This document shows, one piece after another, positions 1 to 64,000 of a stretch of DNA of 64,000 nt (positions within the stretch are counted from its first letter, which is position 1; each line of letters begins with the position of its first letter). The notes under the pieces were generated by a model, which was not told where the DNA came from, made no database searches, and saw only the letters and a program-made list of their open reading frames with translations. The translations under genes and the position numbers were made by a program. The stretch lies in NCBI RefSeq assembly GCF_000430665.1, contig NZ_AUML01000006.1, positions 1 to 64,000 on the forward strand, given 5' to 3'. The stretch comes from Aquimarina muelleri DSM 19832. GTDB lineage: Bacteria > Bacteroidota > Bacteroidia > Flavobacteriales > Flavobacteriaceae.

Positions 1-434
1 TAATACCCGTGCCGATTGTGAAAACAGAATTAAAGAACTCAAACAAGATTTTGGACTAGATAACTTTTGTCTCCAAGATTTTTGGGCTACTGAAGCTTCA
101 TTTAGATGTATAATGATGGCTTATAATCTGATGAGTTTGTTCCGACATTTTGCACTAAACCATCATAATCGGGCAACATTAAAAACCTTAAAAGTCTATT
201 GCTTTGCATTAGGAGCTTGGCAGGTTAAACACGCTAATAAAAAGGTGTTGAAGATTGCTTTACCTGCTAAAAAGAGACCTTGGATGGACGGATTATTTAG
301 TCAAATTAAAAATCTGAACCCTCCTTTTGTATATTCTAACGCATAAACTGGGTTAAATTAAAAAACGAAGCAAAGTGTCTGTATTTGCAGCAGCTACAAG
401 ATGTAATAGATTTTCTAGTGCATAAAGCGGGTTT
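1..434 (+). mobile_element. Right-hand end of an IS1380-type insertion sequence (partial)
   Basis: The window opens inside a transposase reading frame that ends at 346. The bases after it contain two similar stretches, GCATAAACTGGGTTAAA at 341 and GCATAAAGCGGGTTTAA at 420, which may mark the right end of the element. The next gene's stop codon lies at 462, so the element stops close to that gene. The exact terminus and target duplication cannot be fixed because the left end is outside the window. Confidence 0.45.
2..346 (+). CDS. IS1380-type DDE transposase, C-terminal part
   Basis: The frame is open from the window edge and encodes the last 114 residues of a transposase. The beginning NTRADCENRIKELKQDFG, followed by a Phe/Trp-rich stretch and MMAYNLMSLFRHF, matches my memory of the C-terminal part of IS1380-family (DDE group 1) transposases, where the glutamate of E-N-R-I-K-E is the last catalytic acid. 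The 5' part lies outside the window, so completeness of the element cannot be judged. An internal ATG at 113 is not a plausible start because the conserved motif lies upstream of it. The gene sits head-on to the serine hydrolase gene ending at 462. Confidence 0.75.
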   Translation, partial: NTRADCENRIKELKQDFGLDNFCLQDFWATEASFRCIMMAYNLMSLFRHFALNHHNRATLKTLKVYCFALGAWQVKHANKKVLKIALPAKKRPWMDGLFSQIKNLNPPFVYSNA

Positions 435-461
435 AACTTTGAAAGAATTAGTATCTGGCTT

Positions 462-1724
462 TTACTTCTCTTTAATAGCTTTATCTATATTACCTGCTAA
501 GTACATGTGGTCGCTAGCAGAATTTTTTCGCAATACATTTGTCATTAAACACACCATATATTTTGTACCATCAGGGTGCTCTATAATCGCCACAGAATTC
601 ATGTAATTCGACACATTACCTTTATACTTGCCGCACTCTTCGCCTTTAGAGCGGTCACATTTATACAAGCTTCCAGATTTAAAATAAACTGCAGCTTCTC
701 TTAATTGTGGTGCTTGTGCATACCGTATCCGTCTGTCGGTCATGTACATTAATCTCTTAATTTCGAGGCTCGAATTTTCGTCTACTATTTTTCCTTGTTC
801 CAGTTGTAGCATCCATTTCATTACTCCCAAAGGAGATCCTATGCTTCCTCCTTTATCCCCTACATATTGGTTTGCTCCTTTTGTAAAAAAACTACCCAAG
901 CGCCATTCATCCGCAGTTATCCCTAAATCTCTAAGCGGTAGATTGACTACATCATTACCCAAATCTGTTAACTCTTTTTTTGGAGTCTCTTTAAAATACG
1001 TGTCTGTTTCTTCTTGTGTCAATAAAGGATATTTATCTTTAAAAGCAGCCATTAAAAGAGCCTCTCTCCATACTACATTTGCCGCCCCATTATTGCTTAC
1101 CGATAACATATGGTCTATCCATTCGTATAACGTAAAAACATCACTGGCTACAACTTGTCGTTTTATGAGTTTATTGGTTTCGATATTAAAAACAGGAACG
1201 GTATGTTCATCTGTTAATGCCCAATTACCTGCTTTTAAAGATTTGTTTTTTAATAGCTCTATTCGTTTGTCCCAAGAATCTGGATATATTTTTTCTAGTT
1301 GTACAAATAATGCGGTAACCACAGCTAGTTTACCTACGCTGCCTGGTTGATATCCTCTGGTTTCATTTTGTTGTGCATATCGCAAAGAGTCTGCGCAAGT
1401 AATATCCAGAATGGTTACCGAATAGCTTTTATCTAATCTGGGAAACAGAGCATTTATTTTTTTCTGAAGCCCTGCATCTTCTACCAAAATACTTTTAGTA
1501 CGATCTTGTTTTCGCAAAAGCAGATGTAATGTAATATCGTTTATAGATTTAAAAGCTCCTAGCGGGAGTCCTGCATCGGGAAGATCCCCAGCAACAGAAA
1601 GTTGTAATCTTTTTAGCCTTTTGATACCAGTAGACGCATATCCATCTATAGGATAATGATTGGGTATTGTAAATGCTGTACAAATAAAAACGACAGTTAT
1701 TAATACGATTAATTTAGTTTTCAT
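462..1724 (-). CDS. Secreted penicillin-binding-protein/beta-lactamase-like serine hydrolase
   Basis: This 420-residue protein has an N-terminal hydrophobic signal (residues about 1-20), so it is exported. The three motifs of the serine DD-peptidase/beta-lactamase fold are visible: S-V-G-K at 129-132 (SxxK), S-N-N at 210-212 (SxN) and K-S-G at 349-351 (KTG-like). Domain length fits a class A-like fold. There is no large transpeptidase companion domain, so it is more likely a hydrolase than a cell-wall transpeptidase; antibiotic resistance is not implied. Its start lies 3 bases past the stop of the upstream secreted dikinase gene, so the two are surely co-transcribed. The substrate is unknown. 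Confidence 0.75.
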   Translation of the reverse strand: MKTKLIVLITVVFICTAFTIPNHYPIDGYASTGIKRLKRLQLSVAGDLPDAGLPLGAFKSINDITLHLLLRKQDRTKSILVEDAGLQKKINALFPRLDKSYSVTILDITCADSLRYAQQNETRGYQPGSVGKLAVVTALFVQLEKIYPDSWDKRIELLKNKSLKAGNWALTDEHTVPVFNIETNKLIKRQVVASDVFTLYEWIDHMLSVSNNGAANVVWREALLMAAFKDKYPLLTQEETDTYFKETPKKELTDLGNDVVNLPLRDLGITADEWRLGSFFTKGANQYVGDKGGSIGSPLGVMKWMLQLEQGKIVDENSSLEIKRLMYMTDRRIRYAQAPQLREAAVYFKSGSLYKCDRSKGEECGKYKGNVSNYMNSVAIIEHPDGTKYMVCLMTNVLRKNSASDHMYLAGNIDKAIKEK

Positions 1725-1727
1725 TTT

Positions 1728-4640
1728 TTATAGTGGTGTTGAAAGTGCTATTTCTTTTTTAGTGTTAATTTTTGGGGTTATAGATTCCAGATACTCAGAT
1801 CCCAATGCTTTTTTGTTTTCTACAAAAGGACGAATCTGAAAAAGCCACAACTTATTTTCTTTAAAGCCAAGCTCTACATCATACGCTCCTTTGTAATTGG
1901 ATGTTGTTTTTTTGGCAAGAGTTTTTCGTATCTCAGATGCTAAAGTTTTAATTTGATCTATATTATTTGCATTAAGTATAGCTTTTTCAAAAGTTGCTAT
2001 TTTTTTTCCTGTACCTCCTGTAGCTGGTAATGTATTGTGATATGCCTCGCGTGCAGGAGAAATTAGTTCATAATCCCCGTTTTCTTTAATTAAATAGGAT
2101 TCTGCTGCCTGACCATCTACAGCTCCGCCTGCTCCCCTACTAAATGCAATGGTTAAATCCTGTTCGTTGCCCGAGGATATACCTTTGGTAATAAGTACCC
2201 CAGAACAATCTACATCTACAGTAGGAATAACTAGTATAGACGGAAAAACATTTTCAGGATTCAGTAAATATTTTTGTCTCCATTTAAAACTACGTTCTGT
2301 ATATGGCGACGCCCACACATCTTTGATTCCTTGAATAATTTTATCTTTTTCTAAGGTGTTAAAAATAGTGAGGTTTAGCCCTGCTCCAGTAAAATCTTTA
2401 AGATCTTCCATATTAGTATCACTGCGTAAAAAAACAGGAACACTACCAATAGGTTTACCAAAAACAGAGGTAAATGAGTTTACTATTTCTGTTACAAATT
2501 TTGGTTTTAATGGCATTATTTTAATCGCAGCTCTTAGAGTTTCTAATTGCTCTAATTGAAACTTCTCAATTTCATTTTCTGCCATACCTTGTTCTCTCTT
2601 ATTATCTGTTTCTATAAACATGGTTGTTAAAAATTGCCAATATGAGATGTTTTGATTTGGCATAGTTTGGTTCATGTGTTCTCTAAATATCCCAAAAGGA
2701 ATCACAAAACCTTCTACTACATTATCCGGAAACATTTCTTTTAATTGCCCTAAATTTGCTGCTTTTGGCCCACAAAGTTTACCTGAGTCTTTTGCATTTA
2801 CAGCTCTTAAGTTTACAATGTTTTTTTGATCTAAACGAATATCTTGTACTGGTACTTCTATTTTATCTTCTTTACGAACTTTTTTAGCAAAAAGTGCTTT
2901 TTCATCTGCACTCATCATAGATTCTTCTTTGATAATCACTGTTCCTTTATTAGACACCGCATAAAACACTTTTTTACCTTGAAAAGCTTTTAACTCTTCT
3001 AGGTTTTCATTAGATAATGCCGCGTTTGGAATCCCCAGATTACGAGCCAACAACTGTACGTGCGATACTAGGTTACCTTCTGCCACTGTGGCAATACCTG
3101 CAACTGGTTTTAAGTCTGAAGGAGCCCGCTCAAAAACATAAATTTTATCTCCGGTTACCTCTACTTCTTCTGGAGAACCACTGTGAACTATTAGTTCTCC
3201 AAAAGCATATCCTGGGTTTAATCCTCGTATAGTACTCTGATTAGTAATAGTCAAAACTTTATTATTTAAAGAGGATTCTTTAGCAATAAAACTTCCTAGT
3301 TCTCCAACAGATTTTCCTAATTGTAAAGCTATCGATGATCGAATTCTATCATCTATAAAACTATATGCTTTAGGCTCAAAACTGGTATAGGTTTGTACTA
3401 CATCATGATATTCTGATTTTACCATTGCAGAACTCCATTCTACGACACCTCTGGCAATTTCCAGCTTTTTTGTTAATTCACTTATAGATAACTGATCTTG
3501 TTTTTCTAATACAAGCAATGCTTCTATTTTTTGCCATTCCCATAACTCTATACTACCATTTCCTGCACTAGCCATAGCCAGAGCTTTTATTTTATCTAAT
3601 TGTTCCCCAACTGTAGTTGCCGTCCATAATGTTGCTTGTTTATAAATAAAACTTTCTAGTTCATTTGCTATATCCAATAATAACAACCTCTGAGAGGCAT
3701 TTTTTTCGCTAACAATTTCCTTTCTAATAGTAAAGAACATCTTGGCACTTTCTGCGGTAAGCGTTGCAGATATCTCGTTATCTGTATTGTTCTTAACAAA
3801 AATTTTAAGCGTATTGGTTAAGGTACCACTTGTAGATAATGAATTTATTTTTTTGTTAAGGCTTTTAAGGTTAATTGGTTTATGAAATTTTTGCATGGTC
3901 AATATCAGCTCATCGATCTTTTTAGATATATCTCCAACAAGTTTTGTGCTGTTTTCTTTTTTAAATTGTATTGTTTTTTCGATATCTGTACTCTCTGGAT
4001 TGCTATGTATTTTAACTCGCAAATCCATAAATTTTGGATATTGATCAGAAATCACTTTGGATTGTACCCGCATTAATTGTGAAACATCATCATCGCCTTT
4101 GTGTGGAATATCTTTTAACGATTGTAATACTAGATAATATTTTTTTTCTAAAACATTATCTTTACTCAACAACCATTTATAAAATTTTATGCCCCAAGCT
4201 TCTTCATCTTCGATTTGTATAGCCCCTCTATAAAACTGCCCTTTTTGATTTACCCAACCATCATCAATACGAGCTAAATATTTACCTAACTGATATTGTT
4301 TTAAGCGCGAATGGTTTTTTGATTCATCCCAAAAATCATTTTTATCGGTATAGGATAAAATTTGTCCAAGAAAAACATGATTGTTTTTTGCTAATACCTC
4401 TACATCTTCTTTATATGTAGCATGTTGAACTCCACCTACAGAATCAGGGCAAGGGTCTTTTGGTTGTCTAATCGTACCATCATCACAAAACCATCGAATA
4501 CTTTTATATGGCCCGCGAATATCATTTTTATATTTTTCGACTTGACTCTCTATTGTTTTGTTGCTTAATGCAGTTTGGGAATACCCGTAACCAAACATTA
4601 ATAAACATATTACAACAAAAAGAGATATTGTTTTTTTCAT
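1728..4640 (-). CDS. Secreted PEP-synthase-like dikinase with phosphohistidine domain before the ATP-binding domain
   Basis: The 970-residue protein begins with a clear Sec signal peptide (residues 1-21). Residues 25-470 are unrecognised and largely helical. A PEP-utilising mobile (phosphohistidine) domain follows at about 475-575, with LVSHVQLLARNLGIP carrying the likely phospho-acceptor His527. A PPDK-type ATP-grasp domain lies at about 620-940, with GPKAANLGQLK (624-634), FLRSDTNMEDL (738-748), ERSFKWR (782-788) and LFQIRP (933-938). In PEP synthase and PPDK the ATP domain comes first; the order here resembles plant glucan, water dikinase, and there is no C-terminal PEP-binding barrel. Export is odd for an ATP-using enzyme. 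It heads a two-gene operon, preceded by the two-part promoter motif at 4661-4691. Confidence 0.7.
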   Translation of the reverse strand: MKKTISLFVVICLLMFGYGYSQTALSNKTIESQVEKYKNDIRGPYKSIRWFCDDGTIRQPKDPCPDSVGGVQHATYKEDVEVLAKNNHVFLGQILSYTDKNDFWDESKNHSRLKQYQLGKYLARIDDGWVNQKGQFYRGAIQIEDEEAWGIKFYKWLLSKDNVLEKKYYLVLQSLKDIPHKGDDDVSQLMRVQSKVISDQYPKFMDLRVKIHSNPESTDIEKTIQFKKENSTKLVGDISKKIDELILTMQKFHKPINLKSLNKKINSLSTSGTLTNTLKIFVKNNTDNEISATLTAESAKMFFTIRKEIVSEKNASQRLLLLDIANELESFIYKQATLWTATTVGEQLDKIKALAMASAGNGSIELWEWQKIEALLVLEKQDQLSISELTKKLEIARGVVEWSSAMVKSEYHDVVQTYTSFEPKAYSFIDDRIRSSIALQLGKSVGELGSFIAKESSLNNKVLTITNQSTIRGLNPGYAFGELIVHSGSPEEVEVTGDKIYVFERAPSDLKPVAGIATVAEGNLVSHVQLLARNLGIPNAALSNENLEELKAFQGKKVFYAVSNKGTVIIKEESMMSADEKALFAKKVRKEDKIEVPVQDIRLDQKNIVNLRAVNAKDSGKLCGPKAANLGQLKEMFPDNVVEGFVIPFGIFREHMNQTMPNQNISYWQFLTTMFIETDNKREQGMAENEIEKFQLEQLETLRAAIKIMPLKPKFVTEIVNSFTSVFGKPIGSVPVFLRSDTNMEDLKDFTGAGLNLTIFNTLEKDKIIQGIKDVWASPYTERSFKWRQKYLLNPENVFPSILVIPTVDVDCSGVLITKGISSGNEQDLTIAFSRGAGGAVDGQAAESYLIKENGDYELISPAREAYHNTLPATGGTGKKIATFEKAILNANNIDQIKTLASEIRKTLAKKTTSNYKGAYDVELGFKENKLWLFQIRPFVENKKALGSEYLESITPKINTKKEIALSTPL

Positions 4641-4660
4641 TTCCTATTTTTAAATTAATC

Positions 4661-4691
4661 ATTAGGACACTTTATCTTTTTTAAAGTCACA
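4661..4691 (-). promoter_or_regulatory. Candidate ECF-type promoter, copy A (dikinase operon)
   Basis: On the minus strand TGTGACTT (4691-4684) is followed after 15 bases by GTCCTAAT (4668-4661), 20 bases before the ATG of the dikinase gene. The same pair occurs in the divergent promoter at 4793-4822, upstream of 12309, and in a weaker form at 8443-8473. A -35/-10 pair with a GTC core in the -10 fits ECF sigma promoters in general; the cognate factor is not in the window. Confidence 0.5.
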
Positions 4692-4792
4692 TATTTTTTT
4701 TGAAAAGGTATTAAGGTATTATCTGTAAAATTAAAAACTATTATACTAGTTTATTGTTTACAATTTTAAATATTAATTATTTTTTTATAGGA

Positions 4793-4822
4793 TGTGACTT
4801 AAATACTTTTTTGTGTCCTAAT
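4793..4822 (+). promoter_or_regulatory. Candidate ECF-type promoter, copy B (gene at 4839)
   Basis: TGTGACTT (4793-4800) is followed after 14 bases by GTCCTAAT (4815-4822), 16 bases before the ATG at 4839. Both half-elements are identical to those of copy A, although the spacer sequence and the flanks differ. The motif points outward in both directions from the same intergenic region, so the two divergent units are probably regulated together. Confidence 0.5.
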
Positions 4823-4838
4823 AATAAATTAGAATTTA

Positions 4839-5537
4839 ATGAAAACACATTTTAAGGTTGACCTTATATCTTTTAAAACAATAAATGAGCTGCCAAATAA
4901 CTGGACAGCTAATGATTACACAAAGCTTTTAGAGGCTTTGGATTATGGAGACACAACAAATATATTGAAAGAAGAGCTAAAAGATCTGTGTTTACTATCC
5001 TTATCAGACAATGAGCCCGAAGATGCTGCTTTACTAGTTTTGGAATATATTTTTAAAGAAAAACTAAACCAAGGGCAATTAGATAATTTATCTCACGAAA
5101 TGCAAGAAGAAAAAATGTGGGAAGAGTATGCTGATTTATCTATGCACGAAGATTTTTTTAATGCAACTCAGATATTATACGAAGCATATAACGGAAAATT
5201 TCCTCATCCAGAAGCGGTAAATTTTAAGGTTAGATTAACTGTTGATAACAATAATGATCTCGAATTGTTTAAGCACAACCCAGAAGCATTACTAATTAAG
5301 ATATTAATAAAAGGAATGCCTGATAATACTTTGATAAAAAGATTGTTTAAAGAACAATTAACCAAAGTTGATTTTAAAGAAGCAAAAGATATTTTATGGC
5401 AGTTAAAAATAGAAGAAACAAAAGATAAATCTATGGTTTTTGAAGTAATTACTTCTTCATATTGGTTTAAAGATCTTAAATATGTAAGCCCTTTTGAAGC
5501 TATTTTTGATAATGAAATTTTAATTGCACAACATTAA
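4839..5537 (+). CDS. Conserved hypothetical protein, 232 residues
   Basis: I do not recognise this family. The protein is acidic, soluble, without signal peptide or membrane segment, and appears mostly helical. It contains EPEDAALLVLEYIF near residues 60-72 and an acidic central part. It is divergent from the secreted dikinase operon and shares its two-part promoter motif, 16 bases upstream of the ATG. The next gene (5615) follows after 77 bases and the GNAT-nitrilase gene after that, so it may lead a rightward unit. A role linked to the dikinase is an inference from shared promoter sequence only. Confidence 0.6.
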   Translation: MKTHFKVDLISFKTINELPNNWTANDYTKLLEALDYGDTTNILKEELKDLCLLSLSDNEPEDAALLVLEYIFKEKLNQGQLDNLSHEMQEEKMWEEYADLSMHEDFFNATQILYEAYNGKFPHPEAVNFKVRLTVDNNNDLELFKHNPEALLIKILIKGMPDNTLIKRLFKEQLTKVDFKEAKDILWQLKIEETKDKSMVFEVITSSYWFKDLKYVSPFEAIFDNEILIAQH

Positions 5538-5614
5538 ATAATTTAGATAATTTACTATTAAATTAGTATCTAAAAACAACCAATGATTTTTTGATTCACA
5601 AAAAATTGTAAACG

Positions 5615-5860
5615 ATGAAAAAAAAGAATAAAAAAAGAAAATCACATACCAATACCTCTGATGTTGTTCCAATATCTGAAGTGAAAAAACGATTTAAACA
5701 TATAATTCCGCGATTTCCAAATAACAACTCCGAGACAAATCTTCAAACTAAAAATGAAATGTTTTATGGGTTCAAAGAATTTATAGAGGATTATAAATTA
5801 GCCATATCATTTATTGGGCTAACCCTAATTCTTATATTTTTAGCATTAGTATCAAAATAG
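5615..5860 (+). CDS. Small membrane protein with Lys-rich N-terminus
   Basis: The 81-residue product starts with a very basic stretch (MKKKNKKRKSHT) and ends with one hydrophobic helix (about residues 59-79) followed by SK. It is therefore probably a tail-anchored or single-pass inner-membrane protein with its charged part in the cytoplasm. The gene lies between the unknown 232-residue protein and the GNAT-nitrilase fusion, same strand, with short gaps of 77 and 35 bases. I know of no functional assignment. Confidence 0.5.
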   Translation: MKKKNKKRKSHTNTSDVVPISEVKKRFKHIIPRFPNNNSETNLQTKNEMFYGFKEFIEDYKLAISFIGLTLILIFLALVSK

Positions 5861-5895
5861 AAAGAAAAACGCTTAAAAAGCACCTAATTATTATA

Positions 5896-7428
5896 ATGGA
5901 TATACAAAATATAGAGAATATCGAACTCAAGTATCTTGACTTAAAAGATTATCAAGAATTAAAAGAAGCTATGATACAGGCATACCAAACTATGCCAAAT
6001 GCATACTGGAAAGAAAGCCAAATAGAATCTTTAATTAATAAATTTCCTGAAGGGCAAATTGTTATCAAAGTTAATAATCAAATAGCAGGGTGTGCTTTAT
6101 CTCTTATTCTGGATTATGACCAATTTGACAACAGCCACACCTATAAAGATATTACAGGAAATTACACATTTAGTACACACACAAATACTGGAGATATACT
6201 TTATGGTATCGATGTTTTTATTAAACCAGAGTTTAGAGGTTTACGTTTAGGACGAAGATTGTATGATTATAGAAAAGAGTTATGTGAGAAACTAAACCTA
6301 AGAGGTATAGCTTTTGGTGGCAGAATTCCTGGATATCATAAATTCTCAGAAACGTTAAGTCCAAAAGAATATATAGAAAAAGTAAAACGAAAAGAGATCA
6401 ATGATCCTGTTTTAAATTTTCAGATATCTAATGATTTTCATCCTGCAAAGATATTAAAGGGGTATCTAGAAGGAGATGATGCATCAAATGATTTTGCTGT
6501 ACTTTTAGAATGGGATAACATATATTATGAAAAACCAACCAAAAAGGCTGCTACCAAAAAGAAAATAATCCGTTTAGGATTAATACAATGGCAAATGCGA
6601 GCTTATGAAAATCTAGACGAGCTACTACAGCAAGCAGAATATTTTATCGATGCTGTTGCAGGATATCGATCTGATTTTGCTTTATTTCCAGAATTTTTTA
6701 ATGCTCCGTTAATGGCTGAAAACAATCATTTATCAGAGCCTGATGCCATACGAGAATTAGCAAAACATACCGAAGCTATAATTAAAAAATTCTCTGAGTT
6801 CTCTATTTCATATAACATCAACATTATCTCTGGTAGTATGCCAGAAATTAGAAATGATCGATTATATAATGTAGGGTATCTATGCAAGCGTGATGGTACG
6901 GTAGAGAGATATGAAAAATTGCATGTCACGCCAGATGAAGCTAAAGTCTGGGGAATGCAAGGTGGTAACGAATTAAAAGCTTTTGATACAGATTGCGGAA
7001 AAATAGGAATCTTAATATGTTATGATTCTGAATTTCCTGAATTAAGTCGTTTACTAGCCGATGAGGGAATGGATATTTTATTTATACCATTTTTAACAGA
7101 TACGCAAAATGGATACTCTAGAGTACGAAATTGTGCACAAGCAAGAGCCATAGAAAACGAATGTTATGTTGCTATTGCTGGTAGTGTAGGTAATCTACCT
7201 AATGTACATAATATGGATATCCAGTTTGCACAATCTATGGTGTTTACTCCTTGTGATTTTTCTTTCCCTACTAATGGGATTAAAGCGGAAGCTACACCAA
7301 ATACCGAAATGATTTTAATTGCGGATGTAGATATAGATCTTTTAAGAGAGTTAAACCAATTTGGAGCGGTTAGAAACCTAAAGGACAGAAGAATAGATAT
7401 TTTTGATTTAAAAAAGAAAGTTAAATAA
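5896..7428 (+). CDS. Bifunctional GNAT acetyltransferase / carbon-nitrogen hydrolase
   Basis: This 510-residue protein joins two enzymes. Residues about 10-205 are a GNAT N-acetyltransferase with the acetyl-CoA loop RGLRLGRRL (114-122). Residues about 225-505 are a nitrilase-superfamily amidase with the Glu-Lys-Cys triad visible: Glu266 in FPEFF, Lys341 in YEKLHV and Cys375 in ILICYDSEFPEL. Fusions of this kind are known in Bacteroidota and other phyla, but the substrate is not established to my knowledge. All catalytic residues are intact, so both halves are probably active. It starts 35 bases after the small membrane protein gene and may be co-transcribed with it. Confidence 0.85.
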   Translation: MDIQNIENIELKYLDLKDYQELKEAMIQAYQTMPNAYWKESQIESLINKFPEGQIVIKVNNQIAGCALSLILDYDQFDNSHTYKDITGNYTFSTHTNTGDILYGIDVFIKPEFRGLRLGRRLYDYRKELCEKLNLRGIAFGGRIPGYHKFSETLSPKEYIEKVKRKEINDPVLNFQISNDFHPAKILKGYLEGDDASNDFAVLLEWDNIYYEKPTKKAATKKKIIRLGLIQWQMRAYENLDELLQQAEYFIDAVAGYRSDFALFPEFFNAPLMAENNHLSEPDAIRELAKHTEAIIKKFSEFSISYNINIISGSMPEIRNDRLYNVGYLCKRDGTVERYEKLHVTPDEAKVWGMQGGNELKAFDTDCGKIGILICYDSEFPELSRLLADEGMDILFIPFLTDTQNGYSRVRNCAQARAIENECYVAIAGSVGNLPNVHNMDIQFAQSMVFTPCDFSFPTNGIKAEATPNTEMILIADVDIDLLRELNQFGAVRNLKDRRIDIFDLKKKVK

Positions 7429-7493
7429 AAAATAGAGCTCTGTAGAATCGTTGCCTTCTCTATCTTTTAATTGATCAAAACCATATAAACATA

Positions 7494-8426
7494 ATGATTT
7501 GGACAGGATTGGTAATACTGGTTATTATCTTATTGATGATAGATCTTTTACTGCTTCATAAAAAAGGAAAGCCTATTACCCATAAAAAAGTAGCAATAGA
7601 AACTTTGTTATGGGTAATGATTGCTGGGGCATTTTCTTTTGTTATCTATTGGATTTATAACAACCAACTCATAGATAATCGTAATCAATTATTACCATCT
7701 GAAGCAGTTATAAAATACATTACTGGCTATTTGATAGAATTATCCCTTAGTGTAGATAATTTATTTGTTATTGCCATGATATTTTCATCCTTTAAAATCC
7801 CAATAAAATATCAACATAAAGTTTTATTTTGGGGTATTCTTGGAGCTATTTTTTTTAGGGCATTAATGATTTGGGCCGGAGTAATTTTAATTCATAAATT
7901 AAGCTGGATCACCTATGTTTTTGGTGCTTTTTTATTGTTTACTGCTTTTAAAATGTTAGTAAAAGAAGAAGATCAAACAAAACCTTCTAAATTTAAAAAC
8001 TTTTTATACAAACATCTTAAAGTAAGTAATACACTTAATGGAGAAAATTTTTGGGTTATCGAAAATGGAGTAAAGATGGTTACTCCTTTAATGGTAGCCC
8101 TTATAATGATAGAACTAACCGATTTACTTTTTGCAGTAGACAGCATCCCTGCAATACTTGCTGTTACTACAGACCCTTTTTTAGTGTTTAGCTCTAATAT
8201 ATTTGCTGTTTTAGGATTGCGATCTATGTATTTCTTTCTGGCCAACATGCTCGAAAAGTTTCATTATCTTAAATACAGTGTTTTTGCAATATTAGTATTT
8301 GTTTCTCTTAAACTTATTACTCTTCATTTTTATAAGTTTCCAGAATGGTTCTCTCTAACTTTTATCGCTGTATGTTTATTACTAGGCATACTAGTATCTT
8401 TATCTGCTAAACTAAAAAATAAATAA
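7494..8426 (+). CDS. TerC/Alx family integral membrane protein
   Basis: The 310-residue protein has about nine hydrophobic helices. It carries the TerC-family signatures with acidic residues inside membrane segments: ELSLSVDNLFVIAMIF near residue 85 and ELTDLLFAVDSIPAIL near 210. Alx/TerC proteins are linked to manganese export and to helping metal loading of exported enzymes. No manganese-sensing yybP-ykoY-type leader is evident in the 65 bases upstream. A hairpin with a bulge (about 8445-8470) lies just after the stop, but without a T-run. Confidence 0.85.
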   Translation: MIWTGLVILVIILLMIDLLLLHKKGKPITHKKVAIETLLWVMIAGAFSFVIYWIYNNQLIDNRNQLLPSEAVIKYITGYLIELSLSVDNLFVIAMIFSSFKIPIKYQHKVLFWGILGAIFFRALMIWAGVILIHKLSWITYVFGAFLLFTAFKMLVKEEDQTKPSKFKNFLYKHLKVSNTLNGENFWVIENGVKMVTPLMVALIMIELTDLLFAVDSIPAILAVTTDPFLVFSSNIFAVLGLRSMYFFLANMLEKFHYLKYSVFAILVFVSLKLITLHFYKFPEWFSLTFIAVCLLLGILVSLSAKLKNK

Positions 8427-8442
8427 AATTTTAAAAATAAAA

Positions 8443-8473
8443 AGTGACCTGAATAAAATTATTGGGTCATAAT
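8443..8473 (+). promoter_or_regulatory. Weaker copy D of the two-part promoter motif (gene at 8532)
   Basis: AGTGACCT (8443-8450) is followed after exactly 15 bases by GTCATAAT (8466-8473), 58 bases before the ATG at 8532. It matches copies A and B at 6 of 8 and 7 of 8 positions. A caution is that the same bases can fold (TGACC...GGTCA with an AATAA/TTATT inner stem), so this may instead be a hairpin behind terC. Confidence 0.3.
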
Positions 8474-8531
8474 GTACATCAAATAATAGTAAATAAATTA
8501 AAAGTTTTATTCACCTTAATTTTTAAAAAAA

Positions 8532-8897
8532 ATGAAAAATATAAAAAATGTATATGTATTAATAATTACTCTTTTATTTATATCATACACTGGTATTGCA
8601 CAAGAAGAAAATGAAGAAACATCTTTAGAGGTGCAAACCATAAAAGGAGTATTTGATGGTTCTGAGGGAGGATCCTATAGTTTTAAATATAAAAATGAAG
8701 AAGGAGATAGTGATGTTATTTTCTTTGATAATATTAAACCCGAAGTATTAAAAGCATATAACTTAAATGATAAAAAATTAATAGGAAAAACGTTTGAAAT
8801 TACTTTCGATACTTTAGAAGAAGAAGAAATAGACGATGATGGGGATTCTCAATATAATAGAATTAGAACAATTACTTTATTAAAAGAAGTGAAGTAA
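8532..8897 (+). CDS. Small secreted protein, paralogue of the product of 11950-12309
   Basis: The 121-residue product has a signal peptide ending near residue 23 (YTGIAQ) and a mature acidic beta-rich domain of about 95 residues. It shares a pattern with the 119-residue protein encoded at 11950-12309: a K-G-V-F / K-V-T-Y start, a Y-D/N-L segment, then K..IG..F.ITF/Y, and a C-terminal hydrophobic strand. The two are likely paralogues of one undescribed family. The gene stands alone and is followed by a strong terminator at 8932. Periplasmic or outer-membrane location is inferred from the signal peptide. Confidence 0.65.
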   Translation: MKNIKNVYVLIITLLFISYTGIAQEENEETSLEVQTIKGVFDGSEGGSYSFKYKNEEGDSDVIFFDNIKPEVLKAYNLNDKKLIGKTFEITFDTLEEEEIDDDGDSQYNRIRTITLLKEVK

Positions 8898-8931
8898 GGC
8901 ATTATTATATAGAATGTATAACTTAAATACC

Positions 8932-8970
8932 AAGGGTAAAACTTTAAAAAAGTTTTACCCTTAATTTTTT
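8932..8970 (+). terminator. Rho-independent terminator
   Basis: AAGGGTAAAACTTT and its exact complement form a long stem around an A-rich loop, followed by a run of eight T residues. It ends the rightward transcript of the small secreted protein gene and lies before the convergent corA gene. Confidence 0.85.
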
Positions 8971-9050
8971 TTAATATCATAAAGAACTAATTATGGGAGT
9001 TAAGGTCTTCTAAACTACCATTGGTGATGTATAATAGTTTACAAATGGAA

Positions 9051-10118
9051 TTACAACCATTTTTTTCTTTTAAAATAATACAACAAACCAATAAATACTG
9101 CTATCATTATTCCCCAAAGGATATGATATCCATATTTAAATTTTAGCTCTGGTATATTTTCGAAATTCATACCGTAGATACCTGCAAGAAAAGTTAATGG
9201 GATAAAAATCGAAGCCATAATAGTAAGAACCTTCATAACTTCGTTCATTTTATTACTAATAGTAGTCATATACATATCCATTAATCCCCAAGTCATCTCT
9301 CGATAAATTTCGATATTTTCGGATACCTGTATAATGTGGTCGTATAAATCTCTTAAATAAAACTGTGTCTTTTCTGTAATTAAGTGATGTTCGCTTTTTT
9401 CTATGCGATTTACCACTTCTCGTAAAGGAAAAACAGCTCTTCTAATCTTTAAAACTTCTCTTTTAAGGCTTTGAATATCATACGTTATATCATCATTTGG
9501 TTTTTCTTCAAACAAATTATCTTCTAATTCTTCTATTTTATCTCCCATTGCTTCTATAAGGTTAAAATAGTTATCTACAGCAGCATCCATTAACGCATAT
9601 AATAAATAATCTGATCCCATAGATCGAACTCTTCCTTTTCCTAATCGAATACGGTTTCTGATAGAATCAAAAACATCTCCATCTGATTCTTGAAAAGATA
9701 TCACATAAGTATTACCTAACACAAAACTTATGTGCTCTATGCATAATTTTTCATCTTTATCAAAATAAAGCATTTTTAAAACTACAAAGAGATATTTTTC
9801 ATACTCATCGATTTTTGGTCTTTGGTCTGTATTAGCAATATCTTCTAATATTAAAGGATGCAGATCATAATGCTCTCCTATTTTTTCAATTGCCTCTGTG
9901 TGATTAAGTCCATTAACATTAATCCATGTAATAGGTTCTGAATCTGAATATTTAAATGCTTCTTCAATACTATTTAGCTCTTTTTCTTCAAAAAAATCTT
10001 CACTATAATCAAATACCTCAATATATAAATCCCCAGAAGTTTTATCTCCTGTATACACAACTGTTCCTGGTGCTAGACCGAATTGTTTTTCTGCTGGTGA
10101 AGAAGCAGTATTTTTCAT
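9051..10118 (-). CDS. corA: CorA-family magnesium/cobalt channel
   Basis: The 355-residue protein has a large cytoplasmic N-terminal domain and two C-terminal membrane helices (about 298-318 and 330-348). The family signature Gly-Met-Asn is present in FLAGIYGMNFENIPEL (G316-N318). CorA forms pentamers that carry Mg2+, and in some members Co2+ or Ni2+, into the cytoplasm. The C-terminus is basic (KRKKWL), as is usual. It is divergent from the MscS-type channel gene with about 80 bases between the starts. Confidence 0.93.
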   Translation of the reverse strand: MKNTASSPAEKQFGLAPGTVVYTGDKTSGDLYIEVFDYSEDFFEEKELNSIEEAFKYSDSEPITWINVNGLNHTEAIEKIGEHYDLHPLILEDIANTDQRPKIDEYEKYLFVVLKMLYFDKDEKLCIEHISFVLGNTYVISFQESDGDVFDSIRNRIRLGKGRVRSMGSDYLLYALMDAAVDNYFNLIEAMGDKIEELEDNLFEEKPNDDITYDIQSLKREVLKIRRAVFPLREVVNRIEKSEHHLITEKTQFYLRDLYDHIIQVSENIEIYREMTWGLMDMYMTTISNKMNEVMKVLTIMASIFIPLTFLAGIYGMNFENIPELKFKYGYHILWGIMIAVFIGLLYYFKRKKWL

Positions 10119-10198
10119 CTTTTATTTTTTTCTAAAAAACACAATGTAGTATAATTAAAATATCTTTACAAAATAACCGTTACGAAAAAACAATAATT

Positions 10199-11074
10199 AT
10201 GGATAAAATTACTGCAGTTTTTGATTCTCCAATTTTTATAAATATAGTTTCTGTTCTTTTATTGTTTACAGTTATATATATATCTATAAAAATGCTACAT
10301 AAAGGTGCTTTTAAACTGGTTAATGATAATGCCTCTAAGTATAAGCTTAAAAAGTTTATTACTTTTTTTGGGTATCTCATTTTTGTTTTTGGTGTTTTAT
10401 TAATTTTTAATACCAAGCTTTCTGGTATTGGCACAGCATTAGGAGTTGCTGGTGCAGGTATTGCTTTTGCATTACAAGAGGTAATAGTAAGCGTAGCTGG
10501 ATATGTCACTGTTTTTTCTAGTAATTTTTATCGCGTAGGAGATCGGGTAAAACTAGGAGGTATTAAAGGAGATGTAATCGATATTGGTATTTTACGAACT
10601 ACTCTTATGGAAATTGGAGATTGGGTAAATGGAGATCTTTATAACGGTAAAATGGTTAGAGTGGCTAATAGTTTTGTTTTTAAAGAACCTGTTTATAATT
10701 ATTCTGGAGATTTTCCTTTTTTATGGGATGAAATATACATACCCATAAAAACTAATGGAGATTATGCATATGCAAAAAGAGTTTTTACAAAGATTTTAAA
10801 TGATGAGGTAGGTGATTTTGCAAACTCTTCTCAAATATCTTGGGATAAAATGATTGGTAAATATAATATAGAAAATGCCCGTGTACAACCAATGATAACA
10901 ATGTCTTTCGATCAAAACTGGATTACATTTACTCTTCGATATGTTGTTGATTTTAAATCTAGAAGGGGCACAAAATCTGTCCTTTTTGATAAAATACTTA
11001 CGACCATACAAAACTCTAATGGAAAAATTGAAGTTGCTTCGTCTTCTTTTGAAGTTACTGCTTTCCCTAAGTAG
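10199..11074 (+). CDS. MscS-family mechanosensitive ion channel
   Basis: The 291-residue protein has membrane helices at about 10-30, 55-75 and 80-105. The last is the Gly/Ala-rich pore helix (VAGAGIAFALQEVI), followed by the beta domain (YRVGDRVKLGG, about residues 111-121). This is the core architecture of small-conductance mechanosensitive channels, which release solutes on hypo-osmotic shock. It is close in size to E. coli MscS, with no large extra domain. It pairs divergently with corA. Confidence 0.9.
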   Translation: MDKITAVFDSPIFINIVSVLLLFTVIYISIKMLHKGAFKLVNDNASKYKLKKFITFFGYLIFVFGVLLIFNTKLSGIGTALGVAGAGIAFALQEVIVSVAGYVTVFSSNFYRVGDRVKLGGIKGDVIDIGILRTTLMEIGDWVNGDLYNGKMVRVANSFVFKEPVYNYSGDFPFLWDEIYIPIKTNGDYAYAKRVFTKILNDEVGDFANSSQISWDKMIGKYNIENARVQPMITMSFDQNWITFTLRYVVDFKSRRGTKSVLFDKILTTIQNSNGKIEVASSSFEVTAFPK

Positions 11075-11270
11075 AAATTTTAAAAACCTGATACTGTTAC
11101 CTCTATATAAATATTTTAGAGATAAAAAAGCACTTAGAAATAAATGTTTACTAATATAACATTCAAACCTTTTTGATCAGAATTAAAAAATAATTAGTTT
11201 TTATAATAGTAGTAATATTCAAACCTTAAATACATTTAATTCAAGATTAAAAATTTAAAATTTCATACAC

Positions 11271-11807
11271 TTAATACCCAAAAAGGTCTATTTTTATTTT
11301 TTGATCTCTAGATCTCTCTTTTGGTTTGATTTTTTTAAAAATATGATCTTTGTCTATTTTTTTTATGTCTGATAATTTATTTAGCATTGTTACAGCATCT
11401 TCAATACTAGTATCAAACATTCGTAGTACTTGTTTATCAAAATTTGGGCTATTTTTAGCTTCCATACGAATGATTTGTAATTGATATAGTAGTTTTTTTA
11501 TCATATGATTGCTTTCATCAAGCATAGATAGATATGCTTTCTTTTTTTGCAAATAGATTTTTCTTTTAAATGACTCTACTAAATTTAAAATCATAAAAAA
11601 TAAAAAGCAGAAAATCCAAATAAAAAAAGCTTCATCTAATCCATATTTTTTCGTAAAACTTAAATAGATATTTACATTATTTATTATATCCCAATTAATT
11701 AATAAAGTATAAGTATACCCTGTTATCGCTATTATTAGTCCTATCAAAATATACTTATATTTGTTTATTTTTTCCACAACAATTTCTCTCCTTATCTTCA
11801 TCATCAT
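11271..11807 (-). CDS. Membrane protein with C-terminal coiled coil, unknown
   Basis: I do not recognise the family. The 178-residue product has two hydrophobic helices (about 18-38 and 60-80) and then a charged helical segment (about 85-150) that looks like a coiled coil. The C-terminus is basic, with KPKERSRDQKIKID. Two in-frame ATGs at the start (MMMK) leave the exact start uncertain by one or two codons. It lies alone between the MscS gene and the small secreted protein gene, with no obvious partner. Confidence 0.5.
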   Translation of the reverse strand: MMMKIRREIVVEKINKYKYILIGLIIAITGYTYTLLINWDIINNVNIYLSFTKKYGLDEAFFIWIFCFLFFMILNLVESFKRKIYLQKKKAYLSMLDESNHMIKKLLYQLQIIRMEAKNSPNFDKQVLRMFDTSIEDAVTMLNKLSDIKKIDKDHIFKKIKPKERSRDQKIKIDLFGY

Positions 11808-11949
11808 AATTATTGTTTATTAATATTAGAACATTTCTAAGTAAAATAAAATACCTTTTTTACATATCATCGATTATATAAAAATATTGGTGATCTACTA
11901 GACAGAGGCCCGAATAGAACCTCTATATCAACATTTCAACTATAAGAAT

Positions 11950-12309
11950 CTAATTTTTGACTACTGGTTTTTCTATTTTATTAATATCAATAAGGATTAG
12001 TCTTTGTTTATATTTTTTTACTTCTGCATCCTCTTTAATATCATTATTTTGAACTTCTATAGGATCTACTTCATAAGTAATCGTAAATACACCTCCAATA
12101 TGTTCTTTTTCACTTAAATCGTACTTAGAAACAGCTTTTTTACTAACAAAAGTAAACTCTAATATCTTTCCTGTTTCTTTGTCTGTAAAATAATATGCTT
12201 TATCTGATTGTCCGCTATAAGTAACTTTTACTTCTATAATATCATTATTAATTATGTTAGTAAAACTTGTAACTAATAAAACCGTTAAAATTAAAAGAAT
12301 TCTTTTCAT
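11950..12309 (-). CDS. Small secreted protein, paralogue of the product of 8532-8897
   Basis: The 119-residue product has a short signal sequence (about 1-18) and a mature domain matching the product of 8532-8897 in order and spacing: a T-Y-S-G strand, a KYDLSEKEHIGGVFTITYE segment and a hydrophobic C-terminal strand LILIDI. Its promoter region carries the two-part motif shared with the dikinase operon. It is a single gene. Function is unknown; sequence divergence from its paralogue is high, so the duplication is old or the genes arrived separately. Confidence 0.6.
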   Translation of the reverse strand: MKRILLILTVLLVTSFTNIINNDIIEVKVTYSGQSDKAYYFTDKETGKILEFTFVSKKAVSKYDLSEKEHIGGVFTITYEVDPIEVQNNDIKEDAEVKKYKQRLILIDINKIEKPVVKN

Positions 12310-12336
12310 GTAAAAATAATTTTGTTGTTATACTTA

Positions 12337-12367
12337 TTTTAGACACATCTTTATATATAAAGTCACA
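12337..12367 (-). promoter_or_regulatory. Candidate ECF-type promoter, copy C (small secreted protein)
   Basis: On the minus strand TGTGACTT (12367-12360) is followed after 15 bases by GTCTAAAA (12344-12337), 27 bases before the ATG at 12309. The first half is identical to copies A and B; the second matches at the GTC core and the AA. The extended first half, ATATGTGACTTTA, is also shared with copy A. Confidence 0.45.
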
Positions 12368-12845
12368 TATATTTTTAAATTTGATAATATAAAGCTAGTA
12401 TCTGTTTGCTATACTTTGGGATCTTATACACATATCAAAACTTTGTAAATGCTTTGATATAAAATATAGTTATACATTTTTAAATACAAATATCCGTAAT
12501 TAAAATAACTCATAATCAATAACCTCAGAGCAAGATCACGAGGTATGCTTCCAAAAATATATTTTGTTTTCGAGGCAAGCCTCCTTTAGAATTAAACGCC
12601 ACAATGTGGATTAAATTATCTACAATTAAAAATCTCAAAAACAAAATAAAGTTCAAAAAAAAGAGTTATGACAGTACATCAAAATTATTTTATTAATACT
12701 AAAGTTATATAAAGTTCTTGAAAAATTAAACATAAGAGATGATAATTTACTCTTTTACAGAGGTGATTTTATACTTATTCCATTTCTAACTACTCATTTT
12801 TCATATTTTTTTTCTTAAATTACCTACTATACACCCCTAAAAGAG
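12368..12845. other. Gene-free stretch with short palindromes
   Basis: No credible gene is seen between the small secreted protein and the hybrid kinase. It contains CCTC (12523) ... GAGG (12540) enclosing AGAGCAAGATCAC, then the near-perfect palindrome GAGGCAAGCCTC at 12572-12583. These are unusually GC-rich for the surroundings and resemble short dispersed intergenic repeats. Just before the kinase ATG lies ACACCCCTAAAAGA (12831-12844), which recurs at 52555. Confidence 0.5.
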
Positions 12846-15017
12846 ATGAAAAAGAGAATATTTATTTTAATAATTATATTATATAATTGTTCGAGTGTAT
12901 TAGGTCAAAAAAATGATTCACTACTAAAAGACAGCCTTTATAAATTATTAGATTCTGTTAATGTTTTTAATGGATTAGGTAGGTTTAAAGAGTCTATCGA
13001 CTATACAAATAATGCTTTAGAATTATCAAAAATTTTGGGAGACCAAGAATTAACCATTAAATCTCAAAGAAAATTAGCAGAAATATATTCCAGAATGGGA
13101 AATCCTGAAAAAGGCATTTCTACTATTGAAAGCTTAATAGAAAAAATAAAAGAAACCAATTATAAAAAAGAATTAGCAGATTTATATTGTTTACTAGCAT
13201 TATCTTATAAAGAATTAAAAAAATACGACAATGTAGAGTATTATTTGAATATTAGTTTTGAGAGTTCTAAAAAAATAAAATATAAAAAAGGTCAATGGGT
13301 TGCACTAATTAACCTAGGTATACTTAATTATAGTAGAAAAAAATACGAAAAAGCACATACCTATTTTGAAACTTCAATTTTGTACTTAGATCCTGATCAC
13401 AAAATGAGCATATCTTTTCCTTTTTATTTTGCAGTTACAAAAATAGAATTAGGAGATTACATTAATGCAAAAAAATATCTAGATAAAGCCTACAAAATTA
13501 GTCAAGGCAATATTAATAATCTAAAAACTATGTGTTTAACCTATGTTAAATTATATGAAAAGCAAAATAATTTAACAGAAGCTATTTCATGGTACAAGAA
13601 ATATGTAGAGTACGAAACTACTTATCATAAAGAATTAAATAAAAATAAAGAGGAAACTCTTCAGCTTAAATATGATTTAGAAATCAAGGATAAACAAATA
13701 CAAATAGCTAATAAAGAAAAGGAAATAAGAGAAGGAAAAATAAAAACTTCTAGAATGATAATTTACTTTATTACCTTTTTATTAATTAGTTTTTTGTTTA
13801 CTATTTTCTTTTTACATAAGGGTAAACAAAAAGAAAAATCTCTTAATAATAATTTAAAAGAAAAAAACAAAGAGCTTCTTATCGCTAAAGAAAAAGTAGA
13901 ATTTTTATCTAACATAAAATCTAACTTTTTTTCGATGATAAGTCATGAATTAAGAACTCCTTTATATACAATTACTGGCATTACAGAGTTGCTAATTAAT
14001 AATAATCCTGATAAAAATCAAAAAGGATATTTAGAATCCTTAAAATTTGCTGGCAATCATTTAATTTCTCTTATTAATAATATTCTTCAAAATAATAAGA
14101 TTGAAAAAAAAGAACTAAAAATAAACTCTCAGTCCTTCAACTTAAAAGAAATAATTAACAATACTCTGAGCGCCTTTGAATATTATGCAAATAAGTCTAA
14201 TAACAAACTTCATATTGATTTTGATAATAGTATACCCGAAATTTTATATGGCGATGTTATAAAACTATCGCAAGTACTTAATAATCTTTTAAGCAATGCA
14301 ATGAAATTTACCTATAATGGTAACATATGGATAACTGTTAAAAAGGAAATAAATAGTGATGATAAATATTTTTTTAGTGTAAAAGATGATGGAATAGGAA
14401 TAAACATCGATAAACAAAAGATCCTTTTTGATGATCTCATACAAGAGTCATTAGATTTTGATAATAAATATGAGGGCTCTGGTTTAGGATTACAAATTTC
14501 CAAGAAATTATTGAAAATTTTGGGATCAAATATTAAAGTAAATAGCCAAATAAATAATGGTTCTGAATTTTATTTTACTATTAGCTTTAAAGAATATTTT
14601 CCTGTTAAGAAAAGTGAAAACGATTTAGAAAAAATATCTAAAAAAGGTTTGCTTACCGATATAAAAGTAATGGTCATTGATGACAATAAAATTAACCTAA
14701 TTCTAACAAAAAAAATACTAGAAAATAGCGGTATACAAGTTACTATTTTTGAAAACCCTATAAAAGCAATTGAAAAAATTAAAGAAAAAAAATTCGAATT
14801 AATCTTAATGGATATTCATATGCCTCCTATAAATGGCTATGAAGCAACAAAGATAATTAGAGAGTTTAATAAGAATATACCCATTATAGCTCTTACTGCA
14901 TCATCTCTCCATGATAATAAAGAAAGAGCAATTAAAGCTGGTATGAATGATTTTATCAATAAGCCATATGTACAAAAAGAGTTTTTTGAAATAATTTCAA
15001 AATACATAAAGACTTAA
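12846..15017 (+). CDS. TPR-containing hybrid sensor histidine kinase
   Basis: The 723-residue protein has a signal peptide (1-20), a periplasmic TPR-like region (about 40-270), one membrane helix (303-323), and a cytoplasmic histidine kinase and receiver. The HisKA box is FFSMISHELRTPL with phospho-acceptor His367. The ATPase N box is near 474-490, the G1 box DDGIGI near 514 and the G2 box GSGLGLQISK near 544. The C-terminal receiver has the acidic pair Asp612/613, phospho-acceptor Asp656 and Lys706. There is no DNA-binding output domain, so signal must pass on to another regulator or phosphotransfer protein. The same architecture is encoded at 41524. No partner gene is adjacent. Confidence 0.93.
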   Translation: MKKRIFILIIILYNCSSVLGQKNDSLLKDSLYKLLDSVNVFNGLGRFKESIDYTNNALELSKILGDQELTIKSQRKLAEIYSRMGNPEKGISTIESLIEKIKETNYKKELADLYCLLALSYKELKKYDNVEYYLNISFESSKKIKYKKGQWVALINLGILNYSRKKYEKAHTYFETSILYLDPDHKMSISFPFYFAVTKIELGDYINAKKYLDKAYKISQGNINNLKTMCLTYVKLYEKQNNLTEAISWYKKYVEYETTYHKELNKNKEETLQLKYDLEIKDKQIQIANKEKEIREGKIKTSRMIIYFITFLLISFLFTIFFLHKGKQKEKSLNNNLKEKNKELLIAKEKVEFLSNIKSNFFSMISHELRTPLYTITGITELLINNNPDKNQKGYLESLKFAGNHLISLINNILQNNKIEKKELKINSQSFNLKEIINNTLSAFEYYANKSNNKLHIDFDNSIPEILYGDVIKLSQVLNNLLSNAMKFTYNGNIWITVKKEINSDDKYFFSVKDDGIGINIDKQKILFDDLIQESLDFDNKYEGSGLGLQISKKLLKILGSNIKVNSQINNGSEFYFTISFKEYFPVKKSENDLEKISKKGLLTDIKVMVIDDNKINLILTKKILENSGIQVTIFENPIKAIEKIKEKKFELILMDIHMPPINGYEATKIIREFNKNIPIIALTASSLHDNKERAIKAGMNDFINKPYVQKEFFEIISKYIKT

Positions 15018-15252
15018 ACTTATTATTAATAATTTATGTATTTAAAAACTATTCGATCAGAATAATCTGTCCTGTCCTAATCTTTATCTTTTAACAAATT
15101 ATTTACCTTAAACTGTAACCTAGGATAATTTCTCTTTTAAACCATCCGCACCTAGTTCTAATTTTACAATACATATATAAAATAATATATATAGGTAATG
15201 AGATATGTTATATTTATTTCTAGTATCTTTTTATTTATTAGAAATTACTTTT

Positions 15253-18200
15253 CTATTTTTTTTGATAATGTACTTTATATCTCCAATAGGATAAAGCTCC
15301 CAAAATCACCCAAAATAATATAAAATAGTATGCTCCTACAGGAGTAACAGCTCTATCACCACTAGCATAAGAATGTAATCCTTTTAAATAAAAGTTTACT
15401 CCAAAATAAGTCATCATAATAGAAAGAACCGCGAAAATAGACATTAAATTAAAAAACCATCTGCCACGTAATCCAGGAACTAATCGCATATGGATTACAA
15501 ATGCATATACCATAATACTTATTAATGCCCAAGTTTCTTTAGGATCCCACCCCCAATAACGTCCCCAACTTTCATTAGCCCACATACCTCCTAAAAAATT
15601 ACCTATAGTAAGCATTACTAATCCTATAGTAAGAGCCATTTCATTAATAATAGTTATTTCTTTAATATTAAGATCCATACGTTTCTTATTAGACTCTGTT
15701 GTTAAGATCATTAATAATAAGGATAAAATTCCCAATATAGCACCTACAAAAAATGGCCCATAACTCCCTACAATAACAGATACATGTATGAGTACCCAAT
15801 AAGAATCTAATACTGGTTGTAAATTTGATATCGCAGGATCTGTCCAATTTTCATGTGCAAAAAACAAGATAATTGCCGCAACAAAAGTAGTTGCTGCAAT
15901 AGTTAAGTTACTTCTTTTACCAAAAGCTAATCCTATTGCCAAAGTCATCCATGCCACATAAATCATAGACTCATAAGCATCACTCCATGGTGCATGTCCA
16001 GAAACATACCAACGAACAATCAATCCAACAGTGTGCAGTATAAATAACAAAATGATTATCCCAATAGCACTGTTTATAAGACCTTTTATAATTTTAGAAT
16101 CTTTAAATATTCTAATAATTACAAAAATCATCATCAATAAACCTACTATACCATAATATTTATATAATGTTCTAAATATATCATATTTGTTTAATGCTAT
16201 CTCTGCTTGTATTTTTTTGTCTGAAGGCAACACTTCGCTTCCAAACTTTTTTTGAAAACTTTTTATACTTTCTACATATTGGTTAGGCTTACTATAATCT
16301 CCAGATTTTCTAGCCTCATGTAGGGATTGACGGTAAATAGGTATAATCTGTCGAGTATACACTGAATCCATACCACTAAACTTAAATTCATTTAGCTCTG
16401 GCATAGAAACCCATTTATTACCTTCATCTCCTGGTATCGGAAAAACCCTTAAAATCCCCCCTCCTAAAGCCTGATTAAGAAGATAAAATTTTTCATGTGT
16501 TTTAAGAAAATCTTTTTCAAAAGTACTTGGTGTATTTGTACTGCTGGCTTTTTCCAAATAAGGTGCTAGTTTATAAGATCCATCAGGTTCTACCAAATCA
16601 ATCAAAGATACTCTTCTTTCTGTTTTTGGGACTCCTAATATTTTACGAATACTATCATTTTCACGTTGAATCTCAATTAAAGGAACACTATACCATATAA
16701 ATGGATTTTCAACCATAGAAACAAATACCTGATCTGCATCTAAACCTTCATAAGTATCTTTTTTACTAAGTTTACGTAACAATTCGGAAGAAAAAGTATT
16801 AACAGGTTTCATTCTTCCTCTTTCATCTTGGATCACAATACTACCAAAATTAGCCGCATGCTCTTTAGGTACCACATTAGCCAAAATAACCGAATCGAGT
16901 TTTGCTTTACTTGGCAATGTTGAGACGTGATTAGTATGCTCTGATTGATTTTGTGCAAAAGAAAAACCAGAAATTAACAATACCAATATCATTGTTAATG
17001 CTTTCTTCTTTTTCTTTATTTTACTTAACATAATTTCTAAGTCTTTAAAACGAGATCCTTTAGCAAAAAGAATAAGCATTAATCCCAGATATAATAACAT
17101 ATATCCTGCATATGTAATCCAAGTACCCCATCGATCATGATTTACAGACAAAACCGTGCCTTTTTCATCAGGATCAAAAGAAGCCTGAAAAAACCGATAC
17201 CCCTTATGATCTAAAACATGATTCATATAAATATCATATGGTTTTGATGTGTTATTTTCTACAATGTCTACTTTACTTTTATATGATTTATATACATTTT
17301 CAGTACCCGGAAATTTTTCTGCAATAAAATCATTTAATTTTAGTGCAAAAGGTAATTCCATTTGTTTAGAACCATAATTAAAATACATCTCTAAACCTCC
17401 TAATGAGATTTTAGTCATATCATTATAATATCCTTTTCCTCCTAATAACTTAACCTCTTTGGTTTCTCCATTACTTGAAACATTAAAAATTAAAGCATCT
17501 TGCTGTCCTTTTCCTTTAACTTTTATAGGAGTAACATCATATTTTCCTTTAACCATAGGATCTGGAATTACAAATTGCATCCCAGCAGTTTGATACAAAG
17601 ATCGAAGCATTAAAGGTTGTAAACTATCTTTAAAGACCAATCCTTGAAATTGATCTGCCATTCTTAAAAAAGATCCTTCAAAAGGGGACTCTATAAAATA
17701 TTCATCCTTTTCATGAGTAATATTTATTGCTCCTTTTGTAGGTTTATTAAAGGCTATTAGTACATTATGTATATTAGAAACCTCTCCTTCTTTAAGAAAA
17801 TGATCATGTCTATCTCCATCTCCTGCTTCGACTATTTTAAGATAATTTTCTCCATCTTCTGTTTCTACTAACCCTATTTCCGCTCCTTGGATATAGTTTT
17901 TATATTCTATAGTTACAGGTTGTTTATTATAATCGGTATCAATTGTAAAGCTATTATTAGTAGCCTCTGCTAATTCTAAATGCTCAGATATTATACGACG
18001 ACGAGGCTGTCCATCAATTTCTCCATCTAAAAAAATCGTTAAATAGGTTTTTTCTGAAAGAAAATTAGCTGTAGTTTCTCCTTCTCTAATTGGCATAACC
18101 CCTTCATAACTAATATAACGAGTAACAAAAGCCCCTATAATTATTAAAATAAAAGATAAATGTATTAGTAGAGTAGGCCATTTTTCTTTCGTATATAATT

Positions 18201-18465
18201 TGTATCTCATTATGTTTCCACAGAAATTAATACCAAAAAATACCATAATAGCCTCAAACCACCATGTATTGTAAACCCAAATTCTTGCCGCTGTGGTGCC
18301 ATGTGCATCTTCTAAAAATGTGCCCACCCCCATAGAGAATGCAAAAACAATAAATAAAACTGACATTAACCGTGTAGAGAACAAAATACTCGCTAGCTTA
18401 TCTTGCATAGTAACCTTCTTTTTTTGCTCGGCAAATTTACTGTTTTTAGAAAGATAATCTGTCAT
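15253..18465 (-). CDS. ccsBA: CcsBA (ResB-CcsA) fused cytochrome c heme lyase
   Basis: This 1070-residue membrane protein combines a ResB/CcsB-like N-terminal half (several membrane helices in the first 120 residues and a large extracytoplasmic domain) with a CcsA C-terminal half. The heme-handling Trp-rich motif ESWGRYWGWDPKETW is at about 965-979. External histidines lie before it (VSGHAPWSD) and after it (GLHSYASG). System II fusions of this type export heme and attach it to apocytochromes c. A second hydrophobic, signal-like stretch near residues 490-505 separates the halves. It is a single leftward gene; its start is 260 bases from the divergent DUF2520 gene. Confidence 0.92.
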   Translation of the reverse strand: MTDYLSKNSKFAEQKKKVTMQDKLASILFSTRLMSVLFIVFAFSMGVGTFLEDAHGTTAARIWVYNTWWFEAIMVFFGINFCGNIMRYKLYTKEKWPTLLIHLSFILIIIGAFVTRYISYEGVMPIREGETTANFLSEKTYLTIFLDGEIDGQPRRRIISEHLELAEATNNSFTIDTDYNKQPVTIEYKNYIQGAEIGLVETEDGENYLKIVEAGDGDRHDHFLKEGEVSNIHNVLIAFNKPTKGAINITHEKDEYFIESPFEGSFLRMADQFQGLVFKDSLQPLMLRSLYQTAGMQFVIPDPMVKGKYDVTPIKVKGKGQQDALIFNVSSNGETKEVKLLGGKGYYNDMTKISLGGLEMYFNYGSKQMELPFALKLNDFIAEKFPGTENVYKSYKSKVDIVENNTSKPYDIYMNHVLDHKGYRFFQASFDPDEKGTVLSVNHDRWGTWITYAGYMLLYLGLMLILFAKGSRFKDLEIMLSKIKKKKKALTMILVLLISGFSFAQNQSEHTNHVSTLPSKAKLDSVILANVVPKEHAANFGSIVIQDERGRMKPVNTFSSELLRKLSKKDTYEGLDADQVFVSMVENPFIWYSVPLIEIQRENDSIRKILGVPKTERRVSLIDLVEPDGSYKLAPYLEKASSTNTPSTFEKDFLKTHEKFYLLNQALGGGILRVFPIPGDEGNKWVSMPELNEFKFSGMDSVYTRQIIPIYRQSLHEARKSGDYSKPNQYVESIKSFQKKFGSEVLPSDKKIQAEIALNKYDIFRTLYKYYGIVGLLMMIFVIIRIFKDSKIIKGLINSAIGIIILLFILHTVGLIVRWYVSGHAPWSDAYESMIYVAWMTLAIGLAFGKRSNLTIAATTFVAAIILFFAHENWTDPAISNLQPVLDSYWVLIHVSVIVGSYGPFFVGAILGILSLLLMILTTESNKKRMDLNIKEITIINEMALTIGLVMLTIGNFLGGMWANESWGRYWGWDPKETWALISIMVYAFVIHMRLVPGLRGRWFFNLMSIFAVLSIMMTYFGVNFYLKGLHSYASGDRAVTPVGAYYFILFWVILGALSYWRYKVHYQKK

Positions 18466-18712
18466 GATCTCTTCTGATTTTAATGTTTTAACAGAAGTTT
18501 GTATTTAAAGTATTATCTGTTTTTATCTTCTTTTGAAGTAAATCCCATAAATTATTAGTTTTTCTATATCCTCTTTTAAGTTTATAATTTTTTAAATAAT
18601 GAATAATTAATTTTTCATCCTCTCCCAACTAATATTTTGAACTTCTAAAATCTTTTTAAACAAAAAAAGAAATGAAGAAATACATTATTCTATTTTTTTA
18701 TAGGAACTTCCT

Positions 18713-18720
18713 TATTTTTG
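18713..18720 (+). promoter_or_regulatory. TAnnTTTG promoter box (near-leaderless start)
   Basis: TATTTTTG ends only 4 bases before the ATG at 18725, so transcription would begin at or next to the start codon, giving a leaderless or very short leader mRNA. No good -33 TTG is seen at the usual distance, so support is moderate. Confidence 0.4.
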
Positions 18721-18724
18721 CTAA

Positions 18725-19489
18725 ATGATTAGAGTTGTAATTCTTGGTGCAGGAAATGTAGCTAAACATTTATATAGTGCTTTTTTTCATCAAAAGCATA
18801 TAGAGATTATACAATGTTACAACCGTAAAAATCTACAACTACATCCAGATCAAAAAAAAGAAACTATTATAAAAGATATTCGTTTATTAAAAGATGCAGA
18901 TATTTATGTTTTGGCTGTTAGTGATGATGCTATCGAAAAAGTTTCTAGCATATTTCCATTTAAAAATAAATTAGTAGTTCATACCTCTGGTAGTTCTCCC
19001 ATGGGTATAATTAACAATAAAAACAAAAAAGGAGTCTTTTATCCCCTACAAACATTTAGTAAAGATAAAATTGTAAATTTTACTACTATTCCTATTTGTA
19101 TCGAGGCAGAAAACCAAATAGATTTAGAAATATTACGTAAACTAGCTAGTTCTCTTTCTAATAAAGTTTATACAATTTCTTCAGAACAACGCAGTATACT
19201 ACATGTTTCTGCAGTTTTTGTAAATAATTTTACCAATTATTTATTTTCCATAGGAAGTGATATCTGTAACGAACATAGAGTTCCGTTTGAAATTCTACAT
19301 CCCTTAATACAAGAAACAGCTCAAAAAGCAATTAAAATGGATCCTAGTAACGCACAAACTGGACCTGCAATACGAAAAGATGTGAATACAATAGAAAGAC
19401 ATCTGGAAATATTAACAAATACTACACAACAAAACATATATACAACTTTAACAAAGGCTATACAATCTAAATATGGAAAAGAGTTATAA
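18725..19489 (+). CDS. Rossmann-fold / DUF2520 domain protein
   Basis: The 254-residue protein starts with a Rossmann nucleotide-binding motif (VVILGAGNVAKHL, residues 4-16) and has a helical C-terminal half with the DUF2520 pattern (LHVSAVFVNNFTNYLF). It resembles ketopantoate and pyrroline-5-carboxylate reductases, but its substrate is not known to me. It overlaps the next gene by 17 bases, so translation is likely coupled. A TAnnTTTG box directly precedes the ATG. Confidence 0.85.
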   Translation: MIRVVILGAGNVAKHLYSAFFHQKHIEIIQCYNRKNLQLHPDQKKETIIKDIRLLKDADIYVLAVSDDAIEKVSSIFPFKNKLVVHTSGSSPMGIINNKNKKGVFYPLQTFSKDKIVNFTTIPICIEAENQIDLEILRKLASSLSNKVYTISSEQRSILHVSAVFVNNFTNYLFSIGSDICNEHRVPFEILHPLIQETAQKAIKMDPSNAQTGPAIRKDVNTIERHLEILTNTTQQNIYTTLTKAIQSKYGKEL

Positions 19490-19997
19490 AGAATACTTAC
19501 AACACATTACTACTTTTATCTTTGATGTAGATGGTGTACTTACAGACGGTACTGTTATTATTAATACCGATGGTGAATTGCTAAGAACGATGAACATTAA
19601 AGACGGATATGCACTTAAGGCTGCGGTAGAGCAAGGATATAATGTATGTATCATTTCTGGAGGTAAAAACGAAGGGGTTCGCCAAAGATTAAAAGGATTA
19701 GGTATAAAAAACATCTATCTAGGTGCACATCAAAAAGTAGATCAACTAAAAGAATATCTGGATACAAATTCTATTAAGCTAGAAAATGTTTTATATATGG
19801 GAGATGATATACCTGATCTACCAGTTATGAAAATGGTAGGATTACCTACTTGTCCACAAGATGCTGTTGCAGAAGTTAGAGAGATTTCTAAGTATATATC
19901 CTTTAAAAAAGGTGGAAAAGGATCGGTAAGAGATGTTATTGAGCAAGTTCTTAAAGTACAAGGAAAATGGATATTAGATTATGATGCTAAAGCTTAA
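19473..19997 (+). CDS. KdsC-like HAD phosphatase (Kdo-8-phosphate phosphatase type)
   Basis: The 174-residue protein has the HAD nucleophile motif FDVDGVLTDG (residues 14-23) and the metal-binding motif MGDDIPDLPVM (about 108-118). It has no cap domain, as in the KdsC/C0 class, which forms tetramers. The probable reaction is removal of phosphate from Kdo-8-phosphate in lipid A core synthesis, though NagD- or CMP-sugar-related activities cannot be excluded by eye. It overlaps the DUF2520 gene by 17 bases and is followed by rdgB after 21 bases. Confidence 0.8.
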   Translation: MEKSYKEYLQHITTFIFDVDGVLTDGTVIINTDGELLRTMNIKDGYALKAAVEQGYNVCIISGGKNEGVRQRLKGLGIKNIYLGAHQKVDQLKEYLDTNSIKLENVLYMGDDIPDLPVMKMVGLPTCPQDAVAEVREISKYISFKKGGKGSVRDVIEQVLKVQGKWILDYDAKA

Positions 19998-20018
19998 TGT
20001 GTTTTAAATCAAAAACAA

Positions 20019-20588
20019 ATGAAATTAGTATTTGCTACCAATAATCCTAATAAAATAAAGGAAGTTCAAGCTATGTTAGCTTCTAATATTCAAATAGTAA
20101 GTCTTCAAGAAATTGGATGTAACGAAGATATTCCTGAAACTTCTCCTACGATAGAGGGTAATGCTATACAAAAAGCAAAATATATAAAAGAAAACTATGG
20201 CTACGATTGTTTTGCAGATGATACGGGTCTGGAAGTCGAAATATTAGATGGAGAACCAGGAGTTTATTCTGCAAGATATGCAGGAGAAACAAAAGATGCT
20301 AATGCTAATATGGACAAGCTTTTAAAGAAATTAGAAACTGAAAGTAATCGAAAAGCTAGATTTAAAACTGTAATAGCTTTAGTTATAAACGATGAATTAA
20401 ATACCTTTACTGGTATTTGTTCTGGTAGTATTACCAAAAATAAAAAGGGAAAAGATGGATTTGGATACGATCCTATATTCCTACCAAATGAGTACACAAA
20501 AACATTTGCAGAATTACCTCTCGCCGAAAAAAATAAAATTGGCCACCGAGGTAAAGCAATGCAACAATTAATCAATTATTTTAAATAA
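20019..20588 (+). CDS. rdgB: RdgB/HAM1-type non-canonical purine NTP pyrophosphatase
   Basis: The 189-residue protein has the family signatures: FATNNPNKIKEV (4-15), the catalytic FADDTGLEV (about 67-75), SARYAGE, GFGYDPIF (about 147-154) and HRGKAM near the end. The enzyme removes dITP, XTP and similar damaged nucleotides from the pool by hydrolysing them to monophosphates and pyrophosphate. Length is normal. It is the last gene of the three-gene rightward operon beginning at 18725. Confidence 0.93.
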   Translation: MKLVFATNNPNKIKEVQAMLASNIQIVSLQEIGCNEDIPETSPTIEGNAIQKAKYIKENYGYDCFADDTGLEVEILDGEPGVYSARYAGETKDANANMDKLLKKLETESNRKARFKTVIALVINDELNTFTGICSGSITKNKKGKDGFGYDPIFLPNEYTKTFAELPLAEKNKIGHRGKAMQQLINYFK

Positions 20589-20827
20589 CCATTCTACATC
20601 ATGAAAAGTTAACCTCTCTCTTTACTACACCGTAAATAGACAGTTACCATAAATTATATATTTATAAGGCACTAAAATGATGAGGGTTATAGTTATACTA
20701 CATACAAAAAAATCAATATTCACACTAAAAAATCTTTAAAAAATAGTTCTAATCCTTTAGATAATTTATTCTTTACCTTATTAGTCTCTGACTAATTTCT
20801 ACATAAAAATTCAATATTATTATTTTA

Positions 20828-20934
20828 ACAAAAAAGCCTCTTGGGGTATGAGGCTTAGGGTTTGAAATTAAATAGGGGTAAAAATGTTAATTTTAGTTCA
20901 ATGGGTAATCAATATTTGTCTATATTTTTTTGTA
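20828..20934 (-). ncRNA. Candidate small RNA 1 (leftward)
   Basis: On the minus strand a TACTTTTG box (20947-20940, TAnnTTTG type) is followed about 100 bases on by a stem AAGCCTC/GAGGCTT (20856-20834) and a run of six T residues. This defines a transcript of about 105 bases. No -33 element is obvious. The 3' part, with ACCCCTATTTAATTTC then AACCCTAAGCCTC, resembles the 3' part of candidate 2. There is no leftward gene downstream, so it is not a leader. Confidence 0.3.
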
Positions 20935-21060
20935 CACTTCAAAAGTATGGATATATCATTATAATCTTACAGTACAGTATATCAAATATTCTAATATCAT
21001 CGACAAAAAACAAATAAATCAGATGAAGGTTAGATTTTAAAAAATAAAAAAGCTATAAAT

Positions 21061-21174
21061 AAAAAAGCCTCATAGATATGAGGCTTATTAGGTTAAAATA
21101 ATTTTTTATTGGGACAAAAAAAGTCGCAAAATAATTAAATAAAAATTCCAATTTTTCTCTTACTTTTTCTTTAC
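21061..21174 (-). ncRNA. Candidate small RNA 2 (leftward)
   Basis: On the minus strand a TATATTTG box (21187-21180) is followed by a transcript of about 113 bases ending in the stem AAGCCTCATA/TATGAGGCTT (21086-21065) and a run of six T residues. The length, terminator and pre-terminator sequence (GTCCCAATAAAA, then AACCTAATAAGCCTC) resemble candidate 1, suggesting a tandem pair. There is no expression evidence. Confidence 0.3.
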
Positions 21175-21413
21175 TGCAACAAATATAAAAGCTCTATTAA
21201 ATTTCATATTAAAATACATATATAACAAAATAAAATATTCGACAAAAAACATAAAAAAACGTCAAAAAGAAAAACAACTAATAAAACAATATTTTTCAAG
21301 ACTACTTATCTTTCTTTAAATTACAAAGAAATCAATTAAACTCAATCAAGATTTTGCATAACTTTTATTAATATCGTAACATTACATTTATAAAATTATG
21401 CATTCAATCATAT

Positions 21414-22898
21414 ATGAAAAGTCAAAATATCACACCAAAAAAACCTCAAAACGAAAATATTATTGAAAATAAAGAATTAAACATCTGGGAAGCATTATTA
21501 CCTGTAATAGTCTTGGTTGGAATGTTGTTTTATAATGTGACATATGCTTTTGGTGATGATGCATTAAGTGGAAGTAATCAATTTATTTTATTATTAGGTG
21601 CTGCAGTAGCTGCTATAGTAGGTTTCTTTAATAAGGTTTCGTATAAACAAATGATGGAAGAAGTTGCCAGAAATGTAAAATCTACAACAGGAGCTTTATT
21701 AATCTTATTAATGGTAGGGTCTCTTGCCGGAACTTGGTTAATTAGCGGTATCATTCCAACAATGATTTATTATGGTTTACAAATTCTTAACCCAACTATT
21801 TTTTTAGCTGCTTGTGTAGTTATTTGTGCAATTATATCCATTGCAACTGGTAGTTCATGGACTACTTCTGCAACAGTCGGTATTGCACTTATAGGGATTG
21901 GAGATACTTTGGGTATTTCTTTAGGAATGACAGCTGGAGCTGTTATTTCGGGTGCTTATTTTGGAGATAAAATGTCTCCGCTATCTGATACTACAAATCT
22001 TGCTCCGGCAATGGCAGGTGGAGAATTGTTTTCTCATATAAAATATATGACATACACTACAGTTCCTACCATTACTGTTACTTTACTCTTCTTTATAATT
22101 ATAGGATTTACTATAGATACAACTGGAGCTCCCCAAATAAGCGAGCAATTAAATGCGATTAATACTGCTTTTAATATTTCTCCTTGGCTTTTCATTGTTC
22201 CTATTTTAGTAATTGGACTTATTATAAAAAAGACACCTCCATTAATTGCACTATTAGCAGGAACACTTCTTGGTGGTATTGCTGCTATCATAGCACAGCC
22301 AGAAGTTGTTATAAAAATTGCAGAAAGTACAGAATTAACTTTTAATTCTGCATACATTGGTGTTATGAAAGCAATGACAGTAGATACTGCTGTAGAAACC
22401 ACAAACGCACAACTTAATGATTTATTTTCTTCAGGTGGTATGTCTGGTATGCTGGGTACTATCTGGCTTATTGTATGTGCAATGGTTTTTGGAGGTGTTA
22501 TGGATGCAATAGGAGCTTTAGCCAGAATTAGTAAAGCTCTATTAAGTTTATTTGACTCTGTTTTTGGGCTTTTTGCTAGTACAGTTATTAGTTGTTTAAC
22601 TTTAAACGTTACGGCATCTGATCAATATCTGGCAATTGTTGTACCTGGTAGAATGTATGCAAAAGCTTTTAAGGATAAAGGATTAGCTCCAGAAAATCTT
22701 AGTCGTACTCTTGAAGATTCAGGGACAGTTACTTCTGTTTTAATACCCTGGAATACTTGTGGAGCATACCAAAGTGGTGTACTTGGAGTACCTGTAGCTG
22801 ATTATGCAGTCTATGCCATGTTTAATTGGTTAAGTCCTTTTGTTACCTTAATTTTTGCCGCATTTAAAATAAAAATAAAACAATTAGCACAAGACTAA
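21414..22898 (+). CDS. nhaC: NhaC-family Na+/H+ antiporter
   Basis: The 494-residue protein has about 11-12 membrane helices and the NhaC-type motifs GSSWTTSATVGIALIG (about 145-160) and GAYFGDKMSPLSDTTNLA (about 180-197), where the acidic and polar residues form the ion site. It probably exchanges Na+ for H+ across the inner membrane, as expected for a marine bacterium. It is monocistronic, ending in a strong terminator at 22918. An upstream ATG at 21399 is out of frame. Confidence 0.9.
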   Translation: MKSQNITPKKPQNENIIENKELNIWEALLPVIVLVGMLFYNVTYAFGDDALSGSNQFILLLGAAVAAIVGFFNKVSYKQMMEEVARNVKSTTGALLILLMVGSLAGTWLISGIIPTMIYYGLQILNPTIFLAACVVICAIISIATGSSWTTSATVGIALIGIGDTLGISLGMTAGAVISGAYFGDKMSPLSDTTNLAPAMAGGELFSHIKYMTYTTVPTITVTLLFFIIIGFTIDTTGAPQISEQLNAINTAFNISPWLFIVPILVIGLIIKKTPPLIALLAGTLLGGIAAIIAQPEVVIKIAESTELTFNSAYIGVMKAMTVDTAVETTNAQLNDLFSSGGMSGMLGTIWLIVCAMVFGGVMDAIGALARISKALLSLFDSVFGLFASTVISCLTLNVTASDQYLAIVVPGRMYAKAFKDKGLAPENLSRTLEDSGTVTSVLIPWNTCGAYQSGVLGVPVADYAVYAMFNWLSPFVTLIFAAFKIKIKQLAQD

Positions 22899-22917
22899 TT
22901 GTAACCAAAAGAATTTT

Positions 22918-22966
22918 AAAAAGTAAAAGCACATGAACTAACCTTCATGTGCTTTTACTTTTTATA
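22918..22966 (+). terminator. Rho-independent terminator after nhaC
   Basis: A perfect 20-base-pair stem (22918-22937 with 22944-22963) encloses a six-base loop CTAACC. The 3' arm ends in TTTTACTTTTT, giving the T-rich tail. The 5' arm begins with an A-run, so it could also work leftward. Confidence 0.88.
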
Positions 22967-23141
22967 TATAGTAGTAAAAATTTATATAAATACGTAAACC
23001 AATAACTAATTAAATTCGGATTACATATCATAACAAATAAACATATAGAATTCTGTTCGATATTTAACAAAAAATATACATAACCCTTAATATTTATGAA
23101 TTATTTAATGAATTTTTGAAGCTTAACATAAACTTAATAGT

Positions 23142-24374
23142 ATGAAAACAATTCAAAAATCAATTCGTTTTAAAATGATTCCAATACTAGTTGGAACCGT
23201 ATTTTTTTTCAATTCTTGCTCTACAGAAGAATTTTCTGAAGAAGTACCTGTAGATACCTCATCCGTGGAATTAGGTCCTGATCAAGCAGTTCCTAACAGT
23301 TATATTGTTCTTTTTAAAGAAGATGGTAAACTAAAAAGTAATAAACAGCAAGTAAGCCAAAAATCATCTAGTATTTTATCCCAGTACAAAATTGCTTCTA
23401 ATAAAATGAAATTCGTTTATGAAACTGCAATCCAAGGATTTAGTATAAATGATATTACAGAAAAAGAAGCTCAATTATTAAGAAATGATCCTGATATCGA
23501 AGCAGTAGAACCTAATTACATTCATAAATTAAATGTTACTGTAGAACAAGGAGATATGCCACCAGCAAACTCTAACAAGGCAACAACTTCTGGATATTTT
23601 GAAGCTGGTGGTGATTATGTAGACTGGGGAGTTGCAAGAGTAGGTGGATACACGTATTCTACCGATAAAACAGCCTGGATTTTGGATAGTGGTGTATATG
23701 CACATCCAGATCTTAATATTGACTATACTCGTAGTACTACTTTTGTAGATAACAACTGGGGAGACAGAAACGGACATGGTACGCATGTTGCAGGAATAAT
23801 AGGTGCAATGCATAACGGAGACGGTCTAGTTGGAGTTGCTCCTGGAGCAAAAATTGTTGCTGTAAAAGTATTAACTGATAGTGGATCAGGAACACAAGCA
23901 CAAATCATCGCCGGAATAAATTATGTTGCTAAAAATGCTAAATATGGTGATGTATGGAACTACAGTATTGGTTTTACTAACAGAACAATTAGTGTAGCTT
24001 ATGAAACTGCTTTTAAAAGCTTAGCCAAGGTAACATTTGGTGCTATGGCTGCAGGTAACAGTAATGATGATGTACAATACTATTCTCCACAAAGAGAATA
24101 TATAACAAATGCCTGGGTAGTTGGTAATATGACTTCTTCTGATGCAGCTGCATCTGGTTCAAATTATGGAGATAATGTACATGCATGGGCTCCGGGAACA
24201 GGAATCTGGTCTTGTGGTATAGGAGGAACAGAATTTGCAAAGAAATCAGGTACTTCGATGGCATCACCTTATGTTGCAGGTATATTACTTGTTAAAGGTG
24301 ATGGAAAAATAATTACTGACGGTACTGTTTCTAAAGGAGGATATAGCGCTTCTATAGCAGTTGTAAAAAAATAA
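23142..24374 (+). CDS. Subtilisin-family (S8) serine protease, lipoprotein
   Basis: The 410-residue protein has a lipoprotein signal (FFFNSC, lipidated Cys26), an I9-type propeptide (about 52-128) and a catalytic domain. The triad is clear: Asp182 in AWILDSG, His212 in NGHGTHVAG and Ser372 in SGTSMASP, with oxyanion Asn306 in AAGNSN. It resembles proteinase K-type subtilases. The C-terminus ends 38 residues after the catalytic Ser, rather short, and there is no type IX secretion C-terminal domain. It is probably anchored to the outer membrane or cell surface. Confidence 0.92.
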   Translation: MKTIQKSIRFKMIPILVGTVFFFNSCSTEEFSEEVPVDTSSVELGPDQAVPNSYIVLFKEDGKLKSNKQQVSQKSSSILSQYKIASNKMKFVYETAIQGFSINDITEKEAQLLRNDPDIEAVEPNYIHKLNVTVEQGDMPPANSNKATTSGYFEAGGDYVDWGVARVGGYTYSTDKTAWILDSGVYAHPDLNIDYTRSTTFVDNNWGDRNGHGTHVAGIIGAMHNGDGLVGVAPGAKIVAVKVLTDSGSGTQAQIIAGINYVAKNAKYGDVWNYSIGFTNRTISVAYETAFKSLAKVTFGAMAAGNSNDDVQYYSPQREYITNAWVVGNMTSSDAAASGSNYGDNVHAWAPGTGIWSCGIGGTEFAKKSGTSMASPYVAGILLVKGDGKIITDGTVSKGGYSASIAVVKK

Positions 24375-24523
24375 AACACCCTAAATTATTTATTACATAA
24401 AAGAAGTTTCTGTAAATAACACTAAAGCTAAAGGCTTTTCGAAAAGAATAGTGTTAAGAAATAATCTTAACCATCAAAATAAATAATTATATAAGTATAA
24501 AATTGGTTATTTTTATAATTACT

Positions 24524-24557
24524 AAAGGCTGTTTGAAATTGTATCAAACAGCCTTTT
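24524..24557 (+). terminator. Rho-independent terminator, copy 1
   Basis: AAAGGCTGTTTGA pairs with TCAAACAGCCTTT around a short loop (AATTGTA) and is followed by further T residues. It lies about 150 bases after the protease stop. Copy 2 is at 25026. Confidence 0.75.
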
Positions 24558-25025
24558 TCATCTATTCTCATTAGTAATCAGATACAATCTTCCAAAAAAA
24601 TCAAAAAAGTTATATTTTGTATTTATAAATTCGTCAAACTAAAAGACACATAACTTAAACTAATTTCTAAAGCGAACTGCGATCTTATATACCGAAATGC
24701 AAATATTAATTATTATAGAATCTTGTTCTATATTTTTATAACATATTGAACTCTTAACGTCTTAATCCCTTATTAAAATTTTATTTCCTAATCCTTTATC
24801 TCAAAAAGAAGATATATTTTCAGTAGTATGCCTTGCCAACATAAAAGTGATATTATCTTGAGATTATTGATTTATTTTATTTTTCTGATAGAAGAAATAA
24901 GCTTCTAATTCTATAATTGGTGTTTTTTTGCTGATTTAAAAGCTATAAGCTTTTCACAAACAAACACAAAGCCTATCCCTCCTATTTGAATAAAAATAAG
25001 AGATAATTTGACTTTCTGTAATTAC

Positions 25026-25063
25026 AAAAGGCTGTTTGAAATTGTATCCAACAGCCTTTTTTT
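25026..25063. terminator. Rho-independent terminator, copy 2 (bidirectional)
   Basis: AAAAGGCTGTTTGAAATTG, then TATCCAACAGCC and a seven-T run, nearly identical to copy 1 about 500 bases earlier. The A-run on the 5' side means it can also end the leftward OsmC operon, whose last stop is at 25103. Confidence 0.75.
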
Positions 25064-25102
25064 AATCACCATAAATAAATTGGTAATTCTTAACTAAACA
25101 AA

Positions 25103-25657
25103 CTAATTTTTTACAGTAGAGTTAACTACCAAACTAGAAACCATTTTTACTTTATTGGCTACAGTTGCATAATTTGGAGAAAATTGAATAACCAGATCTG
25201 CTATTTCTTTAAACTGCTCTTCAGTACCATTCCCTTCTACAGTAAAACAATACTCTACTGTATCATATCCTACAGGAGATGTTTCATTTATACCTAAAAA
25301 CCCTTGTAAATCTAATGTTGATTTTATTTCTAAAGAAACTCCTTCTAGCTCTATTCCTTTTGTAGATGCCATAGCAACAAAAGTAACCATCATACATCCT
25401 GAAAGACCTCCTAATAGATAACATTGTGGAGTTGGAGCAGAATGTTCTCCTAATAACTGATTTGGCTCATCGATAGTAAATGAAAAATCGTGAGGGATTT
25501 TTTCATCTCCTAATTGCAAAGCTTTAGTTTCTACTCCTACTTTTGTACCACCTAACCAAGTTGCCTTAATACCACCAGAATACATTCCGTTTTTTGAGTC
25601 CTGTTCTACTGTATTTTTATACGCTCCCAGAGCTTCTAAATTAATTCCGTTAATCAT
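25103..25657 (-). CDS. OsmC-family protein
   Basis: The 184-residue protein has the OsmC fold signature, including a Pro-rich turn followed by a helix with a conserved Cys (LLGGLSGCMM, Cys88); a second Cys lies at 79. OsmC/Ohr enzymes reduce organic peroxides with two cysteines far apart in sequence, whereas here the second, more distant Cys is not evident, so a YhfA-like role is as likely. It is the last gene of a leftward operon with the long PLP enzyme 26 bases upstream. Confidence 0.82.
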   Translation of the reverse strand: MINGINLEALGAYKNTVEQDSKNGMYSGGIKATWLGGTKVGVETKALQLGDEKIPHDFSFTIDEPNQLLGEHSAPTPQCYLLGGLSGCMMVTFVAMASTKGIELEGVSLEIKSTLDLQGFLGINETSPVGYDTVEYCFTVEGNGTEEQFKEIADLVIQFSPNYATVANKVKMVSSLVVNSTVKN

Positions 25658-25683
25658 AATGATAAAATTTAAGTTGTTATTAT

Positions 25684-27504
25684 TTAATTTAAGTATCCGT
25701 TTTCTATTAATTGCTTTTGTACATCCATATAAGTATCTGCATATAATTTATCTATTTCTTCTATAGACATAAATGCATCAGAGAATCCAGGCTTTTCTGG
25801 ATCAATCATTAATTTTACAGACTGGATAAAATGCTTAGCTAATTCTTTAGGATTTTCGTTACCTACAGATATTCTCATTGTTGTTTTATGAATTCCCGAT
25901 TTCAATAAAGCTTCTTGATCTAGTTCTGAATGTGAAGTAAATGCTGGACATAACAATGTTGTATTAATTTGTCCTAAACTTACTTGGAAACCAAAGGCTG
26001 GAGCCAAAGTATCAAAGAATTTTTTGAATGCCGAATCACTTACGCCTGACTTTTCAAAGTCAATGGTAAATAATGGAGCCGCTAACTGATATTTACTAAC
26101 TTTTTTCATAATCGCATTGTTAGGATTATTCTCTAAAGCATTACATATTACTGACATCTCTGGATTAGAGTTAAAGAATTTAGCCAACACTACTGTATTT
26201 ACACATTTTTGAGTCATTCTTAAATTCATTGTCTTCATTCCAGATAAAATCTCAAAAGCAGCATCTGCATTTAAGAAACCACCCTTAATGTAATATACAT
26301 TCCAGAATAATGACTCATCCCAGTTAATCCCATCAACTTTCTCACCTTTTGGCACAAACATCAAACTATTCTTTCCGATTATACCACCTGCAATAGCAGT
26401 ACCAGAACCAGTAATATCTTTTGTGTAACTATGGAATAAGAAATCTGGTCTACAATCCTCATCCTCTTGTTGTAATGGCTTAATTAAGAATGGAGTTGCT
26501 ACAGTACCATCTAGCATTACCATAGAACCATTTTGTTTAGAGTACTTACAAATTGCAGGAACATCTAACATATAACCATGAGGGTTACAAGGAGACTCAA
26601 TATATACATGTATTTTTTTACCGTTAGCTAGTTGATCTTTATAATCTATTTTAGCTTGATCCATTACAGGCTTAAAGTCTTCTAGTGTATATCCATCAAA
26701 CCAAACAACCTTAATATCCATCTTATTCTTTTTTGCAAAGAAATCTTCGATCAACTGGTAAGCTCCACCATAAATGTTTCTAGAAACAATCATAATATCT
26801 TGGTAGCTTAATACATTACATAATAACGCATCGATAGCTGCCATACCACTATTAAAGTTCCAAGCAGTATATTGATCTGCATATTTACCAGCCTCTAGGT
26901 GTACCATGTGCGTACCAAGAGCCATAGATGTAGGATTTAATGATCTTGAATAGATGTGGTGAATAGATTCTTTACCATTAAAAGCATCATCAATCCATTC
27001 TGTACAGGAATAATCGTAAGTAGAGGTACGAGCGATTACTGGTGTTGCAGAAAATAATGCTGCGATGTTATTAAATAAAGGCATTGGGCCTTTTGCGTTT
27101 AGAGTAGCATCAGACTGCTCTAATGATTGATACGTTTGCTTTAATGGAGTTTGTAACGTTTCTAAAACTTTAGCAATCTGAAAAGACATAAAACGTTTTG
27201 CATTAAAATATGCAACTTTCTCACTAGCGTCTAATCTACCAACAGTATCAGCTGTAATTTCTTTTAGCTTAGAGATATCTGCTTGTGCAGTATAAATATC
27301 TATAGCGGCTTTTTTTAATGTTTCTCCGTAAGCACTATTTGGATCTATATCAAAATATGCTAACTGCTCTGCAGCTAATTCTTCTATAGTTTTGCAAACT
27401 GTAGAATTTCTTTTTGGTGATAATACTTTGGCTACATCCATATTTACATTGCCTTTTGTAGTTTTGTCTTTTTTGATAATCTCTGCGTTTTCTATAGTGT
27501 TCAT
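25684..27504 (-). CDS. Long Cys/Met-metabolism-type PLP enzyme
   Basis: The 606-residue protein belongs to the PLP fold I trans-sulfuration group. The cofactor Lys362 lies in FHSYTKDITGSG, corresponding to HSATKYLGGH in ordinary members, and Asp332 in VMLDGTVATPF corresponds to the cofactor-contacting Asp of D-N-T-F-A-T-P. The C-terminal TMRISVGNE and SLGQINTTL segments fit. It is about 200 residues longer than gamma-lyases or gamma-synthases, with an extra N-terminal helical region (1-140) and C-terminal tail. A gamma- or beta-elimination or replacement reaction is expected; the substrate is open. It shares an operon with aldehyde and homoserine dehydrogenases. An alternative start is Met22. 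Confidence 0.8.
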   Translation of the reverse strand: MNTIENAEIIKKDKTTKGNVNMDVAKVLSPKRNSTVCKTIEELAAEQLAYFDIDPNSAYGETLKKAAIDIYTAQADISKLKEITADTVGRLDASEKVAYFNAKRFMSFQIAKVLETLQTPLKQTYQSLEQSDATLNAKGPMPLFNNIAALFSATPVIARTSTYDYSCTEWIDDAFNGKESIHHIYSRSLNPTSMALGTHMVHLEAGKYADQYTAWNFNSGMAAIDALLCNVLSYQDIMIVSRNIYGGAYQLIEDFFAKKNKMDIKVVWFDGYTLEDFKPVMDQAKIDYKDQLANGKKIHVYIESPCNPHGYMLDVPAICKYSKQNGSMVMLDGTVATPFLIKPLQQEDEDCRPDFLFHSYTKDITGSGTAIAGGIIGKNSLMFVPKGEKVDGINWDESLFWNVYYIKGGFLNADAAFEILSGMKTMNLRMTQKCVNTVVLAKFFNSNPEMSVICNALENNPNNAIMKKVSKYQLAAPLFTIDFEKSGVSDSAFKKFFDTLAPAFGFQVSLGQINTTLLCPAFTSHSELDQEALLKSGIHKTTMRISVGNENPKELAKHFIQSVKLMIDPEKPGFSDAFMSIEEIDKLYADTYMDVQKQLIENGYLN

Positions 27505-27515
27505 ATTTATATTTA

Positions 27516-28958
27516 TTAAAGGTTAAAACATGCAATTTTAGTTGTGGTCATTTCTCGTATAGCAGATTTCACTCCTTCTCTGCCTATTCCACTTTGTTTA
27601 ATTCCTCCAAAGGGCATCATATCAATTCGGTAATCTGAAGAGTCATTAACCATTACACCTCCACATTGCAGTTCGTTAATTGCTTTAAAAGCGACTTCTA
27701 TTGAATTTGTAAAAATACCGGCGTGCAATCCATAAACAGAATCATTACTTGCACTTATTGCTTGATCTAAAGAAGATATTTTTGACAATGTGGCTACGGG
27801 ACCAAATATTTCTTGTTTTCCGTTTAAAGAATGGTCGAAATTTCCTTCAAGAATTGTTGGTTGATAGGTATTTCCTATACGTTTACCACCACATAAGATT
27901 TTATATCCAGCTTGTTTTAATTCTTTAACCGAGTTATCTATAGTATTAATAGCCTCATTGGTTATGATAGATCCCATTTCTGTTTCTGGATCTTCTGGAT
28001 CTCCAATGTTTATAGCATTTGCATACGCTATAATTTTTTCTTTAAAGGATTTGTATATGGATTTGTGAACATACATACGTTTCACTCCTACACAGTTTTG
28101 ACCAGCAGCCCATGTCATGCCACCAATACAATTTTTAGAAACAGCATCTACATCCACATCCTCCATAACAATTACTGGTGAACTAGATCCTAGTTCCATC
28201 GCTACTTTTTTAATTCCTGCAGCTTTTATTATCTCCTCACCAGATTTTGTGCCCCCCGTAAAACTTATCATATTAACTCGTGGGTCTGTAATCAAAATAT
28301 CCCCATAATTGCTAGCAGGCCCTGTTATTATATTAAGAATATGGAAGGGCAAACCTGCTTCTAAAAATAATTCCCCTAATTTTATTGCAGATACAGGCGT
28401 ATAATCTGATGGTTTAAGTATAATTGCATTTCCTGAAGCTATTGCTGGGCCAAGTTTATGTGCCACTAAATTAAGGGGATCATTAAACGGGGTTATTGCT
28501 GTAATAGCACCTATTGGATCATGTACATAATACCCGGCTCGAGACGCACCTCCTGCAAAAGCACCAAAAGGAACTGTTTCTCCTGTAAGTCTCTTTGCTT
28601 CTTCACTACATAATGTTAATGTATTGATACATCTTTCTACCTCTTTATCTGCTTCTGTTTTTGTTTTAACTCCTTCACTTACTATTACTTTAGAAAATTC
28701 TTCTTTTCTCTCTTTTAACAATAAAACTACTTTAGCTATAATTTCACTTCTTTGATACGGTGATAAGTTTTTAGAAATGATTTTTCCTTTTTCGGCAGAT
28801 TTCAAAGCCTCTTCTACATTATTTCTATCTGCACAAGAAATTGTATATATTTCTTTTCCTGAATATGGGTTTAATACTGGCATTTTCATTGCACTTTCTA
28901 CCCACTTTTCTCCTATCAGAATTTTCATGGTATCTATCTTATCTAATGTTTCTATCAT
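27516..28958 (-). CDS. NAD(P)-dependent aldehyde dehydrogenase
   Basis: The 480-residue protein has all the expected ALDH residues: catalytic Cys289 in AAGQNCVGV, general base Glu255 in AMELGSSSP, the oxyanion Asn159 in ITPFNDPLN and Lys182 in ILKPSDYTP. It is closest by eye to the lactaldehyde / phosphonoacetaldehyde / non-phosphorylating GAPDH group. Operon context suggests an amino-acid-derived semialdehyde as substrate, for example aspartate semialdehyde produced by the neighbouring homoserine dehydrogenase; this is inference. It lies 11 bases before the PLP gene and 4 bases after the homoserine dehydrogenase gene. Confidence 0.88.
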   Translation of the reverse strand: MIETLDKIDTMKILIGEKWVESAMKMPVLNPYSGKEIYTISCADRNNVEEALKSAEKGKIISKNLSPYQRSEIIAKVVLLLKERKEEFSKVIVSEGVKTKTEADKEVERCINTLTLCSEEAKRLTGETVPFGAFAGGASRAGYYVHDPIGAITAITPFNDPLNLVAHKLGPAIASGNAIILKPSDYTPVSAIKLGELFLEAGLPFHILNIITGPASNYGDILITDPRVNMISFTGGTKSGEEIIKAAGIKKVAMELGSSSPVIVMEDVDVDAVSKNCIGGMTWAAGQNCVGVKRMYVHKSIYKSFKEKIIAYANAINIGDPEDPETEMGSIITNEAINTIDNSVKELKQAGYKILCGGKRIGNTYQPTILEGNFDHSLNGKQEIFGPVATLSKISSLDQAISASNDSVYGLHAGIFTNSIEVAFKAINELQCGGVMVNDSSDYRIDMMPFGGIKQSGIGREGVKSAIREMTTTKIACFNL

Positions 28959-28962
28959 CCTT

Positions 28963-29973
28963 TTAAAAGTTTTTAATTACAGAAAGTACATCTGAAAACA
29001 CAGAATAGCCAGTCTCTAATTTTCCAGCACCTGGGCCTGTAATCATAATTTTTCCTAAGTAAACAGTAGAGATTTCTATAGCATTAGTAACCCCATCAAT
29101 ATTAGATAATGCATCATCTTGTCCTAGAGCTTCTGGTTGTACTTTTGCTTCTATTGTATTTCCTGTTTTCTTTAAACTACCTATAAGACGAATATTTTTT
29201 CCTTCCTTTTTAGCTGCATCTAATTCTTTCTTAGAAATAGCATCTATTCCCTTTGTAGAAATACTATTGAGACCAAGATCTACTCCAAAAACTTTATGAG
29301 ATAGTATGGCTACTTTTCCTCTGGCATCATAACCTTTTACATCATTAGTAGGATCTGCTTCTGCATATCCTTTTTGTTGTGCTACGCCAAGTGCGTTTTC
29401 AAAGGATTCTCCTCCAGCCATTTTTGAAAGAATATAATTACTGGTACCATTAAGAATTCCTCTAATTTCTGTAATATCATCTCCTGCCAAACATTCTTCT
29501 ATCAAAGAAAAAGTTGGTGTACCACTCAATACAGTTCCTTCATATCGTAACGAAACATTGTTTTTTATAGCCAACTTATTTAATTCGGTATAATGCAATG
29601 CTACTGGTCCTTTGTTTGTAGTAACCACATGTTTTCCATTAGATAATGCATCTTTAATGAAAGTATAAGCAGGATCTCCAGTTTTGTAGTCACTATAGCT
29701 TGCTTCAATAATAAGATCTATATCTTCTATTTTAGATAATGGATGTTCATCTTTTAAGGAGTCATCATTAATATTTTCTCCTTTATCTAGTTTTTGCAAG
29801 AGTATATTAATATCTATACCTTTAGGATTATACATATTTCCTTTCATGATATCTTTTATAGCAACTACTTTGATATCTGTTTCAAATTTTTGAGAAACCC
29901 AGTTCGTTTTTTCCTGTAAGATTTCCAAAAAACCTCTACTAACAGTTCCTAATCCGATTATACCTATATTCAT
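28963..29973 (-). CDS. Homoserine dehydrogenase
   Basis: The 336-residue protein starts with the NAD(P)-binding motif MNIGIIGLGTVSRG and has the homoserine dehydrogenase core (TTNKGPVALH, LRYEGTVLSGTP, GILNGTSNYILSKM, GYAEADPTNDVKGYDARGK). There is no fused aspartokinase and no C-terminal ACT domain. The Met at 29973 is preferred because the Rossmann motif begins there; an upstream ATG at 30012 would add 13 residues, and it abuts a promoter box (30013-30020) for the divergent regulator. As the first gene of an operon with a dehydrogenase and a PLP lyase, it may work in the oxidative, catabolic direction. Confidence 0.88.
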   Translation of the reverse strand: MNIGIIGLGTVSRGFLEILQEKTNWVSQKFETDIKVVAIKDIMKGNMYNPKGIDINILLQKLDKGENINDDSLKDEHPLSKIEDIDLIIEASYSDYKTGDPAYTFIKDALSNGKHVVTTNKGPVALHYTELNKLAIKNNVSLRYEGTVLSGTPTFSLIEECLAGDDITEIRGILNGTSNYILSKMAGGESFENALGVAQQKGYAEADPTNDVKGYDARGKVAILSHKVFGVDLGLNSISTKGIDAISKKELDAAKKEGKNIRLIGSLKKTGNTIEAKVQPEALGQDDALSNIDGVTNAIEISTVYLGKIMITGPGAGKLETGYSVFSDVLSVIKNF

Positions 29974-30012
29974 TTTAGAATTATATTTTACAAGTTCACG
30001 AACAAAATTCAT

Positions 30013-30020
30013 TATATTTG
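30013..30020 (+). promoter_or_regulatory. TAnnTTTG promoter box for lrp-like gene
   Basis: TATATTTG lies 69 bases before the ATG at 30090, in the gap between the divergent homoserine dehydrogenase and Lrp genes. No -33 TTG is visible at the usual distance. Confidence 0.35.
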
Positions 30021-30089
30021 TAAAAAAATTGAATTATATTCATATTTAATTTTATTAAACACGAAATAGATTCTAAAAAATTAATATTT

Positions 30090-30566
30090 ATGAAGTTAGA
30101 CCAGAAGGATATTCAGATTTTAAAGCTATTACAAAATAATGCTCGGTTATCTAATAAAGAGGTCGCAGCAGAGTTGGATATTGCTCCATCTACTTGTCAT
30201 GAAAGATTGAAAAGATTAACTAGAGAAGGTTTTTTTAGAGCTTTTAATGCTAATCTTAACTTAAAGAAGTTAGATATTAATGTACAGGTAATGGTATCTG
30301 TACGTTTAAACAAACATGAAAGAGAAGTTGTAAATTCTTTTATAAAAAGAACCCGAACCCTAAAAGGAGTCATAAAATTTTATCACATGGCTGGTGATAC
30401 CGACTTTATGATTCATATAGGGGTAAAAGATTCTGAAGATCTCAGATCTTTTATATTAGATAAATTAGCAAATTTCAGCTATATAGATCATATAGAAACT
30501 GCTATGATTTTTTATGATGAATGTGTTTGTAACCTTTCGATATTTGAATCTGAAGTTTTAGAATAA
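30090..30566 (+). CDS. Lrp/AsnC-family transcriptional regulator
   Basis: The 158-residue protein has an N-terminal winged helix-turn-helix (about 5-60, LSNKEVAAELDIAPSTCHERLKRL region) and a C-terminal RAM/ligand-binding domain (about 70-150). Lrp-type proteins form multimers that respond to amino acids. Divergent placement next to the homoserine dehydrogenase operon makes that operon the likely target, with an amino acid of the Met/Cys/homoserine group as the likely effector (inference). Confidence 0.92.
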   Translation: MKLDQKDIQILKLLQNNARLSNKEVAAELDIAPSTCHERLKRLTREGFFRAFNANLNLKKLDINVQVMVSVRLNKHEREVVNSFIKRTRTLKGVIKFYHMAGDTDFMIHIGVKDSEDLRSFILDKLANFSYIDHIETAMIFYDECVCNLSIFESEVLE

Positions 30567-30580
30567 AAATTATTTGATAT

Positions 30581-30973
30581 TTACTTATCGAGTATAGGAA
30601 CTGGTTTTTTATTATTATCGATGGCTACAAATTTAAAATGACCAGAAACCGCTATCTCCCGATCATAACTATACATCTCTTCTTTATAAATATCTACTTT
30701 TACTAAACAGCTGGTTTTGCCCACCTCCACTACTTTTGCTACTAACTCTATTATAGTTCCTGCTGGAATTGGTTTTTCAAAATCAATTTTATCTGTAGAT
30801 ATAGTAACTACTTTTTTTCTACTAAATCGCGTTGCGCATATAAAAGAAACTTCGTCCATAAGCTGCAATGCTGTACCACCAAATAAAGTCTCATAATGAT
30901 TTGTTGTATTTGGGAAAACTGCTTTAAATATTCTTGTTTCGGATTTCTTAATTAATTCTTCTATAGTATTCAT
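30581..30973 (-). CDS. Acyl-CoA thioesterase (hotdog fold, YciA type)
   Basis: The 130-residue protein has the hotdog thioesterase signature: NHYETLFGGTALQLMDEVS (about 25-43) followed by the catalytic-helix region and a beta-rich C-terminal half. YciA/BFIT-type enzymes hydrolyse short to long acyl-CoAs. The protein has a single hotdog domain. A TACCTTTG box on the minus strand (31019-31012) is a good promoter candidate, divergent from that of the nitroreductase gene. Confidence 0.87.
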   Translation of the reverse strand: MNTIEELIKKSETRIFKAVFPNTTNHYETLFGGTALQLMDEVSFICATRFSRKKVVTISTDKIDFEKPIPAGTIIELVAKVVEVGKTSCLVKVDIYKEEMYSYDREIAVSGHFKFVAIDNNKKPVPILDK

Positions 30974-31011
30974 ACAATAACGATATAGTTTTTTCTTATC
31001 TTTTTACTCAG

Positions 31012-31040
31012 CAAAGGTAAATGTTATCCTATTATCTTTG
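31012..31040. promoter_or_regulatory. Divergent pair of TAnnTTTG promoter boxes
   Basis: TACCTTTG on the minus strand (31019-31012) faces the thioesterase gene, and TATCTTTG on the plus strand (31033-31040) faces the nitroreductase gene at 31064. Both fit the Bacteroidota -7 consensus exactly. Confidence 0.5.
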
Positions 31041-31063
31041 TATTATACTTAAAAAAAAATTAG

Positions 31064-31693
31064 ATGAATATTATAGAGAGTTTACGTTGGCGTTATGCTA
31101 CCAAAAAATTTGATAATAAAAAAATTCTTCCTCAAGAAAAAATAAATACCATTACAGAAGCATTTAATCTAACTGCTACTTCTTATGGGCTACAACCGTT
31201 AAAATTGGTAATCATAAAAGATAAGGTATTACAAAAAGAACTTACAACACATTCCTGGAACCAACAACAGGTTGCCGATGCTTCTCATTTATTAGTATTC
31301 TGTATAGAAAAAAATATTGGAGAACAGTATATAAACGAGTATTTCAATAATGTGAAAGCAATTCGAAATACTCCTGATGAAATATTAAATCCTTTTAAAA
31401 AACAGCTGGTTTCTTCTTTTAAAAATAAGTCGCCAGAAGAAATTTATAATTGGGCTACAAAACAAGCATATTTAGCTATGGGAAACATTCTTACTATATG
31501 TGCGATTGAAGCAATAGACTCTTGTCCGATGGAAGGTTTTATACCTGAAAAATATGATGAAACCCTAAACCTTAGTAATCACAATTTAAGCTCTGTATTA
31601 GTATTACCTATTGGTTATAGAGCTAAAGATGATATGTTTTCTGAATTTAAAAAAGTAAGACGCTCTATCAATGACACCATCATTACTATTTAA
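31064..31693 (+). CDS. Nitroreductase-family NAD(P)H-dependent oxidoreductase
   Basis: The 209-residue protein has the flavin-binding N-terminal motif of NfsB-type nitroreductases (LRWRYATKKFD, residues 7-17), a Ser-Tyr-Gly-Leu-Gln segment at about 40-45 and a C-terminal LPIGYRAKDD. Such FMN enzymes act as dimers on quinones, nitro compounds or flavins; the natural substrate cannot be told from sequence. Length is typical. It is a single gene. Confidence 0.88.
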   Translation: MNIIESLRWRYATKKFDNKKILPQEKINTITEAFNLTATSYGLQPLKLVIIKDKVLQKELTTHSWNQQQVADASHLLVFCIEKNIGEQYINEYFNNVKAIRNTPDEILNPFKKQLVSSFKNKSPEEIYNWATKQAYLAMGNILTICAIEAIDSCPMEGFIPEKYDETLNLSNHNLSSVLVLPIGYRAKDDMFSEFKKVRRSINDTIITI

Positions 31694-31766
31694 TTTTATT
31701 TATTACAGCCTATTAGTACTTAAAAAATTTCTAAAATATACCCCACTATATCAAAAGTCTTTTCGG

Positions 31767-31774
31767 TATTTTTG
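31767..31774 (+). promoter_or_regulatory. TAnnTTTG promoter box for DegT gene
   Basis: TATTTTTG lies 32 bases before the ATG at 31807, a normal distance for a Bacteroidota promoter with a short leader. Confidence 0.45.
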
Positions 31775-31806
31775 CCAAAAATGATTTTCAATTTAACACT
31801 ATAGAT

Positions 31807-32997
31807 ATGCCAGGATTTGAGTTATTCGGTGCAGAAGAAAAAAAAGAAGTCCAAGATGTTTTGGATAATGGAGTATTAATGCGATATGGATTTGACCCTA
31901 TGAGAAATGGTCATCATAAAGCATTAGAATTAGAGAAAGATCTTGCTAGTAGAATGCAAACCAAGTATGCACAGGTAGTTTCTAGCGGAACCGCTGCTTT
32001 AACTGTTGCTTTATCTTGTGCAGGGATTGGAGCTGGAGACGAAGTAATCATGCCAACATTTACATTTGTAGCCAGTTTTGAAGCTATTTTATCTGTTGGT
32101 GCTATCCCTATTTTATGTGATATTGATGATACTCTTACTTTAGATCCTGAAGCAGTACAAAAAGCTATATCCTCAAAAACTAAAGCTATTATGCCTGTAC
32201 ACATGTGTGGATCTATGGCAGACCTTAAAGCTTTAAAATCTATTTGTGATACACACAACCTTATTTTATTAGAAGATGCTTGTCAAGCTATAGGTGCCAT
32301 TTATGATGGCAAACCTTTAGGTAGCTATGGAGATCTAGGTTGTTTTTCTTTTGATTATGTAAAAACAGTTACCTGTGGTGAAGGAGGAGGAATAATAACT
32401 AATTCTGAAAAATATGCAGAACGAGCACACCAATATCAAGATCATGGTCATGACCATGTAGGTAATGATCGTGGTGCAGAAACACATCCATTTTTGGGAT
32501 ATAATTATAGAATATCTGAATTAAATGCTGCTGTAGGGATTGCACAACTAAGAAAACTAGATACTATAGTTGCTATTCAAGAAAAAAACTACACTTTTCT
32601 TAAAAATGCATTGCAATCAATTCCTGAAGTTACTTATAGAAGAGTACCAAAAACAGGAGTAGAAAGCTATGCTTTTTTAAACATATTCTTACCCGATGAA
32701 AACCTAGCTAGAAAAGCGCATAAGGCTCTAGGAGAACATGGGGTAGACGCTTGCTTTTATTGGTTTGATAATAATTGGCATTACTATAAAAAATGGGAAC
32801 ATCTTTTGGAGCAAAAATCTTTAGGAAAATTATCTCAGGAAATACAAATGGGATTACAAAAAAACAACACCTCCTTTGATGCGAGTGATATATGGATGGG
32901 ACGCACTATATCTTGCCTGATTAAAGTAGGTTGGACTGAAGAGCAGTTAAAAGAAAGAGCTACAAAAATGGTAAATGCTATAAAAAGTATCTTATAA
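31807..32997 (+). CDS. DegT/DnrJ/EryC1/StrS-family sugar aminotransferase
   Basis: The 396-residue PLP enzyme has the cofactor Lys186 in SFDYVKTVTCGEGG and the Asp157 contact in LLEDACQAIGA. The N-terminus MPGFELFGAEEKKEV and the overall pattern remind me of KdnA, which aminates an 8-keto form of Kdo to 8-amino-Kdo in LPS synthesis. KdnB is not next door, so that identity is only a suggestion. The gene is single and ends at a 48-base palindrome shared with the convergent ribBA gene. Confidence 0.85.
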   Translation: MPGFELFGAEEKKEVQDVLDNGVLMRYGFDPMRNGHHKALELEKDLASRMQTKYAQVVSSGTAALTVALSCAGIGAGDEVIMPTFTFVASFEAILSVGAIPILCDIDDTLTLDPEAVQKAISSKTKAIMPVHMCGSMADLKALKSICDTHNLILLEDACQAIGAIYDGKPLGSYGDLGCFSFDYVKTVTCGEGGGIITNSEKYAERAHQYQDHGHDHVGNDRGAETHPFLGYNYRISELNAAVGIAQLRKLDTIVAIQEKNYTFLKNALQSIPEVTYRRVPKTGVESYAFLNIFLPDENLARKAHKALGEHGVDACFYWFDNNWHYYKKWEHLLEQKSLGKLSQEIQMGLQKNNTSFDASDIWMGRTISCLIKVGWTEEQLKERATKMVNAIKSIL

Positions 32998-33002
32998 TAA
33001 TA

Positions 33003-33050
33003 AGATAGTAGAATATGTAGAATATTAATATTCTACATATTCTACTATCT
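33003..33050. repeat. Perfect 48-base palindrome at the ribBA 3' end
   Basis: Bases 33003-33026 (from AGATAGTAGAATATG to GAATATT) are the exact reverse complement of 33027-33050, with no spacer. It covers the last codons and stop of ribBA (ending at 33025) and the gap to the DegT gene. It probably serves as a bidirectional terminator stem, although neither side has a clear T-run. Confidence 0.85.
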
Positions 33051-34176
33051 CTAATCCATATCCTATCATACCTACACGTTTTTGTTGTACGCTATTAGAT
33101 ACAAGTCTTAGTTTATGAATATTTATATCATGTAATATCTGAGCACCAATACCAAAATCCTTAGTATCCATAACTATATTTGGAGCTTTCATTACTTCTT
33201 TTCCGTTTTGGTTTTCTTTTAAAGTACTTAAACGCCCTAAAAGATTAAGCGATTGGCTTTCCTGATTAATAAAAATTATGGCACCTTTCCCTTCTGTATT
33301 AATACGTTTAAACATTGCATCTAAACGTTTATCTGCATTATTGGTTAGAGTTCCCAAAATATCATTATTAAATAATGTAGAATTTATTCTGGTTAGTACA
33401 GGTTCATTTTCTTTCCAAGTTCCTTGTGTTAAGGCTATATGGATTTGATTATTGGTTGTTTGTTTGTATGCTCTAAGTCTATAATTTCCAAAACGGGTAA
33501 CAATATCAAAATCCTCCTTTTTTTCAATTAGAGAGTCATGTTGCATACGATATGCTACCAAATCTTCTATAGATATTAATTTAAGGTCAAATTTCTTTGC
33601 TACCTCTACCAATTGTGGTAGACGAGCCATTGTACCATCCTCATTTAATATCTCAACTAAAATCCCTGCTGGTTTTAATCCAGCAAGCCTTGCCAGATCT
33701 ACAGCTGCTTCTGTATGCCCTGTACGTCTTAATACTCCTCCATTTTTTGCTTTAAGCGGAAAAATATGCCCTGGCCTACCTAAATCATGAGGTTTTGTAT
33801 TTTCTTGGACTAGTGCGTTTATTGTTTTAGATCTATCATGAACAGAAATCCCAGTGGTGCATCCATGTCCTATTAAATCTACAGATACTGTAAATTGAGT
33901 TTCATGCAGAACCGTATTATTTTGAACCATCATATCAAGCCCCAGTTCTTCGCAACGATCACTAGTAAGTGGTGCACATATTAAACCGCGCCCATGAGTT
34001 GCCATAAAATTGATCATTTCTGGAGTAACTTTTTCTGCGGCTGCAATAAAATCTCCTTCATTTTCACGATCTTCATCATCTACTACAATAATTACCTTTC
34101 CTTGCCGAATATCTTCAATAGCCTCCTGAATAGTATTCAACTTAATTTTATTTTTGGTTTCGGTAATTTGCGACAT
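33025..34176 (-). CDS. ribB: RibBA-type 3,4-dihydroxy-2-butanone-4-phosphate synthase with degenerate RibA domain
   Basis: The 383-residue protein has an intact N-terminal RibB domain (about 12-213) with the active-site acidic loop [11 protein letters not shown] (33-43) and [12 protein letters not shown] (151-162). It makes the four-carbon precursor of riboflavin from ribulose-5-phosphate. The C-terminal half aligns with GTP cyclohydrolase II but lacks the three zinc-binding cysteines: where G-D-x-L-x-S-x-R-C-D-C is expected there is [16 protein letters not shown]. That half is thus probably inactive and structural or regulatory. It follows the lptF/G-type gene by 49 bases and is likely co-transcribed with it. 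Confidence 0.9.
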
Positions 34177-34225
34177 AAGTATTGTTCTTAAAATTATTGC
34201 TTGACAAAGATATTTAAAAAGAAAT

Positions 34226-35668
34226 CTATTTTTTGGATTTAGAAGATAGTTTTACAAAGATTTTCTTTATTGGCTGTACAATTCCGTCCATATTAAATAT
34301 TCCTTGATCTGTAGTTGCTCTATGGGTTAAAAAGATACTTAAAGGAAATATTACAAATGTAGAAAGCCACGACCCTAAAAATGGAGGTATCCCTCCTTCT
34401 TCTGCACCGTTTTTAGCAAAAATACCTATAAAATGATACGTTAAAAATAGTACAACTCCAATTACAATTGGCAATCCTAATCCTCCTTTACGAATTATCG
34501 CCCCTAACGGAGCTCCTACAAAAAACAGAAGTATACAAGAAACTCCTAAAGCATATTTGTCATGTAAAGACATTTCGTATTTGTTTAAAGCTCTTTTCTT
34601 AAATACTTGATCGCTTTTGGTTGTATCTAATTTTCTTAAAACAGCATCTATATTAGAGGATGCAATTTGATAAATTTGTATTTTTTGGGCAACATCAAAA
34701 TAATTTTCTAAGACTAATGTATCCTTGGTTATTTTTTTAGTAGTATCTATTTTAATATTTCTATTTATTCCTTCAAACCCAATCCTTCTATCTATTTCAA
34801 GTATCATACTCTTTAGTCCTTTATTTACTTGTCCAGAAACGGTATCGATTTCATGCTTTAATTCACTAACATTAAGCATATTAAATCCTTTACTGTATTG
34901 TTGTGCATCCATATCAACATTATCCAAAGATGACAAGTCTATATTAAGAACATATTTTTTAAACCTTGCCTTTGCAAACGGTAATTTTTTTCTTTTCTGC
35001 GGAGAATTTTGATGAATTTCGTCATAATAATTACCATTATTAAGTATAAGTGTAACTAAATCAGAATTAACATTTCCTTTTAACTCCCCATCTATAGCTT
35101 TTATAACTGTAGAATTTCCTGGTCTTACTCCTTTTTTGTGAATAATAATATCTCTAAGAAACTCATCATTATCCCCATATTTTTCTGCTACTTTTATGTT
35201 TATATCTCCGAGATCATTAAATTGATTTGGCGTGATTACCATTGCTGGTTTTACTTTTACTATATTTTTTCTAAGATTAATAAATCTTTTTTCTGAAGAT
35301 GGAATTACTGTATTTGAAAACAAAAATGCACCAATACCAACAAAAAATATAAAAACAGATAATGTTCTCATAGCTCTTTGTAAGGATATTCCAGAAGATT
35401 TCATCGCAGCAAATTCATAATTTTCTGCAAAATTACCAAAAATCATGATTGATGTTAGTAAAATTGTAAGGGGCAACACCATTGGTATTAATCTGGGTGT
35501 TGCAAATGTCAAAAACTTTATAATTACAGAGAAATCAAGATCTTTTCCTGCAAGTTCTGATATAAACAACCAAATTGTCTGTAATAACAGAATAAACATA
35601 ATAATAATAAAGAGCGGAAAAAACGTCTTTATAAAAGTGGTTAAAATATATCTATCAAGGATTTTCAC
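34226..35668 (-). CDS. LptF/LptG-family LPS export permease
   Basis: The 480-residue protein has the YjgP/YjgQ layout: three N-terminal membrane helices (about 12-33, 55-80, 98-120), a large periplasmic jellyroll-like domain, and three C-terminal helices (about 380-460). With LptB it would form the ABC transporter that pulls LPS from the inner membrane. The basic start MKILDRYILTTFIKTFF is typical. A TACTTTTG promoter box lies at 35698-35691 (minus), just downstream of the lolA terminator. F and G forms cannot be told apart by eye. Confidence 0.9.
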   Translation of the reverse strand: MKILDRYILTTFIKTFFPLFIIIMFILLLQTIWLFISELAGKDLDFSVIIKFLTFATPRLIPMVLPLTILLTSIMIFGNFAENYEFAAMKSSGISLQRAMRTLSVFIFFVGIGAFLFSNTVIPSSEKRFINLRKNIVKVKPAMVITPNQFNDLGDINIKVAEKYGDNDEFLRDIIIHKKGVRPGNSTVIKAIDGELKGNVNSDLVTLILNNGNYYDEIHQNSPQKRKKLPFAKARFKKYVLNIDLSSLDNVDMDAQQYSKGFNMLNVSELKHEIDTVSGQVNKGLKSMILEIDRRIGFEGINRNIKIDTTKKITKDTLVLENYFDVAQKIQIYQIASSNIDAVLRKLDTTKSDQVFKKRALNKYEMSLHDKYALGVSCILLFFVGAPLGAIIRKGGLGLPIVIGVVLFLTYHFIGIFAKNGAEEGGIPPFLGSWLSTFVIFPLSIFLTHRATTDQGIFNMDGIVQPIKKIFVKLSSKSKK

Positions 35669-35690
35669 ACGTTTCGTTTTTTCTAATAGT

Positions 35691-35698
35691 CAAAAGTA
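35691..35698 (-). promoter_or_regulatory. TAnnTTTG promoter box for lptF/G-ribBA
   Basis: On the minus strand TACTTTTG lies 22 bases before the ATG at 35668, between the lolA terminator and the permease gene. It separates ftsK-lolA from lptF/G-ribBA. Confidence 0.5.
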
Positions 35699-35705
35699 TA
35701 AATAA

Positions 35706-35764
35706 AATTAAAAACTAAAGAACATGTACGAAAAAACATACACGCTCTTTAGTTTTTAATTTTT
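35706..35764 (-). terminator. Terminator after lolA
   Basis: AATTAAAAACTAAAGA (35706-35721) pairs exactly with TCTTTAGTTTTTAATT (35746-35761) across a 24-base loop. Leftward transcripts from ftsK-lolA would form this 16-base-pair stem just after the lolA stop; on that strand the outer stem ends in A/T-rich sequence. Confidence 0.6.
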
Positions 35765-35780
35765 CATAAAGTTTTTTAGC

Positions 35781-36416
35781 CTAATCCAGTCGATTTATAT
35801 AGTAACTACTATATTTTGATTCATCAAACACAAACAATGTTTTAGAAAGAGGTTGATTTGTTTTAAAACTATTTACAGTAATGGTTACATTCGTTCCATT
35901 ATTTTGTTTTTGAATCATTTTGTATATGTGCTTTGTTTGCTTATCAATACCTAATAATATCTCTTTTAAGTCACTTTTAGAGTCTATTGGTATTAATTTT
36001 ACATATTGAATTTTTCTTCCTTGTACATTCTGTTCGATATCCATTTTATAGGTATATCCATCTTCATAAAAAGTCAACATCTTTGAAGGAGTTACGCTTG
36101 CTCCATCTTCTTCATTTAGAGTAGAAATATTTATTTCTTCATCTTCAGGAATAATGACATGTAACTTTTTACCGTCATACATCTGTTCTGTTCCCATCAA
36201 ATTAAGGAGATATTTATTTCCTTGTAAAGTTACTTCTCCTCGAGTCTCTTGGTCTACATTTTCTGCTGAATTATTAAGAGAGTACTTAAAGTTTATCACA
36301 ATATTATTATAACTTTTGACTTTTTTAGAAACCTCATCTAATAAACCTTTGGCAGTCTGTGCCTGCATCGTAGTTATACCGAATACAAATAGTAAAAGTG
36401 TTACTTTTTTTATCAT
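35781..36416 (-). CDS. lolA: LolA-like outer-membrane lipoprotein carrier
   Basis: The 211-residue protein has a signal peptide (about 1-19, ending TMQAQ) and the LolA-type start AKGLLDEVSKKVKSYNNI, followed by a beta-rich barrel with a short Met/Leu-lined cavity pattern. LolA shuttles lipoproteins through the periplasm. It sits 36 bases after ftsK, an order common in Flavobacteriia, and is followed by a terminator. Another LolA-like protein is encoded at 51672. Confidence 0.85.
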   Translation of the reverse strand: MIKKVTLLLFVFGITTMQAQTAKGLLDEVSKKVKSYNNIVINFKYSLNNSAENVDQETRGEVTLQGNKYLLNLMGTEQMYDGKKLHVIIPEDEEINISTLNEEDGASVTPSKMLTFYEDGYTYKMDIEQNVQGRKIQYVKLIPIDSKSDLKEILLGIDKQTKHIYKMIQKQNNGTNVTITVNSFKTNQPLSKTLFVFDESKYSSYYINRLD

Positions 36417-36452
36417 TTTTATACTTATTCTTTACTTAATTAATTTACAATG

Positions 36453-38936
36453 CTATAATTCATTATCCAAAAACTGTTTAAGTGATGTTAAATCAGTAAT
36501 CAAAACCTGTCTAGCTTTACTTCCTTCAAAAGGGCCTACAATTCCTGCTGCCTCTAACTGATCTATTAATCTACCCGCACGATTATATCCTAATTTTAAT
36601 TTTCTTTGTAATAACGATGCTGATCCTTGTTGTGCTGTTACAATTACTTCTGCTGCTTCAGCAAAAAGTTTATCTCTATCTTTTTTATTTATATCAAGAC
36701 TTGTGCCACTTTCCTCTCCTTCATATTCTGGTAAAAGATGTGCATCAGCATATCCTTTTTGACTACCTATATATTCTGTTATTCTCTCTACTTCTGGAGT
36801 ATCAACAAATGCACACTGTATCCTCACAACATCGTTTCCTTGTGTAAATAACATATCCCCTCTACCAATAAGTTGATCCGCTCCACCAGTATCTAAAATA
36901 GTACGAGAATCTATTTTTGAGGTTACTCTAAATGCTATTCTGGCAGGAAAATTAGCCTTAATCATACCTGTTATTACATTTACAGATGGTCGTTGAGTAG
37001 CTATAATCAGGTGTATCCCGATAGCTCTTGCTAATTGCGCTAGTCTAGCTATAGGAGTTTCCACCTCTTTACCTGCAGTCATTATCAAATCTGCAAACTC
37101 GTCTACTACAAGTACTATATATGGCAAAAATCTATGTCCATTTTCTGGATTTAATTTTCGTGCCTTAAATTTTTCATTATACTCTTTTATATTTCTAACC
37201 ATTGCTAATTTTAACAAATCATAACGGGTATCCATTTCTATACACAATGAATTTAGTGTATTAATTACCTTATTATTATCTGTTATTATAGCTTCTTCTG
37301 TATCTGGTAATTTTGCCAAATAATGGCGCTCAATTTTATTAAATAAAGTAAGTTCTACTTTTTTTGGATCTACCAGAACAAACTTAACTTCTGCAGGGTG
37401 TTTTTTATATAGCAAAGAAGTTAGTATTGCATTAAGTCCAACAGATTTACCTTGCCCTGTAGCTCCAGCCATAAGGAGGTGAGGCATTTTGGCCAAATCT
37501 ACTACAAAGGTTTCGTTAGAAATAGTTTTACCTAAAGATAATGGCAATGCCATTTCTGCATTTTGAAATTTAGAAGATGCAATTGCAGATCTCATAGAGA
37601 CAATAGTTGCATTTTTATTAGGAACTTCTATACCAATAGTTCCTTTTCCTGGAATTGGGGCTATAATTCTTATTCCCAAAGCTGCTAATGACAATGCTAT
37701 ATCATCCTCCAGATTTTTTATTTTAGAAATTCGAATCCCTGCTTCTGGTACGATTTCATATAGTGTTACTGTGGGACCGACAGTTGCCTTAATTTGAGCT
37801 ATTTCAATCTTGTAATTCTTAAGAGTCTCAACAATACGATTTTTATTTTCTTCTAACTCTCCTTGATCAATTGTAATTCCTCCTTTATTAGCTGAATAAT
37901 CTTTTAAAAGGCTTATAGCTGGAAATTTATAATTCCCTAATTCTAATTTCGGATCAAATTCACCAAAATCTTTCACTAATTTAGAGCTTAAATTTTCTAC
38001 TTCCTCCTCTTCAACAGTCGTTTCGACCTCCATCTCAATATCTTCAGGGTTTCCTTCTGATTTTATAATAATTTTTTCAGGAATTTCATCCTCTCTTTTA
38101 TCAGAAGTTCCGTACGCTTCATTAATCGTTGGGTTTAAAGTTATTTCCCCCGTATTATCGCCTTGTTTAGAAGACGCTCTTAACTTATCTTCTTTTTTAT
38201 TAGGATCATCAGATTTTGTTATAATAGCATCTATTCTTTCTTTTATATCAAATTTTGAATTCTGTTTATCTGAAACCGGGTTCGTTAGACTGTCATCAGA
38301 CTGCGAAGTTGTTTCGTAATCTTTTACAATATCTTTTTGTGTAGCTTTTAAAGAATCATATAATTTTTCTGGAGTATACCTTAATCGTACTACAATATAT
38401 ACTATTGCAAAAAATGCAAGTATCAAAACTGTTCCTATAAAACCGATATAATCTCTTAAAAAATCATTGATTTCATATCCTATTATACCTGCTAATAATC
38501 CGCCGTCTTTTTCTATAAAACCTAATACTACTGATATCCAAATCATTACTAGAGTTCCCCAAAACCAAAAACCAAATAATCGTTTTCTACTAAGGTCAAA
38601 AAACAGGTATATTCCTGTTAAAGAGGTTAACACAGGTATAAATAATGCAGAAATACCAAAACCTTTAAATATAAAGAAATGACTTACTCCTGCACCAAAC
38701 TTACTTAACCAATTTTTTGGAGAAGATGTTCTATTATAAAACTGAGATACTTCGCTTTGATCTATTTTCCAGTTAAAGAAAAAAGATATAAAAGCAAAAA
38801 ATAGTCCTATTCCTAAAAAGAACAAAAAACTACCAAGAACAACTTTTTGTTGTCTTGATAGTTTAAATTTTTCTTTTAATGGTTTTGTAGTCTTTGTTGT
38901 TGTTTTCTTTTTTGTACTTACCTTTTTCTTGGCCAT
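36453..38936 (-). CDS. ftsK: FtsK/SpoIIIE DNA translocase
   Basis: The 827-residue protein has a Lys/Thr-rich N-terminus, four membrane helices in the first 190 residues, an acidic linker (about 200-320), and the motor domain with Walker A GATGQGKS (491-498) and Walker B VLVVDEFADL (608-617). The C-terminal winged-helix gamma domain (about 757-825, GSASLLQRKLKLGYNRA) reads polar KOPS-type sequences. It segregates chromosome termini at the division septum. A TATTTTTG box at 38962-38955 (minus) lies 18 bases before the ATG. Confidence 0.95.
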   Translation of the reverse strand: MAKKKVSTKKKTTTKTTKPLKEKFKLSRQQKVVLGSFLFFLGIGLFFAFISFFFNWKIDQSEVSQFYNRTSSPKNWLSKFGAGVSHFFIFKGFGISALFIPVLTSLTGIYLFFDLSRKRLFGFWFWGTLVMIWISVVLGFIEKDGGLLAGIIGYEINDFLRDYIGFIGTVLILAFFAIVYIVVRLRYTPEKLYDSLKATQKDIVKDYETTSQSDDSLTNPVSDKQNSKFDIKERIDAIITKSDDPNKKEDKLRASSKQGDNTGEITLNPTINEAYGTSDKREDEIPEKIIIKSEGNPEDIEMEVETTVEEEEVENLSSKLVKDFGEFDPKLELGNYKFPAISLLKDYSANKGGITIDQGELEENKNRIVETLKNYKIEIAQIKATVGPTVTLYEIVPEAGIRISKIKNLEDDIALSLAALGIRIIAPIPGKGTIGIEVPNKNATIVSMRSAIASSKFQNAEMALPLSLGKTISNETFVVDLAKMPHLLMAGATGQGKSVGLNAILTSLLYKKHPAEVKFVLVDPKKVELTLFNKIERHYLAKLPDTEEAIITDNNKVINTLNSLCIEMDTRYDLLKLAMVRNIKEYNEKFKARKLNPENGHRFLPYIVLVVDEFADLIMTAGKEVETPIARLAQLARAIGIHLIIATQRPSVNVITGMIKANFPARIAFRVTSKIDSRTILDTGGADQLIGRGDMLFTQGNDVVRIQCAFVDTPEVERITEYIGSQKGYADAHLLPEYEGEESGTSLDINKKDRDKLFAEAAEVIVTAQQGSASLLQRKLKLGYNRAGRLIDQLEAAGIVGPFEGSKARQVLITDLTSLKQFLDNEL

Positions 38937-38954
38937 TTTTTGGGTGTCTTATCG

Positions 38955-38962
38955 CAAAAATA
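38955..38962 (-). promoter_or_regulatory. TAnnTTTG promoter box for ftsK
   Basis: On the minus strand TATTTTTG lies 18 bases before the ftsK ATG, giving a very short leader. No -33 element is obvious. Confidence 0.45.
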
Positions 38963-39003
38963 CGAATATCTATATTGGAACGTAAAAATGCCTAAAAAAT
39001 TTT

Positions 39004-39372
39004 CTAAATGAAATATGGTATATAAATCAACAATCCAACAGCTACAGCTGTAATAGCTGCTATAAAAACTGCTCCTGCTGCTATATCTTTTATAAAACCT
39101 ATTTTGTTATGAAAATCAGGATGAATAAAATCTGCTATTGCTTCAATTGCTGTATTCATCCCTTCTACACTCATTACCAATCCTATAGCAAAAAACTGTA
39201 GTATCCATTCGATAGAAGTGATATTAAAATAAAAGCCCAGAATAGTCATAAATACAGCAACTCCAAATTGTACCTGTATGCTGGCTTCTGTTTTTAACAA
39301 TAATAAAGCACCTTTAAGCGCATAACCAACACCTTTTAATCTGCCGATAACAAATTCTGAAACTTTACTCAT
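39004..39372 (-). CDS. dgkA: Diacylglycerol kinase (DgkA family)
   Basis: The 122-residue membrane protein has three helices and the DgkA signature EGMNTAIEAIADFI followed by KDIAAGAVFIAA. The family phosphorylates diacylglycerol or undecaprenol with ATP at the inner membrane; Bacteroidota members are often assumed to act in lipid recycling, the precise substrate being unproved. It starts 6 bases after the tpx stop, so the two genes are co-transcribed. Confidence 0.9.
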   Translation of the reverse strand: MSKVSEFVIGRLKGVGYALKGALLLLKTEASIQVQFGVAVFMTILGFYFNITSIEWILQFFAIGLVMSVEGMNTAIEAIADFIHPDFHNKIGFIKDIAAGAVFIAAITAVAVGLLIYIPYFI

Positions 39373-39378
39373 TTGATT

Positions 39379-39879
39379 TTAAGACAATATATCTAATACT
39401 GCAGAATAGTTTGGTTCTTCTACTATTTCTGAAACTTGTTCTGTATATAGTACTTTCGCATTTTCATCAAGAACAATAACTGCTCTGGAATGTAATCCTT
39501 GTAGAGGTCCATCTATAATTTCTAACCCATAATTTTTACCAAAATCTCCTGTTCTAAAATCAGAATGATTTATTACATTCTTTAACCCTTCTGCACCACA
39601 AAAACGATCTTGCGCAAATGGCAAATCTTTTGAAATACATAAAACTTTAGTATTAGACAGATTACTAGCTTCTTTATTAAAAGCCCTTACAGAAGCTGCA
39701 CAAGTACCTGTATCTATCGAAGGAAAAACATTTAAAACAACTCTTGTTCCTTTATAATCAGAAAGTTTAGTTGTAGACAAATCTGTATTAACCAATTCAA
39801 AATCTGGAGCATTTTTACCAACCTCTGGTAAAGTACCGTTAGTATGAATAGTATTTCCTTTAATTGTTATTGAAGCCAT
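39379..39879 (-). CDS. tpx: Thiol peroxidase Tpx
   Basis: The 166-residue protein is an atypical 2-Cys peroxiredoxin. The peroxidatic Cys60 lies in PSIDTGTCAASVR and the resolving Cys94 in DRFCGAEGL, the usual Tpx spacing. It reduces hydroperoxides, receiving electrons from thioredoxin. It lies upstream of dgkA, and near the thioredoxin and peroxiredoxin genes at 40220-41248. Confidence 0.93.
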   Translation of the reverse strand: MASITIKGNTIHTNGTLPEVGKNAPDFELVNTDLSTTKLSDYKGTRVVLNVFPSIDTGTCAASVRAFNKEASNLSNTKVLCISKDLPFAQDRFCGAEGLKNVINHSDFRTGDFGKNYGLEIIDGPLQGLHSRAVIVLDENAKVLYTEQVSEIVEEPNYSAVLDILS

Positions 39880-39981
39880 AATAAATGATTTTTTTTGTGT
39901 TCTAAAATTAATAAGATTTTATTGTAATTTTATGTGATTTCATAAAATATTAAAATTTTATGAAATTTAACGCTTGATAGG

Positions 39982-40239
39982 TTAATTATCTATGGAGCCT
40001 AAAACTCTTTTCATAAATTTATTTAATGCTTCTTTTTTTGGCATCCCTTCCTTTATTAATTTATCTACCTCTAATGCTCCATACATGTTAGATATTAATT
40101 CTCCTATCACATCTAACTCTTCATCTTTTAAAGACGGTATTTCTGTCAAAGCTTCTAATGTTTCAATAGTTTCAACCACAAAATCTTCATCATTTTCTTC
40201 GATAAAGTTTGTGAGATGCTTAATTACTGGTAACTTCAT
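39982..40239 (-). CDS. Small conserved acidic protein (DUF6952-like)
   Basis: The 85-residue protein is acidic, helical and without signal peptide. I recall small proteins of this type beside thioredoxin and peroxiredoxin genes in Flavobacteriia (DUF6952), but no function is known to me. Its start overlaps the thioredoxin stop by 20 bases, showing coupled translation and suggesting a shared job in thiol redox control. Confidence 0.65.
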   Translation of the reverse strand: MKLPVIKHLTNFIEENDEDFVVETIETLEALTEIPSLKDEELDVIGELISNMYGALEVDKLIKEGMPKKEALNKFMKRVLGSIDN

Positions 40240-40534
40240 CTACTAGTTCTTTAAGAATGTCTAATTTATTTGTTTGAATCTGATTAACAAAAGCTCCATT
40301 TTTAAATGTCGCAAATGTAGGTAAGTTATCTACTGTAGCCATTTTTCTAGACTCTGGATACTTTTCAGCGTCTACAATAACAAAAGCAACATCATTATTC
40401 TCTCCCGCCAGTTTTTTAAACTTGGGCTTCATTATTCTACAATTACCACACCATGTAGCAGAATATTGCACTATTACTGTATCATTTTCATTAACAACTT
40501 CAGAAAGGTTGTCTGCCGATAATTCTTGTAACAT
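40220..40534 (-). CDS. Thioredoxin-family protein
   Basis: The 104-residue protein has the active-site motif TWCGNC (Cys29, Cys32) and the cis-Pro region NLPTFATF. The CGNC centre differs from the classical CGPC, so its redox potential may differ. It has no signal peptide and is therefore cytoplasmic. It lies after a peroxiredoxin gene and overlaps the small DUF6952-like gene, so it is the likely reductant of the peroxiredoxin and perhaps of Tpx. Confidence 0.9.
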   Translation of the reverse strand: MLQELSADNLSEVVNENDTVIVQYSATWCGNCRIMKPKFKKLAGENNDVAFVIVDAEKYPESRKMATVDNLPTFATFKNGAFVNQIQTNKLDILKELVDEVTSN

Positions 40535-40561
40535 AAAATATAAGTTAAGAAAGGTTAAACA

Positions 40562-40597
40562 AAATTTCTCCGGAAAATTTCTCCGGAGAAATCCTAT
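40562..40597 (-). terminator. Hairpin between peroxiredoxin and thioredoxin genes
   Basis: On the minus strand ATTTCTCCGG (40592-40583) pairs with CCGGAGAAAT (40573-40564), followed by TTTTG and TTT. It may partly terminate after the peroxiredoxin gene and set a lower level for the thioredoxin pair. TCTCCGGAGA inside it is itself palindromic. Confidence 0.55.
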
Positions 40598-40609
40598 TAA
40601 ATTTATTTG

Positions 40610-41248
40610 TTAGTTTGCAGCTAAATAAGAAGCTACTCCTTCTCTATTTGCATTCATTGCTTTTTTTCCTTCTTCCCAGTTAGCAGGACATACTTCTCCG
40701 TTTTTTTGAACATGTGCATACGCATCAATCAATCTCAAAAATTCTGCTACATTTCTACCTACAGGCATATGGTTTATCCCTTCATGAAAAACAGTTCCTT
40801 CTTCATCTATTAAATAAGTAGCTCTATAAGTTACGTTATCTCCTTCAACAGTTACAACACCTGTTTCTTCGTTATAGACTTCGTTAGTTATATCAAGAAT
40901 CCCTAAAGTGCTTGAAAGGTTTCTATTAGTATCTGCAAGAATCGGGTAAGTTACCCCTTCTATTCCTCCATTATCCTTAGAGGTATTTAACCATGCGAAA
41001 TGAACCTCTGGTGTATCGCAAGAAGCTCCTATTACAATTGTATTTCTTTTTTCGAACTCGCTTAATGCATTTTGAAAAGCGTGTAATTCAGTTGGACAAA
41101 CAAATGTAAAATCTTTTGGATACCAGAACAGCAGTACTTTTTTATTTTTATTTTTAGCTTCTTCTAAAATATTAAGCTTAAAAGTATCTCCCATATCGTT
41201 CATTGCATCAACGTCTAGATTTGGAAATTTTTTACCTACAAATGCCAT
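40610..41248 (-). CDS. AhpC/TSA-type 2-Cys peroxiredoxin
   Basis: The 212-residue protein is a typical 2-Cys peroxiredoxin with peroxidatic Cys51 in FTFVCPTELHAF and resolving Cys187 in GEVCPANW. It reduces H2O2, peroxynitrite and organic peroxides in the cytoplasm. Length and C-terminal tail fit the AhpC-like class. A TATATTTG promoter box lies at 41297-41290 (minus). The thioredoxin and DUF6952-like genes follow it. Confidence 0.93.
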   Translation of the reverse strand: MAFVGKKFPNLDVDAMNDMGDTFKLNILEEAKNKNKKVLLFWYPKDFTFVCPTELHAFQNALSEFEKRNTIVIGASCDTPEVHFAWLNTSKDNGGIEGVTYPILADTNRNLSSTLGILDITNEVYNEETGVVTVEGDNVTYRATYLIDEEGTVFHEGINHMPVGRNVAEFLRLIDAYAHVQKNGEVCPANWEEGKKAMNANREGVASYLAAN

Positions 41249-41289
41249 GTTTTTGTTTTTAAATTTATTATTGATTATTTTTTACAATA

Positions 41290-41297
41290 CAAATATA
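41290..41297 (-). promoter_or_regulatory. TAnnTTTG promoter box for peroxiredoxin gene
   Basis: On the minus strand TATATTTG lies 41 bases before the ATG at 41248, with a TTG about 16 bases further upstream. Confidence 0.45.
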
Positions 41298-41477
41298 CAG
41301 CTAGCTTAAAGAACAATTATAATTACATAATTTTAATTGTTTATATTCGCATAGTTTTTTCTAATCATTCAACACTTCTTATGATTTGAATAACAATTCC
41401 TACAAAAAAAATCAAAAACCTACAACTAATACGGATAAATTACACTTTTTTTACGGTGAATAGCACTATCTTCAATC

Positions 41478-41485
41478 TATTTTTG
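41478..41485 (+). promoter_or_regulatory. TAnnTTTG promoter box for hybrid kinase
   Basis: TATTTTTG lies 38 bases before the TTG start codon at 41524. No clear -33 element is visible. Confidence 0.4.
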
Positions 41486-41523
41486 TACTTTCGTTCTTAT
41501 AAATAGTTAAGAATTATTAAACG

Positions 41524-43758
41524 TTGAAAAACCTTATTCAACATATAACCATCTTATTTTTAATAGGTTTTACTCAAACTGTACAATCTCAAACTTCTTT
41601 AACCTCTGACAGTATTCAAGGTTACATTGAGAGAGCTGAAAAATTACAGGAAGAATACAAGTATGAGCAATCATTAGAAATAGCCAAAGCCGCACTTCAA
41701 AATGCGCAATACAATAACGATGATAAAAGTCTTGGATATATTTATAATATTATTGCCAAAAACTATGAAATTAGTGAAGATGATAATAAAGCACGAAGCA
41801 ACTATAGGAGAGCGTTAGTTTATGCACAGAGTTCTAAAAGTAAAATACTAGAAACCGATCTATATAATAATCTTGCCAGAGTATATACTAAAAACAATTT
41901 AACTCGAAAAAAAGGAGTTGATTATTATAAAAAATCTTATGAGTTTGCCTTAAAACTTAAAGATACTTCCAGAATGATACGTCCTCTTTTAAACCTTGGA
42001 GAATATTATATTTCTAGAAATGACTTTGATAGCTCGTATGAGTATCTGGCGCCTGCAAGAAAACTTATTTACAAACGATCTAACAATCTTGTTAAAACAA
42101 AAATAAACAGTCTTTTAGGAAAATATTACTTGAGTGTTCCAGAATTCGAAAAAGCTAAAAAATACACTAATAAAACAATTTTTTATGCTATTGGAGAAAC
42201 CAAAAACAAAGAAAACAATGATGAATTAATTTCTACCTATTATGAAGAATTAGCATCTGCGTACGAAACAAAAGCAGAACTTTACAGTAAGCAAAATGAT
42301 TTTAAAAAAGCATTTGATTATCAAAAAAAACAGTTTCAAAATATTTTAAAATCGAAAGACTACAAAAAACTAAAAGAATTAAGAAGAGAAAACATTAAGT
42401 ACGAAGTAGATGTTTTAGAAAAAAGAGCCAAAAAAGCCGAATCAGAAAAAAAAGAAAGTGAATCCGAAGTATTAAAATGGAGAATTAGTATTATTCTAGG
42501 AATTATTTTAATCCTTATCTCTTTAGCTTTTCTTATAAGTTCTTACAAAAATAATCTACAAAAGAAAAGACTTAATAATGATCTAATAGATAAGAATAAA
42601 CAATTAATAAGCGCCAAAGAAACAGCAGAACAAGTTTCAACATTAAAGTCTCAGTTTATTTCTACAGTAAGTCACGAACTTAGAACTCCTTTATATGGCG
42701 TAATTGGCCTTACCTCTTTACTCATGGAAAATCCTGACAAAAAGAAAACAAATGAATATCTCGAATCTTTAAAATTCTCTGGAGACTATCTATTAGCATT
42801 AATAAATGACGTATTACAATTAAGTAAAATAGAAACTAATGAAATAAAACTCGAAAAAGTTTCTTTTGATATTAAAACTTTAATAGAAGGAATCGTTAAC
42901 TCTCTACATACCAAACAAAAAAGCAATAACAATAATGTACACATTGATATTGATAAAAAAATAAATGCAACCTTAATTGGGGATTCTGTAAGACTTTCAC
43001 AGATATTAATAAACTTAATTGGTAACGCTCTTAAGTTTACAAAAAATGGTAACATTTGGATTACGGTAAAATGTATAGATATTAAAGATGGAAGCTACAT
43101 ACTTCGGTTTGTAATAAAAGATGATGGCATTGGAATCCCTAAAAATAAACAGAAAACAATTTTTGATAACTTTGCCCAAGTAAAAAATGAAAATCAAGAA
43201 TATGAAGGCACAGGACTTGGACTTGCCATTGTAAAAAAACTTATACATCTTCATGATAGTGAAATTCACATTATAAGCAACGAGAAAAAAGGTTCTGAGT
43301 TTTATTTTGATCTTTTTTATGAGAAGGCTATCAAAGAGCAAGAAATCTCTTTGAAAACAGGAGAAAATATAAGCGTTGGAACAAGTAATTTTCATGTACT
43401 TATTGTTGATGACAATAAAATAAATCAAATTGTTACCCAAAATATCTTAAAGAAAAAAGGATATACTTGTAGTATTGCTAACAATGGCATGGATGCCATT
43501 GAAATGATAAAAAGTGAGAATTTTGATTTAGTATTAATGGATATTAACATGCCAGAAATGAATGGCTTGGAAGCTACAAAAGTTATACGAACATTCAACA
43601 CTAATATCCCTGTTATAGCTCTAACTGCTGTTGAAGAAGGAGAAATACGAAATCAAGCTTTATCTGTTGGAATGAATGATGTCATAATCAAACCCTATGA
43701 TACACAGCAATTTTTTCAAACAATCATGAGAAACATCTCCAAAGTAAAAATGAACTAA
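41524..43758 (+). CDS. TPR-containing hybrid sensor histidine kinase (second copy)
   Basis: The 744-residue protein starts with TTG and has a signal peptide (about 1-22), periplasmic TPR-like repeats (about 35-290), one membrane helix (319-341), HisKA with His384 in STVSHELRTPL, and an ATPase domain (DDGIGIP near 533, GTGLGLAIVKK near 562). The receiver has Asp629/630, phospho-acceptor Asp673 and Lys723. Architecture matches the kinase at 12846, and the kinase cores are clearly similar, so the two are paralogues. No output domain or partner gene is nearby. The TTG start is chosen because the signal peptide begins there. Confidence 0.93.
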   Translation: MKNLIQHITILFLIGFTQTVQSQTSLTSDSIQGYIERAEKLQEEYKYEQSLEIAKAALQNAQYNNDDKSLGYIYNIIAKNYEISEDDNKARSNYRRALVYAQSSKSKILETDLYNNLARVYTKNNLTRKKGVDYYKKSYEFALKLKDTSRMIRPLLNLGEYYISRNDFDSSYEYLAPARKLIYKRSNNLVKTKINSLLGKYYLSVPEFEKAKKYTNKTIFYAIGETKNKENNDELISTYYEELASAYETKAELYSKQNDFKKAFDYQKKQFQNILKSKDYKKLKELRRENIKYEVDVLEKRAKKAESEKKESESEVLKWRISIILGIILILISLAFLISSYKNNLQKKRLNNDLIDKNKQLISAKETAEQVSTLKSQFISTVSHELRTPLYGVIGLTSLLMENPDKKKTNEYLESLKFSGDYLLALINDVLQLSKIETNEIKLEKVSFDIKTLIEGIVNSLHTKQKSNNNNVHIDIDKKINATLIGDSVRLSQILINLIGNALKFTKNGNIWITVKCIDIKDGSYILRFVIKDDGIGIPKNKQKTIFDNFAQVKNENQEYEGTGLGLAIVKKLIHLHDSEIHIISNEKKGSEFYFDLFYEKAIKEQEISLKTGENISVGTSNFHVLIVDDNKINQIVTQNILKKKGYTCSIANNGMDAIEMIKSENFDLVLMDINMPEMNGLEATKVIRTFNTNIPVIALTAVEEGEIRNQALSVGMNDVIIKPYDTQQFFQTIMRNISKVKMN

Positions 43759-43850
43759 AAGACTATCCCTAAAAAAACTCAAAAACAAACCTATACAGAA
43801 CATTTAATCTGTTAAATCTTATCTGATATCTTATGAATATATTAATTTAG

Positions 43851-45047
43851 ATGCAGAACTTAAAGATTAACACCTTAAATATGAATATAAAAAACATAGG
43901 GTTTAATACCATTTGTACCCACGTAGGAGAGATTAAAGATCAACAATTTAAAGGTGCGATATCTCCCATATATCTATCAACCTCGTATGCATTTGAAGAT
44001 GTGGACGTAAAAAGATATCCAAGATACTTTAACACTCCTAATCAGGAAGCTTTATGTAAAAAAATAGCAATGCTAGAAAAAGGAGAGTCTTCTTTGATTT
44101 TTGGAAGTGGTATGGCTGCAATAAGTACTACATTATTTGCTTTTTTACAAAAAGGAGATCATATTGTTTTACAACGTACTCTATATGGTGGTACTGCTAA
44201 TTTGGTAAATGAAGAATTTATCAAGCATGGTATCGAATTTTCATATGTAAATTCGCAAACAGCAGAGGGTTTTGAACAAAAAATACAATCTAACACTAAG
44301 GTTATTTATATAGAAACCCCTTCTAACCCATTACTTACTATTACAGATATAAAAGCAATAGGAGCGTTAGCAAAGAAAAAAAGAATTATAACCATGATAG
44401 ACAACACTTTTGCTTCTCCTGTAAACCAAAATCCTATTGTATTAGGAATAGATATCGTATTGCATTCTGCTACAAAATACCTTGGTGGACACAGTGATAT
44501 TTTAGCAGGAGCTGTAATTTCTACTGAAAAAAACATAAATCAAATTTTTCAAGTAGCTAAAAATTTTGGCGGAAGCTTAAGTGATTTTACAGTTTGGATG
44601 TTAGAAAGAAGTATAAAAACTTTAGGAATTCGAGTAAAACAACAAAATAAGAATGCTATTAAGCTTGCAAAATGGCTAGAGAAACATGAAGATATTGCAG
44701 CAGTACATTACCCAGGGTTAAAATCTCATCCCGATTATGAGATTGCAAAAAAACAAATGAAAGGTTTTGGAGGCATGCTATCTTTTGAACTGAAAGAGGG
44801 ATTAAATTCAAGTGATTTTCAAAAAGAACTAAAACTAATTAAAAGCTCCATGAGTCTTGCTGGAGTAGAAAGCACTATTCTATCTCCCACACTTACCTCA
44901 CATGCATTATTAACAAAAGAAGAACGCAATTTACAAGGAATAAAAGATAGTTTACTTCGACTTAGTGTTGGTATTGAAGAAAAAGAAGATTTAATGCAAG
45001 ATATTCAACAAGCAATAGAAAAAATAAAAATTCCAGAATTAAATTAA
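43851..45047 (+). CDS. Cys/Met-metabolism PLP enzyme (gamma-lyase/gamma-synthase type)
   Basis: The 398-residue protein is a standard trans-sulfuration enzyme. The cofactor Lys209 lies in VLHSATKYLGGHSD, with Asp184 in MIDNTFASP, and the N-terminal cofactor-binding YPRYFNTPNQ corresponds to the usual Y-x-R-x-x-N-P-T. It could be methionine gamma-lyase, cystathionine gamma-synthase or a gamma-lyase; motif reading cannot decide. Met11 (43881) is an alternative start that fits the usual N-terminus better. It precedes bshB1 by 60 bases on the same strand. Confidence 0.88.
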   Translation: MQNLKINTLNMNIKNIGFNTICTHVGEIKDQQFKGAISPIYLSTSYAFEDVDVKRYPRYFNTPNQEALCKKIAMLEKGESSLIFGSGMAAISTTLFAFLQKGDHIVLQRTLYGGTANLVNEEFIKHGIEFSYVNSQTAEGFEQKIQSNTKVIYIETPSNPLLTITDIKAIGALAKKKRIITMIDNTFASPVNQNPIVLGIDIVLHSATKYLGGHSDILAGAVISTEKNINQIFQVAKNFGGSLSDFTVWMLERSIKTLGIRVKQQNKNAIKLAKWLEKHEDIAAVHYPGLKSHPDYEIAKKQMKGFGGMLSFELKEGLNSSDFQKELKLIKSSMSLAGVESTILSPTLTSHALLTKEERNLQGIKDSLLRLSVGIEEKEDLMQDIQQAIEKIKIPELN

Positions 45048-45107
45048 ATTCTTTAATGAAGTATTAAATAAAATATATAAAAACTAAAACATAATAAATT
45101 CAAACAA

Positions 45108-45824
45108 ATGAAATTAGACATTTTAGCTATAGGAGCTCACCCTGATGATGTAGAATTAAGCTGTTCAGGAACTATAGCCAAAGAAATAGAAAACGGTAAA
45201 AATGTAGGAATATTAGATCTAACCAGAGGAGAACTAGGTACAAGAGGCACTCCAGAAATTAGAGATCAGGAAGCTAAAAATGCTTCTAAAATCCTAGGAG
45301 TTTCTACTCGGATAAACCTTGGTTTTAAAGATGGTTTTTTTACTAATGACAAAGACCATCAATTAGAAATCATAAAAATATTAAGAAAACACAGACCCGA
45401 AATAGTTTTATGTAATGCTATCACAGACAGACATATTGATCATGGCAAAGGCAGTAAATTAGCAAGTGATTCCTGTTTTTTATCTGGTTTACAAAAAATC
45501 GAAACCTCTATAGATGGTATAACTCAAGAGCCCTGGAGACCAAAAAATGTATATCACTACATCCAATGGAAAAATATCGAACCAGATTTTGTAGTAGATA
45601 TAAGTAACCATATCGATAAAAAAATAGAAAGCGTAAAAGCATATGCCTCTCAATTCTATGATGCAGAAAGTAAAGAACCTACCACTCCTATATCCAGTAA
45701 AAATTTTCTAGAGAGTATTAAGTATCGAGCCGCAGACCTAGGAAGAATAATTGGCGTACAATATGCTGAAGGTTTTACTGTAGAGCGCTATTTAGCAGTA
45801 GATTCTATTTTTAATTTAATTTAA
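45108..45824 (+). CDS. bshB1: Bacillithiol biosynthesis deacetylase BshB1
   Basis: The 238-residue LmbE/PIG-L deacetylase has the zinc motif AHPDDVE (His11, Asp14) and DRHIDHG (His112), plus LTRGELGTRGT typical of BshB1. The enzyme removes acetate from GlcNAc-malate, the second step to bacillithiol, the low-molecular-weight thiol of many Flavobacteriia. BshA and BshC are not in the window. Context with several thiol peroxidase genes is consistent with bacillithiol-based redox buffering. Confidence 0.92.
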   Translation: MKLDILAIGAHPDDVELSCSGTIAKEIENGKNVGILDLTRGELGTRGTPEIRDQEAKNASKILGVSTRINLGFKDGFFTNDKDHQLEIIKILRKHRPEIVLCNAITDRHIDHGKGSKLASDSCFLSGLQKIETSIDGITQEPWRPKNVYHYIQWKNIEPDFVVDISNHIDKKIESVKAYASQFYDAESKEPTTPISSKNFLESIKYRAADLGRIIGVQYAEGFTVERYLAVDSIFNLI

Positions 45825-45836
45825 TTGAAAAAAAAG

Positions 45837-45867
45837 TTTGTTTGTATTAAGAAAAGTTTTATTTTTG
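45837..45867 (+). promoter_or_regulatory. Full consensus promoter for tRNA-His
   Basis: TTTG (45837-45840), 19 bases, then TATTTTTG (45860-45867) matches the Bacteroidota TTTG-N19-TAnnTTTG promoter exactly. Transcription would start a few bases before the tRNA at 45883. It is the best match seen in this window. Confidence 0.8.
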
Positions 45868-45882
45868 CACCCGAAATTAAAT

Positions 45883-45957
45883 GGTGGTTGTAGCTCAGTT
45901 GGTTAGAGCATTGGTTTGTGGTACCAAGGGTCGCGGGTTCGAATCCCGTCTTCCACC
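45883..45957 (+). tRNA. tRNA-His (GTG)
   Basis: The D stem GCTC/GAGC, anticodon stem TTGGT/ACCAA with loop TTGTGGT (anticodon GTG) and T arm GCGGG-TTCGAAT-CCCGT are clear. The extra 5' G-1 (45883) opposite C73 (45957) is the identity element of tRNA-His. The acceptor stem GTGGTTG / CTTCCAC has two adjacent U-U mismatches at pairs 5-68 and 6-67. A complete CCA is not encoded after the C73 discriminator (bases CAA follow). Confidence 0.93.
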
Positions 45958-45964
45958 CAAAAAC

Positions 45965-45999
45965 AAAAGGATTACAAGGCAACTTGTAATCCTTTTTTA
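45965..45999 (+). terminator. Terminator after tRNA-His
   Basis: AAAAGGATTACAAG pairs with CTTGTAATCCTTTT around the loop GCAA, followed by further T residues. It lies 8 bases after the tRNA. Confidence 0.88.
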
Positions 46000-46146
46000 T
46001 TTTAACAGAATATTTCAACCTCTTTAAACCCTCCCCATCTGAATCATTTAGGATCTTTACGAAAAAGATTTATATATTTTTGAATCCAAGGTTTAGTCTA
46101 AAATCACAAATCATTTTGTAACTTTAAGTAGAATTAACTTGTAATT

Positions 46147-48345
46147 ATGCCTTTTACTTTAGAAGAATTTAAAATTTTATCTGAAAAAACACTTCTTTTT
46201 ATTTTTATTTTAAAAAAAGATGGGACAATAACTTCCTGTAATAATCGATGTTCTGTACTATTTCCCTTTTGTAAAAATGAAATTGAAGGAAAATATATTA
46301 CCGATTTCATACTAGATGAAGATGCTGACACTTTTAAACATTTAGTTTCTAACCTAGCTAATGAAAACCATACAACCAACAAGTCTTTTAGTTTTCCTTT
46401 AGGAAAAAAAGGCATAACATCTATTAAGTTTGATTTTACACTACACCAAGATTTAATTTACGCCACTGGGATAGATACTACAGAAGAACATAAAGAGCAT
46501 AAAGCACTATTAACAATCTCAAAATTAACCAAAACTGGCGCTTGGTACTTCAACCCTAAAAACAATGAAACATATTGGTCTAAAGGTTGTTGTAAAATAA
46601 AAGAATCAAACCTCAGCACTCTCCTAAATAGTAACAATAATTTTTATCCAAAAGAATCTAAGATAAGAGTAAAAAATTATCTTCAAAGGATTATTAGTGA
46701 CAAAAAAACACACGAATGTATCGAAAAAATAACTACTGAAAAGGGAAATGAAAAATGGGTGAAAATTATCGGAAAACCAGTTATCTACAAAGAGGAAGTA
46801 ATTCAGGTTAATGGCACTATTACAGACGTTACAGATCGACACAACTATATAGAGAAATTAAAACACAGTGAAGAAACTAAGCATTTAGCCTTAAAAGGAA
46901 TACAATCAGGTTTATTTGACTATCATATAAAGAAGAATGAAGTATTTTACAGTTCTGATTTTAAAAAAATGTTAGGACTACCTTTAAATCAAGATTTTGT
47001 TCCAGAAAAAGAGTTCATTAAGATGATACATCCAGATGATCAAGAAAAAATGCTAAAAAGAAGATCTGAAAATTTTAAAGAAAAAGGAAATTATTATTAT
47101 AATTTTTATCGTATTAAAGTTCTTAATAAAGGATACAGGCATTACGAAATTTATGGGTTCAAAAGAAAAAATACCAAAGGAGAAGTAATTAGAATGATTG
47201 GTAACCTAATAGACGTGCATCAAAAAAAGAAAAACGAAAAAATCATAGCCGAAAACAAAAATCGTTTGCAAGCAATGGTAAATAACGGGTTTGCATACAT
47301 GGCTTTATTAAGCACCAAAGGCAAAATCCTAATGACCGATGAAAAATCTATAGAAATTATAAAACGTGATTTTAATGTAGACCCCACCAAAGTAGCTTGT
47401 CGATTTATAGATGTTACCCCACTTAATTTAAAAAATTCTTTTGCACATGAATTTAATGAAGCATTAAAAGGAAACATTGTAAAAAAGGAAGTTGAACGTA
47501 TCACACATAAAGGAAACCTACAATGGCTTGAAGCTAAATACACTCCTATTTTTGACCAAAACAAAAAACCTAACTCGGTTCTAGTTAGTTTTCATGACAT
47601 TACAGAACAAAAATTAGCAGAAATAGCTATTAAAGAATCTCATATCAAAGAACAAGAACTAAACAGTCTCAAAACCAATATATTATCAAATTTTAGCCAC
47701 GAAATAAGAACTCCTTTAAACGGTATAATGACAGTAAGTAAATTATTACTAGAAGAAGAAAAACCCGAAGAGAGAGAGAAACTTATTGAATATTTAGAAG
47801 AAAGTAAAGATAGACTCCTAGGCACTATAAACAACTTATCAAATTTTAGCGAAATAGAAGCTATAAAAAACAATTTAAACGTAAAAGAATATGACATCAA
47901 TTACACAACAGAAACCTCATACAGGGAATACAAACACATGGCAGAAGCTAAAAACCTCTCCTATAAACTAGAGCTGGATCCAACCTCCCCAAAGGTAAAG
48001 ATTGACCAAATACTATTTAGATCTGCACTAAACAATATTATTCATAATGCTATTAAATACACCAACAAAGGAGGTATAATTATTAAAATTAAAACAAAGA
48101 AATCAAAAAATAATGTTTATATTTCAATTACTGATACTGGAATTGGAATAGATCAAGACAACCTTAAAAAAATATTTGATCCTTTTATGCAAGAAAGTAT
48201 TGGTTTAAGTCGAAAATATGAAGGCACTGGTATTGGCTTAAGCTTATCTAAAAGATATATTGAAATACTAGATGGGCAAATAAAAGTAACGAGCAAAATA
48301 GGTAAAGGCACAAGATTTAATATTATAATTCCAAAATGCTTATGA
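46147..48345 (+). CDS. Multi-PAS sensor histidine kinase, cytoplasmic
   Basis: The 732-residue protein has no signal peptide or membrane helix. It carries about four PAS-like domains (roughly 10-110, 125-235, 245-360 and 370-490), with PAC-type endings such as GTITDVTDRH, IGNLIDVHQKK and SFHDITEQK. HisKA has His518 in SNFSHEIRTPLNG; the ATPase has an N box near 627-637 and boxes DTGIGI (663-668) and GTGIGLSLSK (693-702). It should sense an internal signal such as redox or a ligand. The receiver gene overlaps its 3' end, so the pair is a split hybrid system. Confidence 0.93.
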   Translation: MPFTLEEFKILSEKTLLFIFILKKDGTITSCNNRCSVLFPFCKNEIEGKYITDFILDEDADTFKHLVSNLANENHTTNKSFSFPLGKKGITSIKFDFTLHQDLIYATGIDTTEEHKEHKALLTISKLTKTGAWYFNPKNNETYWSKGCCKIKESNLSTLLNSNNNFYPKESKIRVKNYLQRIISDKKTHECIEKITTEKGNEKWVKIIGKPVIYKEEVIQVNGTITDVTDRHNYIEKLKHSEETKHLALKGIQSGLFDYHIKKNEVFYSSDFKKMLGLPLNQDFVPEKEFIKMIHPDDQEKMLKRRSENFKEKGNYYYNFYRIKVLNKGYRHYEIYGFKRKNTKGEVIRMIGNLIDVHQKKKNEKIIAENKNRLQAMVNNGFAYMALLSTKGKILMTDEKSIEIIKRDFNVDPTKVACRFIDVTPLNLKNSFAHEFNEALKGNIVKKEVERITHKGNLQWLEAKYTPIFDQNKKPNSVLVSFHDITEQKLAEIAIKESHIKEQELNSLKTNILSNFSHEIRTPLNGIMTVSKLLLEEEKPEEREKLIEYLEESKDRLLGTINNLSNFSEIEAIKNNLNVKEYDINYTTETSYREYKHMAEAKNLSYKLELDPTSPKVKIDQILFRSALNNIIHNAIKYTNKGGIIIKIKTKKSKNNVYISITDTGIGIDQDNLKKIFDPFMQESIGLSRKYEGTGIGLSLSKRYIEILDGQIKVTSKIGKGTRFNIIIPKCL

Positions 48346-48731
48346 AAATTCTCTACGTAGAAGACAATAAAATAAATGCAATGGTAATGGATAAAATGTT
48401 ATCCAAGAACAATTCTGATGTTATTATTGCTGAAAATGGCTCACAAGCACTTAAAATTGTAAAACAAGAAAACTTAGACCTCATCCTTGTAGATATAAAT
48501 CTCGGTCTTAATCAAATGGATGGCTGTGAATTACTTCAAAGGTTTCGTAAATTAGACATGCTTAAAAGTATCCCTGTTTTTGCCGTAACCGCTTACGCTA
48601 TGCCTGGCGATGAGCAACGGTTTATAAGTATTGGTTTTGATAATTATTTTTCTAAACCCGTAAATTTTGAGCAACTTCTCTCGGTAATATCAAAAATAGG
48701 ATCGCCCCTAAATAAAAAAGAAACTATCTAA
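48342..48731 (+). CDS. Stand-alone receiver-domain response regulator
   Basis: The protein is a single receiver domain of 129 residues from the Met at 48342, or 131 from the ATG at 48336. The start at 48342 is preferred because its ATGA overlaps the kinase stop and the product begins MKILYVEDN. In 131-residue numbering the acidic pair is Glu9/Asp10, phospho-acceptor Asp53 lies in LILVDINL and Lys107 in YFSKPVN. There is no output domain, so it must act by protein contact or phosphorelay. Translation is coupled to the kinase. Confidence 0.9.
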   Translation: MKILYVEDNKINAMVMDKMLSKNNSDVIIAENGSQALKIVKQENLDLILVDINLGLNQMDGCELLQRFRKLDMLKSIPVFAVTAYAMPGDEQRFISIGFDNYFSKPVNFEQLLSVISKIGSPLNKKETI

Positions 48732-48764
48732 TTTTTTTTTAAGAAAAAAAAACCACTCACTATA

Positions 48765-49874
48765 TCATCTAATCTGATTAAACCTAATTCCTAACTCTTT
48801 TTCTAAATCTCTAATAACTTTTACTTCGGACTTTGTTACTAAAGCCAATGATATCCCTTTTTTTCCTGCTCTTGCTGTCCTACCACTTCTATGTGTATAA
48901 TACTCCATTTGGTCTGGAAGTTGGTAATGTAAAACAAAAGCTAAATTAGCAACATCAATACCTCTTGCTGCCACATCTGTTGACACCAATAATTGTAGCG
49001 TTTTATTTCTAAAAGCTCTCATTACTTTATCACGATCTTTTTGAGTCATTTCTCCTTCAAGTAAACCTACTTCATAATTCTTAGCCTTTAATTGCTTATG
49101 AAGTGTTCTTGCAGCGGCTTTAGTTTTCGTAAAAACAATACCTCTTCCTTCTTTTTGAGTTTTTAAAAAATAAATTAGCGTATCCAATTTATTTACCTCA
49201 TCCCCTACTACAAATTGGTGCTCAATACCTTTATTAACAGCATCATCTTTATCTACTGTAATTCTTATTGCATCATTACTAACATAAGAGTTTATTATCT
49301 CGTTTAAAGAAGCTGGCATTGTTGCAGAAAAAAGCCAAACATTTCTATCTCCTTTAGTTTTTGATAAAATTGTGGTTAAATCTTTTTTAAATCCCATACT
49401 CAGCATTTCATCAGCCTCATCCATTACTAAAGTTTTAATTTTAGAAATATCTATTGCTTTACGACTCATTAAATCAATCAACCTTCCTGGAGTTGCTACA
49501 ACTATATGTGTAGGTCTCTTTAATCTTGACAACTGTATTTCAATTTTTTCTCCACCATATACAGACTCCGTAAAAATCTTATCCGTATACTTAGTGAATT
49601 TAAAAAGTTGTTTTGCTATTTGTTGTCCTAGCTCTCTTGTTGGAGCTAAAATCAATGCCTGTGTATGTTTTTTTGACGGGTCTATTTGAGATAGTATAGG
49701 AATTCCAAAAGCTGCAGTTTTTCCTGTTCCTGTTTGCGCCTTACCAATAAAATCGGTTTGACTATTCATTAATACTGGAATTGCTCGTTCCTGAATTTTT
49801 GTAGGAATACTTATCCCCATTTCTTTAAGACCTTTACTAAGATCCTTAGATACTCCCAATTCTAAAAAAGTCAT
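48765..49874 (-). CDS. DEAD-box RNA helicase
   Basis: The 369-residue protein has the full helicase core: Q motif near 26-34, AQTGTGKT (46-53), PTRELGQQ, DEAD (152-155), SAT (184-186), STDVAARGID (298-307) and HRSGRTARAG (328-337). It ends directly after the core, without the basic tail or RNA-binding domain common in RhlE or CsdA. A role in ribosome assembly or RNA turnover is likely but unspecific. A TACTTTTG promoter box lies at 49901-49894 (minus). Confidence 0.93.
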   Translation of the reverse strand: MTFLELGVSKDLSKGLKEMGISIPTKIQERAIPVLMNSQTDFIGKAQTGTGKTAAFGIPILSQIDPSKKHTQALILAPTRELGQQIAKQLFKFTKYTDKIFTESVYGGEKIEIQLSRLKRPTHIVVATPGRLIDLMSRKAIDISKIKTLVMDEADEMLSMGFKKDLTTILSKTKGDRNVWLFSATMPASLNEIINSYVSNDAIRITVDKDDAVNKGIEHQFVVGDEVNKLDTLIYFLKTQKEGRGIVFTKTKAAARTLHKQLKAKNYEVGLLEGEMTQKDRDKVMRAFRNKTLQLLVSTDVAARGIDVANLAFVLHYQLPDQMEYYTHRSGRTARAGKKGISLALVTKSEVKVIRDLEKELGIRFNQIR

Positions 49875-49893
49875 ACATATCTTGTTTAAGCTA

Positions 49894-49901
49894 CAAAAGT
49901 A
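49894..49901 (-). promoter_or_regulatory. TAnnTTTG promoter box for DEAD helicase
   Basis: On the minus strand TACTTTTG lies 19 bases before the ATG at 49874. Confidence 0.45.
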
Positions 49902-49940
49902 AATGAATATCTATTCATAATTGAACTTAATCAAAAAATA

Positions 49941-50103
49941 ATACGATTTACGGATGAGAATTCCGTATAAATAATTGCAAAGGTTTTTCGCTAGATTGAT
50001 GAATCAAATTAAAGAATAGCCATATCTATTGTTTCATTTTATGAAGAAAATATAGTAGAAAAAGAATGCGATTATATACGAGATTTTTATTCGTAAATCG
50101 TAT
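49941..50103. repeat. Inverted-repeat-bounded intergenic element
   Basis: ATACGATTTACGGAT at 49941-49955 and ATTCGTAAATCGTAT at 50089-50103 are inverted copies (14 of 15 match), bounding about 163 bases with no gene. A third copy, ATACGATTTACGAAT, is at 59239-59253 and matches the 50089 copy exactly. It could be a small non-autonomous element or paired regulatory sites. Confidence 0.5.
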
Positions 50104-50127
50104 AACTAATAAGATTCCTAAATAATT

Positions 50128-50511
50128 TTAGCAAGTAATATTCATGAAGTAAACAAAAAACTGTTTTTTTAAGGTCAAACCTTTTTTGTGAGAATGAGAT
50201 TTATTCATACAAAAGCCACCTGAACAATTAAAATCTGATCCTTCATCTGATGTTATAACATCTAATAAACTAACTTCATGGCTATGCTCATGATTCAAAT
50301 GATCGGCTCTTTTATTAACATTAAAAATGTAAGAAAAAACTTTCTTATCAACAGGCGTTGTCTCTTGTTTTACAAAAGGATTAAAATTTGATGAAAATAT
50401 GTTTTTCTGTTCAAAATTAAGCGAGCCAATAAAATTATCTGATTGAGAATACCCTATATCAACCGAAAATAAAAAAATAACAGAAATAGTTGTAAGTAAA
50501 AGTTTATTCAT
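50128..50511 (-). CDS. Small secreted His-rich protein, possible metal binder
   Basis: The 127-residue product has a signal peptide (about 1-22, ending IGYSQ). The mature part is rich in histidine: DHLNHEHSHE (about 70-79) and NKSHSHKK (about 103-110), with a Cys pair CSGGFC (about 96-101) between them. This pattern suggests periplasmic metal or heme handling, but I do not recognise a family. The gene stands alone; a hairpin lies 61 bases upstream, and GTCCTAATAA in its leader matches the second half of promoter copy B. Confidence 0.55.
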   Translation of the reverse strand: MNKLLLTTISVIFLFSVDIGYSQSDNFIGSLNFEQKNIFSSNFNPFVKQETTPVDKKVFSYIFNVNKRADHLNHEHSHEVSLLDVITSDEGSDFNCSGGFCMNKSHSHKKGLTLKKQFFVYFMNITC

Positions 50512-50571
50512 ATAGCTATATTTAAGAATTATGAAGCAATTTTTATTAGGACTCTAAGTCAGTATCTTACA

Positions 50572-50605
50572 AGAACAAAAATTATCTTTATATAATTTTT
50601 GTTCT
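50572..50605 (-). promoter_or_regulatory. Perfect hairpin upstream of the His-rich protein gene
   Basis: AGAACAAAAATTAT (50572-50585) and ATAATTTTTGTTCT (50592-50605) form a perfect 14-base-pair stem with a six-base loop, 61 bases before the ATG. It could be a dimeric regulator's operator or an mRNA leader structure. Confidence 0.4.
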
Positions 50606-50691
50606 AAATACATCGGTAAAGTACATATATATTCGTCAAAAAACAAAAATTGTTAAACTTTTAACATTATAAAAAATAAAAGAATAATCAT

Positions 50692-51582
50692 TTAAAATAA
50701 CTTAAGATCGTCCGATAGCTGATTAGGCAAATTTAATTTTGTTCCTAAGTTATCATTTAGCATATTTATAAAATATCTAGAAAGTAAAGGTGACTCTACT
50801 TCGATATTTTGGTGAACAAAAAAATGTATCTGATTTACCCCTTGACCTTTCCATTCAACAAGTCTTTTCATCCAATCCTCTAACCTATCATAGTCCGACT
50901 CATCGTTAGCACCTACAAACCTTACAAACGCCTCTTTGTTGGTAAGTCGCATATGCAAGAGATCTCTCCTACCAGCAGTATCTGTTATAATATTTGTTAT
51001 ATTATTACTTTCTAGAAGAGCATATAACTCATTTGCAATTACAGGATCATTAAACCAATCTGTATGTCTAAATTCTATCGCCAAACGTATCTCTTTAGGC
51101 CATTTTTCTACAAACTTTATTACTCTATCGAAATCTTTAGGAGCAAAATTACTATGCATTTGCAAAAATATAGTCCCTAATTTTTCTTTTAAATGTATTA
51201 CACTAGATAAATATTTATCTACATAAGGTTGTACATCCTCATTTAATCTTTTTAAATGAGATATATTTTGCACAAGCTTAGGAAAAAACTTAAATCCATC
51301 TGGGGTTTTGTCATACCACTTCTTAAATTGATCTTCAGGAAAAATCCTATAAAACGTTGCGTTAAGTTCAATAGAATTAAACTGGCTTGAATAATATTCT
51401 AACTCATCCTTGGTTCCTTTGGGATAAAAACCTTTTAAATCTTGCTTATTCCACTTAGCACATCCTACATACACAGATAAGTCTCCCTTGCCCTCCTTCT
51501 TTAAAACGGCGGCTGTATTCTTATTATCTACAGGCAATGTAAAATCTATAGAATTAGGGTCCTGCACTTTACCAAATTTCAT
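50692..51582 (-). CDS. DUF72 (YecE-like) protein
   Basis: The 296-residue protein matches the DUF72 family, a TIM-barrel-like fold: YVGCAKWNKQDLKGFYPKGT near residues 38-57, SIELNATFYRIF and FKFFPKLVQNISH. The family is widespread but of unknown activity, and a nuclease-like or metal-dependent role has been guessed only. A TATTTTTG promoter box lies at 51624-51617 on the minus strand. It is a single gene. Confidence 0.88.
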   Translation of the reverse strand: MKFGKVQDPNSIDFTLPVDNKNTAAVLKKEGKGDLSVYVGCAKWNKQDLKGFYPKGTKDELEYYSSQFNSIELNATFYRIFPEDQFKKWYDKTPDGFKFFPKLVQNISHLKRLNEDVQPYVDKYLSSVIHLKEKLGTIFLQMHSNFAPKDFDRVIKFVEKWPKEIRLAIEFRHTDWFNDPVIANELYALLESNNITNIITDTAGRRDLLHMRLTNKEAFVRFVGANDESDYDRLEDWMKRLVEWKGQGVNQIHFFVHQNIEVESPLLSRYFINMLNDNLGTKLNLPNQLSDDLKLF

Positions 51583-51671
51583 GTCTAAATAATAAAGATT
51601 AATAAATTAAGTGTAACAAAAATAAGGTTCGATTGACTAATTTTATGAAAACATCATAAAAAATTATAACA

Positions 51672-52409
51672 ATGAATGCTTTAAAATCTATTTTGGTAGC
51701 TATTGTATTAGCTATTTCATCATCTTTTTACGCTCAAACTGCTGACGAAATAATTAATAATTACTTCGAAAACACAGGAGGTAAAGAAAATTGGGAAAAA
51801 TTAGAAGGCATTACAATGAAAGGTGTAATGAAAATGCAAGGTAAAGAGATACCTTTTGAACAAGTTATGATGAAAGATGGTCGCCAAGTAACTACTATTG
51901 AGTTACAGGGAAACAAAATCGTTTGGGCTGCTTATGACGGAGAAATTTCATGGTCTAGAAACCAAATGACAATGGAAGCCGAAAAAAATGACATTGAAAC
52001 TACCGAAAATATTAAAAAACAAATTAAAGATTGGCCTTCTCCATTTTTGAACTATAAAGAAAAAGGGTATACCGTTGAGCTAGTAGGAAACGAAACTATA
52101 AATGGTACAGATACTTTTAAAATAAAAGTCATTAAAAAACCTATAACTATTAATGGAGAATCTCAACCAAATATCTCTCATTACTACTTCGATACAGAAA
52201 ATTTTACGCCAATTATTATTGAAGAAGAAATTCAGGATGGTCCAATGAAAGGGCAAAAAATAAAAATGTTTATTAGTAATTACCAAAAGGTTGAAAACCT
52301 ATATTTCCCTTTTTCGCAAAGTAGTGAATTTCAAAGCATGGACTTTAAAGAATTTCATCTAAATCCAGAAGTGGAAAAAACATTATTTTCCTTCCCTGAA
52401 GGAAAATAA
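51672..52409 (+). CDS. Secreted LolA-like (outer-membrane lipoprotein-sorting) protein
   Basis: The 245-residue protein has a signal peptide (about 1-21, ending SSFYAQ) and the pattern of secreted LolA-fold proteins of Bacteroidota (ADEIINNYFENTGGKENW, then repeated beta strands with FKIKVIKK and YYFDTENFTPI). It differs from the LolA at 35781 and is longer. It is probably periplasmic and may bind lipid or act as a chaperone, but a specific job is not known. It is a single gene. Confidence 0.72.
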   Translation: MNALKSILVAIVLAISSSFYAQTADEIINNYFENTGGKENWEKLEGITMKGVMKMQGKEIPFEQVMMKDGRQVTTIELQGNKIVWAAYDGEISWSRNQMTMEAEKNDIETTENIKKQIKDWPSPFLNYKEKGYTVELVGNETINGTDTFKIKVIKKPITINGESQPNISHYYFDTENFTPIIIEEEIQDGPMKGQKIKMFISNYQKVENLYFPFSQSSEFQSMDFKEFHLNPEVEKTLFSFPEGK

Positions 52410-52708
52410 TACCAAAACACAACAATAATAAATTATGATTGTACAACAATGAACAAATTTACTTGTAAGTACAAAAATAGGATATCAAATTACAAGCTTT
52501 AAAAACTATTACTAAGTAGTAACAATTCGTATATAAATAACTTAGTATTAAATTAACACCCCTAAAAGACAAAAAGAGTACATTCATATAATAGTAAATA
52601 CATTTTGAATTTATGGCAATTCTATTGTTTATAAGTCGTTTAAAACTCTAACCATCATTTTGATTTTTGAACACTACAATTAATTATTTTTAGTAAACCT
52701 TCATCATT
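52410..52708. other. Gene-free stretch with shared 14-base motif
   Basis: About 300 AT-rich bases without a gene. The only notable feature is ACACCCCTAAAAGA at 52555-52568, an exact repeat of 12831-12844. Confidence 0.5.
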
Positions 52709-53113
52709 ATGGAAAACAGGGAATCAAATTTATTGGCAATTCGACCTCAGTTATTAAATGCACGAGTTTCTGAAAACATGTCTATTGACGAGCAGTTTCA
52801 AAATAAAACGATTCGGCCAGTTATAAAATTACAAGCAAATTTATTATTAGAAGTATTTAAGAATTATATTAAAAAAAGGAAAAATACCTTTTATGAATTA
52901 TCCTTAGAAAAACGTTTCGATTTTATTGAAAATGCTATCCAAAAGGATATGAAATTCAGAAACAGTTTAAAAGGAATGATTATTGGGCAATTTACCGTAG
53001 AAGAATATTTGGTCTATATTAAAAATTCTTCTGCATTAAATAAGCGGATGATGAATATTGTAAAAGAACGTTTACAAGATAGTATCCAGTTATTAGAACA
53101 TAAAGTAGCTTAA
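52709..53113 (+). CDS. Conserved flavobacterial hypothetical protein
   Basis: The 134-residue protein is soluble and helical. I recall very similar proteins in many Flavobacteriia (LLAIRPQLLNARVSENMS start, FRNSLKGMIIGQFTVEEY in the middle, SSALNKRMMN near the end), sometimes labelled glyoxalase without visible justification; no glyoxalase metal ligands are evident. Strong conservation suggests a real housekeeping role that remains unknown. A bidirectional terminator follows. Confidence 0.72.
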   Translation: MENRESNLLAIRPQLLNARVSENMSIDEQFQNKTIRPVIKLQANLLLEVFKNYIKKRKNTFYELSLEKRFDFIENAIQKDMKFRNSLKGMIIGQFTVEEYLVYIKNSSALNKRMMNIVKERLQDSIQLLEHKVA

Positions 53114-53133
53114 ATTCACATTAAAATATTACC

Positions 53134-53168
53134 AAAAAAGCTGTATAATTTTGTTATACAGCTTTTTT
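53134..53168. terminator. Bidirectional terminator
   Basis: AAAAAAGCTGTATAA pairs with TTATACAGCTTTTTT around the loop TTTTG. It has T-runs on both strands and lies between the convergent 52709 gene and purC. Confidence 0.88.
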
Positions 53169-53214
53169 GATAATATTACTTAATTTTTGTTTTAACAAAC
53201 TCTGTTTTTATTCT

Positions 53215-54162
53215 TTACTTTTTCAGATATTCTAACACATTGTCTTCAATTCGTTTTTCGATATTAGACACATCTCCTTTTTCAAAGGAAACCCCTGTAA
53301 TATTTTCATACAACTCGATATAGCGATCAGAAACAGATTTTATATATTCTTCTGTCATATCAGGAATCTGTTGACCTTCTTTACCTTGAAAACCGTTACT
53401 AATAAGCCATTGTCTAACAAATTCTTTAGACAACTGCTTTTGTGACTCTCCTTTTTGTTGTCTTTCTGCATATCCTTCAGCATAAAAATAGCGAGAAGAG
53501 TCTGGAGTATGTATTTCATCTATTAATACAATTTTGCCATCTTTAGTTTTTCCAAACTCATATTTAGTATCTACCAAAATTAACTCTCGTTTTGCAGCAA
53601 TCTCTGTTCCTCGCTGAAAAAGTTTACGGGTATAATCTTCTAGAACTAAATAATCTTCCTCAGAAACTATTCCTTTTAATAAAATATCTTCTCTAGAAAT
53701 ATCTTCATCATGCTCCCCATTATCTGCTTTTGTAGATGGTGTAATAATTGGTTTTGGAAACTTATCATTTTCTTTCATCCCATCTGGCATAGCAACCCCA
53801 CAAAGTATCCGCTTTCCTAATTTATATTCTCTGGCCGCATGTCCTGACAAATACCCTCTAATAACCATCTCTACTTTAAAAGGTGTACAAAGATGACCTA
53901 CCGCTACATTTGGATCTGGCGTTGCAATTAACCAGTTTGGAACCAAATCTTCTGTTTCTTTCATCATTTTAGTAGCAATTTGATTAAGTATTTGCCCTTT
54001 AAAAGGGATACCTTTTGGCATTACCACATCAAATGCAGATAAACGATCTGTAGCAATCATTACTAAAAGATCATTATTTATATTATATACCTCTCTTACT
54101 TTTCCTTTATAAACAGATTTTTGATTAGGAAAATTAAAGTTTGTATCTACTATCGTATTCAT
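53215..54162 (-). CDS. purC: SAICAR synthase PurC
   Basis: The 315-residue protein is a phosphoribosylaminoimidazole-succinocarboxamide synthase of the longer (yeast-like) class. It shows [23 protein letters not shown] (about 37-49), [12 protein letters not shown] (about 101-112), [11 protein letters not shown] and [13 protein letters not shown]. It joins aspartate to CAIR in purine synthesis, using ATP. It is monocistronic. A 16-base tandem duplication lies just before the ATG (54167-54198). Confidence 0.94.
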
Positions 54163-54166
54163 TACT

Positions 54167-54198
54167 TAATTTATGAGTATTTTAATTTATGAGTATTT
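54167..54198. repeat. Tandem duplication of 16 bases upstream of purC
   Basis: TAATTTATGAGTATTT occurs twice head to tail, 5 bases upstream of the purC ATG, so it lies in the leader or promoter region. Confidence 0.7.
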
Positions 54199-54299
54199 TA
54201 GCTTGTAATTATATAAGTATTTATTTCTGTATGTTTTAGAAAACATCATACTCTTAACATCAAATACTAAAACACTTATCAACTTATTTTTAAATAAAC

Positions 54300-55256
54300 T
54301 TATCCGTTACTGTTTTCAATATCCTTATATGCTGCAATAACTTTCTTTACTAATTTATGTCGTATCACATCTTTATCATCCAAGTAAATCATACCGATTC
54401 CTTGAATATTTTTTAGCACTAACAATGCCTCTTTTAATCCAGATGTAATTCTTCTTGGCAAATCAATTTGTCCTGGATCTCCTGTTATAATAAATTTTGC
54501 ATTTTTGCCCATACGGGTCAAAAACATTTTCATCTGCGCATGTGTTGTATTTTGTGCCTCATCCAAAATTACAAACGCATTATCTAAAGTTCTACCTCTC
54601 ATAAATGCCATAGGAGCAATTTGGATAACCCCTTTCTCGATAAAGCTTTCTAATTTTTCATTAGGAATCATATCTCGTAACGCATCATACAAAGGTTGCA
54701 TATAAGGATCTAATTTTTCTTTAAGATCTCCTGGCAAAAATCCTAAATTTTCTCCCGCTTCTACAGCAGGACGTGTAAGTATTATACGTCTTACTTGTTT
54801 TTCTTTTAAAGCTCTTACTGCTAATGCAACTCCAGTATATGTTTTTCCTGTTCCCGCAGGACCAATAGCAAAAACCATATCATTTTTATTACAAGATTCC
54901 ACCAATTTTCTTTGATTAGCAGTTTGCGCTTTAATCAACTTACCTCCTACACCATGAACTAATGTTTCTCCACTATTAGCAGATGTTTCATAATCTGCTT
55001 TACTTTGGCTGGTAAGTACCCGTTCGATCACATTCTCATCTATATGATTATATTTAGCAAAATGTTCAATCAGCATATTCATGCGTTTATCAAACTCTTC
55101 GAGCATGTCTTCATCACCATACACCTGCATTTTACTGCCTCTTGCTACAATCTTTAACTTAGGAAAGTGTTTTTTTAATAATTGAATATTGCTATTCTGA
55201 AGTCCGAAAAACTCTCTCGGATTTATGTCTGTAAGTTCAATAATAAGTTCGTTCAA
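54300..55256 (-). CDS. PhoH-family ATPase
   Basis: The 318-residue protein has an N-terminal KH-like domain (about 1-100) and the PhoH ATPase with Walker A GPAGTGKT (about 132-139) and Walker B AFVILDEAQN (about 227-236). The motifs LTRPAVEAGENLGFLPGD and TGDPGQIDLP are typical. PhoH-like proteins are RNA-linked ATPases; the sequence itself shows only the ATPase. It is divergent from the SAM hydrolase gene with about 260 bases between. Confidence 0.92.
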   Translation of the reverse strand: MNELIIELTDINPREFFGLQNSNIQLLKKHFPKLKIVARGSKMQVYGDEDMLEEFDKRMNMLIEHFAKYNHIDENVIERVLTSQSKADYETSANSGETLVHGVGGKLIKAQTANQRKLVESCNKNDMVFAIGPAGTGKTYTGVALAVRALKEKQVRRIILTRPAVEAGENLGFLPGDLKEKLDPYMQPLYDALRDMIPNEKLESFIEKGVIQIAPMAFMRGRTLDNAFVILDEAQNTTHAQMKMFLTRMGKNAKFIITGDPGQIDLPRRITSGLKEALLVLKNIQGIGMIYLDDKDVIRHKLVKKVIAAYKDIENSNG

Positions 55257-55515
55257 AAGCTATCCGTATTTTAGTATGATTTTTTTTAAGGATTGACTAA
55301 GTTTGCTAAAGCTATTTTAGGTTTTGTAAGGGAAACAAAAAATGTAAAACATATTTAATAACAAACTCGTGTCTTATCAAAATAAGAGGGCTAAAGAATG
55401 TAACTTATAAGTTTTACTACCGTTTTTGACCCAAATTAAAAACTTTAAGTAACTTCATAACAAATTTACATATTTTTAAGTGCTTACAACTAAAAAATAT
55501 TAACAAATCGTATTT

Positions 55516-56346
55516 ATGCCAATAATAACCTTAACTACAGATTTTGGAATCAAAGATCATTTTGTATCTGCGGTCAAAGGGGCTATTTATACAGAGTTTC
55601 CAGATGCTAAGGTTATTGATATATCGCATGAAATTTCGCCTTTTCATATCACTGAAGCTGCATATATTATACAAAATGCATACAAAAGTTTTCCAAAAGG
55701 AAGTATTCATATTATAGGTATTGATAGTGAACTTAACCCAGAAAACAAACATATAGCTGTACAACTGGATGACCATTATTTTATTTGCGCCAATAACGGA
55801 TTAATAAGTTTAATAACATCCGAGTTTAATCCAGATAAAGTTGTAGAAATAAATATTCATGATACTATAATATCCAATTTTCCGGTATTAGATGTTTTTG
55901 TAGCAGTTGCTTGTCATATTGCACGAGGTGGCACACTTGAGGTTATAGGGAAAAACACACAAGAAATTAAAACCATAAAAGGGATTACTCCCATTGTAAA
56001 TCTAGGAGATAAACAAATAGTGGGCAGTATTATATATATAGATAATTACGGCAATTTAATTACTAATATTACTCGCAAATTATTCGAAGAAGTAGGAAAA
56101 GGTCGTAAATTTAAAATTACAGCACGTACTGCTATTTTTGAAAACGTATACCAGAGATATAGCGATGCTATCAATTTTGAAATAGAAAAAAGTAAGCGAG
56201 AAGAAGACGGTAAAAAACTAGCTATTTTTAACTCTTCTGGATATTTAGAATTAGCTATTTATAAAAGCAATCCTAAAACCGTAGGTGGAGCCTCTAGCCT
56301 ATTTGGTTTATATTATCGGGATACGGTTAGTGTAAATTTTGAATAG
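55516..56346 (+). CDS. S-adenosyl-L-methionine hydrolase (DUF62, adenosine-forming)
   Basis: The 276-residue protein matches the DUF62/SAM hydroxide adenosyltransferase family: ITLTTDFGIKDHFVSAVKG (4-22), IDISHEISPFHI, IHIIGIDSEL and IDNYGNLITNI (about 175-185). These enzymes split SAM into adenosine and methionine with water. It is followed after 29 bases by a small ABM-domain gene and then by gldFG, all on the same strand. Confidence 0.9.
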   Translation: MPIITLTTDFGIKDHFVSAVKGAIYTEFPDAKVIDISHEISPFHITEAAYIIQNAYKSFPKGSIHIIGIDSELNPENKHIAVQLDDHYFICANNGLISLITSEFNPDKVVEINIHDTIISNFPVLDVFVAVACHIARGGTLEVIGKNTQEIKTIKGITPIVNLGDKQIVGSIIYIDNYGNLITNITRKLFEEVGKGRKFKITARTAIFENVYQRYSDAINFEIEKSKREEDGKKLAIFNSSGYLELAIYKSNPKTVGGASSLFGLYYRDTVSVNFE

Positions 56347-56375
56347 TTTTATGTTATATAAAAAAACAAAAAAAA

Positions 56376-56660
56376 ATGATTAAACGAGTTGTGAAAATGG
56401 GATTTATCCCTGATCAAATTGATGCTTTTTTAGAAAATTTTGAAAACAACAAAGATAAAATCAGAAATTTTGACGGTTGTAGCCATTTAGAATTGTGGCG
56501 GGATATAAACCATCCAAATCAATTTTTTACATATAGCTATTGGAAATCTGAAGAACACCTCAATAACTATAGAAACTCTTCGTTATTCAAAGGTGTTTGG
56601 GAAAACACTAAAAACAAATTCAATCAAAAACCCGAAGCTTGGAGTATATCCGAAGTTTAA
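56376..56660 (+). CDS. Small antibiotic-monooxygenase (ABM)-domain protein
   Basis: The 94-residue protein has the dimeric alpha/beta-barrel (ABM) pattern: an early strand (IKRVVKMGF), DGCSHLELWRD, FFTYSYWKSEEHLNNYRNS and a C-terminal helix. Such proteins are small monooxygenases or heme/quinol binders, and annotation as putative quinol monooxygenase is common. It lies 29 bases after the SAM hydrolase gene. Confidence 0.8.
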   Translation: MIKRVVKMGFIPDQIDAFLENFENNKDKIRNFDGCSHLELWRDINHPNQFFTYSYWKSEEHLNNYRNSSLFKGVWENTKNKFNQKPEAWSISEV

Positions 56661-56725
56661 TTTATTTATGATATATAGCTCTCCTTATTTTCTTAATACC
56701 TGAAACTTCTAACTTAAAAACAACT

Positions 56726-59125
56726 ATGTTTGCATTAATCCGAAAAGAAATTAACACCTTTTTCTCCTCTGCCGTAGGGTATCTTGTTATTGCTGTTTTT
56801 TTGATCCTTAACAGTTTATTTTTATGGGTATTTAAAGGGCAATTTAACATACTAGATAGTGGATTTGCTGATCTTTCTCCTTTTTTTCAGATTGCCCCTT
56901 GGGTATTATTGTTTTTGGTTCCTGCAGTTACTATGCGAAGCTTTTCTGAAGAAAAAAAACAAGGTACACTCGAAGTATTATTTACAAAACCAATTAAAAT
57001 TTGGCAATTAGTTTTAGGAAAATACATAGGCAGTTTATCTTTAATCAGTATCGCGTTAGTGCCTAGTTTGCTTTATATCCTTACTATTCATCAACTCAGC
57101 AATCCCATTGGGAATATCGATATCGGTAGTATTATTGGATCTTATATCGCCTTACTTCTACTCTCCTCCCTATACACTGCAATAGGCATATTTTGTTCTT
57201 CAATTACTAACAATCAAATTGTTGCTTTTATTAGCGCAGTATTTTTATGCTTTATATTTTATTTTGGCTTTAGTAATCTTGTAGATTATGATATTTCAAT
57301 ATCCTTTTCCTCTTTTGTTGAACAACTTGGAGTACAAATGCATTATGAACGCATTAGCCAAGGTATTATAGATACAAGAGATGTTGTTTACTTTTTAAGC
57401 ATCATATTATTATGCATATTTTTCACTATTATTTCTCTTAAAAAAGGAACTATAAAACAAAAAATAAAACCTGTTAGCCTTACTCTGGGAGCTACTATCC
57501 TGCTCTTTTTATCTGGAAACTCATTATACAACCGTTTTGATCTAACACAAGATAACCGCTATACCCTTTCTAAAGCTACCAAAAACTTAGTGATCGAAGC
57601 AGCAGCCCCTGTAGTTATAGACATATTACTTGAAGGAGATTTTCCTTCAGAATTTAAACGTTTACAAATAGAAACAAAACAGCTATTAGAAGAATTTAAT
57701 TCTTTAAACCCAAACATCCAATATATTTTTACTGATCCATTAAAAGAAGAAGCTGTACGCTCGCAAACTATACTAGAATTGCAAAAATTTGGTCTTACCC
57801 CTATGGAAGTAAGTGTAAAAGAGAATGGAAAAACAGAAATAGAAACTGTTGTTCCCTGGGCTATTGTAAGTTATCAAAATAACAGCGTTAAAATCCCCCT
57901 TATAAAAAACACTATCGGAGCAACTTCTGAAGAACGTGTACAAAATTCTATACAGCAGTTAGAGTATGCTTTTGCAGACGGATTAACCAAACTTTTACAC
58001 CCTAAAAAACACAAAATCGCTGTATTAAAAGGTAACGGTCAATTACCTGATATCAAAATTGCTGATTTTATCAAAACCTTACAAGATTACTATTTTGTAG
58101 GAGCGTTTACGTTGGATTCTGTTGCTAAAAATCCCGAAAAAACACTAGCCGATTTGCAAAAGTTTGATATGATAATCAATGCAAAACCTACCGAAGCCTT
58201 TTCAGAAAAAGAAAAATATGTCCTAGATCAGTTTATAATGAATGGTGGTAAATCTCTTTGGCTTTTAGAATCTGTAGCAATGGAAATTGATAGTCTAATG
58301 AATCCCGAAGGAGCTTCTGTTGCCATAATGCAAGATTTAAGGTTAGGAGATGTATTATTCTCTTATGGGGTACGAGTTAATCCAGTTTTGGTTAATGATT
58401 TGTATTCTGCACCACTAGTATTAGTATCTGGACAAGGAAATGAAACTCAATTTACTCCATATCCTTGGTTTTATGGATCCTTAACTAAAAGCACCAGCAA
58501 CCATCCTATCGTAAAAAACATAGAATCTGTAAAATTTGAATTTTCAAACCAAATTGATACGTTAAAAAATAGTATTAAAAAAACAATATTATTAACTAGT
58601 TCTGATAAATCTAAGATAGAAGGTGTTCCAAAAGAAATACGATTAGATAATATTATAAGAAAAAAACCAGACATAAGCAGTTATACCCAAGGGCCTCAAA
58701 ACCTGGCTGTACTATTAGAAGGAAACTTTAAGTCTACGTATAAAAGTAGAATAAAACCTTTTAAAATAAAAAGTGATAAAGAAAATAGTAGCGCTACAAA
58801 AATGATTATTATTGGAGATGGAGATATTATAAAAAACCAAACCAGAAAAGGACAACCAGTAGAGCTAGGTTTTGACCCATCTATGAATCTAAAATACGGA
58901 AACAAAGAATTTTTATTAAATACTGTTAACTATTTGTTAGATGACTCTGGTCTTATCGAACTAAGAAGTAAAGAAGTTAAAATAGCCTTTTTAAATATTG
59001 ACAAAACTATTGCTAATAAATCTCTTTGGCAGACTATTAATATTTTAGTACCGTTATTAGTTTTATTCTGCTTTGGAACTATATTCTCTTTTATTAGGAG
59101 AAAAAAGTACCAGAAAAACTCTTAA
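56726..59125 (+). CDS. gldFG: Fused gliding-motility ABC proteins GldF-GldG
   Basis: One uninterrupted 799-residue frame joins two proteins normally encoded separately. Residues 1-240 are GldF, an ABC-2 type permease with about six membrane helices (MRSFSEEKKQGTLEVLFTKP at 70-89). Residues 250-799 are GldG, with its N-terminal membrane helix (about 250-268), the signature YNRFDLTQDNRYTLS (268-282), a large periplasmic region, and a final helix (about 767-787) with a basic tail. In Flavobacterium johnsoniae GldA, GldF and GldG are reported to form a transporter needed for gliding and for GldJ stability. The ATPase gene gldA is not adjacent. A terminator follows at 59139. Confidence 0.88.
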   Translation: MFALIRKEINTFFSSAVGYLVIAVFLILNSLFLWVFKGQFNILDSGFADLSPFFQIAPWVLLFLVPAVTMRSFSEEKKQGTLEVLFTKPIKIWQLVLGKYIGSLSLISIALVPSLLYILTIHQLSNPIGNIDIGSIIGSYIALLLLSSLYTAIGIFCSSITNNQIVAFISAVFLCFIFYFGFSNLVDYDISISFSSFVEQLGVQMHYERISQGIIDTRDVVYFLSIILLCIFFTIISLKKGTIKQKIKPVSLTLGATILLFLSGNSLYNRFDLTQDNRYTLSKATKNLVIEAAAPVVIDILLEGDFPSEFKRLQIETKQLLEEFNSLNPNIQYIFTDPLKEEAVRSQTILELQKFGLTPMEVSVKENGKTEIETVVPWAIVSYQNNSVKIPLIKNTIGATSEERVQNSIQQLEYAFADGLTKLLHPKKHKIAVLKGNGQLPDIKIADFIKTLQDYYFVGAFTLDSVAKNPEKTLADLQKFDMIINAKPTEAFSEKEKYVLDQFIMNGGKSLWLLESVAMEIDSLMNPEGASVAIMQDLRLGDVLFSYGVRVNPVLVNDLYSAPLVLVSGQGNETQFTPYPWFYGSLTKSTSNHPIVKNIESVKFEFSNQIDTLKNSIKKTILLTSSDKSKIEGVPKEIRLDNIIRKKPDISSYTQGPQNLAVLLEGNFKSTYKSRIKPFKIKSDKENSSATKMIIIGDGDIIKNQTRKGQPVELGFDPSMNLKYGNKEFLLNTVNYLLDDSGLIELRSKEVKIAFLNIDKTIANKSLWQTINILVPLLVLFCFGTIFSFIRRKKYQKNS

Positions 59126-59138
59126 AAAATATAACTCT

Positions 59139-59169
59139 AACCCAGTACAGCAACGTAACTGGGTTTTTT
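59139..59169 (+). terminator. Terminator after gldFG
   Basis: AACCCAGT (59139-59146) pairs with ACTGGGTT (59158-59165), and the T-run continues to 59169. It lies 14 bases after the gldFG stop. Confidence 0.8.
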
Positions 59170-59389
59170 GTACTAAAGTGAAGAAAAAAATCTATTATTT
59201 CAGGAATCACAAATCGTTTACCTTCCCAAACGAGAATAATACGATTTACGAATAACACCTTCTAAAAATTGTATTGAAATTCCATAAAAAACCAAAAGCT
59301 AAACGATAAAAATATAATATCGCTCTACAGTTAAAGATAAAAACCCCACATAAAACCTTAATAATTGCTATAGTTAAACAAGAAATCCA

Positions 59390-59500
59390 GCCGTATTTTA
59401 CGACAACACATCCAGTAGCACTGGAATCGTCCCGCGTTTTACGGCAGCATATCCAGTGGCACTGGAATCGCCCCGTATTTTACGAGACGTTTTCCAGTTT
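59390..59500. repeat. GC-rich 41-base tandem repeat, about 2.7 copies
   Basis: Units start at 59390, 59431 and 59472 (the last partial). Each opens with CCCG(T/C)(A/G)TTTTACG and the complete ones carry an inner palindrome CCAGT(A/G)GCACTGG, then AATCG. The base composition is unlike the surrounding AT-rich DNA. Confidence 0.75.
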
Positions 59501-59660
59501 GGTTTACTCATTCTAAATAACACACATATACACCTGAATATCAAATAAATAAAATTATACATCAATAAATAGTTCGCAAACAATTATTAGCAATACAAAT
59601 TAGAGATTTTTAAAACAAAAGGAGATATACGTACTATTTTAAAGTATAATTGATATTAAA

Positions 59661-59811
59661 CCTACTTTGTCATCTTATATATACTTTTATTTGATTTTTG
59701 GATTTACCATTAACATTCCTCTAAACCTCTCTTCGAAAGGGAGACTTTTACTCCTTCCTTTGAAGGAGGGCCAGGATGGATGCATTTTTAAACCTAAGAT
59801 AACAAAGTAGG
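59661..59811. repeat. 151-base element bounded by inverted repeats
   Basis: CCTACTTTGTCATCTTA (59661-59677) and TAAGATAACAAAGTAGG (59795-59811) are inverted copies with 16 of 17 positions matching. The inside contains further small stems (CTCCTTCCTTTGAAGGAGG; TCTCTTCGAAAGGGAGA), a type of GC-richer sequence I associate with dispersed intergenic repeats in Bacteroidota. There is no coding content. Confidence 0.6.
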
Positions 59812-59863
59812 ATAAAACCCTTAACTTAATTACATCGATAATCTGGGTTAAAATTCTATTTTC

Positions 59864-59871
59864 TATCTTTG
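59864..59871 (+). promoter_or_regulatory. TAnnTTTG promoter box for the ABC ATPase
   Basis: TATCTTTG lies about 100 bases before the first ATG (59972) but only about 50 before the point where ABC-domain homology begins. It supports a start codon upstream of that ATG. Confidence 0.45.
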
Positions 59872-59971
59872 ATAAAGAATAGCCCTAAAACTATACACCA
59901 TCGAGTCTGAAATTCTAAATATCGTTCTTAAAACAGAAAATCTTTCTATTGGTTACCGAACCAAAAAGAAA

Positions 59972-60694
59972 ATGAATGTTATTGCTACAGATATTAATCT
60001 CAAATTGCACCAAGGCGAACTTATAGGCTTAGTAGGTGCTAACGGAATCGGAAAATCTACTTTATTACGAACCTTATCCCGAGTGCAACCTGCTCTACAT
60101 GGCAAAGTTTTATTATCAGACCAAGATATTCAATCTTTTAAATCGGTTGAATTAGCCTCTCAACTAAGTATAGTTTTAACAGAACAAATTGCTTCAAAAA
60201 ATCTAACCGTTCAAGAACTGGTAGCATTAGGTAGGCAACCATACACCAATTGGGTAGGGACAATGGCCGAAGCAGATATAGAAAAAATAAGAAAAGCAAT
60301 TGAAATTACTCATATTACAAGTTTAGTAAACAAAAGGTGTTTTGAACTAAGCGATGGGCAAATGCAAAAAGCACTCATTGCACGTGCAATAGCACAGGAC
60401 ACCCCCTTTATAATGCTAGATGAACCTACCACACATTTAGATATTTATCATAAGGCATATATTTTAAAGCTATTAAAACGTCTTGCTTTTGAAACAAAAA
60501 AAACAATACTTTTTTCTACACACGAAATAGATTTTGCAATACAATTATGCGATAAAATGATAGTTATGAATCGTGATGGATTTGAGTTTGGAAGACCAAA
60601 AGAGTTAATACAATGTCGTGCATTCTCTTCTCTTTTTCCTGAAGATTTAATTCTTTTTGATACACAAACTGGTAGTTATAAGGTAAGAAGCTAA
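59972..60694 (+). CDS. FecE-like ABC transporter ATPase (iron/heme-chelate type), N-terminal start uncertain
   Basis: The ATPase has Walker A GANGIGKST, a Q-loop region, the variant signature LSDGQMQKALIARA, Walker B FIMLDEP and the switch His in FSTHEID. It is of the FecE/BtuD type that powers uptake of ferric siderophores, heme or cobalamin. From the first ATG it has 240 residues, but the same frame is open upstream from 59876 and encodes the conserved first strand and A-loop LKTENLSIGYR (59927-59959). No ATG, GTG or TTG precedes that part in frame. A rare ATT/ATC start (59912 or 59921) or a damaged start is likely. No permease or binding-protein gene is adjacent, so it is an orphan. Confidence 0.85.
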   Translation: MNVIATDINLKLHQGELIGLVGANGIGKSTLLRTLSRVQPALHGKVLLSDQDIQSFKSVELASQLSIVLTEQIASKNLTVQELVALGRQPYTNWVGTMAEADIEKIRKAIEITHITSLVNKRCFELSDGQMQKALIARAIAQDTPFIMLDEPTTHLDIYHKAYILKLLKRLAFETKKTILFSTHEIDFAIQLCDKMIVMNRDGFEFGRPKELIQCRAFSSLFPEDLILFDTQTGSYKVRS

Positions 60695-60859
60695 ATACTT
60701 TTCTACTATGAAAAAACCAACACCTGCCTCCCATTATTAACTCTTTAACGATTAAATGTGCCTCTAATGGTATAACAGTACATATTTTACGCTATCTGCA
60801 ACACACTATTTGAGCTGAAAACAATACTTTTACACAGAATTTAAAAAACCTATGCAATT

Positions 60860-61900
60860 ATGAACAAAATTTTAAAATTTAAATCAATTTTAACCTTATT
60901 TATTATCGCTGCTGTTACATTTAGCTGTAGCTCTGATGATAATGAAGATATACAAGGTCCAAGTACAGAAACAACTTTTGATCTAAAAGTAACGAATACT
61001 AATGCAGGTAATACTGCTGAACGTGATTTAAAAATTACTACAGCAGAACTTAACTCAAAAGTGAAAGTAAATGTAACTTTTACTTCTGAGAAATCGATGA
61101 GACGATTATATATTGCTCAAAGTATAAACGGTGAAACCAATATTCCTTTTATATTTGACAGTCAAGAGGTAGATGAAAAAAAAGATGGATCTGTTGATCT
61201 TGTAGGGGATGACAAAAAAACATTTACTTTTAATATCGATTTTAATACTCCTACAACTGCAGATGGTACTATTACTTATATCCTTTGGACTACCACAGGA
61301 AGAGGAGACTTTAGAGATATCAGTAAAAGAAATGCTATCGGGGATTTTGATTTTGGAACAATCACAATCAAAGCTGGTAATGGTGCTGTAGGTGATGGAT
61401 TAAAATCTTACACACAAACTATCCTTAACGCTCCATTAGGAGACGGTTCTTCTAGTACATTTATGTCTATTTTTGATGGAGAGATTTATAAAATTAATGA
61501 AGGAGAAGAATTAGCTTCTTTATGGGATTTTGGATATTACTACGGTAATACGAATAAAGCGTCTTTGGCATCTGCGAACAACTATCCTACTGATATTATA
61601 AATGTACCAGCTATAGGTGGTGTAACTGCTGATGAATTAAATAAAGTCTATTTTGAATTATCATCTAAAACTGTTGCTGAATTTGATGCAATAACCACAA
61701 AAAGTGATTTAGATTTTATTGTACAATCTACAAGTCAAAGAATAAACAACTTAGCAGTTGGTAATGTAATAGATTTTGTAGATAACTATGGCAATAAAGG
61801 AATGATAAAAATTATTGAAATAGTTTCTGGTACTGGAACTAGCGGTAAAATTACATTTGATATAAAAGTACAAACTAAAGACATTACACTTAAGCTATAA
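60860..61900 (+). CDS. Secreted lipoprotein, unknown function
   Basis: The 346-residue protein has a lipoprotein signal peptide with lipobox FSCSS (Cys23) followed by an acidic stretch typical of Bacteroidota surface lipoproteins. The mature part is rich in beta strands, Thr and Asp, with the pattern of a tandem beta-sandwich; no catalytic motif is apparent. It lies about 165 bases after the orphan ABC ATPase gene and ends in a strong terminator at 61936, so it is a single gene or the end of a unit. I do not recognise the family. Confidence 0.75.
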   Translation: MNKILKFKSILTLFIIAAVTFSCSSDDNEDIQGPSTETTFDLKVTNTNAGNTAERDLKITTAELNSKVKVNVTFTSEKSMRRLYIAQSINGETNIPFIFDSQEVDEKKDGSVDLVGDDKKTFTFNIDFNTPTTADGTITYILWTTTGRGDFRDISKRNAIGDFDFGTITIKAGNGAVGDGLKSYTQTILNAPLGDGSSSTFMSIFDGEIYKINEGEELASLWDFGYYYGNTNKASLASANNYPTDIINVPAIGGVTADELNKVYFELSSKTVAEFDAITTKSDLDFIVQSTSQRINNLAVGNVIDFVDNYGNKGMIKIIEIVSGTGTSGKITFDIKVQTKDITLKL

Positions 61901-61935
61901 TTTTATAATTAATAAAATTATTAACAGATAATAGT

Positions 61936-61972
61936 AAGAGGCTATCTTTTTAAAAAGATAGCCTCTTTTTTT
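61936..61972 (+). terminator. Terminator after lipoprotein gene
   Basis: AAGAGGCTATCTTTTT and AAAAAGATAGCCTCTT form a perfect palindromic stem (61936-61967) followed by more T residues. Confidence 0.88.
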
Positions 61973-62005
61973 AATCTACTGAACAAGGTATCCCTGCTAA
62001 ATCTT

Positions 62006-62013
62006 TATCTTTG
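62006..62013 (+). promoter_or_regulatory. TAnnTTTG promoter box for rmuC
   Basis: TATCTTTG lies 17 bases before the ATG at 62031. Confidence 0.5.
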
Positions 62014-62030
62014 AATAAACGAAAGAGTAC

Positions 62031-63377
62031 ATGTCAGAATACACACCAATCATCATTGCTATAACAACAATGATAATTTCAATTATCGCTGGTTTTTTTA
62101 TAGGTAAATATGTAATAACATTACAGTATAAGAGCGAAAAAAGTACTGTTGATGAAAGAGCTAATCAATTATTAGTACAATTTAACGAATATAAAAACAC
62201 TTCAGAAAAACAAGTATCTGAAATAACTAAAGAACGAGAAGAGATTCGTAGAGAAAAAGATTTTCTTAGTACAGAACTTACTCGCCGTAATTCGGAATAT
62301 GAAAATTTGCTCCTAAAAAATAAAGAGCAAAAAGGTGAAGTTGAAAAACTCCAAGAAAAATTCACTAAAGAATTTGAAAACCTTGCTAATAAAATTCTCG
62401 AAGAAAAATCTAATAAATTTACAGAGCAGAATAAAGAAAATATCAAAAACATTCTAAATCCTTTACAAGAAAAGATCAATACGTTTGAAAACAGAATTGA
62501 ACAAACTCATAAAGAAAGTATTGATTACCATGCCGCTTTGCGCCAACAAATAATTGGTCTTAAAGATCTTAATGAGCAAATGAGTAAAGAGACAACCAAC
62601 CTAACCAAAGCATTAAAAGGAGACAGTAAAATGCAAGGTAATTGGGGAGAACTGGTACTGGAACGTGTATTAGAAAAATCTGGATTAGAAAAAGATCGAG
62701 AATATTTTGTGCAGCAAAGTTTTACAAAAGAAGATGGTCAAAGAGTTATGCCAGATGTAGTAATTTATCTGCCAGACAATAAAAAAATGATTATTGACTC
62801 TAAAGTAACACTTACTGCTTATGAACGATATGTAAATGAAGAAGATGAGACCTTACAAGCTGTCCATCTTAAAGAGCATATCACCTCATTAAAACGCCAT
62901 GTTGACCAGTTGTCTGAAAAAAATTATCAAGATTTATACGATATTGAATCTCCCGACTTTATACTAATGTTTGTTCCTATTGAACCTGCATTTGCAATCG
63001 CCATAAATCAGGATAATAAATTATATAACCAAGCATTTGAAAAAAACATAGTAATTGTTACCCCTTCTACCCTACTTGCTACCTTGCGAACTATTGATAC
63101 TATGTGGAACAATGAAAAACAACAACGTAATGCTATCGAAATTGCTCGTCAAGCAGGAGCTTTGTATGATAAATTTGAAGGACTGGTTAAAGACCTTATG
63201 GGTGTTGGTAAAAAAATTGATGATACAAAAAAAGATTATTCGGCAGCAATGAATAAATTAGTAGAAGGCAAAGGAAACTTAATTACTAGTGTAGAAAAAT
63301 TAAAAAAAATGGGAGCTAAAGCTAAAAAATCTTTACCCGAAGCTATTATTAACAGAGCTATAGAAGAAAACGAATAA
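62031..63377 (+). CDS. rmuC: DNA recombination protein RmuC
   Basis: The 448-residue protein has an N-terminal membrane helix (about 7-27), a long coiled coil (about 40-200) and the RmuC nuclease-like domain (about 205-400) with GNWGELVLERVLEKSGL, PDVVIYLPDNKKMIIDSKV (restriction-endonuclease-like Asp...Asp-x-Lys) and MFVPIEPAF. RmuC limits recombination at inverted repeats in E. coli. It is followed 32 bases later by a small membrane protein gene and then by another membrane-anchored protein gene. Confidence 0.93.
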   Translation: MSEYTPIIIAITTMIISIIAGFFIGKYVITLQYKSEKSTVDERANQLLVQFNEYKNTSEKQVSEITKEREEIRREKDFLSTELTRRNSEYENLLLKNKEQKGEVEKLQEKFTKEFENLANKILEEKSNKFTEQNKENIKNILNPLQEKINTFENRIEQTHKESIDYHAALRQQIIGLKDLNEQMSKETTNLTKALKGDSKMQGNWGELVLERVLEKSGLEKDREYFVQQSFTKEDGQRVMPDVVIYLPDNKKMIIDSKVTLTAYERYVNEEDETLQAVHLKEHITSLKRHVDQLSEKNYQDLYDIESPDFILMFVPIEPAFAIAINQDNKLYNQAFEKNIVIVTPSTLLATLRTIDTMWNNEKQQRNAIEIARQAGALYDKFEGLVKDLMGVGKKIDDTKKDYSAAMNKLVEGKGNLITSVEKLKKMGAKAKKSLPEAIINRAIEENE

Positions 63378-63409
63378 ATCGTATTAAAAAAAAACATAAA
63401 CTGATAATT

Positions 63410-63751
63410 ATGACATCAAACTTTTCAGAAATATTACTCAGAATAACAGGGTCTTTGTTTTATATCTTACCTATTTTGATTTTTATTATTCTTGCCATCT
63501 ATTACATGAGTAAAACACAGTCTTCAAAAGAAGGAGCTTTAATTCTTATTGGTAATATATTAATTCTAATTGTGGCTATATTACATCAATTTTTATATTT
63601 ATTTATTGATGATTTTGGTTTTGACTTATATGCAATAATTAATGTTGGTGTAAATGCAATTTCTTTTGTTGGATCTGTTTTATTTTTAATAGGTCTATAC
63701 ATGATGATTCAAAAAATAATTAATACCCAAAAAGATTCTCTCAAAAACTAA
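63410..63751 (+). CDS. Small membrane protein with three helices
   Basis: The 113-residue product has three hydrophobic helices (about 10-30, 42-65 and 75-100) and short polar ends. No family is recognised. It lies 32 bases after rmuC and 12 bases before the last, truncated gene, so all three are probably one transcript. Function is unknown. Confidence 0.6.
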   Translation: MTSNFSEILLRITGSLFYILPILIFIILAIYYMSKTQSSKEGALILIGNILILIVAILHQFLYLFIDDFGFDLYAIINVGVNAISFVGSVLFLIGLYMMIQKIINTQKDSLKN

Positions 63752-63763
63752 GAAACAATCAAT

Positions 63764-64000
63764 ATGAAAAAAATACTTGCAATACTTATTATAGCAATTA
63801 CATTAATTTTTGCTGGCTGGTATGCTTTTATCTATTATGCATCTTATAGTGAAGGAACACGAAGCGGAGAACTTATAAAATTTAGCCATAAAGGGCTAGC
63901 TATCAAAACTTGGGAAGGAGAAATCAGCCAAGGTATATCTGGAGCGCAAATATTCAGTTTTTCAGTAGAAGCTAACAAAAAAGATATTATCCAAAAATTA
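63764..64000 (+). CDS. Membrane-anchored conserved protein, cut by the window edge
   Basis: Only the first 79 residues are present. They show an N-terminal hydrophobic anchor (about 4-27), then SEGTRSGELIKFSHKGLAIKTWEGE. I recall this pattern in short Bacteroidota proteins often mislabelled 6-phosphogluconate dehydrogenase; nothing in the visible part supports that enzyme. It continues beyond the window. Confidence 0.65.
   Translation, partial: MKKILAILIIAITLIFAGWYAFIYYASYSEGTRSGELIKFSHKGLAIKTWEGEISQGISGAQIFSFSVEANKKDIIQKL

Follow-up and report, generated by a model that had tools for sequence, protein, structure and literature searches.

The locus considered here raises the question of what reads the two-part motif that recurs in front of four genes of the window (the whole 64,000-nucleotide stretch of the Aquimarina muelleri contig that was analyzed). 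In the preliminary description the copies were taken for ECF-sigma promoters, directed at the adjacent start codons and tying the dikinase gene, the gene at 4839 and two genes of secreted proteins into one regulon. All four copies were recovered at their coordinates, and each is indeed aimed at an ATG lying 16 to 58 bases away. Judged from sequence comparison, they very probably are promoters of a single ECF sigma factor, encoded by the gene ECF2 on contig C29 of the same genome, possibly together with its paralog ECF1, and fit an ECF-sigma-type promoter of the form GTGACTT-N15-GTGTCnnA. The copies, their scores on the promoter matrix described below and the distances from the motif end to the ATG are as follows.

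Copy A, 4661..4691, minus strand: TGTGACTT-N15-GTCCTAAT, probable ECF-type promoter of the secreted dikinase/beta-lactamase-like operon, score 26.0, 20 bases to the ATG at 4640
Copy B, 4793..4822, plus strand: TGTGACTT-N14-GTCCTAAT, probable ECF-type promoter of the gene at 4839, score 27.5, 16 bases
Weak copy, 8443..8473, plus strand: AGTGACCT-N15-GTCATAAT, probable ECF-type promoter of the secreted-protein gene at 8532, behind terC, score 22.9, 58 bases
Copy C, 12337..12367, minus strand: TGTGACTT-N15-GTCTAAAA, probable ECF-type promoter of the secreted-protein gene at 12309, score 29.0, 27 bases

The genes behind the copies are:

1728..4640, minus strand: secreted protein of 970 aa whose C-terminal part (residues 622-946) is a pyruvate phosphate dikinase ATP-binding domain (PF01326), predicted target of copy A
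462..1724, minus strand: secreted protein resembling class A beta-lactamases (PF13354), encoded second in the same operon
4839..5537, plus strand: 232-aa protein, predicted target of copy B
8532..8897, plus strand: 121-aa secreted protein, predicted target of the weak copy
11950..12309, minus strand: secreted protein of 119 aa, beta-rich and recurrent in the regulon, predicted target of copy C

The pair of dikinase and beta-lactamase-like genes is kept in four other genomes (G003, G022, G023, G028), and the 4839 protein has a 62% identical relative in Flaviramulus (L177), encoded 3.4 kb from the ECF gene of the family studied here. Pfam and NCBIfam gave no match for the 4839 and 8532 proteins, and the 12309 protein has just one, sub-cut-off match in NCBIfam; its AlphaFold model is mediocre (pLDDT 74) and beta-rich. 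The TAnnTTTG box was sought as a housekeeping promoter of the four window genes and does not occur within 150 bp of any of them.

Enrichment of the motif becomes visible once the letters on the 3' side of GTC are kept in the pattern. The bare pattern TGTGACTT-N15-GTC with two mismatches was observed 13 times (10.6 expected) and TGTGACNT-N14-GTC with one mismatch once (1.2 expected), neither in excess over chance. In the whole genome, the loose pattern TGTGACNT-N13..16-GTC has 6 matches vs 12 for the reversed control, and the genome-wide excess that the preliminary description had proposed to look for is absent at this level. Taken alone, the loose-pattern test would have argued against a regulon; the letters after GTC are needed. 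With them, TGTGACTT-N13..17-GTCNTAA occurs twice in the window vs 0 in 100 shuffles, while in the whole genome GTGACTT-N14..16-GTCNNAA has 7 matches vs 0 in the control, and GTGACYT-N14..16-GTCHHA has 7 vs 1, the weak copy being among the 7. The regulon in this genome is small, with eight sites on two contigs.

The promoter matrix was built from 48 sites, all from other genera. The pattern used to choose the training sites was prompted by the window, and the GTGAC and GTC columns of the matrix are for this reason not independent evidence. Letters that were not imposed are nevertheless strongly conserved: G two positions before GTC (47/48), T one position before (44/48) and A three positions after (48/48); the spacer, allowed to vary from 14 to 16, is 15 in 43 of the 48 sites. 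The window sites rank first to fourth on this matrix (29.0, 27.5, 26.0, 22.9), the next site scoring 12.5. That they reflect a chance likeness of AT-rich upstream regions, with the weak copy being the terminator hairpin of terC, is barely credible. The loose pattern is no commoner than its reversed control and the weak copy does fold (-9.4 kcal/mol), but the best score in 20 windows simulated and scored with the same matrix is 19.3, exceeded even by the weak copy, and the longer pattern stands at 7 vs 0 genome-wide. Thus, the loose patterns look like chance, while the longer patterns and the matrix scores do not. The hairpin suggested earlier behind terC did not hold up either, as the fold is not significant (z -1.5), is not followed by a T run and is absent from the terminator scan.

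The preliminary description had also proposed to look for an ECF sigma gene with the motif in its own promoter, and the following gene, outside the window, fits.

Contig C29 of the same genome (G000, locus L033), 7945..8517, minus strand: ECF2, ECF sigma gene

Its upstream region contains AGTGACTT-N15-GTCTTAA, 28 bases before the TTG start. The 190-aa product consists of Sigma70 regions 2 and 4 only (PF04542 and PF08281) and scores 86.6 bits on TIGR02937 (cut-off 42.9), while the match of the ECF sigma to NCBIfam NF058625, named sigma_PG0214, is below the cut-off (75 vs 130). ECF1, a tandem paralog on C29, has no motif in its promoter. ECF2 is directly followed by the gene of an approximately 60-aa protein, without a match in Pfam or NCBIfam, and then by a channel gene. 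The order sigma factor, approximately 60-aa protein, MscS-type channel (PF05552 and PF00924) recurs in many flavobacteria: among 80 loci of the ECF family, an MscS gene lies at most 1.3 kb downstream of the ECF gene in 74, and a small protein is found nearby in 56 by tblastn and in 77 by open reading frame, one of the latter (L228) not being such a protein. The protein after ECF2 is a candidate anti-sigma factor. It shows no membrane span by eye.

The motif is conserved in front of the sigma gene itself. In 52 of the 80 loci it lies in the 200 bp preceding the ECF gene, while the reversed motif is found in none, and 53 of the 80 upstream regions score at least 15 on the matrix, the same set of loci having also supplied the training sites. 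The remaining 27 comprise 8 with a GTTTC variant, 9 with GTTACTT-N-GTC, 2 with only the -35 half and 8 with nothing; the exceptions, with no motif ahead of the gene, include ECF1 and the family ECF gene of genome G014; over the 19 kb downstream of the latter, neither an MscS nor a small-protein match was found. In Arenibacter, the motif directly precedes the genes of the small protein and the MscS channel. Among the sigma loci scored, none other than the ECF pair on C29 has a site above 13.0.

Moreover, sigma factor and motif co-occur among genomes. Two or more motif copies were found in 9 of 56 genomes (34 matches, 1 in the reversed control), while the other 47, with zero or one copy, have 3 matches (13 in the control); a sigma ortholog is present in exactly these nine and in none of the 47 (Fisher p 1.3e-10, relatedness ignored), 20 of the 56 genomes (3 positive) being new to the sigma search and the other 36 having figured in earlier searches. 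Of 24 sites in sigma-bearing relatives, 19 have an ATG open reading frame within 160 bases downstream, 4 precede the ECF match by some 40 bases (assigned by coordinates) and 1 is inside an opposite open reading frame; 23 of the 24 thus precede genes, which, together with the near-constant spacer of the 48 matrix sites, agrees with -35 and -10 elements ahead of start codons. The preliminary reading of an ECF-sigma regulon is supported.

The motif was also sought in front of orthologs of the target genes. Orthologs of the 8532 gene, found by protein search, carry the motif in two other sigma-bearing genomes (G012, score 24.2; G014, 26.9). Those of the 12309 gene are preceded by it in six others, but five of the six were found via the motif search only, and the count of 7/7 motif-bearing orthologs is therefore biased. 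A protein search, unaffected by this bias, gave 25 relatives of the secreted proteins: of the 9 in sigma-bearing genomes 4 have the motif and 5 lack it, the latter including a closer paralog of the 8532 protein on contig C13 of this genome (43% identity), and none of the 16 in sigma-less genomes has it. The TAnnTTTG box is absent within 150 bp of all 7 motif-bearing 12309 orthologs but present at 3 of the 4 from sigma-less genomes. The dikinase orthologs in G003, G022, G023 and G028, all sigma-less, have neither the motif nor the TAnnTTTG box; a single loose GTAAC...GTC match in G023 scores 0.3. In relatives, a DUF2807 protein is among the motif targets, along with the ECF cassette and small secreted proteins.

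The two elements could be read differently, as an operator made of direct repeats (TGTGACT ... TGTCCT) and bound by a regulator. TGTGAC resembles TGTCC, the halves are about two helical turns apart, and a bipartite operator would likewise hold a fixed spacer. This is highly improbable, however, as the motif precedes the sigma gene itself across genera and co-occurs with it, and an operator would need a promoter nearby, while the TAnnTTTG box is missing at all four window genes and all seven motif-bearing 12309 orthologs. Another, non-TAnnTTTG promoter beside the motif is a possible variant of this explanation. It is rather unlikely, though less so, that the promoters are read mainly by ECF1, with ECF2 being a target or an amplifier. 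Motif sites occur in Arenibacter (L152) and G014, where the family ECF gene found groups with ECF1 (fork support 100/98) and is not itself preceded by the motif; ECF1 of this genome has TAnnTTTG at -120. Against this, the motif-bearing promoter belongs to the family ECF in 53 of the 80 loci, and it is the ECF2 copy that the small-protein and channel genes directly follow.

The promoter can be compared with those of other ECF systems. E. coli sigma-E type promoters, GGAACTT-N15-GTCNNA, have a common layout with the sites described here, including the 15-base spacer and the GTC core, but the -35 element here is GTGACTT and GTGTC stands before the A. RseA, encoded after the E. coli sigma-E gene, is a membrane-spanning protein, in contrast to the small protein of approximately 60 aa here, in which no span is evident by eye.

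The closest known system, likened by gene arrangement and not by sequence, is SigX-CfrX-CmpX of Pseudomonas aeruginosa (ECF102), a "mechanosensing complex", in which, according to the available portions of PMC7641640 and PMC8999054, the ECF gene adjoins the genes of a small soluble protein (the suspected regulator) and of an MscS-type channel, both being SigX targets. The flavobacterial loci have the same adjacency. The phyla differ, as does the gene order (in Pseudomonas cfrX-cmpX is upstream of sigX), CfrX has 84 aa, and the SigX promoter consensus is called "not precisely defined" (PMC7641640), while the motif here is sharp. The SM6 promoters of Flavobacterium psychrophilum also form an ECF-type set in Flavobacteriaceae with a sigma/anti-sigma operon among the targets, but the portions of PMC9723704 available describe a CGT -10 box, T9SS components and Band-7 targets, and induction at low nutrients. 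The motif sites here have GTGTC or GGGTC as the -10 element and target the ECF cassette, DUF2807 and small secreted proteins, setting them outside that class. As far as the accessible text goes, Porphyromonas SigP/PorXY (PMC4800418) and SigH/ECF114 (PMC8999054, PMC12596196) are also Bacteroidota ECF sigma factors, but serve T9SS and oxygen responses.

We propose the following circuit. The sigma factor would bind promoters with GTGACTT at -35, a spacer of 15 (14-16) and GTGTCnnA at -10, and, as its own gene appears to be read from the same promoter type, the circuit would be self-amplifying. By analogy with SigX-CfrX-CmpX, the approximately 60-aa protein most likely holds the sigma factor in an inactive state, from which tension in the membrane, sensed via the MscS-type channel, would free it. 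The holoenzyme would then transcribe the cassette, small secreted proteins and, in relatives, the DUF2807 protein, and in A. muelleri also the dikinase/beta-lactamase-like operon and the 4839 gene. An envelope-stress role is plausible given the adjacent channel. More tentatively, such a mechanosensing module may be widespread in Bacteroidota, with the soluble anti-sigma handing the sigma factor to, or being cued by, the channel of the same operon, tension switching on a small envelope regulon, and surviving targets in sigma-less species being placed on a housekeeping promoter.

In the available part of PMC8999054, P. aeruginosa SigX is the one studied example of a sigma factor under the control of a mechanosensing complex. 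The flavobacterial cassette appears to be a second one, from a different phylum, whose sharply defined promoter identifies its targets. No description of it was found in the open-licence literature searched, although it may figure as a group in the main ECF classification; apparently, the stress circuit is little studied. Otherwise nameless secreted proteins gain a regulator, and there is a hint that orthologous genes in genomes devoid of the sigma factor have exchanged one promoter for another. A reading made from bare letters thus points to a real stress circuit, and the cassette offers a clean system in which to study the possible gating of a sigma factor by an ion channel.

All four motif copies of the preliminary description are present in the window: A, 4691-4661 (-), before the dikinase/beta-lactamase-like operon; B, 4793-4822 (+), before the 4839 gene; C, 12367-12337 (-), before the 12309 protein; and a weak copy, 8443-8473 (+), before the 8532 protein. 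Each is directed, as had been claimed, at the nearest start codon, 16-58 bases off. The loose genome scan proposed there, TGTGACNT-N13..16-GTC, gave no excess (6 matches versus 12 for the reversed pattern). Three of the six matches are window copies. A further match, a full-length fourth copy, is on contig C29 at a distance of about 2 kb from a tandem pair of ECF sigma genes, and through it the sigma factor was traced. The pattern GTGACTT-N14..16-GTCNNAA has 7 matches in the genome and 0 in the reversed control, GTGACYT-N14..16-GTCHHA 7 versus 1, and GTGACNN-N14..16-GTCNWAA 8 versus 7, seven of these eight being the same as the GTGACYT set and the eighth a lone site on contig C37. Taken together, the patterns leave eight credible sites, four each for the window and C29; within the reach of these patterns, the regulon is thus small and located at two places.

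Motif sites (start of GTGAC on C29, pattern scans) and sigma-locus genes (coordinates in locus L033 of C29)
24573, minus strand: motif site
22071, minus strand: motif site
16627, minus strand: motif site
7529, minus strand: motif site
8799..9428, minus strand: ECF1, in tandem with ECF2
7945..8517, minus strand: ECF2, in tandem with ECF1
6895..7731, minus strand: MscS-type channel, after the ECF pair

In the 4.90-Mb genome (100 contigs), Sigma70 region 2 is matched 25 times, 23 of these above the cut-off. A gene for a protein of about 55-60 amino acids lies behind each of ECF1 and ECF2, followed by the MscS-type channel. The expected ECF sigma gene with the motif in its own promoter is ECF2, where AGTGACTT-N15-GTCTTAA lies 28 bases 5' of the TTG start; this copy starts with AGTGAC, as does the weak window variant. 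At the 25 sigma loci (about 1.5 kb on either side where the contig allows), no site scoring above 13.0 was found outside the ECF1/ECF2 pair. Between the motif and the sigma gene there is an ATG with an immediate stop (ATGTAA; L033 8574-8517, minus), also seen upstream in L139, L146 and L148; no ATG-started sigma frame was seen at these loci (TTG in L033), and translational damping is possible.

Of 576 encoding stretches matched in a scan of genome contigs with the ECF alignment, the best 80 were retained; by record titles they are mostly from Flavobacteriaceae (e.g. Maribacter, Arenibacter, Flagellimonas, Zobellia, Polaribacter, Tenacibaculum, Winogradskyella), with some Weeksellaceae, Cytophagales and others. 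At 52 of these 80 loci the motif lies in the 200 bp preceding the ECF gene (40 with GTC, 12 with GTTTC), and at none do the reversed patterns; the remainder of the loci, 2.9 Mb of strands, contains 15 matches versus 1 reversed. In L219, L221-L227 and L229 (Cytophagales, Saprospiraceae and similar), GTTACTT-N-GTC lies ahead of the ECF relatives, and at least the L221 and L224 ECFs have a hydrophobic C-terminal stretch resembling a membrane tail. In the ECF tree (85 of 87 rows; L228 left out by name, one more by the length filter), ECF1 and the ECFs of Arenibacter and genome G014 form one clade (100/98). Their own promoters lack the motif, but their genomes nonetheless bear motif sites, and either of the tandem paralogs, ECF1 or ECF2, may be the more important. 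In Arenibacter (L152 9896-12035), an ECF and small protein are followed by the motif and by a second small protein and MscS, which is the C29 layout minus ECF2.

The promoter matrix was trained on 48 sites from 79 loci of other genera (A. spongiae left out), with GTGAC and GTC fixed and spacers of 14-16 allowed; these core letters are not independent evidence, since the pattern was derived from the window. Features not imposed were spacer 15 (43/48), G and T preceding GTC (47/48 and 44/48), and A three bases past GTC (48/48). In the window, C scores 29.0, B 27.5, A 26.0 and the weak copy 22.9, the next best site having 12.5. The best score in 20 simulated windows was 19.3, and 263 kb of strands from other, hand-chosen stretches yielded two sites of at least 15 and none of at least 22; hence, the weak copy belongs with the motif set.

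Across 56 genomes, GTGACYT-N12..14-GTGTCNNA has 37 matches: 34 (control 1) in nine genomes with two or more copies, and 3 (control 13) in the other 47. An ECF ortholog (E <= 1e-30) occurs in exactly these nine (Fisher p = 1.3e-10 over the 56 genomes, relatedness ignored). Earlier scans had already covered 36 of the genomes, among them six of the nine positives; of the 20 that the sigma search covered for the first time, three (G027, G030, G032) are positive, each with at least two motif copies, and the 17 negatives have at most one apiece. The context was read for 27 matches, the window genome's own 7 and 3 without a new locus being excluded. Sigma-bearing relatives account for 24 of these: 19 are followed by an ATG ORF within 160 bases, four lie about 40 bases ahead of an ECF match, with no ATG there, and one is within an opposite ORF. 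The other three are lone matches in sigma-less genomes, two of them within opposite ORFs and the third lacking an ORF start over the same 160 bases.

In an unbiased set, 25 relatives from a protein search with the 8532 protein, a site of at least 15 within 300 bp upstream precedes 4 of the 9 relatives from sigma-bearing genomes (those of G012 and G014, 8532 itself in the window's genome, G000, and the 12309 ortholog in G004) and 0 of the 16 from sigma-less ones, where the best score, 12.6 (G023), is perhaps a motif remnant. Among 12309 orthologs, those of all seven sigma-bearing genomes looked at have the motif (24.7-29.0; G001 by reading). This count is biased: five were found only via the motif, one belongs to the window, and the protein search supplied G004 alone. 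The motif is absent from the sigma-less orthologs from that search (G017, G022, G023, G028), three of which have TAnnTTTG at -43 to -51 and the fourth TAAATTTA at -32; TAnnTTTG is found within 150 bp of none of the seven motif-bearing genes. TAnnTTTG is the housekeeping consensus according to PMC9723704. The motif without TAnnTTTG in sigma-bearing genomes, and mostly TAnnTTTG without the motif in sigma-less ones, suggests promoter replacement at 12309 orthologs, in either direction.

Recurrent behind the motif are the ECF operon, the secreted 12309 protein (G000, G001, G002, G004, G012, G027, G030; in G012 divergent from the sigma gene itself), the 8532 protein (G000, G012, G014), a protein of about 279 amino acids (G001, G002, G004, G027, G030) and a peptide of about 43, hydrophobic by eye (G001, G002, G004, G030, G032), with its gene directly behind the channel in the three genomes checked (G001, G002, G004). 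The G004 and G030 copies of the 279-residue protein, the only ones compared, are 37-39% identical to DUF2807/GIN-domain proteins of Flaviramulus and Arenibacter, the Arenibacter gene being likewise preceded by the motif. Relatives keep the DUF2807/GIN-domain gene intact behind the motif, whereas in G000 it is decayed: a strong ECF promoter (C29:22071-22043, minus, score 29.4) precedes a remnant (L033 5991-5866, minus), followed by about 800 bases that contain no long ORF.

Targets seen only in G000 are the dikinase/beta-lactamase-like operon, the 4839 gene, the C29:7529 operon (weakly phosphate-transporter-like plus a second beta-lactamase-like protein; site score only 18.3) and an ORF, read in part, at C29:16627. 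For the 4839 gene, the 55 other genomes gave no match; a relative with 62% identity lies inside the Flaviramulus ECF cluster, where no motif of its own was found. Class A beta-lactamase-like secreted proteins (PF13354) are encoded at window 462-1724 and L136 5627-6523 (minus), both as the second gene of a pair with the motif ahead of the first. Between two regulated secreted-protein genes, at window 9051-11074, a CorA-type transporter and another MscS-type gene (named by reading translations) stand head to head, neither with a site of at least 13. In Pseudomonas, the CorA-like cmaX likewise adjoins cmpX.

Among the best 80 of 576 loci, MscS lies within 1.3 kb downstream of the ECF gene in 74, and an ORF of 35-130 amino acids follows the sigma gene in 77 (that of L228 is not such a protein), 31 of the 77 beginning before the end of the sigma stop codon. 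The small protein often begins with M-E-N-P-F-K and has no hydrophobic span by eye. G014 departs from this pattern: neither the channel nor the small protein has a match in the 19 kb downstream of its ECF gene. The claim of a single ECF regulon, made from bare sequence, was correct, and its probable sigma factor is now located on C29; judged by its promoters, the regulon is autoregulated. In the literature consulted, the one studied analog of the cassette is SigX-CfrX-CmpX of P. aeruginosa, with CfrX as a putative soluble anti-sigma factor and CmpX as a channel (PMC8999054, PMC7641640). ECF regulons as a kind are already known; searches of an open-licence paper library gave no description of this sigma-small protein-MscS variant in Bacteroidota and its promoter. 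By analogy, the small protein of the variant may act as anti-sigma, and membrane tension would be the signal.
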